Assembly (NCBI RefSeq): GCF_017743735.1
Contig: NZ_JAGHRO010000010.1
Span: 62,001 to 126,000 of the forward strand
Source of the DNA: Shimia sp. R9_2
Lineage (GTDB): Bacteria > Pseudomonadota > Alphaproteobacteria > Rhodobacterales > Rhodobacteraceae
DNA: 64,000 nucleotides
Direction: 5' to 3'
The notes under the pieces are model-generated. The model worked only from the letters and a program-made list of their open reading frames with translations. It made no database searches and was not told the origin of the DNA. The stretch's first letter is position 1; each line of letters opens with the position of its first letter. Below are positions 1-64,000 of this stretch, piece after piece. The position numbers were made by a program, and so were the translations under genes.

Positions 1-534
1 ATCATAGAAGGAATACACCATGCTCAGGCCATCTTCGAGCATGTCTGTCAGGCACACACCGATCAAGGCATCGGTCTCCCGATCCGTATACTCCACCACG
101 CGGCTGCGGATGGGCGTTTCCTCAATCATTGCGGCAAACTCGAAGACATCCATGTCAGCCATGCCACCGTCGGCATGACGGGTGTCCAGATACCGCCGAA
201 ACAGTTCAAACTGCTCTTCCGTTGCCCAAGGAGACGTTGCGCGACGCATCAAATGCGCGTTTCGACGCGCTGCACGCCGCTGACTCTTGGTGGGCTGAAA
301 CTTCGACACATCAATGCGCGCCGACATACAAGCAGTGCAGTCCGTACAAGAAGGACGATACAAAACATTCTGAGAACGTCGAAACCCCTGCTGCGAAAGC
401 GCGTCGTTCAGAGCCGTTGCATTGTCTCCTTGCAAGGCGGTGAACAGCTTTCGCTCCATGCGCCCTTCCAAATAGGGGCAAGGCTGCGGGGCGGTTACAT
501 AGAACTGCGGTGCTATTGGCAGGGTGTGGCGCAT
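1..534 (-). CDS. bpt: Aspartate/glutamate leucyltransferase (partial, 3' end off the left edge)
   Basis: The enzyme moves leucine from Leu-tRNA onto proteins with N-terminal Asp or Glu, marking them for ClpS/ClpAP degradation in the cytosol. The first 178 codons are present and the rest lies left of the window. From the ATG at 532-534 the protein begins [14 protein letters not shown], then has CPYLEGR at 19-25 and a Cys cluster (C63, C66, C69 in [11 protein letters not shown]). A basic stretch KSQRRAARR follows. This is the N-terminal domain pattern of the Ate/Bpt family. The 165 bp upstream are AT-rich and carry a TTAA-N7-TTAA motif at 652-666. Recognition is by motif, and the catalytic GNAT-like domain is only partly visible. 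Confidence 0.9.
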
Positions 535-651
535 GATACTCCATCAACTAGGCACGAGGACAAAGTTATCAACAGGATCTGAGAACGCGCAAGCCCCTAC
601 AAAGCGTTGCTACCCACTGTTTTTACACTGTTGGTTAAGATTTGAATTTCA

Positions 652-666
652 TTAACCGATTATTAA
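652..666. promoter_or_regulatory. Possible CtrA-type site, TTAA-N7-TTAA
   Basis: TTAA at 652-655 and TTAA at 663-666 are separated by exactly seven bases. This is the full-site form bound by the alphaproteobacterial cell-cycle regulator CtrA. It lies about 118 bp upstream of the bpt start in an AT-rich stretch. About one such match is expected by chance in 64 kb, and more in AT-rich DNA, so this is only a candidate. Confidence 0.2.
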
Positions 667-699
667 CATCAACTTCGCGCAATCCGCCGCGCGTTTAAA

Positions 700-1863
700 C
701 TAGGTGCAACTTTCGATCAGTTTTTCCATGAAACGCTGTCCAGCTTCAAACTGAGCGACGGAGAGGAACTCATCCGGCTGATGTGCCTGCGCAATATCGC
801 CGGGACCGCAGATCACTGTAGAGTAGCCTGCTTCCTGGAAGTGGCCTCCCTCGGTACCATAGCTGACAACGCGCGTAGCGTTGTCTCCGGTGAGCTGACG
901 CACCAGAGCTTCCGCTTCGCCTTGCTCCTCAGGGGCCAGCGCCGGAACCATAAAGGACTCGGTCATCTCGATGTACGTTTCAGGCACCACCGCTTGCATC
1001 TCTGCCTCAATTTCGGCGGCCCTTGCACGTGCCCGAGACATCCAGAACGCATGATCCTCACCAGGGACAACCCGAAAATCGAGACCGAAGCGGCAATCAA
1101 GCGCGGTGATGTTATGCGCTGTGCCACCTTCAATCACCCCAACATGAACAGTGGTCCATGGAGGCTCAAATGTAGCGGACGTATCGCTAGGGGTCTTTGC
1201 CTGATTGGCGACATTCATTTCGTTAGCCCACTCAATCAGCTTGGCACCATACATGATTGCATTCACGCCGGTGTGCATCAGCGAACTGTGCACCTCAAAG
1301 CCGCGTATATGCACCATGAAGCCAGCTCCGCCTTTGTGCCCAGAAACCGCGCCCATCATGGACGGCTCACCAACGATCGTTGCACTGCCTTTCGGGAAGT
1401 GAGCATTCAGGCTGTTGATCAACGGCGGAGCGCCTGCGCAGCCGATTTCCTCGTCATAAGACAAAGCAAGCTGGATCGGCCGCTGAACATTGGCATAGTG
1501 CGCCTCAACCATCGCCCAGATGGCCAAAGCGTCGAAGCCCTTCATATCGCATGTACCGCGCCCAAAGAGCTTTCCGTCCCGCTCAACGACCTCAAAAGGA
1601 TCACTGCTCCAAGGCTGCCCTTCAACCGGCACAACATCTGTGTGGCCCGACAATACGATGGCACCTTCCACCGCAGGCCCGACATGCGCAAAAACAGAAG
1701 CTTTGTCAGGGTCTGTTTCATGCGGGTGGCGGTGTGCTGCGATACCATGGCTCTTGAGATAAGCCTCGACCCAATCGATCAGCGGCAAATTCGTTTCACT
1801 CGACACCGTTGGGAAAGATACGAGTTTCTCAAGAATGGCGCGGGGCGTCAGTCTTTCCGCCAT
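700..1863 (-). CDS. M20 family metallopeptidase / acetylornithine deacetylase-like amidohydrolase
   Basis: Predicted cytosolic zinc hydrolase of 387 aa that cleaves an N-acyl group or a small peptide bond. M20 metal and catalytic residues are visible: GHTDVVP (H74, D76), GRGTCDMKG (D106), YDEEIG (E138, E139), VGEPS (E166) and a late His in AQAHQPDEF (H361). The ArgE/DapE dimerisation domain sits between the last two sites. The ATG at 1861-1863 lies four bases after the stop of the upstream ABC ATPase gene and has no good Shine-Dalgarno sequence, so it is probably translated by coupling. The context argues for processing an imported peptide or N-acyl amino acid rather than a dedicated role in arginine synthesis. 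That is inference, and argE remains possible. Confidence 0.85.
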   Translation of the reverse strand: MAERLTPRAILEKLVSFPTVSSETNLPLIDWVEAYLKSHGIAAHRHPHETDPDKASVFAHVGPAVEGAIVLSGHTDVVPVEGQPWSSDPFEVVERDGKLFGRGTCDMKGFDALAIWAMVEAHYANVQRPIQLALSYDEEIGCAGAPPLINSLNAHFPKGSATIVGEPSMMGAVSGHKGGAGFMVHIRGFEVHSSLMHTGVNAIMYGAKLIEWANEMNVANQAKTPSDTSATFEPPWTTVHVGVIEGGTAHNITALDCRFGLDFRVVPGEDHAFWMSRARARAAEIEAEMQAVVPETYIEMTESFMVPALAPEEQGEAEALVRQLTGDNATRVVSYGTEGGHFQEAGYSTVICGPGDIAQAHQPDEFLSVAQFEAGQRFMEKLIESCT

Positions 1864-1867
1864 AGAC

Positions 1868-3688
1868 TCAATACCCGCTGTCGGTGATCAGAACTTTATG
1901 GCCGGGACCAACCTCTTTGTACTCAGACGGCTGCGCCTCATAGCCAACCGGATGGATCGGGCTTGGGATTGGCTTAAAGTTCAGGTCTTTCTCAGACTTA
2001 CGACGACGCGGATCCGCAATCGGCACGGCCTTCATCAATGCTTGCGTATACGGGTGCTGCGGGTTCTCAAATACCGCACGACGCGGGCCGATCTCGACGA
2101 TGCGCCCCAGATACATCACGCCAACATGGTGGCTGACACGCTCAACCACAGCCATGTCGTGACTGATAAAGACGTATGAAATCCCCATCTCCGCCTGAAG
2201 TTCCATCATCAGATTCAACACCTGCGCCTGGACCGACACGTCGAGTGCAGACACAGCTTCATCAGCCACAATCAGCTTGGGATTCAGTGCCAATGCGCGG
2301 GCAATCGCAATCCGCTGGCGCTGACCACCGGACATTTCGTGCGGGTAACGACGCATGAAGCTGCGCGGCAGCTCCACTCGGTCAAACAACATCTCCACAC
2401 GCTTTTGCAGCTCGGCACCGGAATGCGTCCCGTAGTTTCGCATCGGCTCCGCCACCTGATCCATCAACATCATCTGTGGGTTCAGGGATGCAAAAGGATC
2501 CTGAAAGATCATCTGCATATCTTGACGCGCAGCGTGCATCTCTTTCGGATTGAGCGAAATGATATCCTTGCCGTCAAACCGGACTTCCCCAGAGGTTGGC
2601 TCAACCAGACGCAGCAACGAACGACCCGCCGTGGACTTACCGCAACCAGACTCTCCGACAAGAGACAGCGTTTGACCTTTGTTGACGCTAAAAGACACAT
2701 CTTCCACAGCATGCACATTCGCCACGGTGCGCCGCATGAGGCCACCTTTCACCGGGAACCGGGTGACGAGGTTTTTGACCTCCAAGATGGTTTCTTCCGT
2801 CCCGGGGATTGGATCTGTGTTGTGCGTGGTGTCCCCAAACAACTTCATCGGGCTTGGGACATCCGTACCCGTCATTTCACCCAGCTTGGGAACAGCTGCG
2901 AGCAACGCTTTGGTGTAATCATGAGACGGGTTCTCGAAGATCTCTTCGACAGTGCCCTCTTCAACCTTGTTTCCGCGGAACATAACGACCACGCGGTCAG
3001 CCATCTGCGCGACAACCGCCATGTCGTGCGTGATGAACATCACGGCCGTTCCGGTTTCCCGCTTCAAACGGTCCATCAGTGCCAGAATTTCCGCCTGAAT
3101 GGTCACGTCAAGAGCTGTTGTAGGCTCATCCGCAATCAGCAAACGCGGCTCGCATGCCATGGCCATCGCGATCACAACCCGCTGGCGCATGCCACCAGAC
3201 AACTCATGCGGATATTGTTTCAGGCGTCGCTCCGGCTCTGGAATCCGTACTTGTCGCAAAAGTTCTAAAGCACGAGCTTCTGCATCGGCTTTTGACAGTT
3301 TTTTGTGCAACCGCAGACCTTCGGTCAGCTGCCGGCCCACTGTAAATACCGGGTTTAGAGCCGTCATAGGCTCCTGAAAGATCATCCCGATCTCGTTGCC
3401 ACGAATCGTCCGCATAAGATCTTGATCGGCTTTGGAGAGGTCCACATCGCCGTTGTCGCGCCGGTCAAACAACAGACGGCCGCCAGCAATATCCCCACCC
3501 CCAAACTCCACCAGACGCATCAGAGACAGGCTGGAAACGGATTTACCAGAGCCAGATTCTCCAACGATACATACGGTTTCACCCGGACTCACCTTGAAGG
3601 ACACGTCCTCGACCCCAACCACCGGGCCGTCTTTGGTTTGAAATTCGACGCGCAGGTTCTCGATGGAGGCTATGGCGTTGTCCAGCAT
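1868..3688 (-). CDS. Dipeptide/oligopeptide ABC transporter, fused double ATP-binding protein
   Basis: Energises peptide import at the inner membrane (DppD/DppF or OppD/OppF type). Both ATPase domains are in one 606-aa chain. The first Walker A is GESGSGKS at 43-50, followed by an LSGGMRQR signature and an ADEPTTALD Walker B. The second half has [17 protein letters not shown] and ADEAVSALD. Each half ends with the oligopeptide C-terminal extension ([22 protein letters not shown]). I place the start at the ATG 3686-3688, preceded by GAGGGGAGTAAC. An in-frame start further upstream at 3805 would add 39 residues unlike the family. The gene is divergent from the substrate-binding protein and forms an operon with the M20 hydrolase. 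Confidence 0.93.
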
Positions 3689-3987
3689 GCGGGTTACTCC
3701 CCTCAGTGTTTTTGTTTTCTCCTTGTCGCCGACGCTATAGCTGACGTTCCACAAGGTCAAACCGATGCGAACTTCTTTCTCGGAAAGCGACGGCAGGAAA
3801 AACAAACGAACCCTTGCAATTTTTTACCGACTGGTCTGTGATGCCCTCAGTCGGAGGGGAGTACGACACAAATCTGTGCATTGGGTTCTGTGCGATTCGC
3901 CACCCGCTCCTCTTGTTATGACAACCAAAAACGGGCGGAACCAATCTGCCTTTTTCGCACGAACGACGTGCCAACATGGAGTGAGAT
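3689..3987. promoter_or_regulatory. Divergent intergenic region of the peptide transporter locus
   Basis: This 299-bp gap separates the minus-strand ATPase/hydrolase operon from the plus-strand binding-protein/permease operon and must hold both promoters. Short open frames here show no protein-like pattern. I see no clear consensus -35/-10 pair and no strong inverted repeat. A good Shine-Dalgarno-like GGAGTGAG precedes the ATG at 3988. Confidence 0.4.
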
Positions 3988-5688
3988 ATGAAAGCAAAAA
4001 CCCTGATGCTGGGCGCTGCAACAGCGTTTGTGATGGCCCCGGCGGCCATGGCAGAGCGCGGCGCTGATGGCCACGTAAACATCATCTATTGGCAGGCGCC
4101 TTCGATTCTGAACCCTTATCTGTCCTCCGGGACCAAGGACATCGAATCCGCCTCTCTCACAATTGAACCGCTGGCGCGTTACGACGAAACCGGCAAAATG
4201 GTCCCGTATCTGGCAGCTGAAATTCCAACCGTGAACAACGGTGGCGTTTCTGAAGACCTGACCTCTATCACCTGGACGATCGCAGACGGCATGGTGTGGT
4301 CTGATGGCACACCAGTGACCTCCGCTGACGTTGTTTTCACCGGCGACTACTGCATGCACCCAGAAGGCGGCTGCGCACAGGCCGCATTCTTTGACGGCGT
4401 TGAAGAAATCGAAGCGCTAGACGAAAAAACCGTCAAAGTGACCTTCAACCAGCCAAAACCAAACCCATATGGCCCATTTGTTGGCGGCCAGTCCCCAATC
4501 CTGCAGAAAGCGCAGTTTGAAAACTGCATGGGTGCCAAAGCACCTGAGTGTACTGCAGAGAACTTCGGCCCAATCGGCACCGGCCCGTTTGTTGTGACCG
4601 AATTCAAAACAAACGATGTGATCCAGTACGAAGCCAACCCGAACTATCGCGATCCGGCGAAACCAGCGTTTGCTACCGTAACCTTCAAAGGTGGCGGGGA
4701 TGCGACTGGCGCAGGCCGCGCGGTTCTGGAAACCGGCGAGTTTGACTACGCTTGGAACCTCCAGCTGGCACCCGATGTGATTGCCAAGATGGAAGAAGGC
4801 GGCAAAGGCATCGCGATCGCGGGCTTTGGCCCACTGGTTGAGCGTCTCGAAATGAACATGACCAACCCGTCCTCCGACTTGCCTGAAGGTGAGCGTGCGA
4901 CTGTTGCGCATCCACACCCGTTCCTGTCTGACATCAACGTGCGTAAAGCGCTGTCCATGGCAATCGACCGCGAACTGCTGGTGGAAATCGGCTATGGCAA
5001 AGCGGGCAAAGTCACCTGTGACCTCGTGCCTGTGCCAGCAAACTACGCCTCGGCAAACACCGACTGCTTCACCCAGGACATCGCAGGCGCAAACGCGCTT
5101 CTGGATGAAGCGGGCTGGGTCAAAGGTGGCGACGGCATCCGCGCCAAAGACGGCGTGAAACTGTCCATCCTGTACCAGACCTCTACAAACGCTGTGCGTC
5201 AGGACTTCCAGGCGCTGATCAAACAGTGGTGGAGCGAGATCGGTGTTGAAACCGAGCTGCGCAACCTGTCTGCATCCGTGTTCTTCGGTGGTGACCCAGG
5301 TTCCCCTGACACCTTCCAGAAATTCTACGCAGACGTGGAAATGTATGCGAACACTTTCAACGGCACCGACCCTCAGCAATACCTGGCGGCCTACCGTTGC
5401 GGCGGCGAGCCTAAGCCTTCTTCTCAGTGGCAGGGTGAGAACATCAACCGCTTCTGTGACCCAGCCTATGATGCTCTGATCGACGAACTGGCCCGCACCG
5501 GCGACATCGAGAAGCGCGGCGAGATCGCGAAGAAAATGAACGACATGCTGACCAACGAGAGCTTCACCATCGTGCCACTGGTGCACCGTGGTCGTGTATC
5601 CGCGCACGCCAACTCTCTGGGTGGCGTTGTGCTGAACACATGGGACTCCGAGCTTTGGAACATTGCCGATTGGCACCGCGTGAAGTAA
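3988..5688 (+). CDS. ABC transporter periplasmic peptide-binding protein (SBP family 5)
   Basis: Captures peptides or related solutes in the periplasm and delivers them to the two permeases downstream. The protein is 566 aa, normal for family 5 binding proteins. The N-terminus has a Sec signal peptide (KAK, then a hydrophobic Ala-rich core, predicted cut after AMA near residue 22). The mature part starts with the NIIYWQAPSILNPYL pattern and continues with the family's WSDGTPVTSADV motif. Four Cys residues in a Gly-rich region near 119-126 and 178-188 may form disulphides. Start chosen at ATG 3988 because of GGAGTGAG seven bases upstream. It is followed by a stem-loop before the permease genes. 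Confidence 0.93.
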   Translation: MKAKTLMLGAATAFVMAPAAMAERGADGHVNIIYWQAPSILNPYLSSGTKDIESASLTIEPLARYDETGKMVPYLAAEIPTVNNGGVSEDLTSITWTIADGMVWSDGTPVTSADVVFTGDYCMHPEGGCAQAAFFDGVEEIEALDEKTVKVTFNQPKPNPYGPFVGGQSPILQKAQFENCMGAKAPECTAENFGPIGTGPFVVTEFKTNDVIQYEANPNYRDPAKPAFATVTFKGGGDATGAGRAVLETGEFDYAWNLQLAPDVIAKMEEGGKGIAIAGFGPLVERLEMNMTNPSSDLPEGERATVAHPHPFLSDINVRKALSMAIDRELLVEIGYGKAGKVTCDLVPVPANYASANTDCFTQDIAGANALLDEAGWVKGGDGIRAKDGVKLSILYQTSTNAVRQDFQALIKQWWSEIGVETELRNLSASVFFGGDPGSPDTFQKFYADVEMYANTFNGTDPQQYLAAYRCGGEPKPSSQWQGENINRFCDPAYDALIDELARTGDIEKRGEIAKKMNDMLTNESFTIVPLVHRGRVSAHANSLGGVVLNTWDSELWNIADWHRVK

Positions 5689-5698
5689 ACTAATGCTT

Positions 5699-5722
5699 AG
5701 GGCGGGCTTTCGGGGCCGCCCT
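5699..5722 (+). promoter_or_regulatory. Intercistronic stem-loop after the binding-protein gene
   Basis: AGGGCGG (5699-5705) can pair with CCGCCCT (5716-5722) around a ten-base loop. It is not followed by a T-run, so it looks like an mRNA stabiliser or partial attenuator rather than a full terminator. Such a structure would give more binding protein than permease, as is common in ABC import operons. Confidence 0.55.
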
Positions 5723-5801
5723 ATCCTCTATCGGTTCTGAACAGGCAGGTCGCTGCGCGGAGCCCACCAATCAAAAAATAGACGCACAAAGGCGCCGCTT
5801 T

Positions 5802-6809
5802 ATGCTGACCTTCACAATACGACGGTTGATCCTTTCGATCCCGACGCTCTTTTTCATATCTCTTGTCATTTTCCTTCTGCTGGAACTGGCCCCCGGTGAC
5901 CCGATGGCACAGGTGCCACTCACCGTGCCGCCAGAAGTGAAGGAAAAGATGCGCCAGGCCCTTGGTTTGGGCGAGCCTGGCTATATCCGGTTCTACAAAT
6001 GGCTTGTTCAGTTCTTCTGGGTCGAGCCGCAAGTGCTGTTTGACCATCTCTTTGGCACCGCTTTCTCTGAAGGCAAGCTGCGCATCATCAGCTGGCAGAC
6101 CCGCTCTCCGGTGATGGATGTGGTGGTGGAACGCCTGCCCCAGACACTGTGGGTTGTGGGCATGTCCTACATCGTGGGCATCCTGATCGCGCTGCCAATC
6201 GGGATCTACTCAGCCTACAAACAATATTCGGTGTTTGATCAGGCCGGCACATTCATCACCATGATCGGCTATTCCATCCCGCCGTTCTTCACCGGCCCGC
6301 TGATTATTGTGATCTTCTCGGTGAACCTTGGCTGGTTCCCTTTCATCTATGACACCACACATGAGGTGGTGGATTGGGACAGTTTTGTCTATCAGCTGCG
6401 ACAGATGATCATGCCCGTGATGGTACTGGCGCTGCAGACCACCGCTCAGATCAGCCGCTACATGCGCGCCTCTATGCTGGACAATCTCAATCAAGACTAC
6501 GTGCGCACTGCGCGTGCCAAGGGCCTAAGTGAGCGTGTCGTGGTTCTGGTGCACGTGCTGCGCAATTCGATGATCCCTGTTGTGACCGTAATTGCCTTGG
6601 GCCTGCCTGCAATCTTTGGCGGCGCAATCATCACCGAACAGGTGTTCTCTGTGAACGGCATCGGGGCTCAGTTGATCGGCGCCATTCAGGCCAACGACCT
6701 GCCCACCGTGCAGACGCTGACTTTTATGTTCGCTTTCCTGATCGTCTTCTTCAACCTGATCGCAGATGTGCTCTACGGCATTCTTGATCCGAGGATCCGC
6801 TATGACTGA
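5802..6809 (+). CDS. Peptide ABC transporter permease 1 (DppB/OppB type)
   Basis: Inner-membrane subunit of 335 aa that forms half of the peptide channel. It opens with MLTFTIRRLILSIPTLFFIS, the first membrane helix typical of DppB, followed by LLELAPGDP. The BPD_transp_1 domain in the C-terminal half holds the coupling-helix (EAA) region around DYVRTARAKGLSERVVVLVHVLRNS. Several hydrophobic helices follow, and the end LADVLYGILDPRIRYD is typical. It overlaps the next permease by eight bases, so the two are translationally coupled. An in-frame insertion around residues 60-90 (WVEPQVLFDHLFG) lengthens the first periplasmic loop compared with E. coli DppB. Confidence 0.92.
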   Translation: MLTFTIRRLILSIPTLFFISLVIFLLLELAPGDPMAQVPLTVPPEVKEKMRQALGLGEPGYIRFYKWLVQFFWVEPQVLFDHLFGTAFSEGKLRIISWQTRSPVMDVVVERLPQTLWVVGMSYIVGILIALPIGIYSAYKQYSVFDQAGTFITMIGYSIPPFFTGPLIIVIFSVNLGWFPFIYDTTHEVVDWDSFVYQLRQMIMPVMVLALQTTAQISRYMRASMLDNLNQDYVRTARAKGLSERVVVLVHVLRNSMIPVVTVIALGLPAIFGGAIITEQVFSVNGIGAQLIGAIQANDLPTVQTLTFMFAFLIVFFNLIADVLYGILDPRIRYD

Positions 6810-7713
6810 TACCACCAACACCGAACCGACCACACCGCAGCGGTCCCAATGGGTGGACGTCTGGCACCAGTTCAAGGCACACAAAGGCGCGCTTTTGGGC
6901 GGGATCATTTTCATTGTGATCGTACTGGGCGTCTTTATCGGCCCTTGGCTCTGGCCTTATGACGCAACCTACATCGATATCCGTTCACGCAACCAAGGCC
7001 CAAGCTTTGCGCATCCCTTTGGAACCGACCAGCTGGGACGGGATACCCTGGCGCGGATGATGGCGGGCGGGCAAACCTCGATTGCCGTGGGCCTCACCGC
7101 CATGCTGCTAGCATTGGGTCTGGGCAGCTTTGTCGGGATCACCGCTGGCTATTTCAAGAAACTCGACGGCCCGCTGATGCGGCTGACTGACTTGTTTCTG
7201 GCTCTGCCAATCCTGCCTCTTCTGCTGGTGATGATGATGCTCTTCCGAGAGCCCCTCTCCGCCGCTGTTGGTCCTGAGCGTGGTATTTTCATCCTGATCG
7301 TGGTCGCCATCGGCATCACCTCCTGGATGCCCACAGCCCGGATTGTACGCGGCGACGTACTTGCACTGAAGGAACGTGAGTTCGTACTCGCAGCCCGCTC
7401 CATCGGGACGTCAAACCACAACATGATCACACGGCATATCCTACCCAACGTGCTTTCGCCGATCATGGTTTCTGCAACACTTGGCATCGCCAACGCGATC
7501 ATCACGGAATCGGCCCTTTCATTCCTAGGCCTTGGCTTCCCACCGGACTTCCCAACCTGGGGTCGCCTGCTGAATGACGCCGTACAATATCTGCAAGATT
7601 ATCCGGAGCGCGTGTTCTGGCCCGGTCTAGCGATCTCTTTGACTGTGTTGTCGGTAAACTACCTCGGCGACGGCCTGCGTGATGCGCTTGATCCGCGTAT
7701 TCGCGGCCGGTAA
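6802..7713 (+). CDS. Peptide ABC transporter permease 2 (DppC/OppC type)
   Basis: Second inner-membrane channel subunit, 303 aa. The ATG at 6802 lies inside the stop region of the preceding gene and gives MTDTTNTEPTTPQRS. The first helix is at about 32-52. The DppC-specific segment HPFGTDQLGRDTLARMMAGGQTSIAVG follows, then the coupling helix region EREFVLAARSIGTSNHNMITRHILPN and the end YLGDGLRDALDPRIRGR. Together with the fused ATPase and the binding protein it completes an importer. Substrate is not readable from sequence; the linked M20 hydrolase favours peptides or acylated amino acids. Confidence 0.92.
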   Translation: MTDTTNTEPTTPQRSQWVDVWHQFKAHKGALLGGIIFIVIVLGVFIGPWLWPYDATYIDIRSRNQGPSFAHPFGTDQLGRDTLARMMAGGQTSIAVGLTAMLLALGLGSFVGITAGYFKKLDGPLMRLTDLFLALPILPLLLVMMMLFREPLSAAVGPERGIFILIVVAIGITSWMPTARIVRGDVLALKEREFVLAARSIGTSNHNMITRHILPNVLSPIMVSATLGIANAIITESALSFLGLGFPPDFPTWGRLLNDAVQYLQDYPERVFWPGLAISLTVLSVNYLGDGLRDALDPRIRGR

Positions 7714-7733
7714 GTCAAACAATATCAACAGAT

Positions 7734-7759
7734 AGGCCGGGTACATCGCCCGGCCTTTT
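7734..7759 (+). terminator. Rho-independent terminator of the peptide transporter operon
   Basis: AGGCCGGG (7734-7741) pairs perfectly with CCCGGCCT (7749-7756) around a short loop, and the plus strand then reads TTTTC. It sits 21 bases after the last permease stop and before the convergent VOC gene. Confidence 0.85.
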
Positions 7760-7772
7760 CCATTTAGAGCGT

Positions 7773-8153
7773 TCAGTAATTTGAGACTTCAATCAAATTC
7801 TGATCTAGGTCGCTAAAATAGAGCGATGTGATCGGCCCCTTGGCACCGGTGCACACGACGGGCCCCTCCTCGATCGTGACACCCTGCTTTTCCAAATGCA
7901 CAATCACCTCGGCCAGCGGTGTCGTTGCGATCAAACACAGGTCGGCTGATCCCGGCATCGGTTGCGCAGCTTTCGGTTCAAACTCACAACCAGCCTGATG
8001 CAGATTGATTTTCTGTTGACCGAATGTGAGGGCCATGCGGCCTTCTCCAAAAGTCTCGGCCCGAAATCCCAAAACCCGAGTATAAAACGCCACGGTTGCC
8101 TCGATGCTGGCAACTGTGAGCACCAGATGGTCCAGTCTTTCGATCTCGATCAT
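7773..8153 (-). CDS. VOC family protein (glyoxalase/bleomycin-resistance fold)
   Basis: Small cytosolic metalloenzyme-fold protein of 126 aa made of paired beta-alpha-beta-beta-beta units. The motif [24 protein letters not shown] at the start and [16 protein letters not shown] at the end carry the usual metal-ligand positions (an early His, NLHQAG in the middle, a late Glu). The ATG at 8151-8153 is preferred over an upstream in-frame start at 8180, because homologous proteins begin at the conserved first strand. It stands alone and converges on the transporter operon. Specific reaction unknown. A dioxygenase, lyase or resistance role cannot be told apart here. Confidence 0.85.
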
Positions 8154-8342
8154 TTGGTCACTTTCAGGATCTTCTCTCAAAAGCCGTCCAATCGCACATA
8201 AAGTTGTTCAGCTCACCACCAAATAGAGGCGGTAAAGGCCGTTTGCCCTGCTAGAGTTGCTGCAAACACCGCTGCTGACTGCAGAACGGAACTCAACGCC
8301 TCGATCAAATATAAGCTGATCGCAAAACACAAGGAACGCCCA

Positions 8343-9101
8343 ATGTCTCAAAGTGACCGCGCCAAAGCCTTCGCCGACCTACACAAACCCGGCTCCCCTG
8401 TTGTGCTCTACAATATGTGGGATGCTGGCAGCGCAGCTGCAGTGGCCAAAGCTGGCGCATCAGCTCTCGCCACTGGGAGTTGGTCGGTGGCCGTTGCCCA
8501 AGGCTATGCAGATGGCGAAGACCTACCGATGGAACTGCTCTTTCAAATCGCAGGCCGGATCACAGCCACAACAGAGCTGCCAGTCAGCGTCGATTTCGAA
8601 GGCGGTTACGCTACCAACCCTGAAGAACTCTCGCTCAACATCAAACGCCTTTTGGCCACAGGTGCGGTGGGACTAAATTTTGAAGATCGTGTGGTCGGCG
8701 GTGAAGGCCTGCATGATACCGCGTCACAGGTGGCGCGTATCAAAGCAATCCGAGCGACAGCCGATGCAACCGGAATTCCACTCTACATCAATGCGCGCAC
8801 AGACCTTTTCTTGCAATCAAAGCCGGATGCGCACGCCAGCTTGATTGACGATGCTCTCGCGCGGGCTGAGGCTTATACAAAAGCAGGTGCGAGCGGTTTC
8901 TTTGTGCCCGGCTTGACAGATCCTGAGTTGATAAAACAGATCTGTGAACAGGTCTCTCTGCCGGTGAACGTGCTGTGTCTGGACACATCTGCTGACATCA
9001 CACCGCTGGCGGCGCTTGGAGTGGCGCGCATCAGCTTTGGCCCGGCTCCCTATCGTACTGCGATGAAAACATTGACAGCTCAAGCGGCGCAACACTATTG
9101 A
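8343..9101 (+). CDS. Isocitrate lyase / PEP mutase family protein
   Basis: Predicted TIM-barrel C-C or P-C bond enzyme, 252 aa, shorter than isocitrate lyase proper and close in size to carboxyvinyl-carboxyphosphonate phosphorylmutase-like proteins. Family motifs are visible: VLYNMWDAGSA at the N-terminus, SVDFEGGY (metal-binding Asp), GLNFEDRV, PLYINARTDLF and GASGFFVPG. The KKCGH loop of true isocitrate lyase is absent. An ATG at 8343 follows AAGGAACGCCCA, which supports the start. It is a single gene with no obvious operon partner. Substrate unknown; oxaloacetate decarboxylase-like or 2-methylisocitrate lyase-like activity is possible. Confidence 0.83.
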   Translation: MSQSDRAKAFADLHKPGSPVVLYNMWDAGSAAAVAKAGASALATGSWSVAVAQGYADGEDLPMELLFQIAGRITATTELPVSVDFEGGYATNPEELSLNIKRLLATGAVGLNFEDRVVGGEGLHDTASQVARIKAIRATADATGIPLYINARTDLFLQSKPDAHASLIDDALARAEAYTKAGASGFFVPGLTDPELIKQICEQVSLPVNVLCLDTSADITPLAALGVARISFGPAPYRTAMKTLTAQAAQHY

Positions 9102-9122
9102 GTTTTTGAAAGTTGGCGACGC

Positions 9123-9491
9123 TCAGGCTGTGTCGCCAACTGCAACCCAACTGGGCTTATCGTCCAAATGCTCTTGGAACTGAACTTGCAACCCGAGATC
9201 ACTATCAAAGGCATTGGCGGAAATCGGGAAACTCTCTTCCTCTGACAAGATCTCTCCCAAAGACGTGCCGCAGATCTTGCAGAAACATCGCCCATATTTG
9301 AACGGTGCCTCTGGCTGATAGAGCGCTACCTGATCTTTGCCGGACACCCACCGCAGGCTCTCTTTCTTTACAAACACAATCGTGCTGGCGCCGGATTTGC
9401 GACAACGAGAGCAATGGCAGGTTCCCATCATTGTTGGTGCTGCGCTCAACTCGAATTGCACAGCCCCGCAATTACAACTTCCAGAAATCAT
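9123..9491 (-). CDS. GFA family protein (CENP-V/glutathione-dependent formaldehyde-activating fold)
   Basis: Small zinc protein of 122 aa. It begins MISGSCNCGAVQFEL and has further Cys sites in GTCHCSRCRKSGAS and GRCFCKICGTSLGE. This spacing defines the GFA fold, in which Cys residues bind structural and catalytic zinc. The family name comes from an S-hydroxymethylglutathione synthase claim, but most members have no proven reaction. A GAAC-N7-GAAC motif lies 32-46 bp upstream of the start, so control by LexA is possible. Confidence 0.85.
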   Translation of the reverse strand: MISGSCNCGAVQFELSAAPTMMGTCHCSRCRKSGASTIVFVKKESLRWVSGKDQVALYQPEAPFKYGRCFCKICGTSLGEILSEEESFPISANAFDSDLGLQVQFQEHLDDKPSWVAVGDTA

Positions 9492-9522
9492 TTTATGTCC
9501 TTGTACCTAATATCCAGAACGA

Positions 9523-9537
9523 GAACATATGCAGAAC
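9523..9537. promoter_or_regulatory. Possible LexA (SOS) box, GAAC-N7-GAAC
   Basis: GAAC at 9523-9526 and GAAC at 9534-9537 are separated by seven bases (GTTC-N7-GTTC on the other strand), the LexA consensus of Rhodobacter-type alphaproteobacteria. It lies in the promoter region of the GFA gene. About two such matches are expected by chance in 64 kb, so position is the main argument. Confidence 0.35.
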
Positions 9538-9550
9538 ATGAATAAAGAAG

Positions 9551-9724
9551 CAAGCGCGCCGGAGGCAGAAAACCTCTGGCACCCCGCTTGAACAGCGACC
9601 GGCGGCTCCACACCGCCTGAACTTATTCGCATTGACCAGTCCCCGAATCTGGGTGGGGGTGGAGACCCCGCCCTGGGGGAGGGCCCTTAGAAATGGGAGG
9701 GGCTGGTCGGCTTCGCCGCCTGGT
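9551..9724. ncRNA. Structured RNA candidate between rpsA and the GFA gene
   Basis: No protein-like frame is present here, yet the stretch folds strongly. CAAGCG (9551-9556) and GCCGGAGG (9558-9565) pair with CCTCTGGC (9573-9580) and CGCTTG (9585-9590). A second domain closes with ACC+GGCGGC (9598-9606) against GCCGCC+GGT (9715-9724). Inside it GACCAG/CCCC (9634-9644) pairs with GGGGCTGGTC (9699-9708), and an apical hairpin forms between 9651-9658 and 9666-9673. The left strand leaves a 27-base bubble. A closing stem, large bubble and long apical arm resemble 6S RNA, but I cannot confirm that family. On the minus strand the first hairpin is followed by CTTCTTT, which favours that orientation with the hairpin as terminator. 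Confidence 0.35.
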
Positions 9725-9775
9725 AGATAGTGAAAACTGCGCCCATCAGGACCTCAGGACGACACCCCAGAAAGA

Positions 9776-9801
9776 AAACCCCGCCATTCCTGGCGGGGTT
9801 T
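9776..9801 (-). terminator. Rho-independent terminator of rpsA
   Basis: On the minus strand CCCCGCCA pairs with TGGCGGGG around GGAA and is followed by TTTTCTTTC. It lies about 33 bases past the rpsA stop. The 342-bp gap 9492-9833 holds this terminator, the structured RNA candidate and the LexA-like site, but no gene that I can see. Confidence 0.9.
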
Positions 9802-9833
9802 CCCAAGTCATAGAGCAAAAAGATCGGGTGATC

Positions 9834-11510
9834 TTACTCGTCGCCCTTGAGCGCTGCGCCCAGGATATCGCCGAGAGATGCGCCGGAGTCGGAAGACCCG
9901 TACTGTTCCACTGCTTCTTTTTCTTCTGCGATTTCGCGTGCCTTGATCGACAGGCCCAGACGACGGGTCTTGCTGTCGATGTTGGTGACGCGCACGTCGA
10001 TCTTGTCGCTGACAGAGAAACGCTCTGGGCGCTGCTCAGCACGGTCACGGGACAGGTCGGAGCGGCGGATGAAGGATTTCATGCCTTCGTATTCCACTTC
10101 GATGCCACCGTCTTCGATCGCGGTCACTTCAACAGTCACGATAGAGCCGCGCTTCACGCCGCCAACCGCATCTGCGAATTTGTCACCACCCAGTGCTTTG
10201 ATGGACAGGGAAATACGCTCTTTTTCAACGTCCACTTCGGAGACAACGGCCGAAACCATATCGCCTTTGCGGTAGTTCTGGATCGCATCTTCGCCACGCT
10301 CGTCCCAAGACAGGTCGGAGAGGTGCACCATGCCGTCGATCTCGCCTGGCAGGCCGATGAACAGACCGAATTCGGTGATGTTCTTGACTTCGCCATCGAC
10401 CTCGGTGCCCTCTGGATGTGTTTCTGCAAACACTTCCCATGGGTTGCGCATGGTCTGCTTGAGACCCAGAGACACGCGGCGCTTGGCACCGTCGATCTCC
10501 AGCACCATGACGTCCACTTCCTGAGAGGTGGAAACGATCTTGCCGGGGTGCACGTTTTTCTTGGTCCAGGACATCTCGGAGACGTGAACCAGACCTTCAA
10601 CGCCCGCTTCCAGCTCAACAAATGCACCGTAATCGGTGATGTTGGTCACGCGGCCTTTGTGCACGGACTCCAGTGGGTACTTCGCAGCAACCAGATCCCA
10701 TGGATCGTCTTGCAGCTGCTTCATGCCCAGGCTGATGCGGTGGGTTTCTTTGTTGATCTTGATGACCTGAACCTTAACGGTTTCACCGATCGTCAGGATC
10801 TCAGATGGGTGGTTCACACGACGCCATGCCATGTCGGTGACGTGCAGCAGGCCGTCTACGCCGCCCAGGTCAACGAATGCACCGTATTCGGTGATGTTCT
10901 TGACCACACCGTCCACAGCCTGACCTTCGGACAGGTTGCCGATAACTTCGGCGCGCTGTTCGGCGCGGGACTCTTCGAGGATCGCGCGGCGGGACACAAC
11001 GATGTTGCCACGGCGACGGTCCATTTTCAGGATCTGGAACGGCTGCTTCAGACCCATCAGAGGGCCAGCGTCACGTACGGGGCGTACGTCAACCTGGGAA
11101 CCTGGCAGGAAGGCCACGGCGCCGCCGAGGTCAACCGTGAAGCCGCCTTTAACGCGGCCGAAGATCGCGCCTTCAACGCGTGCATCGTCTGCGTAGGCTT
11201 TCTCAAGGCGATCCCATGCTTCTTCGCGGCGTGCCATCTCGCGGGAGATAACAGCTTCGCCACGGGCGTTTTCCGCCGCGCGCAGGTACACTTCCACTTC
11301 GTCGCCAACAGCGATTTCAGGAGCTTCACCAGGGTTTGCGAATTCTTTTAGCTCAACGCGGCCTTCCATTTTGTAGCCGACGTCGATGATGGCTTGGCCC
11401 GCTTCAATAGCGATGACTTTGCCTTTGACAACCGAACCCTCGTTCGGTGTGTCCATTTCGAAGCTTTCTTGGAGGAGGGCTTCGAATTCCTCCATGGTTG
11501 CGTTAGCCAT
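9834..11510 (-). CDS. rpsA: 30S ribosomal protein S1
   Basis: Ribosome-bound RNA chaperone of 558 aa that brings mRNA to the 30S subunit, essentially the same length as E. coli S1 (557 aa). Repeated S1 OB-fold units are easy to see: VVKGKVIAIEAGQAIIDVGYKMEG, then copies with VKNITEYGAFVDLGGVDGLLHVTDM, VTNITDYGAFVELEAGVEGLVHVSEM and VKNITEFGLFIGLPGEIDGMVHLSDL. The ATG at 11508-11510 (MANATMEEFEALLQ) follows AAGGAAG; an in-frame start further upstream at 11636 has no family support. It ends in a strong terminator. In many alphaproteobacteria rpsA follows cmk. Here cmk is 1.8 kb away with other genes between. Confidence 0.97.
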   Translation of the reverse strand: MANATMEEFEALLQESFEMDTPNEGSVVKGKVIAIEAGQAIIDVGYKMEGRVELKEFANPGEAPEIAVGDEVEVYLRAAENARGEAVISREMARREEAWDRLEKAYADDARVEGAIFGRVKGGFTVDLGGAVAFLPGSQVDVRPVRDAGPLMGLKQPFQILKMDRRRGNIVVSRRAILEESRAEQRAEVIGNLSEGQAVDGVVKNITEYGAFVDLGGVDGLLHVTDMAWRRVNHPSEILTIGETVKVQVIKINKETHRISLGMKQLQDDPWDLVAAKYPLESVHKGRVTNITDYGAFVELEAGVEGLVHVSEMSWTKKNVHPGKIVSTSQEVDVMVLEIDGAKRRVSLGLKQTMRNPWEVFAETHPEGTEVDGEVKNITEFGLFIGLPGEIDGMVHLSDLSWDERGEDAIQNYRKGDMVSAVVSEVDVEKERISLSIKALGGDKFADAVGGVKRGSIVTVEVTAIEDGGIEVEYEGMKSFIRRSDLSRDRAEQRPERFSVSDKIDVRVTNIDSKTRRLGLSIKAREIAEEKEAVEQYGSSDSGASLGDILGAALKGDE

Positions 11511-11728
11511 GTGGCGTTTACTTCCTTTACAAACGTTTTTTCTGGCCGTGCGGTTGTCTCCGCCGGTCTTGGTTGGCGTCCGCCTTCTGGCAGAACAATT
11601 TGGTCTTGGGCACGCCAACAACGAGAAAACACACAAAAAACAAAGAGGGCCGGTGCGTCCGACCCTGCTCGTCTCATTGTTTTATGGCATTTGCGCCTTA
11701 TAGACGTGTGCTTCTTAACGACAATCAC

Positions 11729-11995
11729 CTATGTGGGCAAGCCGATTCCGCGCACCACCCGATCTCGGCGTAGTGTCGCCTGTTCAATTGTATTCAGCCG
11801 CTCAAGCGCCGCCTCCGGATCTCGCGTACCGCCGGCCTTCTTCCAGATACCGATGGCGGATGCAGGGCTCCATGGCAACGCCGCCACGCTCAACCATTGG
11901 CGCAACTCGGGTGGCAAAGCATCATAGGCTTGCATCGTATTCCCCTGGCGTCGTCGCCCTTTCAAGCTGCTGTTGAGATTTTTTTGCATATCCAC
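11729..11995 (-). CDS. Small conserved protein, DUF6525-like
   Basis: An 88-aa basic protein upstream of rpsA on the same strand. It reads MDMQKNLNSSLKGRRRQGN, then MQAYDALPPELRQWL and AALPWSPASAIGIWKKAGGTRDPEAALERL. The arrangement, a basic N-terminal RRR stretch followed by a DxLPPELRxWL motif and an ALPWSP motif, matches small proteins of unknown function common in Rhodobacteraceae (DUF6525 as I recall it). The start may be at residue 1, 3 or 21. The recurrent N-terminal basic part in relatives favours the long form. No function can be given. Confidence 0.6.
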   Translation of the reverse strand: MDMQKNLNSSLKGRRRQGNTMQAYDALPPELRQWLSVAALPWSPASAIGIWKKAGGTRDPEAALERLNTIEQATLRRDRVVRGIGLPT

Positions 11996-12113
11996 TCTGC
12001 CTTCACATCAATATGTTACGTTATTACATATCTATGAGAGTAAATAACAAGCCAGAAATGCAAATCAGCGGCGCCCAACCCGAGCACCGCTGCAATAGCG
12101 CTATCGCCCGCTA

Positions 12114-12749
12114 TCAAGCGAGTGTTTTGACCAGAGTCTCTCGCGACTTACGAACTTTCGGCATCGGCAGCAGCCAATCCGCGCCTTCTTCGCGATAGCC
12201 AAGCGGCAACAGCGTAACGGATTTCAAGCCAAGCTCCTTAAGCCCCATGATCTGATCCACAGCATTCGCATCAAACCCTTCCATCGGGCAGCAATCCACT
12301 TCAAGTTCTGCCGCCGCCAGCATTGCAAACCCCAAAGCAATATAGGCCTGACGGGCTGCGTGATCGTGGTTTACGGCGGACTCGCGGGGCAAATAGGCGC
12401 CTTTGAGGTTCTCGTAGTACTGCGTGATCATCGGGTTTTCGCCGCGCAGTTCTTCCATATGCGCGCGAACCGCATCGATCCGCTCTGCGGAGTAATTGTC
12501 CCACGCAGCAAAAACGAGCAGATGGCTACACTCGGTGATCTGGCTTTGATCCCAGCCCACTTTGCGGATTTCTTCCCGCATCGCATCTTGCGTCACCACA
12601 AACACCTCAAACGGCTGCATGCCGCTGGACGTCGGCGCCATGCGGATTGCTTCCAAAATGGCCTCTACTTTTTCTTCAGAAACCGCTTTTGCAGGGTCCA
12701 TTTTCTTGGTGGCATAGCGCCAGGACATCAAGTCTTTGAGGGAGGTCAT
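12114..12749 (-). CDS. NAD(P)H-dependent nitroreductase family oxidoreductase
   Basis: FMN-binding cytosolic reductase of 211 aa, probably a homodimer, reducing nitro compounds or quinones. Typical features are LMSWRYATKKMDP (FMN phosphate contact) and IRMAPTSSGMQPFEVFVV (FMN-binding PSSxNxQP-like loop). Near the C-terminus come the GFDANAVDQIMGL region and LLPLGYREEGADWL. The ATG at 12747-12749 follows AAAGAAAGATC; a GTG 24 bases upstream, directly behind AGGAGG, is an alternative. It is divergent from an HxlR regulator, the usual pairing for inducible nitroreductases (NfsB/YdgI-like). Confidence 0.9.
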   Translation of the reverse strand: MTSLKDLMSWRYATKKMDPAKAVSEEKVEAILEAIRMAPTSSGMQPFEVFVVTQDAMREEIRKVGWDQSQITECSHLLVFAAWDNYSAERIDAVRAHMEELRGENPMITQYYENLKGAYLPRESAVNHDHAARQAYIALGFAMLAAAELEVDCCPMEGFDANAVDQIMGLKELGLKSVTLLPLGYREEGADWLLPMPKVRKSRETLVKTLA

Positions 12750-12800
12750 TTTTGATCTTTCTTTCTCTTTCACCCCTCCTGCAGTCGAGCCGCCAGGGGT

Positions 12801-12842
12801 GGTATATTTTCGATACTGACGATATAGAAAGAACTAAATACC
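12801..12842. promoter_or_regulatory. Divergent promoter/operator between nitroreductase and HxlR genes
   Basis: The 155-bp gap holds an AT-rich core with outer inverted ends GGTAT (12801-12805) and ATACC (12838-12842) and repeated CGATA units at 12811 and 12820. HxlR proteins usually bind such imperfect palindromes in shared promoter regions to control themselves and the divergent gene. The repeat is weak, so the exact operator is uncertain. Confidence 0.4.
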
Positions 12843-12904
12843 GCTGCAAGAAGTCACATTCTCGTTCCCCGGTCACACGAAGGGAACCACCCCAGGAGTC
12901 TCAC

Positions 12905-13291
12905 ATGCCAGATGCAACGCAAAAGACGCAGTGCCCGGAATGCCAACGCATCAACGAAGTTCTGAGCAGAGTTGGTGACCGCTGGTCTGTTTTGATTGTG
13001 ATGTCGCTTGGCGAATACGGTGTCTTGCGCTTCAACGAGCTCAAACGCCGACTAGGTATTTCGCAACGGATGCTGTCGCTGACCCTGCGCGAGCTGGAGC
13101 GCGACGGGCTGGTCAGCCGCACATACCACCCAACGATTCCTCCCAAAGTGGAATACGCTCTAACAGATTTGGGGCATTCGTTTTTAGAGCCTGTAAAAGC
13201 GATGGGATACTGGGCGTTGGAAAACCTGCCCACCATTGATGCGGCACGGGAAATCAATGATCGGGAAGCGGCGCTGAAGGACAGTGCCTGA
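12905..13291 (+). CDS. HxlR family winged-helix transcriptional regulator
   Basis: DNA-binding protein of 128 aa. A Cys pair at the N-terminus (QCPECQRINEVLSRVGDRWSVLIVM) leads into the HxlR winged helix: LRFNELKRRLGISQRMLSLTLRELERDGLVSRTYHPTIPPKVEYALTDLG. Cys residues in this position sense reactive electrophiles in several characterised members (YodB, HypR). The ATG at 12905 is preceded by CAGGAGTCTCAC. An in-frame start upstream at 12752 would cross the divergent promoter and is rejected. Probable target: the divergent nitroreductase and itself. It converges on cmk with only six bases between stops. Confidence 0.92.
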   Translation: MPDATQKTQCPECQRINEVLSRVGDRWSVLIVMSLGEYGVLRFNELKRRLGISQRMLSLTLRELERDGLVSRTYHPTIPPKVEYALTDLGHSFLEPVKAMGYWALENLPTIDAAREINDREAALKDSA

Positions 13292-13297
13292 GGCCTA

Positions 13298-13906
13298 TCA
13301 GCTCCGCTGCGCCTTCACCGCATCGATAGCTGCTTGAACCGCCGCCTCGATGGCCAAGTCAGACGTATCAATCAGAACCGCATCCTCCGCAGGCTTCATG
13401 GGCGCCTCGGCCCGCTCGGCATCACGTGCATCGCGCTCTTTCACATCAGCCAGAACAGCGTCTCGCGTCGTTTCGTGTCCCTTGCCGACGAGCTCAAGAT
13501 ATCGACGCTCCGCCCGCACCTCCGCACTGGCGGTCACATAAAGCTTAGCGTCCGCCTCCGGACAAATAACGGTTCCGATATCGCGCCCATCCAGCACAGC
13601 TCCCCCTGCCCGGCCGGCGAAAGCGCGCTGAAAATCAATCAGTGCCGCGCGCACCTCCGCTATTACCGCTACGCGGCTTGCAGCCTGCGCAACCTCTGGC
13701 GTGCGCAGATTTTCCGCAGCCAGGTCCTCCGCCGTCAGCGCTTTCGCTGCATCAATCGGGTCTGTGCCATCCAGTGTGCGCGCGCCCACGGCGCGATACA
13801 AAAGCCCGGTATCAAGATGCGCAAAACCGAAATGCGCAGCAATTGCTTTGGAAATTGTGCCTTTTCCAGCCGCCGCCGGTCCATCAATCGCAATGGTGAA
13901 TCGCAT
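13298..13906 (-). CDS. cmk: Cytidylate kinase
   Basis: Phosphorylates CMP and dCMP with ATP in the cytosol. The protein is 202 aa, within the 200-230 aa family range. It starts [20 protein letters not shown], with the P-loop GPAAAGKGT at 9-17. The [18 protein letters not shown] substrate motif follows, then [24 protein letters not shown] and the [25 protein letters not shown] lid. The ATG at 13904-13906 is chosen because the P-loop starts at residue 9 as usual. An upstream in-frame start at 14002 is not supported. No aroA neighbour is seen, and the gene is separated from rpsA. Confidence 0.95.
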
Positions 13907-14137
13907 CGCTTCGCCTTTTCGCATGCGCTCCTGACTAGCAGCAGAGAGCTTTGAAGTTGATGCGGGCCTACACCACAGCCACCTTGGGGCGCAAGCTGGC
14001 ACGCCACCAAAATTCGCACCGCCAGCAAATCTTAATATTACAGAATATGAATTTCACGTGGGTTCGCCGCACCTCCGTTGACTTGCTGCAAGTCTACGAC
14101 CAATACACCGCTAAATGAATTCAATGGCGGGGATAGC

Positions 14138-15736
14138 ATGCGCGCAGCAGATGTGATTGCGAAACGGTTGTATGAGCAAGGATGCCGTTGGGCCTTTGGT
14201 ATGCCTGGAGGCGAAGTGCTGACACTTTTGGATGCACTGGATAAAGCCGGAATCGAATTTGTCCTCTGCCGTCACGAAAACGCTGCGGGCTTTATGGCAG
14301 AAGCCACCTATCACCGCACTGGCGCACCAGGCATTTTGCTCACGACTGTTGGCCCTGGTGCCTTAAACGGAGTGAATGTCGTGGAAAATGCGCGTGAAGA
14401 TCGCGTGCCGATGATTGTACTGACCGGATGCGTCGATCCGGACACAGCCCAAGTCTACACCCACCAAGTCCTGGATCAGACAAAGGTTTTTGAGAGTGTC
14501 ACCAAGGCGAGCTTTACGCTCAACGCGAAGGCAGCCCATGTGATCATCGACAAAGCCATTGGCATCGCCACCGAAGGGCGCCCGGGCCCAGTCCACATTG
14601 ATGTCCCGATTTCCGTGGCGAATGCGCCCTCTGAAGGGGAAGGCGTGATGCGCCGCCCGGCCCTTTCGGTCGCACCGGCAGGGCCCGAGCTAGATGCAGC
14701 CCGCACCGCTCTCGCAAACGCAAAGAAGCCACTCATTGTAGCAGGCGTCGACGCCCTGTCTGAGGCTGGAGCCAGCGCAGTCCAGCAGGCGGCAGAACTC
14801 TTAGGCGCGCCGGTCATCACCACCTACAAAGCCAAAGGGCTAATGCCCGAAGATCATCCGCTTGCACTCGGCGGTGCGGGCCTCTCCCCAAAAGCTGACA
14901 AGTTTTTATTGCCGCTTGTCAAAGAAGCCGATGTCATTCTCGCTATTGGTTATGACCCCATCGAAATGCGGATCGGCTGGCAAAATCCTTGGGATCCCGA
15001 GACGCAAGTGGTCATCGACATAACAGCCGAGCCGAACCACCACTATATGCATCAGTCCAGCCACAATATTGTTGGGGATTGCGCCGCCTCTGTTGCTGCG
15101 CTGCTTCCAGACAACGCGCGCAACGGCTGGTCAGGCTCCACAATCTCAGACACCCAAAATGCCTTGGCGGCAGCGTTTCCAGCCGGTGAAACCTGGGGGC
15201 CAGCACAAGCCATCTCAATATGTCAGCACGTTTTGCCGGCGGACACGCTGGCCACGGCGGACAGCGGCGCACATCGCATTCTTCTCAGCCAAATGTGGAC
15301 ATGCCGCTTCCCGCGCGCGCTCACGCAGTCCTCAGGGTTTTGTACCATGGGTTGCGCCGTACCGCTCGCCATTGGCGCTCAGCTTGTTGAACCGGATCGT
15401 ACCGTGGTGTCCTTCAGCGGAGATGCAGGCTTTCTCATGGTCGTGGGTGAACTCGCAACAGCCGCGGAACACAACCTGAAAACCATCTTCGTTGTGTTCG
15501 ACGACGCCTCCCTGGCTCTTATCGAGCTGAAACAACGCGAGCGCAAACTCGACAATGTTGGCGTGGATTTCAAAGGAACCGACATGGCGGCCGTTGGGCG
15601 CGCTTTCGGTGGCAACGGTGTGAGTGTTTCCAGCGAAGCGGAATTGCGCCAGGCACTGAACGATGCGCAATCCGCTGAAACTTTCACAGTTATTGCGGTT
15701 CAAATTGACCGGAAAGCCTATGACAATGCCTTCTAA
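14138..15736 (+). CDS. Thiamine diphosphate-dependent enzyme, acetolactate synthase-like
   Basis: ThDP enzyme of 532 aa. The N-terminal pyrimidine domain holds the catalytic Glu in LCRHENAAGFMAEA (E47). A central Rossmann-like domain follows, and the C-terminal pyrophosphate domain has SFSGDAGFLMVVGELATAAEHNLKTIFVVFDDASLALIELKQ, a GDxGF variant of the ThDP/Mg motif. The first ATG with a good leader (GGGGATAGC) is at 14138. Its last 17 bases overlap the next gene, a family III CoA-transferase. That pairing resembles oxalyl-CoA decarboxylase with formyl-CoA transferase, but the sequence lacks features that would let me call oxc. It may act on a 2-oxoacid or acyl-CoA. It is not clearly the biosynthetic IlvB. 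Confidence 0.85.
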   Translation: MRAADVIAKRLYEQGCRWAFGMPGGEVLTLLDALDKAGIEFVLCRHENAAGFMAEATYHRTGAPGILLTTVGPGALNGVNVVENAREDRVPMIVLTGCVDPDTAQVYTHQVLDQTKVFESVTKASFTLNAKAAHVIIDKAIGIATEGRPGPVHIDVPISVANAPSEGEGVMRRPALSVAPAGPELDAARTALANAKKPLIVAGVDALSEAGASAVQQAAELLGAPVITTYKAKGLMPEDHPLALGGAGLSPKADKFLLPLVKEADVILAIGYDPIEMRIGWQNPWDPETQVVIDITAEPNHHYMHQSSHNIVGDCAASVAALLPDNARNGWSGSTISDTQNALAAAFPAGETWGPAQAISICQHVLPADTLATADSGAHRILLSQMWTCRFPRALTQSSGFCTMGCAVPLAIGAQLVEPDRTVVSFSGDAGFLMVVGELATAAEHNLKTIFVVFDDASLALIELKQRERKLDNVGVDFKGTDMAAVGRAFGGNGVSVSSEAELRQALNDAQSAETFTVIAVQIDRKAYDNAF

Positions 15737-16940
15737 TCCTAATGCCCCCCGCGCGCTTGAAGGCGTATTGGTTCTCGATCTCAGCCGCATTCTTGCGGGC
15801 CCGACAGCCACCCAGCTTCTGGGCGATCTCGGCGCGACTGTCATCAAAATCGAAAATCCAATCACTGGCGGCGATGACACGCGCCGCTGGGGCCCACCCT
15901 ACGCAGAAACGACAGACGGCCAAAGTGATCTGAGCGCCTACTTCATGGCCGCCAATCGCAACAAATTCTCGGTGGCCGCAGATCTCTCGACCACTGAGGG
16001 GCAAGAGCTTGTCAAACAGATCGCGGCTCAAGCTCAGATCGTGATTGAGAACTACAAGCCCGGGGGTCTCAAAAAGTATGGGCTCGATTACGCCGCGCTG
16101 AGTGAGATCAACCCGAGCCTCGTCTATTGTTCGATTTCTGGTTTCGGCCAGACCGGTCCCAACCGGGAACGGCCCGGCTATGACCTCATGGCGCAAGGTT
16201 TTGGGGGCATCATGTCCATCACAGGTGATCCAGATGGTGCGCCCATGAAGGTGGGCGTCGGCATCGCCGATGTCATGTGCGGCATGTACGCCACCGTTGG
16301 CATGTTGGCCGCTCTACGCCACGCAGAAGCCACCGGCGAGGGACAACAGATCGACTTGGCATTGGTGGACAGCCAGATGGCGTGGCTTGTCAATGAAGGT
16401 ACAAACTACCTGACATCCGGCAAGACGCCGAAACGGCGCGGAAATGGGCACCCTAATATTGCGCCCTACAATGTTTTTGCCACCAAAGACGGCCATATCA
16501 TCCTAGCCGTAGGAAATGACACGCAATTTCAATCTTTCTGCCGTGCCTTTAATTGCAGCGATTTGGCTGCGGATCCGCGTTTTGCAACAAATCCGCTGCG
16601 CCTGGAGAACCGCGTTGCGCTGGAAACCGCCGTTTCTGAAACAATTGGCGCCCATTCCTCGCAAGAGACCCTCGCAATGTTGCAAGCTCAGGGCGTGCCC
16701 TGCGGCCCCATACACACCGTTGAAGAAGCCCTCACATCGCCGCAGGCCATAGAAAGAGGCGCTGTTGTCAAGGTTTCAGCCGAAGCAACCAGCGCCGGTA
16801 CCGTAAATCTGCTGGGCAATCCGCTCAAATTCTCTAAAACGCCGATTCAATATGCAAAAGCACCGCCAAAATTTGGAGAAGACACCGAAAATGTATTTGA
16901 CCTGCTGTCGCAACACATGAGCCAAAGCCAATCACAATAG
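15720..16940 (+). CDS. CaiB/BaiF (family III) CoA-transferase
   Basis: Transfers CoA between carboxylic acids through an aspartyl-CoA thioester in the cytosol. The protein is 406 aa. Family signs are LEGVLVLDLSRILAGPTATQLLGDLGA at the N-terminus and VIKIENPITGGDDTRRWGPP. SISGFGQTGPNRERPGYDLMAQG carries the catalytic Asp (D155 in GYD). HPNIAPYNVFATKDGHIILAVGND starts the second domain. The ATG at 15720 lies within the end of the ThDP enzyme gene (a second in-frame ATG is at 15726), so the two are coupled and probably work on one substrate. The donor and acceptor acids cannot be read from sequence. Confidence 0.92.
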   Translation: MTMPSNPNAPRALEGVLVLDLSRILAGPTATQLLGDLGATVIKIENPITGGDDTRRWGPPYAETTDGQSDLSAYFMAANRNKFSVAADLSTTEGQELVKQIAAQAQIVIENYKPGGLKKYGLDYAALSEINPSLVYCSISGFGQTGPNRERPGYDLMAQGFGGIMSITGDPDGAPMKVGVGIADVMCGMYATVGMLAALRHAEATGEGQQIDLALVDSQMAWLVNEGTNYLTSGKTPKRRGNGHPNIAPYNVFATKDGHIILAVGNDTQFQSFCRAFNCSDLAADPRFATNPLRLENRVALETAVSETIGAHSSQETLAMLQAQGVPCGPIHTVEEALTSPQAIERGAVVKVSAEATSAGTVNLLGNPLKFSKTPIQYAKAPPKFGEDTENVFDLLSQHMSQSQSQ

Positions 16941-17049
16941 GTTGAGATCCAATCACCTTTTCGAGCCATAACGTTTTGGTGATGTGCGCGTATTTGGTGC
17001 CCAACCTATAATTTTTCAAACTGTCTTGAAGCGTCCGAAAGGTTTCATA

Positions 17050-18414
17050 ATGCTGACCGATATCAGTGCCTGCGAGGTAAGTCTGTCTAACGAGGAGGCC
17101 TTGAGCGCATGGAACAATGTTATTCTTGGTGTCTTATCACATGGCCAAACAACCGGTGACCATCTCAACCGCCTGCTAACCCTGGCTCCTGATTTTGCGA
17201 TGGGCCACGCCATGAAGGGCCTGAGCTGCTTGATGCTCGGCCGCCGTGAGCTGGTCAGCGTTGCGCAATCCGCGAGCGATGATGCGCAGCGTGCTCTGAC
17301 GCAAGGCGGCGCCACAGAGCGTGAACGTCTTTGGTGTGCCGCACTGACGGATTGGCTGGCCGGCAAGCCTTCTCAATCTGTGGTGCGCATGGAGGAAGCG
17401 CTGCGCCTCAATCATGCCGACACGATCAGCATGAAGCTCTCACATGGCATTCGTTTTATGCTCGGCGACAGCCAAGGCATGCTGCGGTCGATCGAACGCG
17501 TGATCAGCGCCCACGGGGTTGCACATCCGCTCTACGGATACGCACTGGGATGTCACGCCTTCGCACTTGAAGAAAACGGTCGGTATGAGCGCGCTGAACA
17601 CGTCGGCCTGCGTGGGCTTGAATTCGCCGCAGACGACGCTTGGGGTCTTCATGCTGTGGCGCATGTTTATGACATGACACATCAGACCGACAGTGGCATC
17701 TCACTCATCGACAGCAATCTCGATGCGTGGAACCACTGCAACAACTTCCGGTTCCATGTCTGGTGGCACAAGGCCATTCTTCACCTGGATCAGGGCGACA
17801 TTGGCACGGTTCTGGACCTCTACGACACCAAAGTGCGCGATGAGAAAACCGACGACTATCGCGACTTTTCAAATGCAAGCTCCCTACTAATGCGCCTTGA
17901 ACTTGAAGGTGTTGATGTGGGAGATCGCTGGGTTGAATTGGCCAACCTTGCAGAGAAGCGCTCTGATGATGGCTGCCTGACCTTCGCCGATATGCACTAC
18001 ATGCTTGCGCTGATCGGTGAAACCCGCCCTGACGCCGTCGCGCGCCTGAATGCCCGCGTGGCCGAAAACGCCAAAAAAGAAGATGAAATGGCACGCGTAA
18101 TGCTCTCGCCAGGTGTGGCGACCTCCGAAGGTCTGGCTGCCTTTGGCGAAGCAAACTACGCGTCTGCCTTCTCCCACCTGCGCGCGGCACAGACCAACTT
18201 CCAATCCATGGGAGGCAGTCACGCACAGCGCGATATCTTCGAACGCCTCACCATCGAAGCCGGTCTGCGAGCTGGTCATTTGGCGGAAACCGAAGCGCTG
18301 CTGCGAGCACGCACAGGGCTGCGCGGCGGACATGAAGACGCATTTGGCGCATCACGCATGGCCCAAATCGCCGAGTTGCGCACGTTGGCGACCCCATCGA
18401 CGGCAGCAAACTAA
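17050..18414 (+). CDS. TPR-containing protein related to the TTC38 family
   Basis: Predicted soluble helical repeat protein of 454 aa. Helix pairs with TPR spacing run through most of its length, for example NRLLTLAPDFAMGHAMKGLSCLMLG, MKLSHGIRFMLGDSQGMLRSIERVI, YGYALGCHAFALEENGRYERAEHVGLRGLE and DDAWGLHAVAHVYDMTHQTDSGI. The HAVAHVYDM and NNFRFHVWWHKAIL segments resemble the conserved core of bacterial homologues of human TTC38. The ATG at 17050 (MLTDISACEVSL) is preferred over an upstream start at 16984. It stands 15 bases before opgC and may be cotranscribed. Function unknown. Confidence 0.75.
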   Translation: MLTDISACEVSLSNEEALSAWNNVILGVLSHGQTTGDHLNRLLTLAPDFAMGHAMKGLSCLMLGRRELVSVAQSASDDAQRALTQGGATERERLWCAALTDWLAGKPSQSVVRMEEALRLNHADTISMKLSHGIRFMLGDSQGMLRSIERVISAHGVAHPLYGYALGCHAFALEENGRYERAEHVGLRGLEFAADDAWGLHAVAHVYDMTHQTDSGISLIDSNLDAWNHCNNFRFHVWWHKAILHLDQGDIGTVLDLYDTKVRDEKTDDYRDFSNASSLLMRLELEGVDVGDRWVELANLAEKRSDDGCLTFADMHYMLALIGETRPDAVARLNARVAENAKKEDEMARVMLSPGVATSEGLAAFGEANYASAFSHLRAAQTNFQSMGGSHAQRDIFERLTIEAGLRAGHLAETEALLRARTGLRGGHEDAFGASRMAQIAELRTLATPSTAAN

Positions 18415-18429
18415 GTCTGGACGAGGACT

Positions 18430-19650
18430 ATGAGAGTGGCAAACCCGACCTTTGCTCCCGCTACGGCGGCAGTGAATACAGCCGCACAGATCGGCGCCAA
18501 AACACGCGATATCCGTCTGGATTTTTTCCGGGGTATCGCGATGTTCATCATCTTGATCGCCCATGTCCCGGGCAATTGGCTGACCCTCTGGATCCCGGCC
18601 CGCTTCGGCTTTTCAGATGCCACTGAAATCTTCGTCTTTTGCTCTGGCATGGCGAGCGCCCTCGCCTTTGGCCGTGTTTTCCGCGAGCAGGGCAATATGA
18701 TGGGCACTGTCCGGATCAGTTATCGTGTCTGGCAGATTTACTGGGCGCATATCTGTCTGTTTTTTGCAATTGCCACCGCCATGGTCGCGCTCAACGCGCT
18801 TCTGCCAGAGGGTCGCAACTACGTCGGCCAGCTCAACCTGCACCCATTCTTCAAGGACACGCCAACCAATCTGCTTGGTCTGCTGACTTTGACCTATGTG
18901 CCGAACTATTTTGACATTCTGCCAATGTATATGGTCATCCTCGTGATGCTGCCCGCAGTGGTGATCTTGGCAAAGATCAACAAGGCGCTGGCGTTTGCAG
19001 CCGTGGTCGCGGTCTGGCTGTGCGCGAACCTCTATGACCTTAACTTTCCCGCCGAGCCGTGGTCCGAGCGCCATTGGTTCTTCAACCCATTTGGCTGGCA
19101 GTTGATTTTCTTCACGGGATTTGCGCTCAATGCGCGTTGGCTCCCCGCTCCTCCCGTAGACAATCGGTTGTTTCTGGTGGCCGTCGCTGTGCTCCTGATC
19201 ACCCTCCCGTTTGCTTATTTCCGTCTCTATAACGAGCTGTCCTGGGCATTGGAGTGGCGCAAAGAGTGGCGTGTGCTGATCGACAAGACCAACTTTGGCA
19301 TCTTGCGCTATGTCCACTTCCTGTCGCTTGCTTATGTCGCTTGGGTGCTGGCTGGCCGCAATGGCGACCGCCTTCAGCCGCGTGACCCAGCTTCGCCCAT
19401 CGGGCACATCTGGCAGCGCATGATCACCGTCATCCTGAAAGTTGGTCAGCAATCTTTGGCGGTCTTCATCGCCTCCATGTTCCTGGCACGCCTGATGGGA
19501 GCTTTGTTGGATCAGGTGGGCCGGACACATTTCACTATGTTCTGGGTGAACCTGCTCGGCGCGGCGATCATAGTCGGCGTGGCCTATGGCGCGTCTTACT
19601 ACAAATCTCAACCTTGGAAAAAGCGGAGCGGCGCCAATGCTAAGACGTGA
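18430..19650 (+). CDS. opgC: OpgC protein, periplasmic glucan succinyl/acyl-transferase
   Basis: Inner-membrane protein of 406 aa that adds acidic groups (succinyl in characterised systems) to osmoregulated periplasmic glucans. The N-terminus has the OpgC/acyltransferase-3 motif RDIRLDFFRGIAMFIILIAHVPGNW, then FGFSDATEIFVFCSGMASALAFGRVF. About ten hydrophobic helices follow. ATG at 18430 follows GGACGAGGACT. It overlaps opgG by 14 bases. Putting the modification gene first in the operon differs from Rhodobacter sphaeroides, where I recall the order opgG-I-H with opgC. Confidence 0.9.
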   Translation: MRVANPTFAPATAAVNTAAQIGAKTRDIRLDFFRGIAMFIILIAHVPGNWLTLWIPARFGFSDATEIFVFCSGMASALAFGRVFREQGNMMGTVRISYRVWQIYWAHICLFFAIATAMVALNALLPEGRNYVGQLNLHPFFKDTPTNLLGLLTLTYVPNYFDILPMYMVILVMLPAVVILAKINKALAFAAVVAVWLCANLYDLNFPAEPWSERHWFFNPFGWQLIFFTGFALNARWLPAPPVDNRLFLVAVAVLLITLPFAYFRLYNELSWALEWRKEWRVLIDKTNFGILRYVHFLSLAYVAWVLAGRNGDRLQPRDPASPIGHIWQRMITVILKVGQQSLAVFIASMFLARLMGALLDQVGRTHFTMFWVNLLGAAIIVGVAYGASYYKSQPWKKRSGANAKT

Positions 19651-21160
19651 GTTCATCGCCAGCTTGGCGGCTTTGGCCGCAAGCCCCGCTTTGGCTGAAG
19701 CCAGCAACGAACCCGGTTTGCAACTGCATGCGCCCGTCTCATTTGATCCGAATGAGGTGATTGAGCGTGCCCGTGCGCTTAGCCAGAAGGACTACCAACC
19801 ACCGAAGCGCATTCCGCAGGAATGGACAGAAATTGGCTACGAGGATTACGTCTCCATCTGGTTTGACGTGCGCAATGCGCTCTGGAGCAAAGAACCCGAG
19901 ACCCCGCTCCAGTTGGACGTCTTCGCCCCGGGCCTATACTTTCCGCATCCGATCGACATCGCTGTTGTTGAAAACGGCATGGCTCAGCCGCTCAAATTTG
20001 ATTTCGATGTCTTTGACAAAACTGACAAATTCCCTGAACTGCCTACCGATGACACGCTTGGCTATTCTGGCCTGCGTCTCCGAGCAGAATTGGCAAAGGC
20101 AGGGATTTATCAGGAATTCGCAGTATTTCAGGGCGCGAGCTATTTCCGTGCCATTGGGACCGGCAACATCTACGGCCAATCCGCGAGAGGTCTGGCCATA
20201 GATACAGCCTCACCTGAGGGCGAGGAGTTCCCGGATTTCCGCGCCTTCTGGATTGAGAAGCCTGGCCCCAAAGAAGAAACCTTCGTTGTCCATGCTTTGC
20301 TTGATAGCCCAAGTTGCACAGGTGCCTATCGTTTTGAGATAACGCCGGGCAAAGCCCTCACCATGGACATCACAACGCATCTGTTCCCACGTCGCGATAT
20401 CGACAACATTGGCATCGCGCCTTTGACGTCGATGTTCCAATACGATCAAACCAACAGACATCGCTTCACCGACTTTCGTCCTGCGGTGCATGACACGGAC
20501 GGTCTGCTGATCAGCAACGGCGCGGGCGAGTCCATTTGGCGTCCATTGGCCAACCCTTCCGCGCTGCAGATCAGCGCCTTCCAAGACAACAATCCCAAAG
20601 GTTTCGGCCTTCTGCAACGCGCACGCGAATACAGCGATTTTGCGGATCTTGAAGCGCTCTATCATCGCCGCCCGGGTGTATGGGTGGAGCCCAAGGGCGA
20701 TTGGGGCGAAGGTGCGGTCACGCTGATCGAAATCCCGACCCAATCCGAGATCTACGACAATATCGTATGTTACTGGCGTCCAGCAGGCGGTCTGACCCAC
20801 GGCACGGAAACCCAACTATCTTATCGTCTCACATGGAGCGAAGAGGTCAGTTATGGGCAAGGCCTCACCGTGCTCAACACGATGATTGGTTCCGCTTTTG
20901 AGAACAACGGAACCATCGTGCTGATTGATTTTGCCGATGATGAAACTGTTCCGGAAGATCTCTCCGAGATCGAAATTGTAGTGAACAGCAGCGCTGGCGA
21001 AGTGTCCTCTGGTGTGTTGCAACGCAATCCGGAAACCGGCGGCCCTCGACTGGCCTTCAAGTTTCATCCAGGAGACGAGACGCTCATTGAATTCCGCGCA
21101 CAGCTTCGGCTCAAAGGCGCACCGCTGAGTGAGGTGTGGCTTTATCGGTGGACCGCATGA
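19637..21160 (+). CDS. opgG: Glucan biosynthesis protein G (periplasmic)
   Basis: Periplasmic factor of 507 aa needed for building or branching the osmoregulated periplasmic glucan backbone. The signal peptide is MLRREFIASLAALAASPALA, with RR near the start, so Tat export is possible. MdoG-domain features are LSQKDYQPPKRIPQEWTEIGYEDYVSIWF, SYFRAIGTGNIYGQSARGLAIDTA, EEFPDFRAFWIEKP and LAPLTSMFQYDQTNRHRFTDFRPAVHDTDGLLI (written here in parts, residues about 40-310). The ATG at 19637 overlaps the end of opgC. The stop overlaps the start of opgH (ATGA). Confidence 0.94.
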   Translation: MLRREFIASLAALAASPALAEASNEPGLQLHAPVSFDPNEVIERARALSQKDYQPPKRIPQEWTEIGYEDYVSIWFDVRNALWSKEPETPLQLDVFAPGLYFPHPIDIAVVENGMAQPLKFDFDVFDKTDKFPELPTDDTLGYSGLRLRAELAKAGIYQEFAVFQGASYFRAIGTGNIYGQSARGLAIDTASPEGEEFPDFRAFWIEKPGPKEETFVVHALLDSPSCTGAYRFEITPGKALTMDITTHLFPRRDIDNIGIAPLTSMFQYDQTNRHRFTDFRPAVHDTDGLLISNGAGESIWRPLANPSALQISAFQDNNPKGFGLLQRAREYSDFADLEALYHRRPGVWVEPKGDWGEGAVTLIEIPTQSEIYDNIVCYWRPAGGLTHGTETQLSYRLTWSEEVSYGQGLTVLNTMIGSAFENNGTIVLIDFADDETVPEDLSEIEIVVNSSAGEVSSGVLQRNPETGGPRLAFKFHPGDETLIEFRAQLRLKGAPLSEVWLYRWTA

Positions 21161-23043
21161 CGCCTGAGCATCCCCATATGCCCCCGCGGGCACCGCTCGC
21201 GATGCCGGCTCAGACCTTTTCAGAAGTCGGCAGCAGGCGCTCCATGGAACATGCTGGGCGTCCGGGGCGGCACCTTTGGCGCCTAGCGGCCTTTGTACCA
21301 ACCATCACGTTGACGACCCTGATCTGCACCTCTTTCTCAACGTATTTGAGCCGTGGCGGCGTATCGACGATTGATGCCATTGTCTTGGCGCTGATTGCGC
21401 TTTCGACCGTGTGGCTTGCATTTTCGGCAACCAATGCCTGTTTGGGACTGGTTAGCACAGCTCTTGGCGGCATGCGAATGACCCGTGGCAACGTGACCGG
21501 TCAATCCGCTCAAATCGCCCTGTTGATGCCCGTCTACAACGAAACACCTTGGGATGTTTTCGGAAATGCCTCCGCCATGATGCGAGAGCTTGCAGATGGT
21601 CCGGGAGAAGATTGCTACACACTCTTTATCCTCAGTGACACGCGCGACCCGCAAGTCGCCGCGATGGAAGAACGCGCCTATCAAGCACTAAGCAGCTCAG
21701 CACACCCAGACACCAAAGTTTTTTATCGCCGTCGCGAGGAAAACACCGACAAGAAAGTAGGCAACCTCACCGAATGGATCGAAAACTGGGGTGCCGCCTA
21801 TGACTCCATGGTGATCCTTGACGCAGACAGCTTGATGAGCGGCAAAGCCATCCGGCAACTCGCGCGCGCCATGGCGGCTGATCCGGATGCAGGCCTCATT
21901 CAAAGCCGTCCAATGTTGATTGGCGCTCAGACACTTTTTGGTCGCGTGCAACAGTTTTCGAACTCAGTCTACGGCTGGCTGATTGCCGAGGGGCTGGCCT
22001 GCTGGTCGCAGCACGAAGGCAACTATTGGGGCCACAATGCGATCATTCGCACGCGCGCATTTGCTGAAAGCGCCCGCCTTCCGCACCTGAAGGGCTGGCG
22101 CGGCGCAAAACATCTTTTGCTGAGCCACGACTTTGTCGAAGCAGGTATGTTGCGCCGTGCGGGATGGGCCGTGCGTCTTCTGCCCCGCGTCACAGGAAGC
22201 TATGAAGAAACACCGCAAACCCTGATCGACTATGTCGTGCGGGATCGTCGCTGGTGCCATGGCAATATGCAGCATCTGCGAATTCTTACGGCACGCGGCT
22301 TCCATGTCATTTCTCGCTTTCACCTTTTACTGGGCGCCCTCGCCTTTCTGATGTCGCCCGCTTGGCTCGCGGTGATCACCCTTTGGGCCTTTGTCGGCGT
22401 CAGCGACGACACTCCACCCAGCTATTTTTCACCGGCGAACCCGTTGATGCCGATATGGCAGGAAACCCCAACCAGTATGGCCTGGTTCTACCTCGCTTTC
22501 ATCTACGGCATGCTTTTGTTCCCAAAAATCGCCGGCGCTGTCATCTTTGGCCTGCAATCCAAAACACGCGCAGCCTATGGCTCACGTCGGGTCTTCATCG
22601 GATCAATGCTCGTCGAAGTTCTGCTCTCGGTGCTCTATGCTCCGATCATGATGGTCCACCACACCATTGCAGCGACCTCCGCTCTTCTGGGGCGCAAAAA
22701 TGCGTGGGCGCCACAAGATCGGAGCGGGAACGGTTACGGATGGTTGGCGACCTTGCGGTTCCATTGGATTGAAACCGTGTTTGGCCTTGCGCTCATCGGA
22801 GGCATGATTTTCGCAGATATCTCGCTTTTGATCCTGCCGATCGCTTTCAGCCTTGCAGCTGCTGTACCCCTGTCAAAACTCAGCTCAGTGCCTGTCGCGA
22901 ATGCCGCAAGCCGCGTGCTACGCCTCGATACACCGCACACACTCGTCGAGCCAAAGATCGTGTCGTTGGCGCGGAATGAACGGGCTTGGATGAAATCTGT
23001 ACTGACAGAAACAGCTGCGCCGCAATCAATTGCGGCGGAGTGA
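21157..23043 (+). CDS. opgH: Glucan glucosyltransferase H (inner membrane)
   Basis: Processive family-2 glycosyltransferase of 628 aa that makes the beta-glucan chain from UDP-glucose at the inner membrane. It has two N-terminal helices (about 43-63 and 72-92). The GT2 domain starts at IALLMPVYNETPWDVF (120-135), with the DAD motif at 222-224, a second Asp in LSHDFVEAG (325) and RDRRW at 362-366. A membrane region covers the C-terminal third. It is shorter than E. coli MdoH (about 847 aa), as is usual in alphaproteobacteria. The ATG at 21157 overlaps the opgG stop. The 3' end overlaps the convergent small membrane gene by 18 bases. Confidence 0.94.
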   Translation: MTPEHPHMPPRAPLAMPAQTFSEVGSRRSMEHAGRPGRHLWRLAAFVPTITLTTLICTSFSTYLSRGGVSTIDAIVLALIALSTVWLAFSATNACLGLVSTALGGMRMTRGNVTGQSAQIALLMPVYNETPWDVFGNASAMMRELADGPGEDCYTLFILSDTRDPQVAAMEERAYQALSSSAHPDTKVFYRRREENTDKKVGNLTEWIENWGAAYDSMVILDADSLMSGKAIRQLARAMAADPDAGLIQSRPMLIGAQTLFGRVQQFSNSVYGWLIAEGLACWSQHEGNYWGHNAIIRTRAFAESARLPHLKGWRGAKHLLLSHDFVEAGMLRRAGWAVRLLPRVTGSYEETPQTLIDYVVRDRRWCHGNMQHLRILTARGFHVISRFHLLLGALAFLMSPAWLAVITLWAFVGVSDDTPPSYFSPANPLMPIWQETPTSMAWFYLAFIYGMLLFPKIAGAVIFGLQSKTRAAYGSRRVFIGSMLVEVLLSVLYAPIMMVHHTIAATSALLGRKNAWAPQDRSGNGYGWLATLRFHWIETVFGLALIGGMIFADISLLILPIAFSLAAAVPLSKLSSVPVANAASRVLRLDTPHTLVEPKIVSLARNERAWMKSVLTETAAPQSIAAE

Positions 23044-23319
23044 CAAGCGATAGATTATCGGCAACGCCAAAGCCAACAGCGGCGCAGCAAAGGCGCGATA
23101 GCTTATCTGCAAGTTAAATCCGAAATACGAGAGGTATGAGCCGTTGAACAACAACAGGCTCTCCTCAAAACTCGCACCGGCAAAACCACCAGCGGAATTG
23201 ATCCCGACTTGTATCAGGAAAAGAACTGCTGCGCCGCCGACAAACCCATAAACGCCCCACCGTAACGGGAGCAAAATCCCGGTGACAAGCGCAGCAACTG
23301 ATATACCTGCGATCAGCAT
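23026..23319 (-). CDS. Small membrane protein, unknown
   Basis: A 97-aa hydrophobic protein with two or three predicted membrane segments: LIAGISVAALVTGILLPL, then VGGAAVLFLIQVGI, and a C-terminal APLLALALPIIYRLSL with basic end RRN. The start ATG at 23319 overlaps the stop of the upstream esterase gene by one base (TGATG), so it is probably coupled. No family is recognised. Its 3' end overlaps opgH on the other strand by 18 bases. Confidence 0.65.
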   Translation of the reverse strand: MLIAGISVAALVTGILLPLRWGVYGFVGGAAVLFLIQVGINSAGGFAGASFEESLLLFNGSYLSYFGFNLQISYRAFAAPLLALALPIIYRLSLRRN

Positions 23320-24155
23320 CACAGCCCCTCAAACCAATCTACAACAAGATCAGACCAGCCCCTTGGAATGGCATGACCCCCAGGGAACAGTGCCAATTCC
23401 AATGCAGAGTCCGGTGCACAGCGGTCCCAGATACGCCGCCAGAATTGCCCTTCTGTGACGAAACGGTCCGCTTTCAGGTGCACACATTTGTTGGTCTCAC
23501 GCCATAGAGACATCGCATAAAAAACATCGCCTTGCGCGAAAGCATCCGGATCGGTCACTGGCACCCGATTCACCACGCGGCCCTCCAGCGGAACTGTTCC
23601 ATCTGTCCACCCATGCGTGTGCAACATCCGCACCTGGCCGGCACATTCTGTCGGGTGCGGGCGCCAAAAATTTCCGCCGACAGGCGCGTAGGCGGCAAAA
23701 GAACTGGGATCAAGACAGGCCGTATAGGCAACCATCGATCCGCCAATGGAAAAGCCAGCCAACACAATGCGATCCGGGTCCAAATCAAAGCGTTCGATCG
23801 CATCATCTCGCACAGCTTGTAGGTAGGCAATTTCCTCAAGCTGCCTGCCTGAATTTGGATGAAATCCCCAACTCCGCCCACTACGCCCTTCTCTGGGTAC
23901 GCCATCTGGCGCAATCACAGCATAGCCACGCTCCAAAAATGCAGAGACCATCCCGCCATTGCGGAGTGCCCCCTTCCCGCTGCCCCCCCATCCATGGATG
24001 TAAACAACTGCGGGGGCTGGCTGTTCCTGCACTTCAGGCAAAGCGACATAGTAGGCCCGCTCCCCCACCTCACAGGGTGTCTCGTTAGAGCATGCCCACG
24101 CAGCGGAACCACTCATTGCAGTAAAGGCCAGAGCCGCCAACATGGTTCTTCGCAT
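23319..24155 (-). CDS. Secreted alpha/beta hydrolase, PHB depolymerase/feruloyl esterase (LpqC-like)
   Basis: Exported esterase of 278 aa. A signal peptide (MRRTMLAALAFTAMSGSAAWA) is followed by VVYIHGWGGSGKGAL (oxyanion loop), the nucleophile elbow GFSIGG (S137), THGWTDGTVP (catalytic Asp) and LFPGGHAIPRGW (catalytic His). This matches the polyhydroxybutyrate depolymerase/LpqC family. Several Cys residues in the mature part suggest disulphides and a periplasmic or outer location. The ATG at 24155 sits three bases after the rhodanese gene ends. Natural substrate unknown. Confidence 0.85.
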   Translation of the reverse strand: MRRTMLAALAFTAMSGSAAWACSNETPCEVGERAYYVALPEVQEQPAPAVVYIHGWGGSGKGALRNGGMVSAFLERGYAVIAPDGVPREGRSGRSWGFHPNSGRQLEEIAYLQAVRDDAIERFDLDPDRIVLAGFSIGGSMVAYTACLDPSSFAAYAPVGGNFWRPHPTECAGQVRMLHTHGWTDGTVPLEGRVVNRVPVTDPDAFAQGDVFYAMSLWRETNKCVHLKADRFVTEGQFWRRIWDRCAPDSALELALFPGGHAIPRGWSDLVVDWFEGL

Positions 24156-24157
24156 CA

Positions 24158-24598
24158 CTATTCGGTCCTCACCGGCAATCCTGTTTTGAGCCATCCGGGG
24201 CCAGCACGGGACCCCAGCATACCTTCCGGCACATCAATAATCGGTGTCAGATTGGCCGCTTCAAGCTGCCGAGTGACCCGCGCAGAGCGTACTCCGCGCG
24301 CGCAAATAACGGCGACAGGCTGTGCAGGAAATGCGCGTGCATTTGACACTTGCTCAATGAAATCGTGCGCACGCATATCGATCGGCACCGCCGGCGCCGG
24401 TACACCAGTCGCCGCCCATTCATCAGGGCGGCGAATATCTACAAGCAGGATGTCACCTCTTTCTGCAGCTTGAAAAGCTTCCTGAGGTGTCATGATGTGC
24501 GCCACATCCGCACGCGAAGTGGGCAGCATGAACGAAGCCCCCACCCCAACTGCAGCCGCGCCTCCAAGCGCGAGCACAGACCGTCGTGAGAGCCTCAT
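24158..24598 (-). CDS. Tat-exported rhodanese-domain protein
   Basis: Single rhodanese domain of 146 aa with a twin-arginine signal (SRRSVLALGG, then hydrophobic residues to about 30). The domain has LLVDIRRPDEW at 51-61 and the active-site loop ICARGVRS with the sulphur-carrying C99. It ends with IIDVPEGMLGSRAGPGWLKTGLPV. It lies directly between the YHS-domain gene and the esterase gene, all on one strand. Export of a sulphurtransferase next to a YHS protein suggests periplasmic sulphur or metal handling, but this is inference. Confidence 0.88.
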   Translation of the reverse strand: MRLSRRSVLALGGAAAVGVGASFMLPTSRADVAHIMTPQEAFQAAERGDILLVDIRRPDEWAATGVPAPAVPIDMRAHDFIEQVSNARAFPAQPVAVICARGVRSARVTRQLEAANLTPIIDVPEGMLGSRAGPGWLKTGLPVRTE

Positions 24599-24607
24599 AG
24601 TATCGCC

Positions 24608-25120
24608 TTAGTTTGTCGGCGCAGGCGACGAGAAGTTAGGGATCGTGCTGTCTGACGCCGCTTTTGATTCAATACCACCCCAGTTGCCCTGTGCCAGCGA
24701 GATATTCCCCGGAATATCTTCTTCCCAGAAGCCTACCACATTTTTGGTGATGTTGAGATAGAGGTTACCGTCAACAATCCGCCACAGGTTCGGGTTGCCA
24801 GGAACCTTGCCGCCTTTGGACACACCATATGCGCAGTGGCCATCATATTTCGGAGCGTATTTTTCCGGATCCTTCAAGAAAGCCTTTTTGTTCTTCTCAG
24901 AGGCAAAAGCAAAGGTCGCGCCGTTGTAGTCAGCGGTGATGCTCTTGTTGCCAGGAACTGCTGCTGGCTGCGCGCTGCCTACAGGGGCCTGTTCAAGCCC
25001 AAAATAGGCTACAACATCGTAACCCGAAACGGCGTAGCCGGTTTCGTCAACATACTGCTCGCCAGCAAAGGCCATGGTCGAGGTCAGTGCCACAAAGGCA
25101 GGTGCAATTAGCCACTTCAC
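24608..25120 (-). CDS. Secreted YHS domain-containing protein
   Basis: Periplasmic protein of 170 aa with a Sec signal (MKWLIAPAFVALTSTMAFA). The mature part has VSGYDVVAYFGLEQ and NGATFAFASEKNKKAFLKDPEKYAPKYDGHCAYGVSKGGKVPGNP, the pattern of YHS domains in secreted alphaproteobacterial proteins. Such domains are thought to bind metals. It is first in the operon YHS-rhodanese-esterase-membrane protein. ATG at 25118-25120 follows AGGAGAGTTATC, a clear ribosome site. Confidence 0.88.
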   Translation of the reverse strand: MKWLIAPAFVALTSTMAFAGEQYVDETGYAVSGYDVVAYFGLEQAPVGSAQPAAVPGNKSITADYNGATFAFASEKNKKAFLKDPEKYAPKYDGHCAYGVSKGGKVPGNPNLWRIVDGNLYLNITKNVVGFWEEDIPGNISLAQGNWGGIESKAASDSTIPNFSSPAPTN

Positions 25121-25508
25121 GATAACTCTCCTAATAACGTGATCATTTCAGTTGAGATTAGCGTAACACAGCATCGTTGCCGCGCGCAGCCATCCTCGCG
25201 TGGGTGTGATGGGTTGTGTAGCAGCGCGAAGTTAACGCGGACATATCAACAGATACTTGTACATTTTTTATTCTAAGCCAATGGCTTGCCACAATAGCAG
25301 ACTGTCACAAATTTCACTCATTGATTGCGAGTCTGTTACCACGGCTGGACCTTCTAGCAACAGAACCACTCCGCATTAGTGCGCTGCGCCTAAGCACATA
25401 CTCGCTTCGGCTTCCTGGTCTGAAGGCCTCACACACTACGAGTCGCAGGAACGTTTGCGAGGCGTGACATCGAAACTCAAGGAATTCTTGAAAACGTGTT
25501 TTTGGGTC
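25121..25508. other. Intergenic region with no gene seen
   Basis: The region between the YHS gene and the tRNA-Ser promoter holds the YHS operon promoter on the minus strand. Short open frames here have no protein-like composition. I see no strong inverted repeat and no second RNA gene. Confidence 0.5.
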
Positions 25509-25537
25509 TTGTGTCCCGTCAGGCCTGCACATATACG
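25509..25537 (+). promoter_or_regulatory. Predicted promoter of tRNA-Ser
   Basis: TTGTGT (25509-25514) and TATACG (25532-25537) are separated by 17 bases. The expected transcription start is within a few bases of the first tRNA base at 25545. Confidence 0.55.
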
Positions 25538-25544
25538 GGTCCGC

Positions 25545-25634
25545 GGAGACGTGGCCGAGTGGTCGAAGGCGCTCCCCTGCTAAGGGAGTAAACGGGAAAC
25601 CGTTTCGAGGGTTCGAATCCCTTCGTCTCCGCCA
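25545..25634 (+). tRNA. tRNA-Ser, anticodon GCU
   Basis: A class II tRNA of 90 bases. The acceptor GGAGACG pairs with CGTCTCC, followed by discriminator G and an encoded CCA (25632-25634). The anticodon stem-loop is CTCCC-CTGCTAA-GGGAG with anticodon GCT in DNA. A long variable arm (TAAACGGGAAACCGTTTC region) and a T arm with GGTTCGAATCC complete it. Its 3' end marks the left boundary of the prophage, as is usual for phages integrating into tRNA genes. Confidence 0.97.
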
Positions 25635-25789
25635 TAAATCTCAATAAAATAAGAGACTTAGGCGATGCGCCGCTAGCCGCCAAGCGCTTGCCGCTTGGCA
25701 AAAACATCCTAGAACATCCCAAGAACTCTCTAGGTATTTTGGCAAGAAATTGGCAAAAAGGATTCGAGTTGGTTTGACGGATCAGAGAC
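25635..25789. other. Left attachment region (attL arm) with repeated TTGGCAARAA
   Basis: This gap after the tRNA contains TTGGCAAAAA at 25695-25704, TTGGCAAGAA at 25739-25748 and TTGGCAAAAA at 25750-25759, all in one direction. An inverted repeat CCAAGCG/CGCTTGG lies at about 25679-25698. Short direct repeats beside a crossover site are typical arm-type integrase sites. A GAAC-N7-GAAC motif lies at 25712-25726. The core site itself cannot be fixed without attR. Confidence 0.5.
25712..25726. promoter_or_regulatory. Possible LexA (SOS) box in the attL arm
   Basis: GAAC (25712-25715) and GAAC (25723-25726) with seven bases between match the alphaproteobacterial LexA consensus. It lies upstream of the small zinc-ribbon gene at 25790. 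Chance matches are expected about twice per 64 kb. Confidence 0.25.
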
Positions 25790-26035
25790 GTGCAACACCC
25801 CCGCGATAGACTTGGCCGATACGAGGTAGTTCCCAGCCCTGTAGCGGAACTAAGCGACACACAGTCGATATGGGTCTGCTGTGAGGATTATATCTGCACC
25901 CATAGCCGGGGCTTTTCGCGCGATCAGCTATTGGAGCTTTTAGGCCCCAAGGCCACCATGAGAGACATCATGTGGCGAATGATCTGCTCCCAATGCGGGC
26001 GTAGGCCATACAGCATGAGGCTGGTGACCAAATAG
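25790..26035 (+). CDS. Small phage protein with zinc-ribbon-like C-terminus
   Basis: An 81-aa protein at the left end of the prophage, the only plus-strand gene there. The C-terminal half reads LLELLGPKATMRDIMWRMICSQCGRRPYSMRL, with a CxxC pair. An earlier CC pair (WVCCEDYIC) may supply the other ligands. The GPxATMxDIxxRxxCSxCG pattern recurs in small alphaproteobacterial and phage proteins of unknown role. The start is a GTG at 25790; shorter starts are possible. It may act with the integration region, but nothing proves that. Confidence 0.6.
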   Translation: MQHPRDRLGRYEVVPSPVAELSDTQSIWVCCEDYICTHSRGFSRDQLLELLGPKATMRDIMWRMICSQCGRRPYSMRLVTK

Positions 26036-26039
26036 AGCC

Positions 26040-26342
26040 TTAAGTGTCGTCGCCCTGCTCTGGTAGCACCTCAGACAGCCTTTCAAACGCCTGCCCAGTG
26101 GCCATCAAACATGTCGCCCCGTTTGGCATTGTCATGGTGATGGTCCAACTGCCTGTTTCCTCGGAGGCGAAGATTTCCACCATGGCTCCCTCCGCGCCAA
26201 GACCTAGCGCCTGACGGGATTCGCCATACTTCTCCGCAAGTCTATCCACCACCTTGTCACGGGCAGCGCAGTTTCGCGCGGTCTGCGCTGCGGTAGGGCA
26301 CGCCAACAGGGCCGCCAGAGCGGCAATGATCATCCGTTTCAT
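26040..26342 (-). CDS. Small secreted protein, unknown
   Basis: A 100-aa protein with a Sec signal peptide (KRMIIAALAALLACPTAAQ). The mature part has two Cys residues (NCAARDKVVDRLAEKYGESRQALGL and NGATCLMATG) that could form one disulphide. The ATG at 26340-26342 follows AAAGGAACTC. It is the last gene of the leftward late operon, five bases from the convergent gene at 26035. Similar small exported proteins occur in Rhodobacteraceae genomes and phages. A lysogen-expressed envelope function is possible. Confidence 0.7.
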   Translation of the reverse strand: MKRMIIAALAALLACPTAAQTARNCAARDKVVDRLAEKYGESRQALGLGAEGAMVEIFASEETGSWTITMTMPNGATCLMATGQAFERLSEVLPEQGDDT

Positions 26343-26366
26343 GGGGAGTTCCTTTCTGCTGTGAGG

Positions 26367-26660
26367 TCAGGTCTCTTCGTCGGGCAACTCAAGCACGTAG
26401 CCGCCGCCGTAGATCGTCTTGATGGTGGGGGAGTTCTCGGTCTTCCGCAGGGCCGCCCTCACATGCTTGATCACGTTGCGGATATCCCGTTCCCGTGCGG
26501 CGCCGTTGAAGGCGTCGATTGCATCATCGATCTGCACGTGATCCACCGGCTTCCCTGCCCGCTCGCGCAACAGCCAGAACGCGGTTGCGGGACCGCGCGC
26601 CATTCCAAACTCGTACTGGATCTGGAGAATGGCTGACCGGTCGCTATCAAGCAGTTGCAT
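26367..26660 (-). CDS. PhoB/OmpR-type winged-helix protein without receiver domain
   Basis: A 97-aa protein that is almost only a Trans_reg_C winged helix. An N-terminal strand and helix (FGMARGPATAFWLLRERAG) are followed by the recognition-helix and wing region DIRNVIKHVRAALRKTENSPTIKTIYGGGYVLEL. In response regulators this fold binds DNA; here no phospho-acceptor domain exists. The ATG at 26658-26660 lies four bases after the stop of the collagen-like gene. Its place at the end of the late operon, after tail and lysis genes, is unusual for a regulator. Confidence 0.7.
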   Translation of the reverse strand: MQLLDSDRSAILQIQYEFGMARGPATAFWLLRERAGKPVDHVQIDDAIDAFNGAARERDIRNVIKHVRAALRKTENSPTIKTIYGGGYVLELPDEET

Positions 26661-26664
26661 GGGG

Positions 26665-28263
26665 CTACTGCAGCCTGACAAGCGTCAGCAGGCTGTCTGA
26701 TGCAGAAAGATAGACCGGCGCCACTACGGTCGTACCCCTGCGAGCCACAACCGAGATTTCTTGGCCTGTTGTCACCTGCACCAAGCGGCGCAATGTGTGA
26801 GAGGCTTCATTGTGGCCATCTGCGTTCCGGATGTAGCCTGTGGAGGTCAAGCCGCCGATGCGTGCACCATTCAAGGCGAAAGACACCTCTGGACCTGCGC
26901 GTTGACCGGAAGAGGTCCCGCGGATCATGGCAGATGCATCAACAACACCGTCGAAATTGCAGATAATCGCATGACCACTAGCCGCTATGCTAAAGTCAGA
27001 TGAAGCAATATCTGCGGCCCATGCAGCGCTAATCAGCAGAAAATCAGTGCTCGAAGTGATGTTTGTATCTGACGTGCCAATAAACTGCGCGAAAGAGGAA
27101 ACGCCAGAACCGCCGCCAGATCCTGCCGGACCGGTATCTCCCTTCAGAGAGGCAAGCCATTCCGCCTCAGTGCCGACAAATCCGTTCGTGACAGCAACCT
27201 CATACGCCGACGCTCCATCATCGCCATCTGTTCCGTTTGTGCCGTTCTGGCCGTCAGCACCCGGCGCGCCATCTGACCCATCTGCCCCCGCCGCCCCGAC
27301 AAGAGACGCCAGCCATTGCGACACTGTGCCAGAGAAACCTTCTGCGACCGCCACCTGATACGCTGATGCACCATCCGAACCTGCCGCGCCATCAACTCCC
27401 GCGGCGCCCTGCGCACCCACGAGCGATGCCAGCCATTGTGACTGCGTTCCGGAGAACCCACCCGAGACAGCCACTTGATAGGCCGAGGCTCCATCTTGGC
27501 CGTCTGCTCCGTCCGAACCGTTCGCCCCGGCGGGTCCAACCAGCGAAGCGAGCCACTGCGTTTGAGTGCCAGAAAACCCTTCAGCTTGCGCGATTTGGAA
27601 GGCGCTATCCCCATCTTGGCCCGCCGCCCCATCCTGTCCGTCAGCACCGACAAGCGAGGCAAGCCATTCCGCTTCCGTTCCCACGAAACCATTTAGGGTC
27701 GCCACCTCATAGGCAGAATTACCATCCTGCCCACTGCCAGAGCCGTCACCCGAAGGCCCTACCAAGGAAGCCAGCCACTGAGCTTCAGTACCTACGAAGC
27801 CGTTTGCCAAGGCAACCTGATAGGCGGACGCGCCATCTGCCCCCACAAGAGAGGTAAGCCAAGCAGCTTCAGACCCAGAGAAACCGCCTGCGACAGCGAT
27901 CTGATATGCCGAAGCCCCGTCTTGGCCATCCACACCATTTGCCCCGCTTGCCCCATCCTGACCGTCAGCCCCCCGCGGACCCTGAAGGGTTGCCAGCCAT
28001 TCCGCCGCCGTCCCGGTGTATCCACCCGCAACCGCGACATCGTAGGCCGACGCTCCATCTGCGCCGGCAGCGCCAACCAAAGAGGCCAACCATTCGGATT
28101 CTGTGCCCACAAAGCCCGCCGCGACCGCGATTTGATATGCGGAGTCTCCGGGATCGCCTTTCGCGCCCGACCCCGACCCACCGTCGCCAGGCACAACAAG
28201 CGGGCTCACCTCGACAACAACTTCAATGGCGCCCTCAACGAGGACTTCTACAACATCGCTCAT
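26665..28263 (-). CDS. Collagen-like repeat protein, probable tail fibre or receptor-binding protein
   Basis: A 532-aa virion-type protein. Residues 39-387 hold nine copies of a unit that starts G-(A/D/N)-S-A-Y, goes on with GFxGTxxxWLASLVG and ends in short Gly-X-Y collagen stretches of varying length. Such units trimerise in phage fibres. The last 145 residues (388-532) form a compact beta-rich domain with no family I recognise and may be the receptor-binding or trimerisation head. The ATG at 28263 overlaps the stop of the upstream small gene (ATGA). It lies after the lysis genes, away from the other tail genes, so a moron-like position is possible. Confidence 0.75.
   Translation of the reverse strand: MSDVVEVLVEGAIEVVVEVSPLVVPGDGGSGSGAKGDPGDSAYQIAVAAGFVGTESEWLASLVGAAGADGASAYDVAVAGGYTGTAAEWLATLQGPRGADGQDGASGANGVDGQDGASAYQIAVAGGFSGSEAAWLTSLVGADGASAYQVALANGFVGTEAQWLASLVGPSGDGSGSGQDGNSAYEVATLNGFVGTEAEWLASLVGADGQDGAAGQDGDSAFQIAQAEGFSGTQTQWLASLVGPAGANGSDGADGQDGASAYQVAVSGGFSGTQSQWLASLVGAQGAAGVDGAAGSDGASAYQVAVAEGFSGTVSQWLASLVGAAGADGSDGAPGADGQNGTNGTDGDDGASAYEVAVTNGFVGTEAEWLASLKGDTGPAGSGGGSGVSSFAQFIGTSDTNITSSTDFLLISAAWAADIASSDFSIAASGHAIICNFDGVVDASAMIRGTSSGQRAGPEVSFALNGARIGGLTSTGYIRNADGHNEASHTLRRLVQVTTGQEISVVARRGTTVVAPVYLSASDSLLTLVRLQ
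27103..28149 (-). repeat. Nine-copy protein-coding repeat array within the collagen-like gene
   Basis: Nine consecutive units of about 30-52 codons, each with the SAYxxAxxxGFxGTxxxWLASLxG core joined by GxDG/GxxG collagen linkers. Nucleotide similarity between units is enough for recombination to change copy number. Confidence 0.85.
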
Positions 28264-28424
28264 GCGTCACCTTCGTACTTTTTGTTTGTGGGTTTGGAGA
28301 GGTCGAAGCGATCTTCAGATATCATCCTCTCAAGGTCAGCGGTGAGGGGCGGCCGGCGCTCGCTTGAACCCTCATCAATATCAGACTCGCCGACTTGCGC
28401 CGCGCCCTTGGCCTGCTCAGTCAT
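28260..28424 (-). CDS. Small phage protein, unknown
   Basis: A 54-aa acidic hydrophilic protein starting MTEQAKGAAQVGESDID and ending SKPTNKKYEGDA. It overlaps the upstream gene by eight bases and its stop overlaps the ATG of the collagen-like gene, so translation is likely coupled. The tight packing is the main evidence that it is real. No domain recognised; it may serve the neighbouring fibre gene. Confidence 0.55.
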   Translation of the reverse strand: MTEQAKGAAQVGESDIDEGSSERRPPLTADLERMISEDRFDLSKPTNKKYEGDA

Positions 28425-28770
28425 TGAAGCCGTGCAGCAGTTCGATTTCACCTTGCAGAAAGGTCCGCTCGCTTCCGTTGATCTGATGCTCCATCTCGTA
28501 CTGGATGCGCGTGCCGGGGCGCACATCCTCAAACGTCGCTGCGGAGATCGGCACAATGATGCGCCCAGTCTCATCCTCGACAGTCAGTTCATTGCCGCTC
28601 TTGGACAGGCGAAGACGTGTCTCGTGGTTCCAGAAGGCATAGAACACGATGTCACCATCGGCAGCGGCAAAGGGCTCTGACGGGGAGAGACGGACAACGA
28701 TGCCCTCCACATTCTGGACGGTGCCAGTGTTTCCCTGCTTCACCGTGAAGTCATAAGTTGGAATATCCAT
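28417..28770 (-). CDS. Phage protein of unknown function in the fibre/lysis region
   Basis: A 117-aa predicted beta-rich protein (YDFTVKQGNTGTVQNVEGIVVRL, DIVFYAFWNHETRLRL, RIIVPISAATFEDVRPGTRIQYEME). The shape resembles small tail or baseplate-associated beta domains, for example BppU N-terminal-like proteins, but I cannot assign a family. ATG at 28768-28770. It lies between the spanin pair and the collagen-like protein and is probably part of the same host-recognition module. Confidence 0.6.
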   Translation of the reverse strand: MDIPTYDFTVKQGNTGTVQNVEGIVVRLSPSEPFAAADGDIVFYAFWNHETRLRLSKSGNELTVEDETGRIIVPISAATFEDVRPGTRIQYEMEHQINGSERTFLQGEIELLHGFND

Positions 28771-28781
28771 GTTCTCACCAC

Positions 28782-29030
28782 CTACCGAGGACCGGCGTTT
28801 AGAATTTCGTCAATTGCCGCGAGCTTGCCGTTGGCACAGAGGCGGCCAGCATGTTCCGCTACCAATGCATCCGAGATCTGCCCTTCGTCTTGCGGGCGCG
28901 GCCCCAAGTAGCCGGGGCATGCTTGCAATAGGTCAGGCGGTACATTGTGCAGCTCAGGCCTGAGCGTCGGCTCATTCTGGCGGCCACAGGCGCTCAGCAG
29001 TAGCGCGCAGCAAAGGAGACAAAGGCGCAT
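28782..29030 (-). CDS. Rz1-like outer-membrane spanin lipoprotein (o-spanin)
   Basis: An 82-aa lipoprotein precursor. The lipobox LSAC ends at C15, giving a mature chain of 68 residues with Pro-containing segments (PTLRPELHNVPPDLLQACPGYLGPRP). Spanin o-subunits fuse the outer membrane to the inner one in the last step of lysis. The gene starts at 29030 inside the 3' end of the Rz-like gene, in another frame, with 59 bases of overlap. This is the classic lambdoid Rz/Rz1 arrangement. Confidence 0.8.
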   Translation of the reverse strand: MRLCLLCCALLLSACGRQNEPTLRPELHNVPPDLLQACPGYLGPRPQDEGQISDALVAEHAGRLCANGKLAAIDEILNAGPR

Positions 29031-29289
29031 CGCGGCCCTCCATTTGTTGAAGCTCATTGCGGATTTCTTGGACTTGGCGCTCCTGATCGGCAGCACGCGC
29101 CAGATGGGCGCGATGAACCGCAGCGGCCTCTTCCGCGCGCTCAAGGCTGGCCTCTGCGGCGATGCGCGCGGCACGCTCCAGTTTAAGTGCGGCTTTGTCG
29201 TTGGCGTAGTCGCGCACCAACCAGATCAGCCCTGCAATCGAGCTAGCCGCCACCAAAGCAGCGCCGCCCCGCATAATGCTCCGGATCAC
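28972..29289 (-). CDS. Rz-like inner-membrane spanin (i-spanin)
   Basis: A 105-aa type II membrane protein. One N-terminal membrane helix (AALVAASSIAGLIWLV, about 10-26) is followed by an Ala/Glu/Arg-rich coiled coil (KAALKLERAARIAAEASLER and on to about residue 90). It spans the periplasm and binds the Rz1-like lipoprotein. The start is a GTG at 29289 overlapping the endolysin stop (GTGTGA). The Rz1-like gene is embedded in its 3' end. Confidence 0.8.
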   Translation of the reverse strand: MIRSIMRGGAALVAASSIAGLIWLVRDYANDKAALKLERAARIAAEASLERAEEAAAVHRAHLARAADQERQVQEIRNELQQMEGRDAPLSPLLRATAERLWPPE

Positions 29290-29843
29290 ACAAACACCCG
29301 TGAAGCGCCGCGCAGAATGGCATCAGCCAACAGCACCATTTCGTCATGCTCATCCGTAGCCGCCAGCCCTTTGGGCGATGAGCCGAAGAAAGGCTCAATC
29401 AAGATCGCGGGCGCGCGCCCCACGAACAGGCTTTTGCCGCCGCGATCCGTCCGTGAGACGGTCTTCAAGCCGCGATCACGCAACCCAAGTGCATCAAGCA
29501 TTTCTCGCTGCACGGCTATCGCAAACTGTCGTGACAACGGCGTGCCGCTGGTCAGAGTTTCTGTGCCGGTCGCGCTGGTGGTGCTGTGGCTGTTGAAGTG
29601 CAGCTCACAGGATGCCTCTGCCCCCCACTCATCCACCTGACGGTAGACCTCGCGAAGCTCGCGGCGATAGCTGCCCACATCCTCACGAAAGAAGGTTCTC
29701 ACAAACACGCCCGGAAAGCGGCCGGCGCGATCCTCGATGATCTCTGCAAGGCGGCTATTCCAAGAGAATTCTGTTTCACCCGTATCACGGCGCACAGCAC
29801 CTTGGGCGCGGGCGTTGTGCCCGACGACAATGGCCAGTTTCAT
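29286..29843 (-). CDS. N-acetylmuramoyl-L-alanine amidase endolysin (Amidase_3)
   Basis: Peptidoglycan amidase of 185 aa that cuts the muramoyl-L-alanine bond at lysis. Zinc ligands fit LAIVVGHNARAQGA (His), TEFSWNSRLAEII (Glu) and CELHFNSHSTT (His). IEPFFGSSPKG carries the catalytic Glu. There is no signal peptide, so export through a holin hole is expected. A holin-like gene and a 40-aa membrane gene lie just upstream and the spanins just downstream, making a complete lysis cassette. Confidence 0.9.
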   Translation of the reverse strand: MKLAIVVGHNARAQGAVRRDTGETEFSWNSRLAEIIEDRAGRFPGVFVRTFFREDVGSYRRELREVYRQVDEWGAEASCELHFNSHSTTSATGTETLTSGTPLSRQFAIAVQREMLDALGLRDRGLKTVSRTDRGGKSLFVGRAPAILIEPFFGSSPKGLAATDEHDEMVLLADAILRGASRVFV

Positions 29844-29871
29844 GGCAATCTCCGATTTTTGCTAAGAGGGT

Positions 29872-29994
29872 TTAGGCGTGAGTGACGGCGCTGTAGAGGA
29901 GCAGCGCCCAAAAAGCCCCGGCACAAATAAATTTGATTAGGCGGACCGTGCGGCTGCGCGCGATCTTCTGCGCCTTCAGGAGGGACGGTTTCAT
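29872..29994 (-). CDS. 40-aa single-helix membrane protein coupled to the holin gene
   Basis: Reads MKPSLLKAQKIARSRTVRLI, then KFICAGAFWALLLYSAVTHA: a strongly basic N-terminus and one membrane helix. The ATG at 29992-29994 overlaps the stop of the holin-like gene (ATGA). Such a short partner could be an antiholin or a second pinholin-like protein. Function is inference from position, size and topology. Confidence 0.6.
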   Translation of the reverse strand: MKPSLLKAQKIARSRTVRLIKFICAGAFWALLLYSAVTHA

Positions 29995-30365
29995 TTGGCA
30001 CCCCCCAACTTTCCCAAGAACTTGGTGATAATCGTGATGAATGGTTCCCGGAATTCCGAGAAGAAGGAGTGCGCAACCCACCCGACAAGGAACGGAAGCA
30101 AGAAACTGGCTCCCAATGGAAGCATACTCAAATCCTGTTTGAACATGTGCAGCGCAATCGGCACGCCAAACGCCCCAACAATCGTATTGAACAACAAGAG
30201 GAGAAGTGCTTTGCGCACACCCCATGGGCTGAGATCAAGCACAGCAGCGGCAGCGCCCAAGAGCGCCGCCAAGACCATCGGCCAGGATGATCCGTTCGCG
30301 ATTAGCCAAGACCCGGCCACGCCAAATAAGCCCACCGAAGCGGAGCCCAGAAGTTCATATTTCAT
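29991..30365 (-). CDS. Putative holin
   Basis: A 124-aa membrane protein with about three helices: ELLGSASVGLFGVAGSWLIA, PMVLAALLGAAAAVLDL and KALLLLLFNTIVGAFGVPIAL, plus the hydrophobic MLPLGASFLLPFLVGWVAH. Size and topology fit class I holins or the 3TM holins of alphaproteobacterial phages. The call rests mainly on its place directly upstream of the amidase. ATG at 30365. Confidence 0.7.
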   Translation of the reverse strand: MKYELLGSASVGLFGVAGSWLIANGSSWPMVLAALLGAAAAVLDLSPWGVRKALLLLLFNTIVGAFGVPIALHMFKQDLSMLPLGASFLLPFLVGWVAHSFFSEFREPFITIITKFLGKLGGAK

Positions 30366-30449
30366 GATTCATTGCCCTCTTTAAGTTGGCTGAAAGTCCC
30401 AACAGGCATCTTGGTGACGCCAATAAATTCCAAATACGGTGCGCCGCGC

Positions 30450-30881
30450 CTACACCTGAGCCTCAGCAGCCAGCGCCCATGCGGCGGTGATGTCTGCGTT
30501 TGAGATTTGAGCGTCTGGCATTAGTGCCATGACCTGATCGCGGTACTGATCAACCACCGCCAACGTCACAGAGAGGTGAAACTGCGTCTTTGCACGCTGC
30601 GCTTTCAAGGTCGCAAATGCCACCCGATCAGTTTCTTTGAGCGTTGCCATGAGCGCCTCCCAAACATCATCCAGCCCCGTGTAGGCAAGCAACCACTCAA
30701 ACCGTACTGGCGACAAAACGGGCGCTATAGCTGGCGCGTCTGGCGGCTCATTTGCAATGGAAACCCCGCCACCTGCGAACTCGGCAACGAGATGCGCGGC
30801 AGCCTCATCGGCTGAGCCGACGAATGACCCTCGCAGCGCCCCTGTTGCATTATCGACAAAGAAAAACTCCTGCTGGCTCAT
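30450..30881 (-). CDS. Phage tail fibre-associated protein, unknown
   Basis: A 143-aa protein starting MSQQEFFFVDNATGALRGSF. The C-terminal half is helical (VWEALMATLKETDRVAFATLKAQRAKTQFHL). The ATG at 30879-30881 overlaps the stop of the tail fibre gene by one base (TAATG), which suggests a fibre assembly or cap protein, as in many siphoviruses. No domain is recognised. Confidence 0.6.
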   Translation of the reverse strand: MSQQEFFFVDNATGALRGSFVGSADEAAAHLVAEFAGGGVSIANEPPDAPAIAPVLSPVRFEWLLAYTGLDDVWEALMATLKETDRVAFATLKAQRAKTQFHLSVTLAVVDQYRDQVMALMPDAQISNADITAAWALAAEAQV

Positions 30882-32023
30882 TAGGATGCCCTCACTTTCA
30901 GTCGCCATTTTCCGAAGTCACTGCCGGTGATCGTTCCACGCACACCGTTGGCTGCATTCAGCACCGCAAGCCCGGCCGCGCCATAGACGACGCGGATTTG
31001 GGTGTCGTTGGTCGTGTACGCTTGCGCTCCCCAATTCGAGAACGCTTCGCCACTCGGAATGCGTACCTCATTTCCAACGCCGTAGCCGTGATGCGCTGTC
31101 TTGCAGACGAGAAATAGATCGATCTTCCGGGGGCGAGAGCCAAGACCGTGATTGAAGGTGACGGTATATCCTGCACCGACTGTCGTTTCCGGCGAAACAT
31201 ACTCTAGTTGATTGCCGTCATGATGGATCTGGTGCCCGTCCAAACGGGCGTTTCCTGAGCCGAGCAAGTCTAGAACTGCACCCCCGACATGCCCTAGCCT
31301 CAGGCGGTCACTGCGCGCCTGAAGATACCCGCGTTGTGTGACCAATCCATCGAAAATGGAGATCAAAGCCGACCTAGCGGCGCCAGTGTTGTGACCTATC
31401 CTGAGCTGCTCATCTGCTGGCACCTCAAGGCTAAGGCGTCCCAACATGTTTGCGGCAATGTCGCGGCGCAGGAATTGCCAGGCATGAAGACTATCTAGCA
31501 GGTCGGCATCGAGCCCAGAGGCAGCCCCGTGGTTCCCTGCGTGCCAGATCCGCCGCGATGTTCCTGCCGCGTCTTGCAAAAACCAGTCCAGCAAAACGTT
31601 CGAAAAGAACATATTTTGCCAGCGTTTTCCCCCATCATTCCAAAACTGAGCAACGCTTGCCCCGCCACCATCTCGACCAACGCGGAGCGAATTTTCAAAT
31701 GTCACTACCCCTTGGGCAATGCTATCTATATCGGTGCGCAAGAACTTTGTAATAGCCTCGCCGCCAACAAGCTCGGCATTTGTGGCAACGGCACCCGAGT
31801 CTGTAAGCCTAAAAAGCGGAAGATCTACCGTTCCGGTGAAATACATCAACTCGTTGTTCGGCACTCCTGTCTTAACCCAAAGGGTGCCAGGCTGCGCATA
31901 GGTGGGTCTGGCTGAACCAGCATGCGTGCTGATCAATGCGTCCGCCCAATCGCCAAGAAGGTCTGCCAGATCGACCCCGGATGTTTGGCCGGGATCGATG
32001 TCGCTAAAGTCTGCTCGCGCCAT
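30881..32023 (-). CDS. Tail fibre protein
   Basis: A 380-aa protein. The N-terminal part (LADLLGDWADALISTHAGSARPTYAQPGTLWV) is the tail-attachment type found in fibres. Later segments RRIWHAGNHGAASGLDADLLDSLHAW and LDGHQIHHDGNQLEY carry the WHxGN/HHDGN motifs typical of phage fibre shafts. A C-terminal beta domain (TVTFNHGLGSRPRKIDLFLVCK) follows. ATG at 32021-32023, ten bases after the tip protein gene ends. Probably contacts the host receptor. Confidence 0.85.
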   Translation of the reverse strand: MARADFSDIDPGQTSGVDLADLLGDWADALISTHAGSARPTYAQPGTLWVKTGVPNNELMYFTGTVDLPLFRLTDSGAVATNAELVGGEAITKFLRTDIDSIAQGVVTFENSLRVGRDGGGASVAQFWNDGGKRWQNMFFSNVLLDWFLQDAAGTSRRIWHAGNHGAASGLDADLLDSLHAWQFLRRDIAANMLGRLSLEVPADEQLRIGHNTGAARSALISIFDGLVTQRGYLQARSDRLRLGHVGGAVLDLLGSGNARLDGHQIHHDGNQLEYVSPETTVGAGYTVTFNHGLGSRPRKIDLFLVCKTAHHGYGVGNEVRIPSGEAFSNWGAQAYTTNDTQIRVVYGAAGLAVLNAANGVRGTITGSDFGKWRLKVRAS

Positions 32024-32032
32024 GAAATGTCC

Positions 32033-35000
32033 TTACACTATCGTTCGGCCAAAGCCTTTGGCGACCCAATCAAATGTGCAGTTGATTGGATTGCCTTGTT
32101 GATCTTCATATCGCTGGTGAAACCCTGATCGCGTCACGTTGGTGCGAATAGAAACTGCCCCCGTGGGCAGCCCCTGACCATCGACTGTGATCGCTGGCTT
32201 AGCCTTGAACGGCAGATCGAAATCAACCTGCACCCCTGCCTGAGGGCAAATAACGTCATCGGCTCCAAGAACCCGATCAGGCATGTCGATCATAACCGAA
32301 AGTTGATTGATCCGTACTGCTACACCAGAGGAGAAACTCTTGAGATTGGCGCGGAACCGGTAGCCGCGGGCAATGTAGTCACCCACCTGCAATGGCTGCC
32401 AATCACTCCAAACCGCGCTGCCGGAATTTGGATCATCCCGCGTTATCGATAGCTCCACCTCTATGGACCAGGTGTCATTGCCCGTCCCTGTCAGATTGTC
32501 GAGTTCTGCCAGCGAGGTCCAAGAGGACATGACGTTGTCAACCAAGAACCCGAAGCCGCGCACATCCGCCGTAACACGGGAGGAATAGACCTCAGAAAGG
32601 TCTACCACATCGGCGAACTCATAAACCCCTTCCAGCGCGTCCCCGACACCATCACCCGTTGCATTGAGCAGGAGCTGGCCATCATCTCGGATAAGGCTTG
32701 GCGAAAGCGTTCCGGCGTAACTTGGATGCTCACTTACATCGAGCACCACATTGTGCGCGGCCAAACCGGCACTTTCTACCCGCAGCTCCGTTGCAGTGCG
32801 GCTTTCCCGCCCAAAGAGCGACACCGCTTTGATAAGATATCGGCCATCCCGCGCGGGCATCGAAAACTGATTGGCGATGATCTGATCATCAACCAAAGCT
32901 GACTGCCCCCAGCCGCCATCTGCGTCGAGCGGCAACCGTCGCAAGTGGTAGTGCGAAACCAACGCCTCACCAGAAGGCCATTTAAGCTGCATCTGATCAC
33001 CGGAAATGTTGGAACGAAAATCTGACACATCTTCAGGCGTCTCGCCCGAGGCCTTGCGCTCAATCTGCGCAAATCCAGCGGAAGAAATCCCAGCGCGATT
33101 GCGCGCAATGATCTCGATAGAGTAGCGCCCCAATTCCGGAAGCTCGAAGCGAATGCCTTGCTCGGCGGTCGTTGCAATCTTGGAGCGATTGCCATCTGGC
33201 TCCGTCACATACACCAGGAAATCATCGGCGCTGAACGCCTCGCCCGGTATCCACTTAACCTTGCCAAACACCTGCACCGAGCGGTCACCTGCTTCATTGG
33301 CGCGAATTTCATTCTCCGCGTAGGCCTCGATGATGCGTGGCGCGAGAGGCTTCAAATTGCTGTTGGGCACCACTTTTGTGATCGTGGGCGTATAGGTTGG
33401 GATTGTGCCCTGATCGGCTTGCAAAACCGCAGGAGCCGCCGGAACCCCTACTAGACGGGCTTGGCCATTGGGTTGATGCTGGATCGACTGAACAAGCACT
33501 TCCATGCTTTCCTGCCCCACCTCTTCGATGACAACATGATCCCCGGGGGCAACAGCATCGCCCGACACAAAGTCCTGTACAGTCCAAACACCACCAAAAG
33601 AGCTTGGCGGGGCAGCAGTTACCACCACCTCATTCCCGAGCGCGGTGCGGATGCGCGCCCGAAAGGATGATCCGGTTGGAGACATGAATTCATCCAGAAC
33701 GAAACTCGCAATGTCGCCGTTGCTGTGCGTGTTCACGCTTGCGATACGGCCCGCTCCAACCCCGATCAGCGGAACGTCATGCACAAGGCGCACTTTGTCG
33801 CCCATGTTGACGCGCAGGTGATCTAGGTCCGAGTTCCATTCAAAGGTTTCAGGCCTCAAAATAGCTTGGGCCAAATGATACCGTCCCAACCGCCACGCAT
33901 TGCCGCCGTCAGCATCGCTTTCCGCCAAAACCACACCTTGGAGATCAAGCGTCTCAAACTCGGTGGCGTTGGTCGCGTCATATCCATCGGCATAGACAAC
34001 GATCTCATCCTGCTGCCAGCCAAGGCGCTCAGAGATGCAGCGCACCCGAAATCCGTGGATCTCCTTCGGAAACGTGATTAAGCCTTGGAAGCCATAAGAG
34101 TTGCGCGGGCTGAATTGCTGCACTACCGGCCCATCAGCGCCATCCCGAATGATCGAGAACTTTAGATCACGCAGTGTTCGCCTTGCGCGGCCAGCACCGC
34201 AAATCAGGCTCAAGATCTCGCCAACCTGCGTGGGCTGGTCGATCACCATGTCACAGGTCCAATGTGGCTCCTCTAGATACCAATCCCGCAAATCCTGCAG
34301 TTGAAGCTTTGCCGCATTCTGAGGGCGGCTCAACATTGGCCCCATCAGCGTGCGCGCAAATATCCAAGCGGGGTGTCGAACAGGCTGCAGAGCGCTCCAA
34401 GAGGAGCCATCCCAGACCGGAGCCATCTGGAGAACAACACCGTTCAGCGTATCGATTTGACCGTTGAGCTGATCACTTGCTTTGATACGCAGTGCAATCT
34501 CGGAGATGTGTTCGTGGCTCGGCAACTCACCAGTTTGCACCGAACGAATAGCGGTCAAGAACGCGTCGTCGCGAACCGTGGTTTCGTCACTATCCCAAGT
34601 AATCCGCGTGATTTGGATTTCATATTCACCCTCGCTGCCGAAGTCGAAGGTCTTACTGAACCGCAAGTTAGACGTTGAGCGGCCTGTGTGCTTTTCTGTG
34701 CCAGCGTCAATCCAGGCAGTCGCACCCACAAGGCGATACGCAAAAGCGACCTCAACAGTGCGGTTATGGCGCCCACCTTTTTTGCCGATGGTTGTTAGGC
34801 CCTGATAGGTGATATCCACAGTCGCAGAAATCGCGCGATCTCGCGTTCTCCTGACCACCGGAGTGTTCTGTAGAAGCCTCACAGAATACCCATCTTCGGC
34901 GATATCATCCGGGTAAAGTGACATGTGCTGCGTGCCTGTGCGCCAGGCTTTCACCATGGGTGCAAGATCAGGCATGTGTTTCAGCGTTTCCGCCTGATCG

Positions 35001-35698
35001 ACATTCAGGAACTCTATTTCGATGTCTTCAAAATCAGTGATCGGCGTGGTGCCAATCTTGAGAGTTTCCAGCGCAACAGGCCCATAGCCAAAGGTAAAGC
35101 GACCACGATAGTAGATGTCTTCTGGGCCACCCTCTGTGTAGCCGCGCGCGGTTTTCGGCGGATACATCAGGTGGCGGCCTAAAACCGTTGGATAGATGCC
35201 ATAGCGGCTCTCTGCGTTTGACTGGCCAGTGATGGTGAAGTTGGGGTTGTCGTTGGTCTGCCCGGGCAGCGATGGCGGCGGGATCAGTGCGTTGATCAAT
35301 AGCGACCCGACAATCGTCACACCTGCATAAGCCACAGCATAGGTCAAAGTGCCAGCCGTTAGACCCAATGCGGTTCCAGCAACAAAGCTTGCCGCACTTG
35401 GTAGCAGCGCCGCCAAGGCCGCCCCCGCCAGCGCACCGACCTGAGGCCCGATTTCAATGAATGCGCCTGCTTTCGGGCGCACCTTCGACCACTGATCCAT
35501 CGGCACAATTGAGCGGTTCTTGCCCCTACTCAAAACCACCTGAACATCTGCCAAAAAGCGTTTTTCGATTCCGCAATCTCGCACAATCTCAGCGATGGTC
35601 ACGCCTTCATGCATGGAGATCGGTCGGCGAAATTCCTTATCCGTGCGCAGTGGGTGCGTGTGCGCAAATCCCTCAACACGCCCGACGCTATCCAACAT
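32033..35698 (-). CDS. Host specificity / tail tip protein J (central tail fibre)
   Basis: A 1,221-aa protein, similar in size to lambda J. The hydrophobic segment near residues 90-165 (ALAGAALAALLPSAASFVAGTALGLTAGTL region) is typical of J-like tip proteins. It is followed by the Phage-tail_3/TipJ region (YGIYPTVLGRHLMYPPKTARGY). Fibronectin type III-like units occupy the C-terminal half (VEDVSDFRSNISGDQMQLKWPSGE area). It closes the tail tube and guides DNA into the host. ATG at 35698 lies inside the end of the NlpC/P60 gene, so an in-frame start further upstream at 35758 is rejected. Confidence 0.88.
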   Translation of the reverse strand: MLDSVGRVEGFAHTHPLRTDKEFRRPISMHEGVTIAEIVRDCGIEKRFLADVQVVLSRGKNRSIVPMDQWSKVRPKAGAFIEIGPQVGALAGAALAALLPSAASFVAGTALGLTAGTLTYAVAYAGVTIVGSLLINALIPPPSLPGQTNDNPNFTITGQSNAESRYGIYPTVLGRHLMYPPKTARGYTEGGPEDIYYRGRFTFGYGPVALETLKIGTTPITDFEDIEIEFLNVDQAETLKHMPDLAPMVKAWRTGTQHMSLYPDDIAEDGYSVRLLQNTPVVRRTRDRAISATVDITYQGLTTIGKKGGRHNRTVEVAFAYRLVGATAWIDAGTEKHTGRSTSNLRFSKTFDFGSEGEYEIQITRITWDSDETTVRDDAFLTAIRSVQTGELPSHEHISEIALRIKASDQLNGQIDTLNGVVLQMAPVWDGSSWSALQPVRHPAWIFARTLMGPMLSRPQNAAKLQLQDLRDWYLEEPHWTCDMVIDQPTQVGEILSLICGAGRARRTLRDLKFSIIRDGADGPVVQQFSPRNSYGFQGLITFPKEIHGFRVRCISERLGWQQDEIVVYADGYDATNATEFETLDLQGVVLAESDADGGNAWRLGRYHLAQAILRPETFEWNSDLDHLRVNMGDKVRLVHDVPLIGVGAGRIASVNTHSNGDIASFVLDEFMSPTGSSFRARIRTALGNEVVVTAAPPSSFGGVWTVQDFVSGDAVAPGDHVVIEEVGQESMEVLVQSIQHQPNGQARLVGVPAAPAVLQADQGTIPTYTPTITKVVPNSNLKPLAPRIIEAYAENEIRANEAGDRSVQVFGKVKWIPGEAFSADDFLVYVTEPDGNRSKIATTAEQGIRFELPELGRYSIEIIARNRAGISSAGFAQIERKASGETPEDVSDFRSNISGDQMQLKWPSGEALVSHYHLRRLPLDADGGWGQSALVDDQIIANQFSMPARDGRYLIKAVSLFGRESRTATELRVESAGLAAHNVVLDVSEHPSYAGTLSPSLIRDDGQLLLNATGDGVGDALEGVYEFADVVDLSEVYSSRVTADVRGFGFLVDNVMSSWTSLAELDNLTGTGNDTWSIEVELSITRDDPNSGSAVWSDWQPLQVGDYIARGYRFRANLKSFSSGVAVRINQLSVMIDMPDRVLGADDVICPQAGVQVDFDLPFKAKPAITVDGQGLPTGAVSIRTNVTRSGFHQRYEDQQGNPINCTFDWVAKGFGRTIV

Positions 35699-36068
35699 AT
35701 CGATAGATCCCCTCAAGGTTCGCGCCCCATTTGGAAGTGGTGAAGTCCTCAAGCACACTGCCGCCGCTTTGCGCGCTGGTGTGCAGCATCAGCCGGGCGC
35801 TGACCGCGTAGCCGATGTGTAGTGGCCGACCGCGCACCCGAAACAACAAAGCGTCTCCGGCCTGCGCCTCAGAAACCTCGCGCCACAGCGGCTTGGATTG
35901 CTCAGCGATCTCATACCGCGCTGCCTCACCCACACTGCACAACGGGTCATAAATTTCTCGATCGTGCTGCACTCGTTGCAACTCTACGAATAGCCCCAAG
36001 CAGTCATAGCTATCAGGCCCCCTGCCAAGATCTTGGTAGGGGATGCCGATCCAATCATCTGTCCACAT
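35688..36068 (-). CDS. NlpC/P60 family tail-tip peptidase
   Basis: A 126-aa cysteine peptidase domain. The catalytic Cys is C23 in GPDSYDCLGLFVEL and the His is H84 in RGRPLHIGYAVS. In phage tails such proteins help open the peptidoglycan at infection (lambda K C-terminal domain; GTA gp14-like). It sits between the DUF1833-like protein and protein J, the standard place. ATG at 36068 overlaps the previous stop by one base. Confidence 0.9.
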   Translation of the reverse strand: MWTDDWIGIPYQDLGRGPDSYDCLGLFVELQRVQHDREIYDPLCSVGEAARYEIAEQSKPLWREVSEAQAGDALLFRVRGRPLHIGYAVSARLMLHTSAQSGGSVLEDFTTSKWGANLEGIYRYVG

Positions 36069-36541
36069 CAGAATAGCGCCGGTGCGTTTGCGGGGTTCAT
36101 GACCATATGGCCAAATTGAAGCTCCATGACCGGCTCGACACTCATTGTGCCTGTCACCCTTTGCGCATCGTATTGAGCGGCGCGCATCTCCACCTCAATC
36201 GGGCCGATCTCGATATGGTCAGGGTTGCTCGCCAAGATCCAAACAATGCGCGCCTGCACTGCCCCGCGTACAAGGCGTAGCGCCTCTACCAGTCGGCGAT
36301 CCGTGTTATCCGCAACCCAATTTAGAACCGGAATGCCCTCGGCCTCTTCATCTGGCAGGCCGATATCAAATGCGAGCGGGTCATAGCTCTCACCCATGTG
36401 GGTGATCTTCTCTGTGTTTGGCACAAGCCGGATGGCATCATCCCACCCGTCTTGTGTCAGCTTGACCAGTGGAAGAAACACCTCGCCGGTGGATTCCGAA
36501 TGCATGGCATCGAGCATCTGAGGGCTGAGTGTTGACCTCAT
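36068..36541 (-). CDS. DUF1833-like phage minor tail protein
   Basis: A 157-aa protein, predicted beta-rich. Segments FLPLVKLTQDGWDDAIRLVPNTEKIT and YDPLAFDIGLPDEEAEGIPVLNWVADN, plus IEIGPIEVEMRAAQYDAQRVTGTMSVEPV, match the DUF1833 pattern seen just before NlpC/P60 genes in phages. It likely forms part of the distal tail hub. ATG at 36541 overlaps the preceding gene's stop by four bases. Confidence 0.78.
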   Translation of the reverse strand: MRSTLSPQMLDAMHSESTGEVFLPLVKLTQDGWDDAIRLVPNTEKITHMGESYDPLAFDIGLPDEEAEGIPVLNWVADNTDRRLVEALRLVRGAVQARIVWILASNPDHIEIGPIEVEMRAAQYDAQRVTGTMSVEPVMELQFGHMVMNPANAPALF

Positions 36542-36888
36542 GGCAAGAGCTCCAATTCAAGGCGGATCGCAACCTTGTGCCCAGAGAACCGCGCTCGAAA
36601 TGGTCGCCGAAAACGAAAATCCCCATCCACACCGGTCAGCGGGTGTTTGGCCGAAAACGCTAGAGCACCCCCGCCCAAGCTATTTCGAAACCATGCTTGG
36701 AGCTCGGCGTATTGAACATGTGAAATCGGCCGAAGATCGAAACTGATATTTGTCGGTACGGCGGTAAACCGACGCCGTGTTTTATCTGGACCGGAGTCCA
36801 TTTGCGTTCTCAACACAGAGTCCTCAATTGTCTCGTTGAAAGTGCTCAACACGGGGCAAAACGGAATTCCACTAGGCCAATCTGCCAT
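36538..36888 (-). CDS. Phage minor tail protein, unknown family
   Basis: A 116-aa protein starting MADWPSGIPFCPVLSTFNET. AELQAWFRNSLGGGALAFSAKHPLTGVDGDFRF and KVAIRLELELLP suggest a distal tail beta barrel. Two genes upstream of NlpC/P60 and directly after the tape measure is where the Dit-like or L-like protein stands. Assigned from position and shape only. Confidence 0.65.
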   Translation of the reverse strand: MADWPSGIPFCPVLSTFNETIEDSVLRTQMDSGPDKTRRRFTAVPTNISFDLRPISHVQYAELQAWFRNSLGGGALAFSAKHPLTGVDGDFRFRRPFRARFSGHKVAIRLELELLP

Positions 36889-36890
36889 AT

Positions 36891-39080
36891 TCAGCCCCCC
36901 AAACCACGAGTTCTAAGGCCATAGGTCTGCCCCATAGCACGCTGCCCCTTTGGCCCCGTAACCGCTTTGATTGCGGCATCTTCCAAGACAATATTGAGCT
37001 CCCGACCATCGGAAGATCGGCTTACCCTGTGATCACCCTCAGGAGCGTTGTGGATGTTCACAACCAAGTCGCCAGAAGCCGAAGGCTGCATGACCGGCAT
37101 GCTGCCGCCTTCAGGCACCACCAGCTCACCCTTCTTCAGGATCGCGGGAACCTCCCCAGGCTTCAGTCCAGCGATCCCTCCTTCATGGTAGCGAGGAGCG
37201 CCCGACCAAGTGGAAGGCGAAAACGCTCGCCCATGACCATAACCATCACGACCGGCAACCCCACCACTGTGCAGAATGCCAGGGATAATTGCACCGCCCA
37301 ACAAACCGCCCGATGCACTTCCCCCAGTTCCACCACCGGCCAACCCTGTGATCAGCCCGGAGATATCAAAATTAGCTGCGGCCCCGCGCACTGCCATTCT
37401 TGTGAGGTCCGCGACAAAAGCCCGTAGAGCATCGCTGCCCTTGCCTGTGCTGGTGACAAGGCTGGTGAATGCGTCCTCAAAGCTACGCCCCATCATCTGT
37501 GCAATCTTACCGACTTCTGTGGCACTCTCCTTCAGAGCGCCAATCGCCCGATCCCGCACGTCGCTGGTGATGATCTCTGGAAACCTGCGGTGCAGATCGT
37601 TGATACGCTCAAGTTCAGTCGCATACCGCTCCGCCTCTGTGCGCGTGCTTTCATAAAGCCTTTCTGCCTCACGCAGACCGCTGGTATCCCTGCTGGATCG
37701 CGGAGATTTAGTGCGGGTCTTCTTCTGGGGTTTTTCAGGATCAGGAAAGTACCGCTCTTTCCAGTAGGGATCATTTTCAAACGACCTTGGGTCTCCTCCA
37801 CGACCGCCTGAAACTGAATTCCCTGAGAGCTTACTCGCAGCTGAGACCGCATCCCAAAGCTCCTGATTCAGGCTTTGAGCGGCCTGAATCGCACCGTCAA
37901 AACTAACACCGATGCCACCCGCCTCGTCCTTGATAAGCTTTACCGCCTCGCCCGCCTGATCAAATCTCGCTGCTGCCTGACGCACAACATCCTCAGCCTT
38001 GATCATCTCGTCGATGACCCCTTGATCTATATCATCCCCAATTTGCTGGAGAAGCATACGCACCGTATTCAGCCCATCAGCCACGCCAGAGAAATCAGCC
38101 TCATCAACAGCGCCCTTAAGCCGCTTACGAGCTGCATCAATGTCAACCAATAGCGAAGGATCTATTTCGATCTCAGATGCTAGGTCTCCCGCCGCTGAGA
38201 GGTCGCCATTCAAAAGCGCGAGCTCTTCCCGCATCTCTTTGAGCAGTCGATGCTCTGACGGATCAACGATGAGGCCAACACCTTCACGCTGCTCAATACT
38301 CGACTGCACTGCCAATATCTCATTTTCGAGCGCGGCAAACTCTTTGCGGGTGCTTTCGGCAACAGCGCCGCCAACACCCCCAAAGATCTTCTCTAATGAT
38401 GCCTTGAAGTCATCCCCAAGCGCGTCATCAATGACCTCTCCCACCTCTATTTTTGCGGCTCTTACTTCAAGCTCGAGCAGGTCAGATTGCAGGTCACGGA
38501 CTGCCTTTGACGCATCAGAGTATTTTTCGATCAGGTGCTCCAGGCCGCCCTCTGCGAGGTTGGACAGCGCTTTTTCGACGTCAGACAGAGCAGAAATTGC
38601 GGACCTGACTTTGTCGCCAAACTTCTCCGTCTCCTCCCCCGCCTCTTCGGCATTCTCACCAATGTTTAGAAACATGGCCGCTGCGGGGGCACCGATGGCA
38701 ATCAAGGCGCTGATTACAGGCGCGACAGCACCTATGGTGCCCCCCAAAACCGCAAAGCCCGCGATGGTCTGCGGCAACTGTTGCCCAGCAATCCGCATCG
38801 CATCAGTGCCCATCTCCCACTGGACAGCCATATCGCTGATCTGATTGGTTGTGTTTTGTATCACAAACCTTTGCTGCTTGGAGACCGCTGTCAGTCGCTG
38901 CAAGCCAGTCGCCGCGCGGTTTGAATTCGCTGCAATCTGATTGCCCGCCTTGTTCCAAGCAGCCTCAGAGCCCCGCGCCGAATTGACCGCCGCCTTGCGC
39001 CCCTGCTCCATCTGCCGCTCAAACTTGCGCAGCGAAGCTTCCATGCGAACAACAAGAGCGTCTTCAACGGAACGGGTCAT
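36891..39080 (-). CDS. Tail tape measure protein
   Basis: A 729-aa protein that sets tail length and is ejected with the DNA. The N-terminal coiled coil (LRKFERQMEQGRKAAVNSAR) is followed by the hydrophobic stretch FAVLGGTIGAVAPVISALIAIGAPAAAMFL near 110-140. Long coiled coils then run to about residue 560. The Gly-rich C-terminal part (ISGLITGLAGGGTGGSASGGLLGG and GRDGYGHGRAFSP) is common to lambda-like tape measures. Its length predicts a moderate tail of roughly 100 nm if the usual 1.5 Angstrom per residue holds. ATG at 39078-39080. Confidence 0.9.
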   Translation of the reverse strand: MTRSVEDALVVRMEASLRKFERQMEQGRKAAVNSARGSEAAWNKAGNQIAANSNRAATGLQRLTAVSKQQRFVIQNTTNQISDMAVQWEMGTDAMRIAGQQLPQTIAGFAVLGGTIGAVAPVISALIAIGAPAAAMFLNIGENAEEAGEETEKFGDKVRSAISALSDVEKALSNLAEGGLEHLIEKYSDASKAVRDLQSDLLELEVRAAKIEVGEVIDDALGDDFKASLEKIFGGVGGAVAESTRKEFAALENEILAVQSSIEQREGVGLIVDPSEHRLLKEMREELALLNGDLSAAGDLASEIEIDPSLLVDIDAARKRLKGAVDEADFSGVADGLNTVRMLLQQIGDDIDQGVIDEMIKAEDVVRQAAARFDQAGEAVKLIKDEAGGIGVSFDGAIQAAQSLNQELWDAVSAASKLSGNSVSGGRGGDPRSFENDPYWKERYFPDPEKPQKKTRTKSPRSSRDTSGLREAERLYESTRTEAERYATELERINDLHRRFPEIITSDVRDRAIGALKESATEVGKIAQMMGRSFEDAFTSLVTSTGKGSDALRAFVADLTRMAVRGAAANFDISGLITGLAGGGTGGSASGGLLGGAIIPGILHSGGVAGRDGYGHGRAFSPSTWSGAPRYHEGGIAGLKPGEVPAILKKGELVVPEGGSMPVMQPSASGDLVVNIHNAPEGDHRVSRSSDGRELNIVLEDAAIKAVTGPKGQRAMGQTYGLRTRGLGG

Positions 39081-39085
39081 GCGGT

Positions 39086-39613
39086 TTACTTCTCTGGCTC
39101 ATAGCGACGGAGAATGTCTTCAAATTCCTCCTCGCTCATGTGTGGGATTTTCTCTTCGCTGCCTGCGTTGAAGCCGCGGATCATATTCACGAAGTCTGCA
39201 TACTCCATCGCCCGTAGATCGAGCGGGGACATGTTGAACACCTGACAAATCTGACTGACTTCAGAGAACACCATCGGGCCTTGCGGCTCGGTATCTTCGT
39301 CGCTTTCAGTAGGCTCAATCCCTGCCATCAAGGCGGTCAGGATTTCACCAGCTAGGGCCGCATTCTCCATGTAAGGCCGCAGGTCAAAATGGCCTTTGAT
39401 CAGCATGTCAGCATCGACAATCCGCTCACCGCCGCCGATCAGCGCAAGGCGAATTGTGTGATACACGTAGGCCGCCTTGAACTGCCCACCGATCACCGCC
39501 AGGAAAATCGCGCCGATGCCCTCGCCAGCGGCCTGTTCGAGATCCATGACCTTCCCGAAGTCGAGCCGGAAGCACCGAGGCTTTCCGGCCCATTCACGAA
39601 CAACTTCCGCCAT
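39086..39613 (-). CDS. Tail assembly chaperone, GTA-type (TAC), single frame
   Basis: A 175-aa protein. The N-terminal half (CFRLDFGKVMDLEQAAGEGIGAIF through YHTIRLALIGGG) matches the gene-transfer-agent family tail chaperone. The C-terminal part (FSEVSQICQVFNMSPLDLRAMEYADFVNMIRGFN) looks like the second chaperone domain made in many phages only after a ribosomal frameshift. Here both parts are in one frame. It sits between tail tube and tape measure, the standard place. ATG at 39611-39613 overlaps the tail tube stop by one base. Confidence 0.8.
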   Translation of the reverse strand: MAEVVREWAGKPRCFRLDFGKVMDLEQAAGEGIGAIFLAVIGGQFKAAYVYHTIRLALIGGGERIVDADMLIKGHFDLRPYMENAALAGEILTALMAGIEPTESDEDTEPQGPMVFSEVSQICQVFNMSPLDLRAMEYADFVNMIRGFNAGSEEKIPHMSEEEFEDILRRYEPEK

Positions 39614-40056
39614 CAGGTTGCGTCAGCCCATACGCGCTGACCGGCGCCACTGATGCTGGCCGAGAACGACACCTTGCCGCTGCTCTGCTTGTTGATCTCC
39701 AATTGCTGCAAAAATGCGGGCAGCGTCCAGTGGCCGCCGTTGTTTGCGGCGCTTTCATCGATATTCAGCCGGATGTTTTTCTCAGCGCCTGTATCGGCCC
39801 ATGCGCGCCAAGTGGGCCACGACTCCATGGCAACCATGCCCGCAATCGTGACGCTGGTATCTTGGCTTTCCAGATGGCGCACAATCGCAGCTGGGACGTC
39901 CAGAGGATTGTCACAGTCCAAGACGACGTTTTCGCCGAGGTTGTTGGTGAGCGTCACGCCGAACGCGTTTGCGCCGCAGGTATGTGCAAAGACTTCTGGA
40001 TCAGCGCCGTCGCCAAGTTGAATGACCAGCCGTGTGGTCTGTTTTCCCGTTCCCAT
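39613..40056 (-). CDS. Major tail tube protein
   Basis: A 147-aa virion protein that forms the tail tube. The pattern TTRLVIQLGDGADPEVFAHTCG, then GVTLTNNLGENVVLDCDNP and GKVSFSASISGAGQRVWADAT, fits the TP901-1/GTA type major tail protein. ATG at 40054-40056 follows AAGGAGATTGAA, a strong ribosome site as expected for a highly made protein. The stop overlaps the tail chaperone ATG. Confidence 0.87.
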   Translation of the reverse strand: MGTGKQTTRLVIQLGDGADPEVFAHTCGANAFGVTLTNNLGENVVLDCDNPLDVPAAIVRHLESQDTSVTIAGMVAMESWPTWRAWADTGAEKNIRLNIDESAANNGGHWTLPAFLQQLEINKQSSGKVSFSASISGAGQRVWADAT

Positions 40057-40057
40057 T

Positions 40058-40228
40058 TCAATCTCCTTGATGCTTGGTTTCTGGGTCGAAAAGCACTGCA
40101 TCCCCACGATTGATGAGGGCCTGTGCGGTCTTCTTTGGAAGGTTCAAAGGGTCAGGTTTCGCCTTGAATGACTGCGAAACCGCTGAAGACACGCGATAGG
40201 TCGTGTCGTTCACAATAATGACTTTCAT
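40058..40228 (-). CDS. Small phage protein (56 aa), unknown
   Basis: Reads MKVIIVNDTTYRVSSAVS and ends AVLFDPETKHQGD. It lies in the gap between the tail tube gene and the HK97 gp10-like gene, same strand. The stop is one base before the tail tube ATG, whose ribosome site lies inside this gene, and the ATG at 40226-40228 follows a GGAACTCCGC leader. It fills an otherwise empty 200-bp gap exactly and has protein-like composition. Confidence 0.6.
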   Translation of the reverse strand: MKVIIVNDTTYRVSSAVSQSFKAKPDPLNLPKKTAQALINRGDAVLFDPETKHQGD

Positions 40229-40255
40229 GCGGAGTTCCCTCTTTGATGAGCGGAC

Positions 40256-40660
40256 TTAACTCTCGCGGATAGCCTTGCTGATCGCGCGAGAAATACGGGA
40301 TCTGACGTTTTTCCGGCGCACCCGCCAAACTGGGTAAAAAAACGGGTTTGCAGGCATATCCTGCGTCCCAAATTCCTGAAACCACGCATAGAATGCATCG
40401 CCCCCGCCTGCGAATATCGTGATGCGCATCGCGCCGTACTCGCGGCCGCCAACGGTTCCGATGGTTAAAGATCCAGCCGGTGCTTCCCCCCAGGTCCATC
40501 CGATGGAAGCCGCGAGAACACCATCATCATATGGCGCGCGCAACCACATCTCTTCCACGATGTCCGTGGCGGCATCTTCCATCGCGGCGCGCACATTGAT
40601 ACGCGCGTTTTTCGGGATCGACTTCCAGCGGCGATTGAACCGGTCAAGACCTTCGACCAT
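40256..40660 (-). CDS. HK97 gp10-like head-tail joining / tail completion protein
   Basis: A 134-aa protein with a basic N-terminal helix pair (LDRFNRRWKSIPKNARINVRAAMEDAATDIVEEMWLRAP, in two pieces around residue 20). The motif FYAWFQEFGTQDMPANPFFYPVWRVRRKNVRSR near the end is diagnostic for the HK97 gp10 family, in particular the EFGT-PANPFF segment. It is adjacent to the DUF3168 protein, the standard pair. The stop is at 40256 and the start overlaps the preceding stop by one base. Confidence 0.88.
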   Translation of the reverse strand: MVEGLDRFNRRWKSIPKNARINVRAAMEDAATDIVEEMWLRAPYDDGVLAASIGWTWGEAPAGSLTIGTVGGREYGAMRITIFAGGGDAFYAWFQEFGTQDMPANPFFYPVWRVRRKNVRSRISRAISKAIRES

Positions 40661-41064
40661 CAGGCTTCTTCGATATCGGCCATCACGCTGACGACGCCGT
40701 GAGCAGTGAGGCCGTCGCGATCCAGAAACACGCGCATGCTTTCGACCTCAACCTTCACAAGACAATTCGTCGCGAGAGACAGATCCGCCAGGTGAAGCGC
40801 CGACTTGACAGCATCTGCGATCTCTTTGCACGGGCGAAGCCGCCCCCCGTCGCGGGACCAAATATCGATCTGTATCGTCTCTTCTCGGCCCGAGATGCCC
40901 TCCATATCATCGGGGCTCATATCCATCGGACCAAAAGTGATGCACGGATACTGAGTTTCGTCGGGACGGCCGTCGAATACCTTGTCACCCACCAGCGCAG
41001 AAACGCCTGCGTCCGCGATAAGGGTGCTGTAGACCAGAGATTGCAATTCTACGGAAGCACTCAT
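40660..41064 (-). CDS. DUF3168 family tail completion protein
   Basis: A 134-aa protein. SVELQSLVYSTLIADAGVSALVGDKVFDGRPDETQYPCITFGP at the N-terminus and ETIQIDIWSRDGG, followed by KEIADAVKSALH, are the DUF3168 signature. It caps the tail tube at the head side. ATG at 41062-41064 overlaps the stop of the head-tail adaptor by four bases. Confidence 0.88.
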   Translation of the reverse strand: MSASVELQSLVYSTLIADAGVSALVGDKVFDGRPDETQYPCITFGPMDMSPDDMEGISGREETIQIDIWSRDGGRLRPCKEIADAVKSALHLADLSLATNCLVKVEVESMRVFLDRDGLTAHGVVSVMADIEEA

Positions 41065-41384
41065 TGCGCCACCCCACTTTCCACGGTCAAATAGACCCAC
41101 TTCGGGTCAGTGATCGCGTCAACTTCACGGATGTTGTAGGTCTCGCTTCGACGTGTGTCGCGCATGCGCCAATCCGTCTTAATGACCCTTGATGCATCAC
41201 ACTGACGGATTTTGATTTTATAGATTGCGCGACCTTCCAAGCGTGCGGCCGAAACAGCTTCAGATCCCCGCGAGTAGATGAATTTGGCGCGACAGGAATA
41301 GCGCTTCACCCATTCGCGTTCATGACCGCCAGAGCCATCCGGAGAAAGCACCGGAGCATCGAAAGCTACGTTCTCGCGCATCAT
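41061..41384 (-). CDS. Phage head-tail adaptor (head closure) protein
   Basis: A 107-aa protein of the Phage_H_T_join type: MRENVAFDAPVLSPDGSGGHEREW at the start, then CRAKFIYSRGSEAVSAARLEGRAIYKIKIR and TYNIREVDAITDPKWVYLTVESG. The start is at ATGATG 41384/41381, overlapping the preceding stop. A GTG at 41396 is possible but less likely. Confidence 0.85.
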   Translation of the reverse strand: MMRENVAFDAPVLSPDGSGGHEREWVKRYSCRAKFIYSRGSEAVSAARLEGRAIYKIKIRQCDASRVIKTDWRMRDTRRSETYNIREVDAITDPKWVYLTVESGVAQ

Positions 41385-41947
41385 ACGCGGGTCCACCGGT
41401 AGTTGCTGATGAGGCTCATGACCGATGCACTGAGATCGCCATTATCGCCTGACCGGTCCTCATAAAGACGGGTGACAATCTGATGAATTGCAACCCTGAT
41501 GGGCTGGGGTACATCACCCGCTCCGCCAAAGCCCGCAGTGAACTCAACCCTAACCGGCGCCCGGTTGCCGGACTCCAATGCCGCAAACGAAAACCCGGAC
41601 GAAATCACAACGAGCGTTCCAAGCGGCGCGGGGTAAAACTTGATACTGTCGGCTGGAATTTCCTGCTCAACGCCTTCGGCGTCATCATATTTGATCGAGA
41701 CTGCGGAAACGTCTGGGACAGGCAGTAAAAACTCCCGCTGAAAGCATGGGAAACCCTGCTGCCACGTTTGGTTGATAATGCACCGCCCCAAGACACCTCT
41801 GTATCCATCGAGCTTTGCCATAGCCGCATCAATGTAGCCAAGGATCAGCGCATCGTCTTCGTTGAAGTCAACAACGGCATGCTCCTTACAATCGTGAACG
41901 GTGATGGGGTGCTCGGATGGAGGCGTGATCAAAATGGGGCGGAACAT
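41381..41947 (-). CDS. Head-tail connector protein (gp6-like)
   Basis: A 188-aa protein that binds the portal ring. ITVHDCKEHAVVDFNEDDALILGYIDAAMAKLDGYRGVLGRCI is the helical connector core, and PVRVEFTAGFGGAGDVPQPIRVAIHQIVTRLYEDR is typical of the HK97 gp6 / GTA gp6 family. ATG at 41945-41947. It follows the small basic gene after the capsid. Confidence 0.87.
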   Translation of the reverse strand: MFRPILITPPSEHPITVHDCKEHAVVDFNEDDALILGYIDAAMAKLDGYRGVLGRCIINQTWQQGFPCFQREFLLPVPDVSAVSIKYDDAEGVEQEIPADSIKFYPAPLGTLVVISSGFSFAALESGNRAPVRVEFTAGFGGAGDVPQPIRVAIHQIVTRLYEDRSGDNGDLSASVMSLISNYRWTRV

Positions 41948-41953
41948 ATATTT

Positions 41954-42088
41954 CTAGTCCTTCGATTTTGAGGACGGCTTGCCATAGGCGGCCGGGTCTA
42001 GGCCGCGTTTCTTCGCTTCCTCGGGGGTCATTGCGCGGCGAGGTTTCGGCTGCTGAACCTGGTCTTTGTCCGTTTTTTGCGTTGCCAT
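41954..42088 (-). CDS. Small basic phage protein (44 aa), unknown
   Basis: Reads MATQKTDKDQVQQPKPRRAM, then TPEEAKKRGLDPAAYGKPSS and a Lys-rich end. The ATG at 42086-42088 is preceded by TCAGGAGACAGAAA, a strong ribosome site. It lies between capsid and connector genes, where small head-decoration or unknown proteins occur. Composition is low-complexity and probably disordered. Confidence 0.6.
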   Translation of the reverse strand: MATQKTDKDQVQQPKPRRAMTPEEAKKRGLDPAAYGKPSSKSKD

Positions 42089-42143
42089 TTTCTGTCTCCT
42101 GAAAGGGGTGAAATCCGCCCCAGGATGGGGCGGATCAATTGAT

Positions 42144-43373
42144 TTACGCGTGCCGCAAGACACGCAGGCCGCGAGGATCGATCACAGCACCGCCCACACG
42201 CTTGGTGGTGTAGAACAGAACTTTTGGTTTTGCTGTGAACGGATCACGCAGAATCCGCACACCCCAGCGATCCATGATGCGGTAGCCGCGCTTGAAGTTA
42301 CCAAAGCCGATCGAAAGCGCGCCGCTGGTCATATCAGGCATGTCAGGCATTTCAGTCAGCGGATGAGCCAGCAACTGAGACGGCTGACCCGCCTGACTGG
42401 AGGGCTGCCACAGCTGGCGGCCATCACCATCGCGCAACTTCCGTACTTTACCCATACTCTTGCGGTTCATGATGAAACGCGCGCCAGCCGAGTAAGAAGA
42501 AGGAATGTCGTAGATCATATCCAGCAGTTCGTCTTCGGTGACTACCGCAGCGCCCGCCGCCGGAAGAACCTCAACAGCGCCCAGAGGATTGCGGTTTGCG
42601 TTCACACCGCCGGTCGCGAAACTCAGGAAGCCTGCCGGTTTGTTGGTGCCGTTGCCTGCAACGAAAGCTGCGCCTTCCTGTTCCGCGAACTCGGTATCGA
42701 CTTCGCCAGCAAGCCAAGACTCCAAGTCGATCTCAGAATCGTCCAGCATCTGCTGGGTGGCGCCCGGGTTGGCGTAGATTTCGCCATTGCCCAGAGTGAA
42801 GGCAACAAGGGTTGGTGTGGTCGTTTCTGGGCGTGCGTCAGTCTCGCCCACCCAACCGGAACCGGTGCCGCCTTGGTTGATCAGGACAGTAAACCCAGAT
42901 TTGCCGACCTTCTGAACATCAGCGATCTGCCGCATCGGCGAAACCTCGGACAGGCGATCGATGATCGTGCGGTCCCACTCTGTAGGAGCAAGATAGCCAC
43001 CTTCATCGTCGGCACCTTTGTTCAGCGCTGCCTGCACATCGCCTTTGCGCATGTGTGCCCTGAAGGACTCGCTGTACTCAGGATCACGCTCGCCTTCAGC
43101 GCCGCCATTCATTTCGAAAGCAGCCAGCTTGGCGTTGGCTTGATCCACAGCGGCCTGCAAATCCGAAACGCTGGCGTCGATGCGATCAAACTTTTCGGTC
43201 GTGACGACATCATCGAAGCGGTTTTCCACTTCTTTGTCTTTTTCAGCCTGCGTGTCTTTGTAGGCCTGCCAGTCCTTCTGCAGATTGGTCAGGATATTCT
43301 TCATATCGCCGGACGCATCAGCGCGCACGGCAACGATCCCGCGAGGCTTCGCGGGTGCGGAATGCATATTCAT
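42144..43373 (-). CDS. Major capsid protein, HK97 fold
   Basis: A 409-aa shell protein. Residues about 23-90 form the coiled-coil delta (scaffold) domain (ILTNLQKDWQAYKDTQAEKDKEVENR and on), which the nearby ClpP-like protease should remove. The HK97-fold domain begins near APTEWDRTIIDRLSEVSPMRQIADV and includes the axial region KLRDGDGRQLWQPSSQAGQPSQLLAHPLTEMPDM. The C-terminus is KPKVLFYTTKRVGGAVIDPRGLRVL. The ATG at 43371-43373 follows AAGGAGAAGCATT. In-frame sequence further upstream lies inside the protease gene and is rejected. Confidence 0.95.
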   Translation of the reverse strand: MNMHSAPAKPRGIVAVRADASGDMKNILTNLQKDWQAYKDTQAEKDKEVENRFDDVVTTEKFDRIDASVSDLQAAVDQANAKLAAFEMNGGAEGERDPEYSESFRAHMRKGDVQAALNKGADDEGGYLAPTEWDRTIIDRLSEVSPMRQIADVQKVGKSGFTVLINQGGTGSGWVGETDARPETTTPTLVAFTLGNGEIYANPGATQQMLDDSEIDLESWLAGEVDTEFAEQEGAAFVAGNGTNKPAGFLSFATGGVNANRNPLGAVEVLPAAGAAVVTEDELLDMIYDIPSSYSAGARFIMNRKSMGKVRKLRDGDGRQLWQPSSQAGQPSQLLAHPLTEMPDMPDMTSGALSIGFGNFKRGYRIMDRWGVRILRDPFTAKPKVLFYTTKRVGGAVIDPRGLRVLRHA

Positions 43374-43389
43374 AATGCTTCTCCTTGGT

Positions 43390-44226
43390 TCAGATTTTGA
43401 AAAGGCCCTTGGCGAGAGCCGCGAGTTCGCCAGCGTCGTGCGTAGCGGTTGGAGCAGCGTCCGGCTTGCCCCCTTTTGCGTCGGAGAGAAGCGCACGGCG
43501 TTCAGTCCTCGGCATTCCAGATTTAGCGAGGAGTGCGTCGATGCGTCGTGTCGCGTTGACCCCCTCCATCGCCTTGGCTTTGGTTTGGTCCTCGGTCACA
43601 GCATCCGCTGGGAGGAAACCATCAGCCAAACCCACCTCAACGGCTTGCTCGCCGTTGAACCAGGTCTCGTCATCCATCCATGCAATAACCTTGGATTTCT
43701 CATCCCCAGAGCGAGATGCATATAGCGTCGCCATGGCATCATCAAAGGGCTCAATCGTTTCAGCGGCCTCAATGAGATCATGCCGGTTGCCTAGAGCGAT
43801 GGTCCAGGCATTGTGGATCATCATGAACCCAGTTTTGCCGATCTGTATTTCATCGCCAGCCATCGCGATTACTGAAGCGGCTGATGCGGCGAGACCGATC
43901 ACTTTCACCGTCACTTTGTGAGGGTGCGCTCTCAGCATGTTGTAAATGGCGATACCGTCAAAGAAGTCGCCTCCCGGGCTGTTGATCTCAACAACAACGT
44001 CTTGTGAGCCGATCCTGCGCAGTGCAGCCGCAATACGCTCAGAAGTCACCCCTCGGCCGGTCCAGTAGTCTTCGCCGATCACGTCCAGGATTGTGATGGT
44101 GTTATCGTCGCTGTCACGTGCTTGAACGCCAGCATTCCAACGCTCCAACGCGATGGGATCAGCCTCAAAAGCGCATACTGAAGGCAACTTCTTGACCTGG
44201 AGGTCAGGTAGATCACGAAGGCTCAT
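43390..44226 (-). CDS. ClpP-like capsid maturation protease
   Basis: A 278-aa serine protease with ClpP fold that cuts the capsid scaffold domain. VVVEINSPGGDFFDGIAIYNML is the substrate groove strand. GLAASAASVI holds the nucleophile (S115) and MMIHNAW the catalytic His (H138). A helical C-terminal extension after residue 190 is common in phage versions. The start at 44226 overlaps the end of the portal gene by 14 bases. It is the usual portal-protease-capsid order. Confidence 0.92.
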   Translation of the reverse strand: MSLRDLPDLQVKKLPSVCAFEADPIALERWNAGVQARDSDDNTITILDVIGEDYWTGRGVTSERIAAALRRIGSQDVVVEINSPGGDFFDGIAIYNMLRAHPHKVTVKVIGLAASAASVIAMAGDEIQIGKTGFMMIHNAWTIALGNRHDLIEAAETIEPFDDAMATLYASRSGDEKSKVIAWMDDETWFNGEQAVEVGLADGFLPADAVTEDQTKAKAMEGVNATRRIDALLAKSGMPRTERRALLSDAKGGKPDAAPTATHDAGELAALAKGLFKI

Positions 44227-45469
44227 TTTTAGCTCCTTTTCCTGTAAGGCCCGGTGGTGGAGGCGGCGCCGTATCGATTGCCGGCAGATCCATGACTTCG
44301 CGGACCTCTCGCCATTCCATCCAAGGTTGATGGCCGCCAGAACCGAGCGCCTTGGCGAAAAACTCCGCCTGATCCTTCATCGACCCGCGCAGCAGCGCAC
44401 CGGGGTTGAACTTGGCTTCATAGAGATCCGCCTCTCGCTCGGTGAGCAAATCCCGCTCAATTGCCTGCTGCCAGGCTTCAAACCACGGATTGAGCCCATA
44501 TCTTACGAACAACTGACCAAGGACATCGATACCTGAGCCCCAAGATGTATCGTCCATCCCAAGCAATGGACGGGGAACACCGAATGGGCGTGCGACCTCT
44601 TCAATTTGGTGCTTGCGGTTCTCGATTGCCTGACTGTCTTTGTTAGACTGGGCAGAAGGCTGAAGCTCCATGCCCTCCTCCAGAATCTTCCATTTATGGG
44701 CACCCTCTGCGCCTGCGTCCTCGTTCATGCTGGCTCGAAGACGCTCATACGCTTCGGGGCTCAGAGTTCCCGGATGTTTCAACGCGCCCCCAACGATCAT
44801 CCCGTTACGGAACAAGCGGGCCGCTGCTTTCTCAGCCTGCAATGCTAGGCCGATAGCCTCTGCGGATTGTTTCACCAGCGAGATGCCGGAAATGCCGTCA
44901 TCAGAAAGCCCGTAGCGAAGATGGAAGACCTCGCGCTGGGGCAGAACCATCGGAGACTTATCTCGGCGGTCCAGGCGGTATTCGAGAGACCAATCATCGC
45001 GCTGGCGCACGGTCACATGCGCCGGATTCATCGGGATCAAATACAGCAGCTTGTTGCCGCTGTAGACTTTTCGAGCATACGCGTCACCGTGCTGCAATGC
45101 CCTCTGCTCCAGCAAAGAGCGAAATTCAAACGCAGTCTGCCAGGGGTTTGGCCTTCGGTGAAGAAGCCGAAACAACGGGTGTTCTGTGGCGTTGCTCTTG
45201 TCATCTTTCCTCTGAAGATGAAGCGGCAGCATGCCTATAGAGAAGGATATCAGCGAAACACAACGAATGATGGTTGTGTTTCGCATTGCAGATTTGATGG
45301 TTACGGTCTCGCCGCTTTCGGTAAGGTTGCCGCCACCGGTACGGATGAACTCATAGAGCGCAGGGTCATCAAGGCCGTTGAATGCTGCAAGATCGCCCGC
45401 CATAGATTTCACCGACGAATGAGATGCCGCCTGCGGTTCGCTGCGGCGGAAAATGCTAAACACGCTCAT
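44213..45469 (-). CDS. Phage portal protein, HK97 family
   Basis: A 418-aa protein that forms the dodecameric DNA gate of the head. SIGMLPLHLQRKDDKSNATEHPLFRLLHRRPNPWQTAFEFRSLLEQ and GDAYARKVYSGNKLLYLIPMNPAHV are the HK97 portal pattern (N-terminal part). DTSWGSGIDVLGQLFVRYGLNPWFEAWQQAIERDLLTERE is the C-terminal signature. ATG at 45467-45469, ten bases after the terminase stop. Confidence 0.95.
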   Translation of the reverse strand: MSVFSIFRRSEPQAASHSSVKSMAGDLAAFNGLDDPALYEFIRTGGGNLTESGETVTIKSAMRNTTIIRCVSLISFSIGMLPLHLQRKDDKSNATEHPLFRLLHRRPNPWQTAFEFRSLLEQRALQHGDAYARKVYSGNKLLYLIPMNPAHVTVRQRDDWSLEYRLDRRDKSPMVLPQREVFHLRYGLSDDGISGISLVKQSAEAIGLALQAEKAAARLFRNGMIVGGALKHPGTLSPEAYERLRASMNEDAGAEGAHKWKILEEGMELQPSAQSNKDSQAIENRKHQIEEVARPFGVPRPLLGMDDTSWGSGIDVLGQLFVRYGLNPWFEAWQQAIERDLLTEREADLYEAKFNPGALLRGSMKDQAEFFAKALGSGGHQPWMEWREVREVMDLPAIDTAPPPPPGLTGKGAKNEPS

Positions 45470-45479
45470 TCAAGCTCCC

Positions 45480-47309
45480 TCACACGGTACGAATGCCGTG
45501 GTTTTCATAGATGCTCGGCTCAGTTGCCTTCACCTTCACCCCCTCAGAGGCGCCGGTGGCCATCGCCAGTGCGATCATTCCATCCATTCGGCCGCGCTGC
45601 CGTGACTTGTCGAACATCTGGTTTCCAATCGCATCCGTGCGGATCACAGTGTTGGCCGCGCAATATTGCGTCAGGCGGTTGGTCTCGATCACGATATCCC
45701 CGGTCAAAACCTTGTCGGTTAGGCGGGTGATCGAATGAGGCATGCACAAATTCCGCTCGCCAAACGCGACTTTCGTGCCCTGCGAATGGCGAACAACCTT
45801 AAGCCCCTCGCCTTCCGGCTCCTCTGGCCCTTCGTAAACCCAGACTTTCAGACCGATCTTCTCGCAGGCGTCTCTGAATTTCTCCCAGAAAGAGGGGTCA
45901 ATCGTCAGGCTGTCAACATCGTGCTTCGAGACCAGGTCTTTGATCTGCATTGCTACGAATTCGTAGTCGATTACTGCGGACTCAGTGACGCTCAGCTCGC
46001 CTTTTTCGACATAGACCTTGTAAGGAATGCGATCCAATGTGGAGCGCCGCTCAAGACCACCCGGCGTGGTCCAGTACCAGAGTTTTGCGGCAAGCCGGTC
46101 ATCCGCACCCTTGAAGACCGCGCCAAGAGCCGTGAGGTCGTTTTTCTCCGAGAGATCCAGCGACAGAAAGCACTTTTTGCCCTCTATATCCTGCTCACTG
46201 ACCTCTCCAATGCACTTTCGCCACTCGGCCTCATCCACCCAGAAACCGCTGGAGCCAACGGGAATCCCGAAATACAGGCGCGATACAGTGAGCCGTTTGG
46301 CTTCATCGTTCCGAGCTGTGTTTACTTGGCCTCTTACGTTGTCGTATTCGAATGTGACGCCGAGAGCAGGCATGGCTTTGATCCAACAGCTCTCATCTTG
46401 GAATGGATCATCATCATCATCAACGCGCGCGATGTAAGCGAACGCCTCATCGTCTTCATAAATCCCTTTGAGCATGAGCTGGAAATATTCAGATTTTTCC
46501 GTACCGACGATCTGGTCAATCGCTGGCGTGTTTGTCCCCAGCAACATGAACGCCGATCCCGATTTTTTTGCGATGCCAGCTTCCCACAATTCAAGCGGCT
46601 TCATTGACTGGAACTCATGCACCTCGTCAGCGATCACGCAATCTGGCCGAGGGCCGGACAGGCTATCGGTTGTCGCTTTGGCTTCAAAAAACGATCCGTT
46701 GTGAGGAAACTCGATGCGCCAAGCGTTCTGGCCTTTACCGGAAACGGTAACATCTTGCCTTTTTTCCAGGCTCTCACCCAATTCTGGTATCGGCTCACGG
46801 CAAAGCGCCACCGCATCTTTGAATGGGATTTTTGCCTGATCTAGCTTCGAGGCGATGGCGTAGCATTGCGCTCGCGGTATGCCCCGAAATCCGCAGACAT
46901 ATAGCGAAATACCTCCCATCAAAGGTGATTTTGCCTGCCCCTTACCCGTTTCAATCCATGCCTTGCGGAACCTCAGACGCCCGTTCTTGTGCCATCCAAA
47001 CAAAGACCCAACAACGAATGTATGCCACTCCAAAAGATGGAACGGTTCTCCCGCCTTGTTCCCGTCCGCGATGGTAAACATCGCCGGAAAAAACCCAATG
47101 GCCTCAGCCGCTGCTTCAGCATCGAAATACAATCCGCGCTCTGGCCCTGCCTCCAGATCTGAGAAGTGCCGCTCACAGGCCAGCTTAATGTAATTACCAG
47201 CCACAATCTCTCCATCGAGCACCTTGCGGGCGTATTCGCTAGTTGGGTCCAAGGCGATCGAGGAACTTTTGCGCTGGCGCATTTGTGTTTGGTTTTTTGG
47301 GGGCTTCAT
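45480..47309 (-). CDS. Terminase large subunit
   Basis: ATP-driven DNA packaging motor and nuclease of about 609 aa. WIETGKGQAKSPL is the Walker A-like loop, PDCVIADEVHEF the Walker B (D-E), and GTNTPA the coupling motif. FLSLDLSEKNDLTALGAV starts the RNase H-like nuclease domain, with a later DYEFVAMQIKDLV segment. The start is uncertain. ATG 47309 gives a 71-base overlap with the small-subunit gene; the in-frame ATG at 47282 (MRQRKSSSIAL) would shorten it to 44. The order small terminase, large terminase, portal supports the call. Confidence 0.93.
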   Translation of the reverse strand: MKPPKNQTQMRQRKSSSIALDPTSEYARKVLDGEIVAGNYIKLACERHFSDLEAGPERGLYFDAEAAAEAIGFFPAMFTIADGNKAGEPFHLLEWHTFVVGSLFGWHKNGRLRFRKAWIETGKGQAKSPLMGGISLYVCGFRGIPRAQCYAIASKLDQAKIPFKDAVALCREPIPELGESLEKRQDVTVSGKGQNAWRIEFPHNGSFFEAKATTDSLSGPRPDCVIADEVHEFQSMKPLELWEAGIAKKSGSAFMLLGTNTPAIDQIVGTEKSEYFQLMLKGIYEDDEAFAYIARVDDDDDPFQDESCWIKAMPALGVTFEYDNVRGQVNTARNDEAKRLTVSRLYFGIPVGSSGFWVDEAEWRKCIGEVSEQDIEGKKCFLSLDLSEKNDLTALGAVFKGADDRLAAKLWYWTTPGGLERRSTLDRIPYKVYVEKGELSVTESAVIDYEFVAMQIKDLVSKHDVDSLTIDPSFWEKFRDACEKIGLKVWVYEGPEEPEGEGLKVVRHSQGTKVAFGERNLCMPHSITRLTDKVLTGDIVIETNRLTQYCAANTVIRTDAIGNQMFDKSRQRGRMDGMIALAMATGASEGVKVKATEPSIYENHGIRTV

Positions 47310-47637
47310 CACTCTTTGGAACCGTAAGTTTCAACGCCTCTTCGAGTTTCAGGATTTGGTCTTTGATCTTTTGGAGCGCGGACCATTCGCCACTGAAAAC
47401 GTCGCCACCATTTGGCCCGACTTTGATGGGCCCATGCTCGGACACGACAGGATAGAGAAACTCGTATTCAACGCGCTCCCTCACCAGACGGTCGATTATG
47501 CGTTTGCGCTGCTCGTTTAGATGGCCGTTCGCATCAAGCGCTTCGCAAAGAGCCTTCCATTCAGCGTCAGCAAATTTGGCACGGGCTTCGCCGTCTTCAG
47601 CTTGGGCAAAGAGGCGTTTGTAAACCGGCTTCTTCAA
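47239..47637 (-). CDS. Terminase small subunit, P27-like
   Basis: A 132-aa helical protein that recognises phage DNA at the packaging site. FADAEWKALCEALDANGHLNEQRKRIIDRLVRERVEYEFLYPVV, then EWSALQKIKDQILKLEEALKLTVPKSDE, fits the P27 family. The start at 47637 is a TTG behind a G-rich leader, unusual; no ATG is suitably placed. It overlaps the large-subunit gene. An HNH gene stands just upstream. Confidence 0.72.
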   Translation of the reverse strand: MKKPVYKRLFAQAEDGEARAKFADAEWKALCEALDANGHLNEQRKRIIDRLVRERVEYEFLYPVVSEHGPIKVGPNGGDVFSGEWSALQKIKDQILKLEEALKLTVPKSDEAPKKPNTNAPAQKFLDRLGPN

Positions 47638-47758
47638 TTGACCCCCACCCCCCTTTGAAAACTGATCTGCGCGAAAATGAAGCTTGGGCGCGGGTAGCGG
47701 CCAACCGACCCTGTGGCACTTTTACCACCCCCCCCTGCGGCTGTCTGATGGCACTACC

Positions 47759-48127
47759 TTAAGCCCGAGGCGGCTGACCACCTGGCCCACCTACCGTCCC
47801 GTCCAGCGACACGAACCTGAACCTCATCTTCTCCGAAGCGATCCAGTCCGCTCCACGTGGCGTCCACTGACGTATGCTCCGCGCCTTATCCTCGATCCGT
47901 CTGCATTCCCTATCGTGGCAGTCCCTGCAGACTGACCAGAGGTTGTCAGGCTCAAGCTCTAGGTCTGGCCTAAGGTCATATGGCCTGATGTGGTCCACCA
48001 CAGCTGCTGCCTTGTGGCGCCTGCCCTCACGGAGAACCACGCCGCACATCTGACAGGTCCAGTTGTCTCTGACTAAGATCTTGGGACGCAGCTTGCGCCA
48101 TTGCCACGTTTGGTGGATGGCTGCCAT
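47759..48127 (-). CDS. HNH endonuclease next to the terminase
   Basis: A 122-aa protein with the HNH core: NWTCQMCGVVLREG (zinc CxxC), AAAVVDHIRPYDLRPDLELEPDNLWSVCRDCHDRE (D-H of the HNH, Asn, second CxxC). HNH proteins beside terminase genes take part in DNA packaging of cos-type phages such as HK97, so this one predicts cohesive ends. ATG at 48125-48127. The 121 bp between it and the small terminase are C-rich, and a cos site there is possible but not visible. Confidence 0.88.
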   Translation of the reverse strand: MAAIHQTWQWRKLRPKILVRDNWTCQMCGVVLREGRRHKAAAVVDHIRPYDLRPDLELEPDNLWSVCRDCHDRECRRIEDKARSIRQWTPRGADWIASEKMRFRFVSLDGTVGGPGGQPPRA

Positions 48128-48658
48128 ATGACGTCTCAGTCTCTTGTGGTGTTTATGGCCAGGGTTTCGGCTCCGGTAGCGATCCGGTCACACAGCCCTG
48201 TTTCGTCTGCCAATCCGGCTGCAAGAATCCGCACCTACTCTCTTCGGTGGAGGGCCTCGGTTGCAGCACTGTACCCATTTGACGCTTGAGGGGCGCCCAC
48301 CCTTTCGATGAGGTCTGCTGAGCGGGAGTTGGCAGGGATTCGAACCCACGGCACGTTGCTTATTGCCTTTCCAGCGGCAAACACCGTGTCTAGCTGGTCA
48401 TGCCCTTCATAGTTCGGGATCAACAATAGACCTGACTCTGTCACAACTCCGCGCCCAAGGAGCACAATGCAGTCAGCGCACGATGCTCCGGACCTTGTCG
48501 CCGCCATACCCCTCGCGGGCTTCACGGGCGGCTTTGATAAGCCTTTCTCCAACAGTCATGAGAAGAACTCCAAACAAAAAGGGCGAGATCAGTTTTGTTC
48601 CTGATTCGCCCCATTATGTCATACATGACTCAGTAACTGACTCTCAGTCAACGGTTTT
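48128..48658. other. Gap without a confident gene, between HNH gene and a small phage gene
   Basis: Two weak minus-strand frames exist: a 28-codon frame with a ribosome site (48473-48559) and a 69-codon frame from a GTG at 48444 to 48235 (VVTESGLLLIPNYEGHD, then WVRIPANSRSADLIERVG). A stretch reading GGGTTCGAATCCC on the minus strand (about 48335-48347) looks like a tRNA T loop, but no complete tRNA can be folded around it. No strong terminator was found. Confidence 0.4.
48473..48559 (-). CDS. Possible 28-aa peptide gene
   Basis: Reads MTVGERLIKAAREAREGYGG and ends DKVRSIVR. The ATG at 48557-48559 follows TTTGGAGTTCTTCTC, an adequate ribosome site. Amphipathic helix composition is protein-like, but length makes the call weak. 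Confidence 0.35.
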   Translation of the reverse strand: MTVGERLIKAAREAREGYGGDKVRSIVR

Positions 48659-48859
48659 TTAATCACCCTCTTCGAGGGCCATCGCGCTAATTCGCGCACC
48701 ATAGAGCAGCAGGCCATAGTCAGTGACCCCAATATGGCCCCAAGTTATTGTGTTGGAGGGGTCAGAGTAGACATAGGCAAGAGAGTCAATTTCTCCCTTT
48801 TTAGCTTTCTCCAACACCTCCTCCAGACGTGTAACCACCTCGTTCTTTTCTTCGGCCAT
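48659..48859 (-). CDS. Small acidic phage protein, unknown
   Basis: A 66-aa protein, MAEEKNEVVTRLEEVLEKAK then YVYSDPSNTITWGHIGVTDYGLLLYGA. The ATG at 48857-48859 follows GGAAGGAGACAAG, a very good ribosome site. No family recognised. It lies between the DNA-modification genes and the packaging genes. Confidence 0.65.
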   Translation of the reverse strand: MAEEKNEVVTRLEEVLEKAKKGEIDSLAYVYSDPSNTITWGHIGVTDYGLLLYGARISAMALEEGD

Positions 48860-48893
48860 CTTGTCTCCTTCCCGCTATCGAACTTACTTCGCC

Positions 48894-49556
48894 TCACCTC
48901 ACCACAACCGTGAAGAACTGGTGCGGCACCTTGTATCCACCCTCTTCCCAAGCGTCTGAGATCATGTCGATGGTGTCAGCCAGAGCTTGGGAGAGGTGCT
49001 TGCGCTGGCGGTCTGGAACCTTGGGCGACTGCCACTGACCATCCTTTACCGGGATGCGAACCCAACCGAAGGTGATAGCGACCTGTGAGAGCGTGCGCTG
49101 CTGCGTGCAGACCTTGGAGGCCAGCTCTAGGCATGAGATCGGCTTGTGGTTGCCCATCACGCAGTTGCGGGCCGTTCCCACCTTGTAGGTGATCTTCGGG
49201 GCGGCCTGCAGCACCTTCACAGCACAGGCGACCATCTGAGAGCGGTACACAAGCCCCTCGGACACACCAGCGGCACCGGTAGGAGTGCTGTCCACCCTCT
49301 CACGCAGGATGTTGCTTCCCCTGCCACCTGCAAGCAGCTCTTGGGTGTATGCGCCAAAGCAGTTGCCTACGGCGCGCTGTGCGTCTGTAAGGGGCAATCT
49401 GGGGTCAAGCAGTTGGTGGACGTTGGTATCAATGCCCGCGGCTGTTTGTCGGTCCAAGCGTGCGCCCTGCTTGTCGTAGATCTCTGCCTTGGCACTTGAG
49501 AAGACGCGTTGCCCGCCTTTCTTCAGCTGCTCTCTGACCTGCCTGTTGGAAACCAT
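48894..49556 (-). CDS. Phage protein of unknown function (220 aa)
   Basis: Starts MVSNRQVREQLKKGGQRVFS. The central part has Cys residues (NCFGAYTQELLAGG, NCVMGNHKPISCLELASKVCTQQRTLSQVAI). The C-terminal helical segment is RKHLSQALADTIDMISDAWEEGG. The place between replication and packaging genes is where lambdoid phages carry the late regulator Q, so a role as late activator or antiterminator is possible, but no known Q signature is present. The ATG at 49554-49556 overlaps the previous stop by one base. Confidence 0.6.
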   Translation of the reverse strand: MVSNRQVREQLKKGGQRVFSSAKAEIYDKQGARLDRQTAAGIDTNVHQLLDPRLPLTDAQRAVGNCFGAYTQELLAGGRGSNILRERVDSTPTGAAGVSEGLVYRSQMVACAVKVLQAAPKITYKVGTARNCVMGNHKPISCLELASKVCTQQRTLSQVAITFGWVRIPVKDGQWQSPKVPDRQRKHLSQALADTIDMISDAWEEGGYKVPHQFFTVVVR

Positions 49557-49765
49557 CAGCGCTTCCTTCTCTTTCCGTAAAGCTCTTCTGCCTGATTGAT
49601 CACCTGTTGGCGTTCCCAATCATTGTTGATGTCGTTGGGGTCGATCACAGCCACGCCCAGCTGGTGCCAGAGCCGCTTGCGTTCCATGTGGTTCCTGCGC
49701 GTTGCTTCTGCGCCCTGCGGAGCATCTGAGGGGCCTTTGTGGTAGATGCGGGAGACGCCACTCAT
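49556..49765 (-). CDS. Small basic phage protein (69 aa), unknown
   Basis: Starts MSGVSRIYHKGPSDAPQGAE. The C-terminal end is NDWERQQVINQAEELYGKRRKR. It overlaps the methyltransferase stop by four bases (ATGA) and the next gene by one base, so it is translated as part of a coupled series. Basic composition suggests nucleic-acid binding, without further evidence. Confidence 0.6.
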   Translation of the reverse strand: MSGVSRIYHKGPSDAPQGAEATRRNHMERKRLWHQLGVAVIDPNDINNDWERQQVINQAEELYGKRRKR

Positions 49766-50370
49766 GCTGTCACCTCTTCGAATTTGCCGACTTCGTTTCC
49801 GAAGCAATCCCAGCCCGGGCGCACTTGGCGTGAAAACAGGTCAAGGCGCTTGGTCGCCATTGGCGCCAGTGTTTCCGCGGCCGCATAGGCCTCTTCTGGC
49901 TTGCGGGAGTGCTCACGCGCTGGCGCCATCAATACCGATCTGACTTTCTTGGCATATGTCGGGCTGCCGATTGCGCCGATGATGAACGGCTCGCCCGCTG
50001 ATCGCAGGCAATACCCAGTGCCGAAGTGCTGCTTGCCGGAAACCACGTTCTGATCACGCCAGTAGGAGGCCTTTGTGAACTTTGCCCAATGCCCTGAGGT
50101 GACGAACTTGAAGCCCCAAGCCTTCATGACATCGATCTGAACATCGATCAGGGGATTTGTGGCCCAAAGCCAGAGAACGCAGTCTTTAGCGGCGAAATCT
50201 GCCACCCTGAGTGCGCGGATGCCATCCTCTGGGATGCAATCATATTGGGATGTCGCGTTCTTCTTCTCGCCTTTCTTTGACCAGTTGCCAAAGAGCCAAG
50301 GCGGATCCGCCATGATCAGATCATAGTGAAACATCGGGATTTCAGAGAGGTTTGTAAATACCGCCATCAT
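49762..50370 (-). CDS. MT-A70 family adenine methyltransferase
   Basis: Predicted N6-adenine DNA methyltransferase of 202 aa. The catalytic DPPW is at 22-25 (FHYDLIMADPPWLFGNW). Further family motifs are CVLWLWATNPLIDVQIDVMKAWGFKFV, LRSAGEPFIIGAIG and HSRKPEEAYAAAETLAP, then RLDLFSRQVRPGWDCFGNEVG. SAM-binding parts flank DPPW in the permuted order usual for MT-A70. Phages use such enzymes to escape restriction or to time gene expression. Target site unknown. Start ATGATG at 50370 overlaps the preceding stop (ATGA). Confidence 0.9.
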   Translation of the reverse strand: MMAVFTNLSEIPMFHYDLIMADPPWLFGNWSKKGEKKNATSQYDCIPEDGIRALRVADFAAKDCVLWLWATNPLIDVQIDVMKAWGFKFVTSGHWAKFTKASYWRDQNVVSGKQHFGTGYCLRSAGEPFIIGAIGSPTYAKKVRSVLMAPAREHSRKPEEAYAAAETLAPMATKRLDLFSRQVRPGWDCFGNEVGKFEEVTA

Positions 50371-50576
50371 GCCGCCGCCCGTGCAGGGTCAAAGTCCCGC
50401 ATCATCAGGTTCTTGAGATTGCGAATGTGGAGGTACATCGCCGGGCCGTGGCCCTCTCCGTCTTTCATCTTGAGCACTGCTGCACGCTCTTCGTTGGCAA
50501 CCTGCTCCAGCTCTTTGGCTGATGTGCAGGCGCGCAGGCGATCCTTGATGCGGTTTGCTTCGGCAAGGGCATCCAT
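50367..50576 (-). CDS. Small helical phage protein (69 aa), unknown
   Basis: Reads MDALAEANRIKDRLRACTSA, then LEQVANEERAAVLKMKDGEG and ends MMRDFDPARAAA. It is tied to both neighbours by one- and four-base overlaps in the replication operon. No domain recognised. Confidence 0.65.
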   Translation of the reverse strand: MDALAEANRIKDRLRACTSAKELEQVANEERAAVLKMKDGEGHGPAMYLHIRNLKNLMMRDFDPARAAA

Positions 50577-52012
50577 CAGAATTCCGCCTCCATTTGCATT
50601 GGGGCAGCCTCGGCGGGATCAGAAATCGCGTTGTAGCCTCCCCAAGCCTCTGCGAACTGGACGTCTCGCTTGCAACGACGCGTACCATAGAGAAGCACAT
50701 CACGCGTTTTCCAATTGAGCAGAGAGACCACAAAATCCTCTGACCCAGGGTGAACGGTGATGCCCAATCCGGGCTTATTGAAGAAGGCTGCAGAGTCGGC
50801 GATGTCATAGCCTGTTGGGGGCCTCGGCGTCCCTTCTGTGCTCATCTTCTTGGGGTGCGCAACAACGCAGATGTGGACTTCAAGTCGCTTTGCTAGGCGC
50901 CGAATGAACCGCAGCGCGAAGTTGATGTACTGCGTCATGCTTTCGCCCGGCTCAGGCAAGTGCTCCAATTCGTTCCAAGGATCGATGATGATCACCTTGC
51001 AACCATCTCGTAGAGCAAGCGTTTTAATCATGCTCTCCAACCAGCCTAGGTTGGTGTCGTTGTTGTCATCATCGGTGACGTGCACAATGCGCCAGATCTT
51101 ATCGAGTTTATCTGTGAGCTGCTCACGCATTGCAGTCGGGAGCTTCTCCCAAGATTGGTGCGTCTCAATTCTCGCCAGCTGATCGCGGAACCTATGGGAA
51201 TGGGTTTCGAAAGCGATCATGCCATTGCGAACACCCTCTTTCTTCGCAACTTCATGAGCCAGCCAAGTGACAAGAGTTGACTTTCCGCATCCGGGCAAGC
51301 CTGTCCAAACAGAAATCTCTCCTAGCTCAAGCGCGATCAGATCATCAAACGGATCTCTTCCAAGTTTCAGAACACGACGATTGGAGAGAGGTGGCAGATC
51401 AGAAAACCCTGAAATCAGACCGCCAGGAGGGTCAAGCCGCTTGGCAGCATTCAAGCGCGCTGCTACTTCGCCCTCTCCAAGGGTTATAAGCACATCGTTG
51501 GCGTCTTTACACCCCTCTGGCCATTCCACATAGCGCACATCGTGGCCCGCCAAGATATTTGCCATCGTTCGGGGAAGGCTTTCTCCCGCGGCATCATTAT
51601 CACCAGCAACGATCACGTAGGGGGATTGCCTTAGATGCTCCTCCGCAGCCACCAGATCCTCGGTCTTATTTCCTTGCTCTGTCCATCCATCTGGAAGCGA
51701 GACCGCTCGTAAAAATCCAGACTGAATAACCGTGAGACAGTCAATCTCCCCTTCGGTTATGACAATCGGTAGCTCTTCGTCCCGAGAAAGCGCGTCGGCG
51801 TTGTACAGCCCCCTCTTCACGTCCTTGGTGCTGAGAAACTTTTTGTCCACCGTCCGAAACTTGGCCGCGTAGATTTCCCCCTCTTTGCGATAAGGGAACG
51901 CCGCCACCTGCCCGAGATGTTGATGATTGCGAGCCTCTACCCGCATATCCGCCAAGAGATCTCCGTCCAGTTTTCTGACTTCCTGAAGCCAAGTCATCAC
52001 GTCTTTGCTCAT
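50576..52012 (-). CDS. Primase-helicase body: TOPRIM polymerase domain plus RecA-like helicase (T7 gp4-like)
   Basis: Replicative primase-helicase of 478 aa from the ATG at 52012. It begins with the RNA-polymerase basic region (VAAFPYRKEGEIYAAKFRTVDKKFL, 37-60). The TOPRIM domain follows (EGEI with E88; DND 138-140), then a RecA-like helicase with Walker A TGLPGCGKST at 237-246 and Walker B KVIIIDPWNEL. The zinc finger expected at the N-terminus of a T7-type enzyme is not in this frame. It is encoded just upstream in another frame (gene at 52208). GGAGGCGAATTCT directly before the ATG is a strong ribosome site, so separate translation is plausible. A +1 frameshift would join the two. Confidence 0.88.
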   Translation of the reverse strand: MSKDVMTWLQEVRKLDGDLLADMRVEARNHQHLGQVAAFPYRKEGEIYAAKFRTVDKKFLSTKDVKRGLYNADALSRDEELPIVITEGEIDCLTVIQSGFLRAVSLPDGWTEQGNKTEDLVAAEEHLRQSPYVIVAGDNDAAGESLPRTMANILAGHDVRYVEWPEGCKDANDVLITLGEGEVAARLNAAKRLDPPGGLISGFSDLPPLSNRRVLKLGRDPFDDLIALELGEISVWTGLPGCGKSTLVTWLAHEVAKKEGVRNGMIAFETHSHRFRDQLARIETHQSWEKLPTAMREQLTDKLDKIWRIVHVTDDDNNDTNLGWLESMIKTLALRDGCKVIIIDPWNELEHLPEPGESMTQYINFALRFIRRLAKRLEVHICVVAHPKKMSTEGTPRPPTGYDIADSAAFFNKPGLGITVHPGSEDFVVSLLNWKTRDVLLYGTRRCKRDVQFAEAWGGYNAISDPAEAAPMQMEAEF

Positions 52013-52208
52013 AGAATTCGCCTCCGCTCCATCCGCAGTGCCAGCAGCACCATTGAATCCCGTCATCCTTGCGTGTGACGCTCAGACACGGGTCGGTCTT
52101 CTTGCGCCTGTGTGGGCTGCATTCCGGGCATGTGGTTCGGGCGCTGTTGCCCTGCCATCTCCGAACCGTGATCCCGTTGTCGTAAAGAATTTCGCTTTCG
52201 GATTTCAT
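51741..52208 (-). CDS. Primase zinc-finger peptide, out of frame with the primase-helicase body
   Basis: The ATG at 52206-52208 follows GATGAGGTGATCA, a good ribosome site. Residues 1-65 form a primase-type zinc ribbon: TTCPEC (C27, C30), DPCLSV and GIQWCCWHCGWSGGEF (C54/C55, C58). After about residue 66 the frame turns into an Arg/Gly/Ser-rich run to residue 155, which looks like non-coding reading of the body gene's DNA. The body frame continues in the expected way right after EF if one base (T) is skipped. Either the zinc finger is made as a separate short protein with a useless tail, or a +1 frameshift fuses it to the body. Confidence 0.6.
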   Translation of the reverse strand: MKSESEILYDNGITVRRWQGNSARTTCPECSPHRRKKTDPCLSVTRKDDGIQWCCWHCGWSGGEFYEQRRDDLASGSQKTGRRSLGGYAGRGSQSSTSRAGGGVPLSQRGGNLRGQVSDGGQKVSQHQGREEGAVQRRRAFSGRRATDCHNRRGD

Positions 52209-52332
52209 TGATCACCTCATCGCGTCGTTTTCCCTGAGCCTGGGCTGCCAGCGTCTCTGCCCGGAATCGGGAAAGCCCCCCGTCGAATTCCATGATTGCT
52301 GCGCGTTCCTCGAAAGCATCTAGGTCAATCAT
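52063..52332 (-). CDS. Small phage protein upstream of the primase (89 aa)
   Basis: The first half, MIDLDAFEERAAIMEFDGGL then SRFRAETLAAQAQGKRRDEV, looks like a real alphaproteobacterial protein with an EERAAIMEFDGGLSRxxAE motif often found beside replication or primase genes. The second half (from about residue 48) overlaps the zinc-finger gene in another frame and has unlikely composition. The ATG at 52332 overlaps the DUF1376 gene's stop by one base. Frame changes in this area may have altered the true 3' end. Confidence 0.55.
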   Translation of the reverse strand: MIDLDAFEERAAIMEFDGGLSRFRAETLAAQAQGKRRDEVINEIRKRNSLRQRDHGSEMAGQQRPNHMPGMQPTQAQEDRPVSERHTQG

Positions 52333-53048
52333 CAACCTTGCCCTCCCGTCCAGAAATCAGCACCGGCGAGCTGAGGTCGCTTCGGTGCCAGATCATCCAA
52401 GCGCTTTCTGATCCAGTTTCTCCAAGTCGCTGGCCAATCAAGCTTCACGCCCTTTTGGCCCGGCACGCTGTGCCAATAGTCGATGAACTTGGCGGCCTCC
52501 TTGCGGACATCTTGCGGCGGCAGTCCCTGATCAACCGCCCAATCACCCAGAGCTTTCGGCAGAACCCAATCCTCTGGCAGACGATCACCACGAGGTTTCT
52601 TTTTGGAAGAACCTTTAGGTTCTTCTTTTTTCTCTAACTCTGGTTCTAACTGGCATGGCTTTTGCATATGCGGATTGGATGCGTTCGCATTTTTCGGACC
52701 ATTGTTTTTATTGGTTTTTTTCTTCCATCTTGCATCAGCTGCTTGCTTGGCTGATACAGACTTTTCAGTCACTTTTTCGATCTCTTTTTGCACTCGATCA
52801 TTGAACAAACCCCCTTCGGTTTCGATGATTTTGCCGTCCGAAATCAGGTAATTGAGAGCCTTCACAAAGCTGGCTTTGGACTTACTTCCACACAGCCGAT
52901 ACAGCCGGTTATCATCGCGCTCCAATGGCCCAGCCATCTCATACATACGAGCGATCAAGGTGATGTAGACGCCTGTCTCCACATCTGACAAACCCCGCGT
53001 TCCAGCGAGCCAATCAGAGGGATAGAAGGCCACGTGAAGGATGCTCAT
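52332..53048 (-). CDS. DUF1376 domain replication-associated protein
   Basis: A 238-aa protein. The N-terminal winged-helix DUF1376 domain shows HVAFYPSDWLAGTRGLSDVETGVYITLIARMYE and KASFVKALNYLISDGKIIETEGGLFNDRV. A charged linker (about 95-150) follows. The C-terminal part KEAAKFIDYWHSVPGQKGVKLDWPATWRNWIRKRL resembles DnaT/replisome-organiser C-termini. It probably brings the primase-helicase to the origin. ATG at 53046-53048, five bases after the RuvC-like gene. Confidence 0.85.
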   Translation of the reverse strand: MSILHVAFYPSDWLAGTRGLSDVETGVYITLIARMYEMAGPLERDDNRLYRLCGSKSKASFVKALNYLISDGKIIETEGGLFNDRVQKEIEKVTEKSVSAKQAADARWKKKTNKNNGPKNANASNPHMQKPCQLEPELEKKEEPKGSSKKKPRGDRLPEDWVLPKALGDWAVDQGLPPQDVRKEAAKFIDYWHSVPGQKGVKLDWPATWRNWIRKRLDDLAPKRPQLAGADFWTGGQG

Positions 53049-53052
53049 CCGC

Positions 53053-53589
53053 TTACCCCTGCTTTCGAGAAATCTTGGTATGCCTCCGATTGAACAGAGG
53101 CGTGGAATGGATTGCGTAGGACCGGCACTGCGTTACGCAGGCCATGTCCCAGACCGAACCAGCATCGGCCTCGTCTTGCGTCTTGGGGGTCCAGCCGCGT
53201 GCCTGACACTGACGCCAGATAGCGAGCTTGCGCGCGTCCCTGCCCGCTCTCTGGGCCGCTCCGAGGAAGTTCTTATCCAAGGTGGCCACCTCGAAGGTGC
53301 GACACTCGATCCCGCGCAGGTGAGCCCAGCCACGCACGTTGGCAATCAGCCCATGGAGAAGCTCAACCTTGGCCTTGGTGTCCTTCCGGGTGAGGATCGG
53401 AGCCTCTATCCCGATGAACTTGACGCCCCTGTCTTGGATCAGCTCGTGCGCCAGTCTCATGACATTGGAGAAACGAAGGTCGTGGGTCTTCCCTTGCCCA
53501 AGGTCACGGGAGAAGAATTCCGGTGTCTGCCCTGGTTCCCCAAGGCAGACACCGGTTTCGGTTGCGATATCTAAGCCGCAAACAATCAC
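53053..53589 (-). CDS. RuvC-like Holliday junction resolvase
   Basis: A 178-aa RNase H-fold nuclease. Catalytic acids fit D7 (VCGLDIATETG), E62 (KFIGIEAPIL) and D139/D142 (KTQDEADAGSVWDM). It would cut recombination or packaging junctions in phage DNA. The start is a GTG at 53589 that overlaps the previous stop (GTGA). An upstream in-frame start at 53661 would lie inside that gene and lacks family support. Confidence 0.82.
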   Translation of the reverse strand: MIVCGLDIATETGVCLGEPGQTPEFFSRDLGQGKTHDLRFSNVMRLAHELIQDRGVKFIGIEAPILTRKDTKAKVELLHGLIANVRGWAHLRGIECRTFEVATLDKNFLGAAQRAGRDARKLAIWRQCQARGWTPKTQDEADAGSVWDMACVTQCRSYAIHSTPLFNRRHTKISRKQG

Positions 53590-53921
53590 GCCATAGCCCC
53601 CGCCATGTCGTCGGACTGCGCCGCGGCTTTGTCGAGCATGTCCTGCATCGCCTCCTCCCACTGAGGCATCAGGCCCTCAAACATCGGCCGGAATGAACGG
53701 AGGAAGTCAGCGCGCTTGTCATCGCTCATCCGGTCAATGCGCTCAACCATCGAGAGGGCGTCCTTGTGACAGCCCAGAGTTTCAACCTCTTGCTTACGCT
53801 GCTGGCCAAGGCTTGAGCTGCTTTCGGAGCTCGATGTGGCCTTACCGTGGATACGGTCAAGCGAACCACGAAGCTTCTGCAGATCGAGCGAGAACTCTTT
53901 GTCCTGCATGTCTTTCGGCAT
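53586..53921 (-). CDS. Phage protein of unknown function (111 aa)
   Basis: Starts MPKDMQDKEFSLDLQKLRGS, has a Ser-rich segment near 31-37, and a helical C-terminus (MVERIDRMSDDKRADFLRSF then MPQWEEAMQDMLDKAAAQ). ATG at 53919-53921 follows GAAAGGAACACCC. It is the first gene downstream of a strong terminator in the leftward operon, so its expression depends on readthrough or a local promoter. Confidence 0.6.
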   Translation of the reverse strand: MPKDMQDKEFSLDLQKLRGSLDRIHGKATSSSESSSSLGQQRKQEVETLGCHKDALSMVERIDRMSDDKRADFLRSFRPMFEGLMPQWEEAMQDMLDKAAAQSDDMAGAMA

Positions 53922-53936
53922 GGGTGTTCCTTTCAG

Positions 53937-53969
53937 AAAAAAAGGCCGGGACCGGATAGGGCCCCGGCA
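53937..53969 (-). terminator. Strong terminator inside the leftward early operon
   Basis: On the minus strand GCCGGG pairs with CCCGGC (with further GC pairs inside) and is followed by CTTTTTTT. It stands between the HTH gene at 54107 and the gene starting at 53921. In lambdoid phages early terminators in such positions are overcome by antitermination. No N-like protein is recognised here. Confidence 0.75.
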
Positions 53970-54106
53970 GGTTCAACAGGGAATGGTAGAGGCATTGACC
54001 CAAGCCTCAGGGGATCTCTGCGGGGCTTTGGGCGCCTGCCCCGCTAAGGTGTTCACGCATCCCCATGCGTGGCCCGTCCCGTGTCCGTGAGTTGGCTTCG
54101 GGGTGT

Positions 54107-54274
54107 TCAAGGTTGTGCCTCCTCATCTTTCCGGATGTCGGTCACGAGCTTCACAATCGGGCCTCTCGTGATGCCCAATCGGTCAGCAACTGCCTGTTGA
54201 GACAGGCCAGCATCCAAGAGTTCGAGAACCTTTAGGTCGCGCTCATCGCGTACACGCTGTGCGAGGATATTCAT
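54107..54274 (-). CDS. Small helix-turn-helix protein (55 aa)
   Basis: Reads MNILAQRVRDERDLKVLELL, then DAGLSQQAVADRLGITRGPI and VKLVTDIRKDEEAQP. The middle is a clear helix-turn-helix (SQQAVADRLGITRGPIVKLV). The ATG at 54272-54274 overlaps the stop of the CII-like gene (ATGA). It is the last gene before the strong terminator at 53937-53969. Probably a DNA-binding regulator or a transposase-like HTH reused by the phage. Confidence 0.75.
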   Translation of the reverse strand: MNILAQRVRDERDLKVLELLDAGLSQQAVADRLGITRGPIVKLVTDIRKDEEAQP

Positions 54275-54735
54275 GACAAGAACTCCTCCACGTACTTCTG
54301 GTACGCCTCCAGCTGGGCGCGGTGCTCCTCGATCTCTTTGAGCGTGGCTTTCGCCTCTTCTGGGGTGAACCCATCGGGGTTCTGCGAAGCCTCAGAGAAA
54401 GCGTCAGCATGGCATTTCAGAACGTCGCTAAACTCTGACATCAGGGTATGAATGCACCCCGATTGGGTTTGCTCCCGACGCGGCTTAAACACGCCGCCAG
54501 ATAGACGGGCGAAGTGTTCCGCGATTGGTGCGGCCGCCTCTGGCGTGATCCGGCACAAGCGATGGAGATAGTTCACTCCCAGACCGCCGGGTCTTGCCTC
54601 GTCACTTGCATCGATCGCACGAGAAAGCGCGGACGCTGATATGCCAAGATCATCAGCCGCGCATTCAATACCGCCAGCGGCGGCATAGGCGCCTCTGACT
54701 GCGTCTTGAATGGAGCCTGCCCTCACACGCCTCAT
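54271..54735 (-). CDS. Putative CII-like phage regulator
   Basis: A 154-aa protein. The N-terminal half has a helix-turn-helix-like region (SIQDAVRGAYAAAGGIECAADDLGISASALSRAI) and then a helical part LHRLCRITPEAAAPIAEHFARLSGGVF, as in phage CII/Rha-type regulators. The C-terminal half is a coiled coil (EAKATLKEIEEHRAQLEAYQKYVEEF). ATG 54735 (MRRVRAGSIQ) is preferred. It stands one base after the stop of the 48-codon gene and has GGGGG upstream. Its exact family is uncertain. Confidence 0.65.
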   Translation of the reverse strand: MRRVRAGSIQDAVRGAYAAAGGIECAADDLGISASALSRAIDASDEARPGGLGVNYLHRLCRITPEAAAPIAEHFARLSGGVFKPRREQTQSGCIHTLMSEFSDVLKCHADAFSEASQNPDGFTPEEAKATLKEIEEHRAQLEAYQKYVEEFLS

Positions 54736-54736
54736 G

Positions 54737-54883
54737 TCAAAAACCCCCTTGGGATTTGCCATGCATCGTGGCGACCTGCGCCCCATGTTCAGGACATGAA
54801 GTCATTTGAACGAAATTCATTACCGCCGCTGAGGACACAGTCCCGGTCTCAGCAATACGGAGCATGGAGGCGATGCCGATCAT
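54737..54883 (-). CDS. 48-aa phage protein coupled to the Cro-like gene
   Basis: Reads MIGIASMLRIAETGTVSSAA, then VMNFVQMTSCPEHGAQVATM and HGKSQGGF. ATG at 54881-54883 overlaps the Cro-like stop (ATGA) and is preceded by GGAGGCGACCCA. The stop is one base from the next start. It thus fills the gap exactly. One CPEH motif could bind metal, but no family is known. Confidence 0.55.
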   Translation of the reverse strand: MIGIASMLRIAETGTVSSAAVMNFVQMTSCPEHGAQVATMHGKSQGGF

Positions 54884-55086
54884 TGGGTCGCCTCCAAGCC
54901 TTCTAATCCATCAAGGAATTGGTGGATTTTTCCGCCAATCTTGTAGGTACAACTCCCGCCATTCGTCAGGCGGTCATAGAGGCGACTATTGCCAACTGCG
55001 CGCTCGCAGATAGTGGCTGCAGACAAGCCTGAAGCCTCGGCAGCAGCCTCTATGCGATTGATGAGGTTTTGCTGTTCATGGTTCAT
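54880..55086 (-). CDS. Cro-like small DNA-binding protein
   Basis: A 68-aa protein, MNHEQQNLINRIEAAAEASG then LSAATICERAVGNSRLYDRL. It is a helix-turn-helix with the SAATICERAVGNSRLYDRL recognition region, similar to small phage XRE/Cro proteins. It is the first gene leftward from the operator pair at 55,097-55,136 and is divergent from the repressor. This is the place of cro or of an antirepressor-type gene. The ATG at 55086 is preferred; an in-frame start at 55122 would extend the gene into the operators. Confidence 0.7.
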   Translation of the reverse strand: MNHEQQNLINRIEAAAEASGLSAATICERAVGNSRLYDRLTNGGSCTYKIGGKIHQFLDGLEGLEATQ

Positions 55087-55096
55087 GAATGGCAAA

Positions 55097-55112
55097 GTGG
55101 ACTTTTGTCCAC
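55097..55112. promoter_or_regulatory. Repressor operator copy 1 (leftward pair)
   Basis: GTGGACTTTTGTCCAC is a perfect inverted repeat around TTTT. The same sequence occurs at 57550-57565. It lies between the Cro-like start (55086) and the second copy. On the minus strand TTGACA (55116-55121) and a weak -10 near 55093-55098 could form the leftward promoter overlapped by this operator. Confidence 0.8.
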
Positions 55113-55122
55113 AGTATGTCAA

Positions 55123-55136
55123 TGGACTTTTGTCCG
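55123..55136. promoter_or_regulatory. Repressor operator copy 2 (leftward pair)
   Basis: TGGACTTTTGTCCG, inverted repeat GGAC-TTTT-GTCC, 25 bases from copy 1 (centre to centre). The spacing is about two and a half helical turns. Binding here would also sit next to the repressor's own promoter. Confidence 0.78.
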
Positions 55137-55161
55137 CTGTAAATTGGAACAGGTCAAATTG

Positions 55162-55167
55162 TATAGT
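55162..55167 (+). promoter_or_regulatory. Predicted -10 element of a leaderless repressor promoter
   Basis: TATAGT at 55162-55167 ends six bases before the repressor ATG (55174), so transcription would start at or next to the A of ATG. No good -35 is 17 bases upstream, as expected for a maintenance promoter (lambda PRM-like) that needs an activator bound at the neighbouring operator. Confidence 0.45.
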
Positions 55168-55173
55168 CAGGCC

Positions 55174-55500
55174 ATGGAGAGAACGTTCCGAGATGCTTTT
55201 TTGTCAGAGCTTGAGGCCACAGGAATGACTGTTGCAGAAGTCGCCCGGCGATCAGGTGTGTCTAAAGACCAGCTGAACAAGCTCAAGCAGCGCGCTTCAG
55301 CCAAAACCAATGTAGATGACGCTAAGCTAGTTGCCGGGGCTTTCGGCAAATCCCTTGATGACTTTCTGAATGGCTCCGAACCATCTCCACATCTGGAAGC
55401 AATCGGCCTTCTAGGGCAGCTATCAGAAAGTGAGCGTGATTTTCTGCTAGACGCAGCAAAAGCCGCTGTCGCTCGACGCCAGCAGGAACCGCAAGAATAG
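55174..55500 (+). CDS. Phage repressor, XRE family (CI-like, without protease domain)
   Basis: A 108-aa protein. The N-terminal helix-turn-helix domain covers about 1-65: FLSELEATGMTVAEVARRSGVSKDQLNKLKQRASAKTNVDDAKLVAGAFGKSLDDFL. The C-terminal part is a short helix (LSESERDFLLDAAKAAVARR). There is no S24/LexA self-cleavage domain, so RecA-driven cleavage of the lambda type is unlikely and induction must use another path, such as the Cro-like or other small proteins. The ATG at 55174 is chosen because sequence further upstream lies in the operators. Presumed target: the four GGACTTTTGTCC sites. Confidence 0.85.
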   Translation: MERTFRDAFLSELEATGMTVAEVARRSGVSKDQLNKLKQRASAKTNVDDAKLVAGAFGKSLDDFLNGSEPSPHLEAIGLLGQLSESERDFLLDAAKAAVARRQQEPQE

Positions 55501-55555
55501 CATTGAGATCAGGGGTAAAGCCCAAGCTCGGTTCTTCGTTGGCATCTTCTGGCAT
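55322..55555 (-). CDS. Weak antisense candidate overlapping the repressor gene 3' end
   Basis: A 77-codon minus-strand frame from ATG 55553-55555 with an AGGTGAACTG leader. The non-overlapping start (MPEDANEEPSLGFTPDLNAI) looks protein-like, but the second half reads the complement of the repressor. It could be a chance frame; listed only because the ribosome site is good. Confidence 0.2.
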   Translation of the reverse strand: MPEDANEEPSLGFTPDLNAILAVPAGVERQRLLLRLAENHAHFLIAALEGRLLPDVEMVRSHSESHQGICRKPRQLA

Positions 55556-55712
55556 CAGTTCACCTAAACATAAAATAACAGTCAATTAATTGTTCGGAAA
55601 ACCACCGGCACAAACCTAGCGCGTTAACTACTACGCAAAACAAGGATAATCGTAAGGCGCGATTCGGCGGCGCGTCAACTGACGGTTTTCGACACCCCTA
55701 AACCATTGATTT

Positions 55713-56147
55713 TTAATAGATCAGCTTACTGAATTCGATGCTGGACGCTTCGGATGAGGGATTCGAAAACGGGCCATCCCTGAAGTGAGAGATCAACTCC
55801 GGCGAGTACCCAGTCTGGCTTCCAAACACTATATTCCGCGTCTCCCGCTCCAATCGGATCGTGATTTTTGAACCCTCTTCCGTAATGAGGTATCCATGCT
55901 CATTGCGTGAAATACAGCCATGCCCTTCGAGCTGCCTTAGCGTCTCTGAAACGGTGGATCTGGGGTGACCGACACGGGCCGCCATAGCTGAAGCGGTCCA
56001 GTGGCTACGGCTGGTAAGGAGAACTCTGAGCACGGCGCGTGTTCGCTCGTTGATGCCAAGAGTCAGTGGCGTACGCTCCATGCGCGACGCGATTTCGATT
56101 AGCTCCAGCTCAAGCGGAGTAGGCTTTGGCTCGTCATCCCATTTCAC
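55713..56147 (-). CDS. MarR-like winged-helix regulator
   Basis: A 144-aa protein. The winged helix shows TRAVLRVLLTSRSHWTASAMAARVGHPRSTVSETLRQLEGHGCISRNEHGYLITEEG. The N-terminal helix (LELELIEIASRMERTPL) and the C-terminal part (HFRDGPFSNPSSEASSIEF) may dimerise. The start is a GTG at 56147 after GGGAGCGC. It lies between the repressor and the early operon, with its own promoter presumably near 56,170-56,230. It could be a lysogenic gene acting on host or phage promoters. Confidence 0.75.
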   Translation of the reverse strand: MKWDDEPKPTPLELELIEIASRMERTPLTLGINERTRAVLRVLLTSRSHWTASAMAARVGHPRSTVSETLRQLEGHGCISRNEHGYLITEEGSKITIRLERETRNIVFGSQTGYSPELISHFRDGPFSNPSSEASSIEFSKLIY

Positions 56148-56241
56148 GCGCTCCCGTTACGTGAGGGGAAAAACCCTTTCAAGATCAGAACTTGCTAAGG
56201 TTAATTCCACCAGAGAGCGACCTGATAGAGGCCTGAGCAAA

Positions 56242-56265
56242 GAAAACCCCGCCTGAGCGGGGTGT
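56242..56265 (-). terminator. Terminator after the coiled-coil gene pair
   Basis: On the minus strand CCCCGC pairs with GCGGGG around TCAG, followed by TTTTCTTT. It lies just past the stop at 56271. Confidence 0.85.
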
Positions 56266-56270
56266 TTGCA

Positions 56271-56570
56271 TCATGGAGTGCCGGAAGAGAACAGGCTGGC
56301 TATCTCGCTCCTGAGAACCACTGCAATTATTCCGAATACATAAACAGCCAGCCACTTGTAGTCGATCTTTGAGTCAAGCTTGGCGTCGATGCGCGCAAGT
56401 GAGACCTCGATCGACGTCAGCCGGTCCGAAATCCTCTCGACACTTGCCTCAAGTTTTTCAACGCGCGCTTCCATGCCCCCATCATATGGGCCATCACCAC
56501 CGCCGCGCAAGACTTGTAGCTCCTTCTGGAGCTCCTCAGCGCCGGGAAGACGGTAAACATTATCACTCAT
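56271..56570 (-). CDS. Coiled-coil protein with C-terminal membrane anchor, unknown
   Basis: A 99-aa protein: a coiled coil (MEARVEKLEASVERISDRLT then SIEVSLARIDAKLDSKIDYK), then a membrane helix LAVYVFGIIAVVLRSEIA. This topology is frequent in prophage proteins of unknown function that may act in superinfection exclusion. Start ATG at 56570, eight bases into the end of the upstream coiled-coil gene, so the pair is coupled. Expressed probably in the lysogen. Confidence 0.65.
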   Translation of the reverse strand: MSDNVYRLPGAEELQKELQVLRGGGDGPYDGGMEARVEKLEASVERISDRLTSIEVSLARIDAKLDSKIDYKWLAVYVFGIIAVVLRSEIASLFSSGTP

Positions 56571-56790
56571 TTATCAATTCCTGAATGTAGTCGAGCGCGC
56601 CACTATGAACATCATTCAGTTTTTTGAGCGCTTCATCAATCTCCGTTAGGTCGCGCTTAAACACCCCTATGGACATCCTTGCTACTGAGGTGTCTGCCTC
56701 TGCAATATAATACATCAGCTTTACTAGGGCCACATTCTGCTCGCGCAGCTTTGCCTCCAAGGCTTCGACTCTTTCTTCAAGACTATCCAC
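56563..56790 (-). CDS. Small coiled-coil protein, partner of the membrane coiled-coil protein
   Basis: A 75-aa protein from a GTG at 56790 (GAGAGGCAAC upstream): VDSLEERVEALEAKLREQNV, then LMYYIAEADTSVARM and DLTEIDEALKKLNDVHSGALDYIQEL. A longer form from a TTG at 56802 is possible. Its stop overlaps the next gene. Together they form a two-gene operon with its own terminator. Confidence 0.6.
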   Translation of the reverse strand: MDSLEERVEALEAKLREQNVALVKLMYYIAEADTSVARMSIGVFKRDLTEIDEALKKLNDVHSGALDYIQELINE

Positions 56791-56875
56791 GTTGCCTCTC
56801 AACCGAATGATTTAGAACAAAGTCACCGCCTTATCACGATTCTGCAAGCTGTTGCTCGCGGAAATACCTACGGCA

Positions 56876-57244
56876 CTAAGGCGTTATGACCGCAACGAGG
56901 TCGCCATCAACGTAGATCTTGTTGCGTATGAAAAGCTGCCCATAGGCAGAGCTTTGCTCGTATTCGGCTCTCACCAATGAACCGTTATATCTTCCATCCG
57001 CAGAGAATAGCACTTGTTCTCCAGGTGACTGCTGGGACCTAGAAATGTCCTCATTGATGACAACTTGTTCATCGATCTGAACAACGTACCTGACGCCGGA
57101 TAGGCCGCTCCCCTGTGAAACGGTCGCGGTAATTTGGTGATTGCGGCCATCCCAAACTCCTACTCCTTGAGCCGGGGGTGGCGTGCATCCACAAACCACA
57201 AAGGTAGCGAGCAGAGTTAGAACTGAAAAAAGGCCTTTCAACAT
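56876..57244 (-). CDS. Prophage lipoprotein, unknown
   Basis: A 122-aa lipoprotein precursor, MLKGLFSVLTLLATFVVCGC with lipidation at C20. The mature part is beta-rich (VGVWDGRNHQITATVSQGSG, VRYVVQIDEQVVINEDISRS, YGQLFIRNKIYVDGDLVAVI). It stands alone between the lysogeny genes and the early operon. Position and export suggest lysogenic conversion, such as a surface change or superinfection block. No family recognised. Confidence 0.7.
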   Translation of the reverse strand: MLKGLFSVLTLLATFVVCGCTPPPAQGVGVWDGRNHQITATVSQGSGLSGVRYVVQIDEQVVINEDISRSQQSPGEQVLFSADGRYNGSLVRAEYEQSSAYGQLFIRNKIYVDGDLVAVITP

Positions 57245-57521
57245 CGCTCAATATCCATCCTTAGTCTCTGGCGAAGAGACAGAAATTTTCTAAATACAAT
57301 ATGAGATTGATCACATCTCAAAAGGTCAATTGCAAGACCATGAGCTTGGTGCCGTTGCCTGTGTCCATTTTCCAAAAGGCAATCAGGACACCGAATTTGG
57401 CAACCAATACAAGCACTCAGAAGCCTCCGCTGTTGGCGTGTATTCTGTGTCCTTTCTTGAACGGACAGAATCACCGCCCAGAAACAACAAACGGCCTTGC
57501 ACCTAGGCCAAGAGCTTGCGC
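57245..57521. other. Intergenic region left of the early promoter; no gene seen
   Basis: This 277-bp stretch holds the presumed lipoprotein promoter on the minus strand. Plus- and minus-strand open frames cross it, but they run through the operators and have no protein-like composition. I see no repeat or terminator in it. Confidence 0.45.
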
Positions 57522-57536
57522 GTGGACTTTTGTCCA
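57522..57536. promoter_or_regulatory. Repressor operator copy 3 (rightward pair)
   Basis: GTGGACTTTTGTCCA, the same inverted repeat as at 55,097. It lies 28 bases upstream of copy 4 and directly upstream of the early promoter -35. Confidence 0.8.
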
Positions 57537-57544
57537 TATTTTTG

Positions 57545-57571
57545 TTGACGTGGACTTTTGTCCACTATAAT
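57545..57571 (+). promoter_or_regulatory. Rightward early promoter (PR-like) with operator in the spacer
   Basis: TTGACG (57545-57550) and a perfect TATAAT (57566-57571) are separated by 15 bases (16 if GTTGAC is taken as the -35). Operator copy 4 fills the spacer, so bound repressor must exclude RNA polymerase. It drives the recombination genes from 57,632 on. Confidence 0.8.
57550..57565. promoter_or_regulatory. Repressor operator copy 4 (rightward pair)
   Basis: GTGGACTTTTGTCCAC, identical over 16 bases to copy 1 more than 2.4 kb away. It lies between the -35 and -10 of the early promoter. Confidence 0.85.
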
Positions 57572-57631
57572 CTCTCCTTAACAGCCGCCGAAGACGCACC
57601 AGCAGATCGCGGCACTTAGGAGGGAATGACA

Positions 57632-57952
57632 ATGCAACAGACAGCAATCAAAGCACCGGCTTGGATCAACAACGAAATCACTTTCGACATGACCGATATG
57701 TGGAGTGATGCGTGTGACCCTGAGAACGCTGAGGGTGTTGTTGTCACCGCATACCTTTCCGAGAACAGCAGCGGCTTTATCGCGCTTGATGGGGTCTGCC
57801 TAGAAGTGCCCAACGCGAAGTCCTTTTTCGGCCCTGATTGGGCTGAGCGGGTCTTTGGCCGCAAGATGATCGGTCAAGTCGAGGAGTGGGCCGAGGAAAT
57901 CGAGCCCGACACCATCGGCAACCGCGCAGATGCGGCTTGGTCGGCGCACTAA
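57632..57952 (+). CDS. First early gene, phage protein of unknown function
   Basis: A 106-aa acidic protein, MQQTAIKAPAWINNEITFDM then SDACDPENAEGVVVTAYLSE and FFGPDWAERVFGRKMIGQVE. AGGAGG at the right distance supports the second ATG (57632) rather than the one at 57626. It is transcribed directly from the PR-like promoter. No family is known to me. Confidence 0.7.
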   Translation: MQQTAIKAPAWINNEITFDMTDMWSDACDPENAEGVVVTAYLSENSSGFIALDGVCLEVPNAKSFFGPDWAERVFGRKMIGQVEEWAEEIEPDTIGNRADAAWSAH

Positions 57953-57970
57953 GCCCCACCCCACAGAACA

Positions 57971-58054
57971 CCTCAGGCGCTCCCCATTACCGCCTGAGGC
58001 TACGGCCAGCGGCCAGACAACACCCCCAAACCCAAAAGTCCGTCGCCGCTGGCC
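57971..58054 (+). promoter_or_regulatory. Tandem GC-rich hairpins in the early operon leader of the RecE/RecT genes
   Basis: CCTCAGGCG (57971-57979) pairs perfectly with CGCCTGAGG (57991-57999). Five bases later GGCCAGCGGC (58004-58013) pairs perfectly with GCCGCTGGCC (58045-58054). Neither is followed by a T-run. They fill the 127-bp gap between two early genes. They may protect mRNA or act as an antitermination element. Confidence 0.6.
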
Positions 58055-58078
58055 GGACCCATCTGGAAAGGAACAGTC

Positions 58079-58330
58079 GTGCCTAAACTCTCGATCATAG
58101 AACTTCCGATCCACACCTATGTTCCCACGGAGCAAGGCCGGAAGTGCATTGCGCACATTGGTGACCTGCCCATGCGCTTTAAGGGCGACACCGTTGAGCA
58201 GGCAAAGGCCAACGCTGATGCTTGGCGCCATGGGGAATACGCCAAAGAGAAGAAGGCAAACGCCGACAAGGCCGCGCGTGCCGCAGCTATGAAGGCAGGC
58301 CGCCAGAACAAGGAGCAAGCCCATGCGTGA
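58079..58330 (+). CDS. Small basic phage protein (83 aa), unknown
   Basis: Starts with GTG at 58079 after AAGGAACAGTC: MPKLSIIELPIHTYVPTEQG, then a helical, Lys/Ala-rich C-terminus (AKANADAWRHGEYAKEKKAN). It overlaps the RecE-like gene by eight bases. Possibly a partner or regulator of the recombination proteins; no domain recognised. Confidence 0.65.
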   Translation: MPKLSIIELPIHTYVPTEQGRKCIAHIGDLPMRFKGDTVEQAKANADAWRHGEYAKEKKANADKAARAAAMKAGRQNKEQAHA

Positions 58331-59303
58331 CCTCCTTACCCACTCCGAAATCATCGACCTACCAGAGGGTGAATTGATCACTGAGCCGGGCTTCTACCGG
58401 ATCAGCTTGGATCGCCACCACAATCAACCATGCGATGGCCCCAGCGTGACCTCTGGCGTGCTGCGCAAGATGGAATTGGAGACGCCCGCAGATGTTTGGG
58501 CGTTCCACAATCTGAACCCCAACCGCTGGGAGCGAGAGGAAACCGTGGCGCTGCGCATGGGGCGTGCGATGGCCTGCTATGTCGAAGGTGGCCCAGAGTT
58601 GCTTGAGACAGAGTTTCGGGTGCTTCCGAAAGACAAGCCAAAGCGGCCCACAGCAGCCCAGCAGACAGCCTATGACGAAGGACGCGGCACTGAGGCAGGC
58701 ATTCGCTCTGTCGAGTTCTGGAAGGCCGTTGAAGAAGACCTGCGCGACATCGTCACTGAAGATGAATGGGATCTGATCTGCACTATGGGAAAGGTTCTTG
58801 CAGCGGACACAGCAGCGTCTGCGGTGATGGATGGCATCCCAGAGGTCAGCATGGCTTGGAAGGATGAAGCCACGGGCATCTGGTGCCTCGCGCGTCCGGA
58901 CACAGTGTCATTCTCCGGTCTGGTCACCGACTACAAGAAGATGGCCACCCGTGGCACCCCGTTTAGTGACCGCTTGGTGGACAGCCGCATCACGCAGCAC
59001 GGCTATGACATGCAGGGAGCCTTTGCCTGTGAGGGCTTTGAGCAGCTGCGTGATGAATGGCCGGGTTTCGGGATCATCGCCCAATGGGACAAAGCCCCTC
59101 ACCACGTGATCCTTCGGGAAATCCCAGACGAAGACCTGCGCATCGGTCAATTCCGCAACCGACGCGCCCTCACCCGCTTTCGTGAATGCCTGGACAGCGG
59201 CCACTGGCCCGGACCCGGCGAAGTCACCGGCGCTTACCAGCGCCCCGCATGGCAGCGCGAGCTGCTGATTGAAGAAATGCAGCAAGGGAACACCGCACCA
59301 TGA
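58323..59303 (+). CDS. RecE-like exonuclease, PD-(D/E)XK fold
   Basis: A 326-aa nuclease expected to resect double-strand ends 5'-3' for single-strand annealing. GPSVTSGVLRKMELETPADVWAFHN at 39-63 and REETVALRMGRAMACYVEGG carry the early His/Glu helix region typical of the YqaJ/RecE-type fold. GIWCLARPDTVSFSGLVTDYKKMAT holds the D-x-K active site. ITQHGYDMQGAFACEGFEQL is the Q-Y motif helix. It overlaps recT (ATGA), the standard phage recombination pair. Confidence 0.85.
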   Translation: MRDLLTHSEIIDLPEGELITEPGFYRISLDRHHNQPCDGPSVTSGVLRKMELETPADVWAFHNLNPNRWEREETVALRMGRAMACYVEGGPELLETEFRVLPKDKPKRPTAAQQTAYDEGRGTEAGIRSVEFWKAVEEDLRDIVTEDEWDLICTMGKVLAADTAASAVMDGIPEVSMAWKDEATGIWCLARPDTVSFSGLVTDYKKMATRGTPFSDRLVDSRITQHGYDMQGAFACEGFEQLRDEWPGFGIIAQWDKAPHHVILREIPDEDLRIGQFRNRRALTRFRECLDSGHWPGPGEVTGAYQRPAWQRELLIEEMQQGNTAP

Positions 59304-60268
59304 ATGAGCAAGTCTCGCACCTCCCCGACCATGTAGCAGCGCCCGCACCGCGCTTTATGGAGAATGCAAAGCACAACAAGGGCGCAATCGCAGCTCTTGT
59401 TCCCGAAAGCTTGGAGGATGTGTTTCGCACCTCAAAAGCTCTCGCAGGCGCTGGCCAGATGGTGCCGGATCATTTCCGAGGCAACCCCGACATGATCATG
59501 GCCGCTATCATGCGCGGCATGGAGATCGGCCTCGCCCCTATGCAGGCGCTCTCCAACATCGCAGTAATTAACGGGCGCGCTTGTATCTGGGGGGATGCTC
59601 TTCCAGCAATGATGCAGCGCGCAGGCCATCACATTGATGTGGTGGTCGAAGGTGAAGGCGATGACATGAAGGCCATCGCCACCTTGGAGCGCGGCGACAC
59701 CGGCAAGGTCATCACTCGTGAATTCTCTATCCGCGATGCTCAGAAAGCCAACCTGACCGGAAAGAAAGGCCCTTGGCAGCAATACCCCAAGCGCATGCTG
59801 ATGCACCGTGCGCGCAGCTGGGCCGTTCGCGACGGGGCGGCAGACGCCCTGATGGGCCTCCAGATCAAAGAGGAGGTCGAAGACTATCAGCCCATGCGTG
59901 ACGTAACGCCTGCGCCTGCCACCGGCACCTTTGCCACCCGCGCAGAAGCCGCCCGCACACAGCCAGAAGCCCCCGCCCTTGAGCAACAACAGACTGTTGA
60001 CCCAATCCAGCAGGAAGAGCGCGAACCAGAACCGGCAGAGACAGCACAAGAGGGCCAAGAGCAGACATTTGACCGCTCTGCCCTCGAACCCCACTGGACC
60101 GACGAATACAGCGCCGATGATGGGTTCCCCGGGTCTGATGAGTTCAATGCTGGCGCGCTCGCTTTTGAGCAAGGCCAGCCTGTCACCGATTGCCCGCATC
60201 AGGAAGAACCGCAGAGCGCATCTGACTGGATCGGCGGCTGGAAGCAAGCACAGAAGGCGGCCAGCTGA
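59300..60268 (+). CDS. RecT family single-strand annealing protein
   Basis: A 322-aa recombinase that anneals complementary strands made by the RecE-like nuclease. LAGAGQMVPDHFRGNPDMIMAAIMRGMEIGLAPMQALSNIAVINGR is the characteristic RecT core. GPWQQYPKRMLMHRARSWAVRDGAADALMGL is the later conserved part. Residues about 210-322 form an acidic, Gln/Pro/Glu-rich tail that likely contacts SSB or the nuclease. The stop overlaps the HNH gene start by one base. Confidence 0.9.
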   Translation: MNEQVSHLPDHVAAPAPRFMENAKHNKGAIAALVPESLEDVFRTSKALAGAGQMVPDHFRGNPDMIMAAIMRGMEIGLAPMQALSNIAVINGRACIWGDALPAMMQRAGHHIDVVVEGEGDDMKAIATLERGDTGKVITREFSIRDAQKANLTGKKGPWQQYPKRMLMHRARSWAVRDGAADALMGLQIKEEVEDYQPMRDVTPAPATGTFATRAEAARTQPEAPALEQQQTVDPIQQEEREPEPAETAQEGQEQTFDRSALEPHWTDEYSADDGFPGSDEFNAGALAFEQGQPVTDCPHQEEPQSASDWIGGWKQAQKAAS

Positions 60269-60612
60269 TGCCACGCCGGAAGCGCACACCGCTGCAACGG
60301 GCCGCGATCTTCCAAGCACATGATGGCACCTGCCACATCTGCGGCGAGAAGATCGATGGCACCCGCGAGAAGTGGGAGCTGGAACACATCGTTGCCTATG
60401 AGCTCACCCGTGATGACAGCGACGAGAACTTAGCCCCCGCCCATGTGTCCTGCCACAAGCAAAAGACCCGCAAGGACAAGGCGGCCATCGCCAAGGCCAA
60501 GCGTGTGAACGCCAAGCACATTGGCGCCCACCAGCCCAAGAGCAACTTGCCCGGCAGCCGCGCTTCCAAATTCAAACGCAAGTTAGACGGCACCGTTGTG
60601 CCGCGTGATTGA
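60268..60612 (+). CDS. HNH endonuclease (early operon)
   Basis: A 114-aa basic protein. GTCHICGEKIDGTREKWELEHIVAYELTRDDSDENLAPAHVSCHKQKT is a full HNH domain (CxxC, E-H, N, second C-H). The C-terminal half is Lys/Arg-rich (KRVNAKHIGAHQPKSNLPGS). It is separate from the packaging-associated HNH at 47,759, so the phage has two. This one sits in the recombination module and may help in DNA repair or host DNA cutting. Confidence 0.88.
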   Translation: MPRRKRTPLQRAAIFQAHDGTCHICGEKIDGTREKWELEHIVAYELTRDDSDENLAPAHVSCHKQKTRKDKAAIAKAKRVNAKHIGAHQPKSNLPGSRASKFKRKLDGTVVPRD

Positions 60613-60622
60613 GGAAACAGTC

Positions 60623-60811
60623 ATGGACGATGCAAAGAAGAAAAGCCGGTTCGATCTGCCTTCATATGCGATGCGCCCGAAGGACAATCCAACCTCTCAG
60701 CGCGAGACCACAAGCCGCGCTCAGAAGATCAGCGACATCGCCCGTAAAACGCCGGTGACGTTGAAGGACGCCCCGCCGTGGGCATCCCCAAAATCAGGAG
60801 GTGACGCATGA
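60623..60811 (+). CDS. Small phage protein (62 aa), unknown
   Basis: Reads MDDAKKKSRFDLPSYAMRPK, with Thr/Ser-rich middle and the end APPWASPKSGGDA. The ATG at 60623 follows GAGGAAACAGTC. Its stop overlaps the next ATG (ATGA). Probably disordered. Confidence 0.6.
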   Translation: MDDAKKKSRFDLPSYAMRPKDNPTSQRETTSRAQKISDIARKTPVTLKDAPPWASPKSGGDA

Positions 60812-60960
60812 TCCGTTTTCGCACCTCCCGTCGCCACCCTTTGAACCGCGAAACCCCGAATGCAGCTGACTCCTCCTCCCCGTCAGCGCATCGCACGGGC
60901 TGGGGGCTTCTCCTCCTCCTAGGCCTCCAGCTCGTGCAACAGACAACAAGGAGCGCGTAG
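60808..60960 (+). CDS. 50-aa protein with one membrane helix
   Basis: Reads MIRFRTSRRHPLNRETPNAA, then HRTGWGLLLLLGLQLV and a short end TTRSA. A basic N-terminus and one short hydrophobic helix. AGGAGGTGACGC before the ATG is a nearly perfect ribosome site, and the ATGA overlap links it to the previous gene. Confidence 0.55.
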   Translation: MIRFRTSRRHPLNRETPNAADSSSPSAHRTGWGLLLLLGLQLVQQTTRSA

Positions 60961-60962
60961 TC

Positions 60963-61169
60963 ATGGACAAGCACACACAGACCATTTCGACCCGTCTCGA
61001 CGCCATGCAGGGACGCCTCAGCAAGACGTTGATCGCACTCAGCTGCGCCACAGCAATCTTGGCCTTCTTCGGCCTGTCTATTGCTCTTGCCAGCAAGGCT
61101 CTACCCGACACCGCCGCTACATCCCTGACCGCCCAAGAACAGGCGCAGGCGCACAGGGAGGGGTGGTGA
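60963..61169 (+). CDS. Small membrane protein (68 aa)
   Basis: Reads MDKHTQTISTRLDAMQGRLS, then a membrane helix TLIALSCATAILAFFGLSIALA (about 22-43) and a short acidic/polar end. It follows the 50-aa membrane gene by two bases, and the pair may form one complex in the inner membrane. Function unknown. Confidence 0.65.
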   Translation: MDKHTQTISTRLDAMQGRLSKTLIALSCATAILAFFGLSIALASKALPDTAATSLTAQEQAQAHREGW

Positions 61170-61170
61170 G

Positions 61171-62463
61171 TTGATCGGCATGACGATGTGTTCCGGCATT
61201 GGCGCACCCGAAGTGGCCGCCCCTTGGGTCGATTGGCGCTTTGCCAGCGAGATTGAGGCATTCCCGCGGGAAGTGTTGCAACAACGCTTGGGTTACAAGC
61301 TGCCAGAGGATCAGAACCAAGGCGAACCCCTGCTTTGGGGTGATATGACCGAAATCACACCGGATCTGCTGCGCGCGAATGGTATCCCCCTTCCCGATCT
61401 CATTGTTGCCGGCACACCGTGTCAGGCGTTCTCTATCGCTGGCCTGCGCAAAGGCACCGCCGACGAACGCGGCAACTTAACTCTGAAATTCGTGGAGATC
61501 TGCCATGACATCGTCGCTGCTCGACCTGATGGAAAGCTCGCTGTGCTCTGGGAAAACGTCCCCGGCGTCCTCTCTGACAAAGGAAATGCCTTTGGGTGTT
61601 TCTTGGGAGGCCTTGTCGGCGCAGTGGATGCATTGCAGCCGCCTGGAGACGGAAGCTGGCCCGGTGAAGGTATGGTGCAGGGGCCAAGGGCACGGGCTGC
61701 ATGGTGCGTTCTTGACGCACAGTGGTTCGGAGTGGCGCAGCGGCGCCGTCGCGTGTTCGTTGTCGTCGATTTTGGAAACTGCATCGATCCCGCAGCGATA
61801 CTACTTGAGCCAGACCGCCTGCGCGGGAATACTCCGCCGCGCCGAGAGACGGGGAAAGGACCTGCCCGAGGCTTTGAAACTGGCCCTCACGGCGGTGGCT
61901 TCGCAGAAGTCGCCCCAACCCTAGACACATCCTGCAAAGATGGTCCTGTTAGAGCGCAGATCGGGGCGGGGGTGATCACCGCCCGAATGACCGCATTCGG
62001 AGAGTACGCTTGTGATGGTACCGCCAGCACAGTTAAGCAGCGCGACTTCAAAGACGCCACTGATTTGGTCGTCGGAGCAACCGGAAGAGTCACCCACGCG
62101 CTGACCGCCGAGGGCCATGACGCAAGCGAAGACGGCACTGGGCGCGGCACCCCTGTCGTGGCCTTCGACACTACACAGATCACCAGCCCACAAAACGTCA
62201 GTAATCCGAAACCCGGCGATGCGTGTCACCCCTTAGCGGCAGGAGCCCATCCGCCCGCACTGTTCCTACCCGCCGTGCGCCGCCTAGCACCCACCGAATG
62301 CCACCGCTTGCAAGGCTTCCCCGACGATTGGTGCGCGATCACACGAAAGGGCAAACCTGCCGCTGACGGACCGCAATACAAAGCTCTTAGCAACAGCATG
62401 GCCGTGCCAGTCATCGCGTGGATACTCGATCGCCTGCGCGTGAGCTGGGAGCAACACAGTTAA
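61171..62463 (+). CDS. DNA cytosine-5 methyltransferase
   Basis: A 430-aa C5 methyltransferase. Motif I is MCSGIGAPEVAAPWVDW, the catalytic PCQ is at 83-85 (VAGTPCQAFSIAGLR), motif VI is WENVPG and motif VIII is FGVAQRRRRVFVV. After a long target-recognition stretch (about 220-370) motif IX/X follows (RRLAPTECHRLQGFPDDW, YKALSNSMAVPVIAWI). The start is a TTG at 61171 or an ATG at 61180. It probably protects phage DNA from host restriction. No cognate nuclease is next to it, so it is an orphan enzyme. Confidence 0.93.
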   Translation: MIGMTMCSGIGAPEVAAPWVDWRFASEIEAFPREVLQQRLGYKLPEDQNQGEPLLWGDMTEITPDLLRANGIPLPDLIVAGTPCQAFSIAGLRKGTADERGNLTLKFVEICHDIVAARPDGKLAVLWENVPGVLSDKGNAFGCFLGGLVGAVDALQPPGDGSWPGEGMVQGPRARAAWCVLDAQWFGVAQRRRRVFVVVDFGNCIDPAAILLEPDRLRGNTPPRRETGKGPARGFETGPHGGGFAEVAPTLDTSCKDGPVRAQIGAGVITARMTAFGEYACDGTASTVKQRDFKDATDLVVGATGRVTHALTAEGHDASEDGTGRGTPVVAFDTTQITSPQNVSNPKPGDACHPLAAGAHPPALFLPAVRRLAPTECHRLQGFPDDWCAITRKGKPAADGPQYKALSNSMAVPVIAWILDRLRVSWEQHS

Positions 62464-62465
62464 CC

Positions 62466-62521
62466 GGGGCAATTCCGCCCCACCCCGTCCGGCAGCATTC
62501 CCTTTGCCGGGGCCGGACGGG
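62466..62521 (+). promoter_or_regulatory. Second tandem hairpin element in the early operon
   Basis: GGGGC (62466-62470) pairs with GCCCC (62477-62481), and CCCGTCCGG (62484-62492) pairs perfectly with CCGGACGGG (62513-62521). The two hairpins are two bases apart and not followed by Ts. The arrangement is like that at 57,971-58,054. Confidence 0.55.
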
Positions 62522-62544
62522 TCATTGATACAGGAGAGAGACGG

Positions 62545-62733
62545 ATGATCGAAGTTTTGCTAACCACAGGCGTCTGGGTCTGTGTCTACGAAGATGAAAA
62601 CCTTACAACTGAAGAGCTTTCCGAGGAGGCCAACGACAGCGACCTGAAAGTCGGCACGCTTCATATCGCGGAGCTTCCAGATCAAACAAAAGTTGATTGC
62701 TCTAAAATCGCAGCAATCCGGTTCAACGCATGA
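62545..62733 (+). CDS. Small acidic phage protein (62 aa), unknown
   Basis: Reads MIEVLLTTGVWVCVYEDENL, then TTEELSEEANDSDLKVGTLH and ends KIAAIRFNA. The ATG at 62545 follows GGAGAGAGACGG. The stop overlaps the first minigene copy (ATGA), starting a chain of five such overlaps. No domain recognised. Confidence 0.65.
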   Translation: MIEVLLTTGVWVCVYEDENLTTEELSEEANDSDLKVGTLHIAELPDQTKVDCSKIAAIRFNA

Positions 62734-62795
62734 TCGCCACCATCACCATAGGCAAAGAAGGCCACCACAGCGTTCAGGGGGAGGTATCCGCATGA
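62730..62795 (+). CDS. 21-aa minigene, copy 1
   Basis: A 21-codon frame (begins MIATITIGKEG, ends GEVSA) linked by ATGA overlaps to the gene before and the gene after. A GGGGGAGG near its end is the ribosome site of the next gene. The same peptide is encoded again at 63660-63725 with two base changes, both synonymous. It may be a coupling leader or a functional peptide. Confidence 0.55.
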   Translation: MIATITIGKEGHHSVQGEVSA

Positions 62796-63241
62796 AAAAG
62801 TTCAACACCCACATCAAAGACCGCCACTTTCAGGAGATCCACCATGCATTGGGCTGCCCTTGGCCTGAAGAGGTCATGGGTGAAACCTACCGCAACTATT
62901 TCGCGGTGGGAGAATGCTCGGACATCGCAAAGCGCATGAAAGCCTCTCCACATTGGTCTGACGGCTGCTTCCGGTTTGGGAACCTGTCATTCTCTGTAAC
63001 GACCGCAGGTCGCAAGGCCCTCTATGAATACATGACAGCGTCCCTCTATGTGCCTGCGCGCTTCGCGATCACCTTCCACCGCTATGAAGGCGAAATGGTA
63101 GTATCGGCCAAGTCGCGCTCCGCCGCAAAATATCGGGCGTATCTGAACAGTGATACCGATACGCCGTTTGGCGAGTTCGTTTCTGAAATCAAGTCAGTGA
63201 AGATCCGCAGCCGCGCGATCAACCCGGAGCTGGCGGCATGA
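62792..63241 (+). CDS. Phage protein of unknown function (149 aa)
   Basis: Starts MKKFNTHIKDRHFQEIHHAL, with Cys/His-containing segments (HALGCPWPEEVMGETYRNYF, SDGCFRFGNLSFSVTTAGRK) and a C-terminal part SAKSRSAAKYRAYLNSDTDTPFGEFV. I do not recognise the family. The gene lies between minigene copy 1 and the ASCH gene, with ATGA overlaps on both sides. Confidence 0.65.
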   Translation: MKKFNTHIKDRHFQEIHHALGCPWPEEVMGETYRNYFAVGECSDIAKRMKASPHWSDGCFRFGNLSFSVTTAGRKALYEYMTASLYVPARFAITFHRYEGEMVVSAKSRSAAKYRAYLNSDTDTPFGEFVSEIKSVKIRSRAINPELAA

Positions 63242-63663
63242 TCCACCCAGACCTCCCCCTCAAAGCCCTATCGATCCGCCAGCCTTGGGCATGGGCGATC
63301 ATAAACGCGGGCAAGAACATCGAGAACAGGCCCCGCCGCTTTCACTACCGTGGGCCGATCTGCATTCATGCCAGCCGGTACGAACCCACCGCAGAGGACA
63401 AGCGGGTGTATCTTGAAACGGCAGTAGCGGCATACCCCAACTTTCGCGAATTCGTGGAAATTTGCCGATCTTCTAAGGGAGAGATTAAGGGCGGCATCAT
63501 CGGCACCGCTGAAATCGTTGACTGCATCGATCAGAGCGACAGCCCGTGGTTCTTCGGCCCCTATGGTCTGGTGTTGGAGAACGTGACGCCAGTGGACTTC
63601 ATCCCGGTCAAAGGCGCGCTCGGGCTGTTTGACTGGCGCAAGAAGCTGGAGGCCGCCGCATGA
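63238..63663 (+). CDS. ASCH domain protein
   Basis: A 141-aa RNA-binding-type PUA-like domain. LKALSIRQPWAWAIINAGKNIENRPRRFHYRGPICIHASRYEP is the ASCH signature, with the end VKGALGLFDWRKK. Known ASCH enzymes include an amidohydrolase acting on N4-acetylcytidine and RNA-binding proteins. In phages they are common in accessory early regions without a proven role. ATGA overlaps join it to both neighbours. Confidence 0.85.
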   Translation: MIHPDLPLKALSIRQPWAWAIINAGKNIENRPRRFHYRGPICIHASRYEPTAEDKRVYLETAVAAYPNFREFVEICRSSKGEIKGGIIGTAEIVDCIDQSDSPWFFGPYGLVLENVTPVDFIPVKGALGLFDWRKKLEAAA

Positions 63664-63725
63664 TCGCCACCATCACCATAGGCAAAGAAGGCCACCACAG
63701 CGTGCAGGGCGAGGTATCCGCATGA
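63658..63725 (+). repeat. Second copy of a 68-bp direct repeat (first copy 62728-62795)
   Basis: The two stretches agree at 66 of 68 positions. Both start at CGCATGATCGCC and end at GTATCCGCATGA. The differences are T/G and G/C in third codon positions of the minigene (Val and Gly codons). Confidence 0.92.
63660..63725 (+). CDS. 21-aa minigene, copy 2
   Basis: Encodes exactly the same 21-residue peptide as 62730-62795. It overlaps the ASCH stop by four bases and the next ATG by four bases. Its inner GGGCGAGG is the ribosome site of the following gene, weaker than in copy 1. Confidence 0.55.
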   Translation: MIATITIGKEGHHSVQGEVSA

Positions 63726-64000
63726 CCGGCTCCAAAGAGTGCAATCACGAACACGGCGCAAAGATCGACGCACTAGACTGCTGGGTCTGTGGCGTGTGCT
63801 TTGAGATGCTAGAAACCCGCCCAGTTAAGTATGGCGCTGGATGCAAAAATATACGTGGCGCTGATGGGCCTGGTGGGCATCCTCAAATTGTTACATGGGA
63901 GGCCGAGATTAGGAAGTCTCGCGAAGGGACTACGCTCAACTCGTTTCTTGCAGCCATGGCCCGCCGCTTCATGTCTCGCGCCAAAGGGCTTGACCCGCGG
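63722..64000 (+). CDS. Cys/His-rich phage protein (partial, 3' end off the right edge)
   Basis: At least 93 codons from ATG 63722. Reads MTGSKECNHEHGAKIDALDC, then WVCGVCFEMLETRP, with a possible zinc site (CNHEH and CWVCGVC). Later parts are basic (MARRFMSRAKGL). The gene continues past the window. Family unknown. Confidence 0.65.
   Translation, partial: MTGSKECNHEHGAKIDALDCWVCGVCFEMLETRPVKYGAGCKNIRGADGPGGHPQIVTWEAEIRKSREGTTLNSFLAAMARRFMSRAKGLDPR

Follow-up and report, generated by a model that had tools for sequence, protein, structure and literature searches.

The element described here belongs to a Rhodobacteraceae-type prophage in Shimia sp. R9_2, where it sits in a same-strand early gene run with a RecT-like gene on one side and the integrase on the other; the named relatives of the prophage's genes belong to the Rhodobacterales. 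The window, meaning the whole 64,000-nt stretch of DNA that was analysed (C1:62001-126000 of a 4.47-Mb assembly in 25 contigs), ends inside this run. Unless noted otherwise, positions are those of the window and features are on the plus strand. The RecT-like gene (59300-60268; phrog_561, E 7e-41) encodes a single-strand annealing protein, a candidate agent of short-homology recombination, and is followed by an HNH-like gene starting at 60268 and a DNA cytosine methyltransferase-like gene (61171-62463), both recognised by eye. Next comes an open reading frame of 62 aa (62545-62733), for which no match was found in Pfam, PHROGs or NCBIfam at E≤1. It precedes the first copy of the element, the 149-aa gene (62792-63241), the ASCH-type gene (63238-63663), the second copy of the element and a 143-aa gene, which starts at 63722 and continues past the window end at 64000. 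The 149-aa gene has a weak match to phrog_13561 (E 0.0016), and its homologues are found in Paracoccus phage Psul1 (56%), Phaeobacter inhibens pP88_h and others. The ASCH-type gene matches phrog_3193 (E 1.3e-45), several of its phage relatives are annotated as ASCH, and against the Pfam ASCH model it scores 12.7 bits, under the cut-off of 21.2. For the 143-aa gene we found no relative in the viral contigs, in the 25 genus genomes (1/25, its own only) or in the family libraries searched.

Beyond the window, at the equivalent of position 64150, the run continues with an 87-aa gene. It is followed by matches to dATP/dGTP pyrophosphohydrolase (Pfam E 9.5e-13) and to excisionase (E 0.008), and then by the integrase (E 1.3e-33). 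The 87-aa gene (L003:8150-8413, 150 nt past the window end) combines the small domain described below with a Cys-rich tail (CSYC...C) and lies directly 5' of the pyrophosphohydrolase-like gene. Just beyond the integrase end of the prophage there is also a reverse-transcriptase-like frame of 622 aa on the minus strand (L003:11974-13842), with an FMDD motif seen by eye.

The element itself is a 69-nt direct repeat, with copy 1 at 62727-62795 and copy 2 at 63657-63725 (spacing 930 nt). Each copy contains an ORF of 21 codons (62730-62795 and 63660-63725), and both ORFs encode the same peptide, MIATITIGKEGHHSVQGEVSA. The copies are identical at 67 of 69 bases (97%), and the two differences, T at 62774 versus G at 63704 (GTT/GTG) and G at 62780 versus C at 63710 (GGG/GGC), are both silent. 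The first-pass annotation of this DNA had reported a 68-bp repeat that encodes one peptide twice with two silent differences, and this was borne out, the leading C bringing the length to 69 nt. Outside the copies, identity falls to 5 of 30 bases upstream and 11 of 30 downstream, so the repeat ends at gene borders. A repeat finder applied to the window (minimum length 30, seed 14) returned, with the same settings, three other direct-repeat families, all 66-78% alike. An 86-nt unit is present eight times at 27140-28158, with copies 66-71% identical to the reference copy.

Both copies are joined to their neighbours by ATGA overlaps, copy 1 with the 62-aa and 149-aa genes and copy 2 with the ASCH-type and 143-aa genes. 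These overlaps with the genes before and after, and the arrangement in which the pair of copies flanks two complete genes (149-aa and ASCH-type), had been proposed from the start and hold at both copies. We also considered the junction sequence CGCATGA, which bounds both copies, as something special to the element, yet it is not enriched (19 occurrences in the window versus 18.4 expected) and this idea was dropped.

In agreement with a further claim of that annotation, the element supplies the ribosome site of the gene that follows it. The Shine-Dalgarno (SD) sequence of the 149-aa gene, GGAGG at 62780-62784, lies inside copy 1 (predicted duplex -12.4 kcal/mol), and that of the 143-aa gene, a weakened CGAGG at 63710-63714, lies inside copy 2 (-8.7 kcal/mol), both energies being calculated with what we take to be the anti-SD sequence. 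The silent C at 63710 alters the first G of GGAGG, and the predicted duplex of the 143-aa gene is therefore the weaker one. In the element copies the SD stands 7 nt from the ATG of the next gene, and the only evident ribosome site of that gene is the one inside the copy. As for the minigene, its own SD is poor in copy 1 (-2.9 kcal/mol) and good in copy 2 (-9.3 kcal/mol).

How much can be drawn from the two silent differences was estimated by enumeration. Among the single changes possible in the minigene, 43 of 189 are silent, which gives a chance of 0.052 that two random changes are both silent, or 0.036 if transversions only are counted. With a chance of about 0.05, the silent pattern is a weak argument for a selected peptide; the first-pass annotation had itself called it suggestive and not proof.

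In the searches made, full-length copies of the element were confined to this prophage. Searched with the 69-nt DNA at E≤0.01, 31 of 394 family genomes gave matches, at full length in its own genome only, the remaining 30 matching partially over 18-44 query bases. At E≤0.001, matches in the 25 genus genomes were limited to its own genome and a second one, G406 (28 query bases). The single stretch with the 69-nt element in the viral contigs was the same prophage, identical across the 11,479 bases compared, and two viral scans with the 149-aa and 143-aa genes recovered only this prophage plus one weak relative. None of the GTDB contigs carried the back-translated pattern of 13 residues, phage records yielded nine short DNA matches at E 1-5 and none by protein, and no search, be it of phages, viral contigs, GTDB or the family, recovered a homologous full-length 21-aa peptide. 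Related phages had been named as the place to look for further copies of the element; in the searches made, no second full-length homologous copy appeared. The neighbourhood of the ASCH-type gene was followed in the same way: 212 relatives were found, 80 were kept and 16 besides its own were examined for neighbours, and the minigene unit stood beside the ASCH gene in 0 of these 16 other viral contigs. We found no sister prophage without the two-gene block or with an exchanged arrangement.

The start of the minigene pointed to a possible origin. The pattern M-I-x-T-I-T-[IVM]-G has 25 matches in 22 of the 394 family genomes, and the reversed pattern has none. By translation, the 25 matches comprise the two minigenes, eight copies of a small protein of about 45 aa with the consensus MIRTITIGSCVSIQG.FVR.L.NG.I.VRVG...F.G.PV, and 15 unrelated short frames. 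At E≤0.01, a profile built from the eight small proteins (A1; the family is uncurated) matches 265 of the 394 family genomes, and each genome of the genus (25 of 25) has one copy at E 6.1e-17 or better. One family member compared with Pfam and PHROGs, and four compared with NCBIfam, gave no match at E≤1; a small-protein family this widespread in one bacterial family, whose tested members match no library model searched, is of interest in its own right. A profile scan of the 80 kept ASCH loci and of later loci placed the small family in this prophage only. In the host genome, A1 ranks a chromosomal copy first (3e-20), then the 87-aa gene (7e-4), then the minigenes (0.197 each, not significant alone), with the next match at 1.9. 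The 87-aa gene (match at contig positions 126168-126266) is a third, longer member in the element's gene run.

Other members of the family occupy different surroundings. The host's own chromosomal member (G000:C11:212274-212405; L177, L210) lies between mutT-like and infB-like genes, identified by eye. The small domain is also present near the start of 20 long frames of 383-593 codons (second matches, including L350 and L351); in L350 and L351 it is followed by a signal-peptide-like stretch and a sulfate-binding-protein-like protein, again by eye, and a plasmid relative (CP155825) is annotated as a sulfate ABC transporter substrate-binding protein.

The minigene and the ~45-aa family have in common an N-terminal MIxTIT[IV]G and then VQG. 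The stretch MIATITIG...SVQG of the minigene aligns with A1 positions 1-15/16, and the peptide resembles the first ~17 family residues. The minigene departs from the family by two additional residues in a loop and by the absence of the C-terminal half, GxIxVRVGxxxFxGxPV; its peptide ends after SVQGEVSA. When 16,153 start-anchored ORF beginnings, a background made up mostly of DNA flanking family members and not of whole genomes, were scored with A1, 166 were at or above the minigene's 18.5 bits; 164 of these fall in family-member frames, and the remaining two are this minigene and one in G406. The best unrelated start reached 10.2 bits, and a 10.9-bit match overlaps the G406 minigene. A second profile, made from 52 members, agrees with A1 on the ORF-start scores. 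In a set of loci selected with the MIxTITxG pattern, the minigene scored 17.1 bits and a chance frame slightly more, 17.5 bits.

The G406 minigene is a second truncated copy, a frame of 19 codons, MIKTITIGTLIATQEHRHD, in a prophage of the same genus. Before it come a gene recognised by eye as methyltransferase-like and a match to PAPS reductase (phrog_424, E 8.7e-42); it overlaps the start of the next gene, and downstream lie genes that look by eye like those of an excisionase and an integrase. Full-length members lie just 5' of integrase-like genes in two more genomes of the genus, G401 and G410 (neighbours by eye), and members beginning MIATITIG... are also present in an IMG/VR contig (L293) and in a stretch of genome that looks phage-like by eye (L132). 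Taking these findings together, the minigene probably descends from the ~45-aa family by loss of the C-terminal half.

An AlphaFold model of a 42-aa family member, obtained from a four-row alignment (A2), predicts four strands (residues 2-7, 11-20, 26-30 and 33-39) with a mean pLDDT of 93, and the minigene covers strand 1 and part of strand 2 of this predicted fold. A fold search of the PDB gave Hfq-like structures as the best match, at E 0.36 at best, and the family profile against PDB sequences reached E 0.13 at best; the fold match is not significant. Judging from the model, it seems unlikely that the stub folds and functions in the way family members do.

The 149-aa gene offered a second line of comparison. 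Six other non-redundant loci of this gene were available, from Marinibacterium profundimaris, Paracoccus sulfuroxidans/phage Psul1, Chachezhania sediminis (a shorter frame), Phaeobacter inhibens pP88_h and two IMG/VR contigs; three further entries were the same loci in another collection, and one was this prophage. The minigene is present at none of the six. Three of them have an unrelated direct repeat, with one copy across the ribosome site of the 149-aa gene and another across that of the next gene. The Marinibacterium repeat is 21 nt long; the whole genome has just three occurrences of its core, one ahead of each of three successive genes. The Psul1 repeat has 14 nt (15 with the overlap A), and the pP88_h repeat 11 nt. 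The core of the latter, CTTTGATGGA, is present in four places, each 17-20 nt ahead of a frame; three of these frames have annotated starts and one is unannotated. At the remaining three loci only 5-7 nt are common to both ribosome sites. Among 479 pairs of adjacent genes taken from 78 loci as background, 12 reach 11 nt, which gives a binomial P of 3e-4 against 3 of 6 in a comparison made post hoc, on six loci and with a looser next-gene rule for the six than for the background.

Near-identical start linkers of the CCAGCTAACCC..GAGGC type occur three times in the Marinibacterium prophage (L391:2979-3860), each before a frame, and another viral contig (L051, minus strand) has three slightly varied linkers of this type, again each before a frame. 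In the viral contigs the Marinibacterium-type start linker was found in 14 stretches, two of them with more than one copy. With two mismatches allowed, a reversed control pattern matched the Marinibacterium genome twice as well; none of the three real copies contains a mismatch.

As a general rule, the notion that genes with ATGA at both ends share junction sequence did not stand. In the discovery set, 4 of 181 ATGA-bounded genes share at least 8 junction bases (0.05 expected), and one of the four (L365) is, by eye, a row of acetyltransferase-like paralogues. At the same threshold none of 269 genes did so in nine held-out phage genomes, and the rule was not replicated; at 4 bases or more there were 8 such genes in the held-out phages versus 2.9 expected (P 0.01).

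The best reading of the element is that it is a coding version of the start-associated repeats of phages, duplicated with or around a two-gene block. On balance we put even weight for and against the fuller proposal, in which the element is the stub of a truncated small-protein gene that has been duplicated and reused as a translation-coupling linker at gene starts. First, as the similarity suggests, a prophage-borne member of the ~45-aa family would have lost its C-terminal part, leaving the codons for MI-TITIG...SVQG and then a good SD and an ATGA overlap with the next gene. The 69-nt unit, which is now seen in two copies, would then have been copied with, or around, the pair of 149-aa and ASCH genes, possibly by short-homology recombination between ATGA junctions and perhaps with the aid of the phage's RecT-like protein. 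Ribosomes finishing the upstream gene would translate the short frame and reach the next start, where the SD and the overlap are in place; by delivering ribosomes to that start, the unit would act as a translation-coupling ribosome site. The peptide itself would probably have little function. The first-pass annotation had left the choice between a reusable coupling cassette and a small functional peptide. The cassette has gained from indirect evidence, namely the SD, the overlap, the duplication at gene borders and the other repeats at three of the six loci; the peptide has lost ground, both differences being silent by chance some 5% of the time and the sequence looking like an N-terminal stub.

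Three other explanations were weighed. The copies could be neutral leftovers of duplication or recombination, with the SD and the overlap incidental to a dense operon, which we regard as somewhat unlikely. Copies that are 97% alike in a single lineage, a CGCATGA junction no more frequent than expected and relatives of both enclosed genes that do without the element (16 ASCH loci and six loci of the 149-aa gene) speak for this; against it, each copy holds the one ribosome site evident for the gene that follows, and identity ends at the gene borders. A functional micropeptide, that is, a 21-aa peptide kept twice for a role of its own, with the linker role secondary, is in our opinion distinctly unlikely. 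Both differences are silent, both frames are intact (start, stop and overlaps) and the minigene's own SD in copy 2 is good; against this, two silent changes have a chance of 0.05, the minigene's own SD in copy 1 is poor, a homologous full-length peptide was absent from every collection searched and most of the predicted fold is missing. Finally, a mobile recombination linker, in which the unit would be a landing site for the exchange of gene modules and DNA homology, not translation, would matter, has in its favour the RecT-like protein in the same gene run and, at ribosome sites of the 149-aa gene, the direct repeats of Psul1 (15 nt if the overlap is counted), of pP88_h (ahead of four starts) and of Marinibacterium (21 nt, at three genes in a row), but appears improbable given that no prophage with an empty or exchanged arrangement was found, that the ASCH genes of 16 other viral contigs lack such a unit and that the junction-repeat rule failed at 8 bases or more in the held-out phages.

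A reused stub that couples translation could be one case of something wider. Rhodobacterales phages might assemble their accessory operons from gene units, with lineage-specific start-associated repeats marking the additions; the 149-aa gene would then have been added repeatedly with different repeats, and here the repeat would be a translated stub, coupling translation and at the same time offering homology at which a further gene could insert. We offer this as a speculation that is rather unlikely to hold as a whole. How a new gene in a phage operon obtains a working ribosome site is seldom visible, though genes are gained constantly; a near-identical coding unit on either side of a two-gene block, together with the other start-associated repeats around relatives of the 149-aa gene, would make gene-by-gene growth of an operon directly testable.

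In other phages, boundary sequences and mobile regulatory cassettes have been proposed as sites of gene-module exchange. T4-type phages reportedly have mobile regulatory cassettes (PeaT, an early promoter with a terminator; the work is said to be that of Arbiol et al. in 2010) that are thought to help gene shuffling. Like the PeaT cassettes as reported, the element is a small repeated unit between accessory genes; unlike them, since those are transcription elements, it is a coding unit that overlaps its neighbours. Our search for Rhodobacterales-specific literature on the subject returned none, which is no proof of absence. The passages on Start Associated Sequences (SAS/ESAS) in the cluster K mycobacteriophage paper (PMC3203893) describe a 13-bp consensus, GGGATAGGAGCCC, in 11-19 copies per genome. 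It occupies the position of the ribosome site, a few bases ahead of the start codons of various genes, in that half of the genome where the non-structural genes lie, and it may take in the upstream stop codon. The element is similar to the SAS so described in that its copies are repeated just before the starts of different genes (149-aa and 143-aa), and it differs in having 69 nt, two copies, a complete open frame and a sequence unlike GGGATAGGAGCCC. The axe-txe operon likewise has a tiny ORF ahead of a gene: according to PMC8708949, the two-codon minigene mg2 acts in cis and raises the translation of the next gene, an effect tested there. Compared with mg2, the minigene has 21 codons and not two, is repeated, and is known here from sequence alone. 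The element resembles SAS, PeaT and mg2 not in sequence but in its position and in the role that it may plausibly play.
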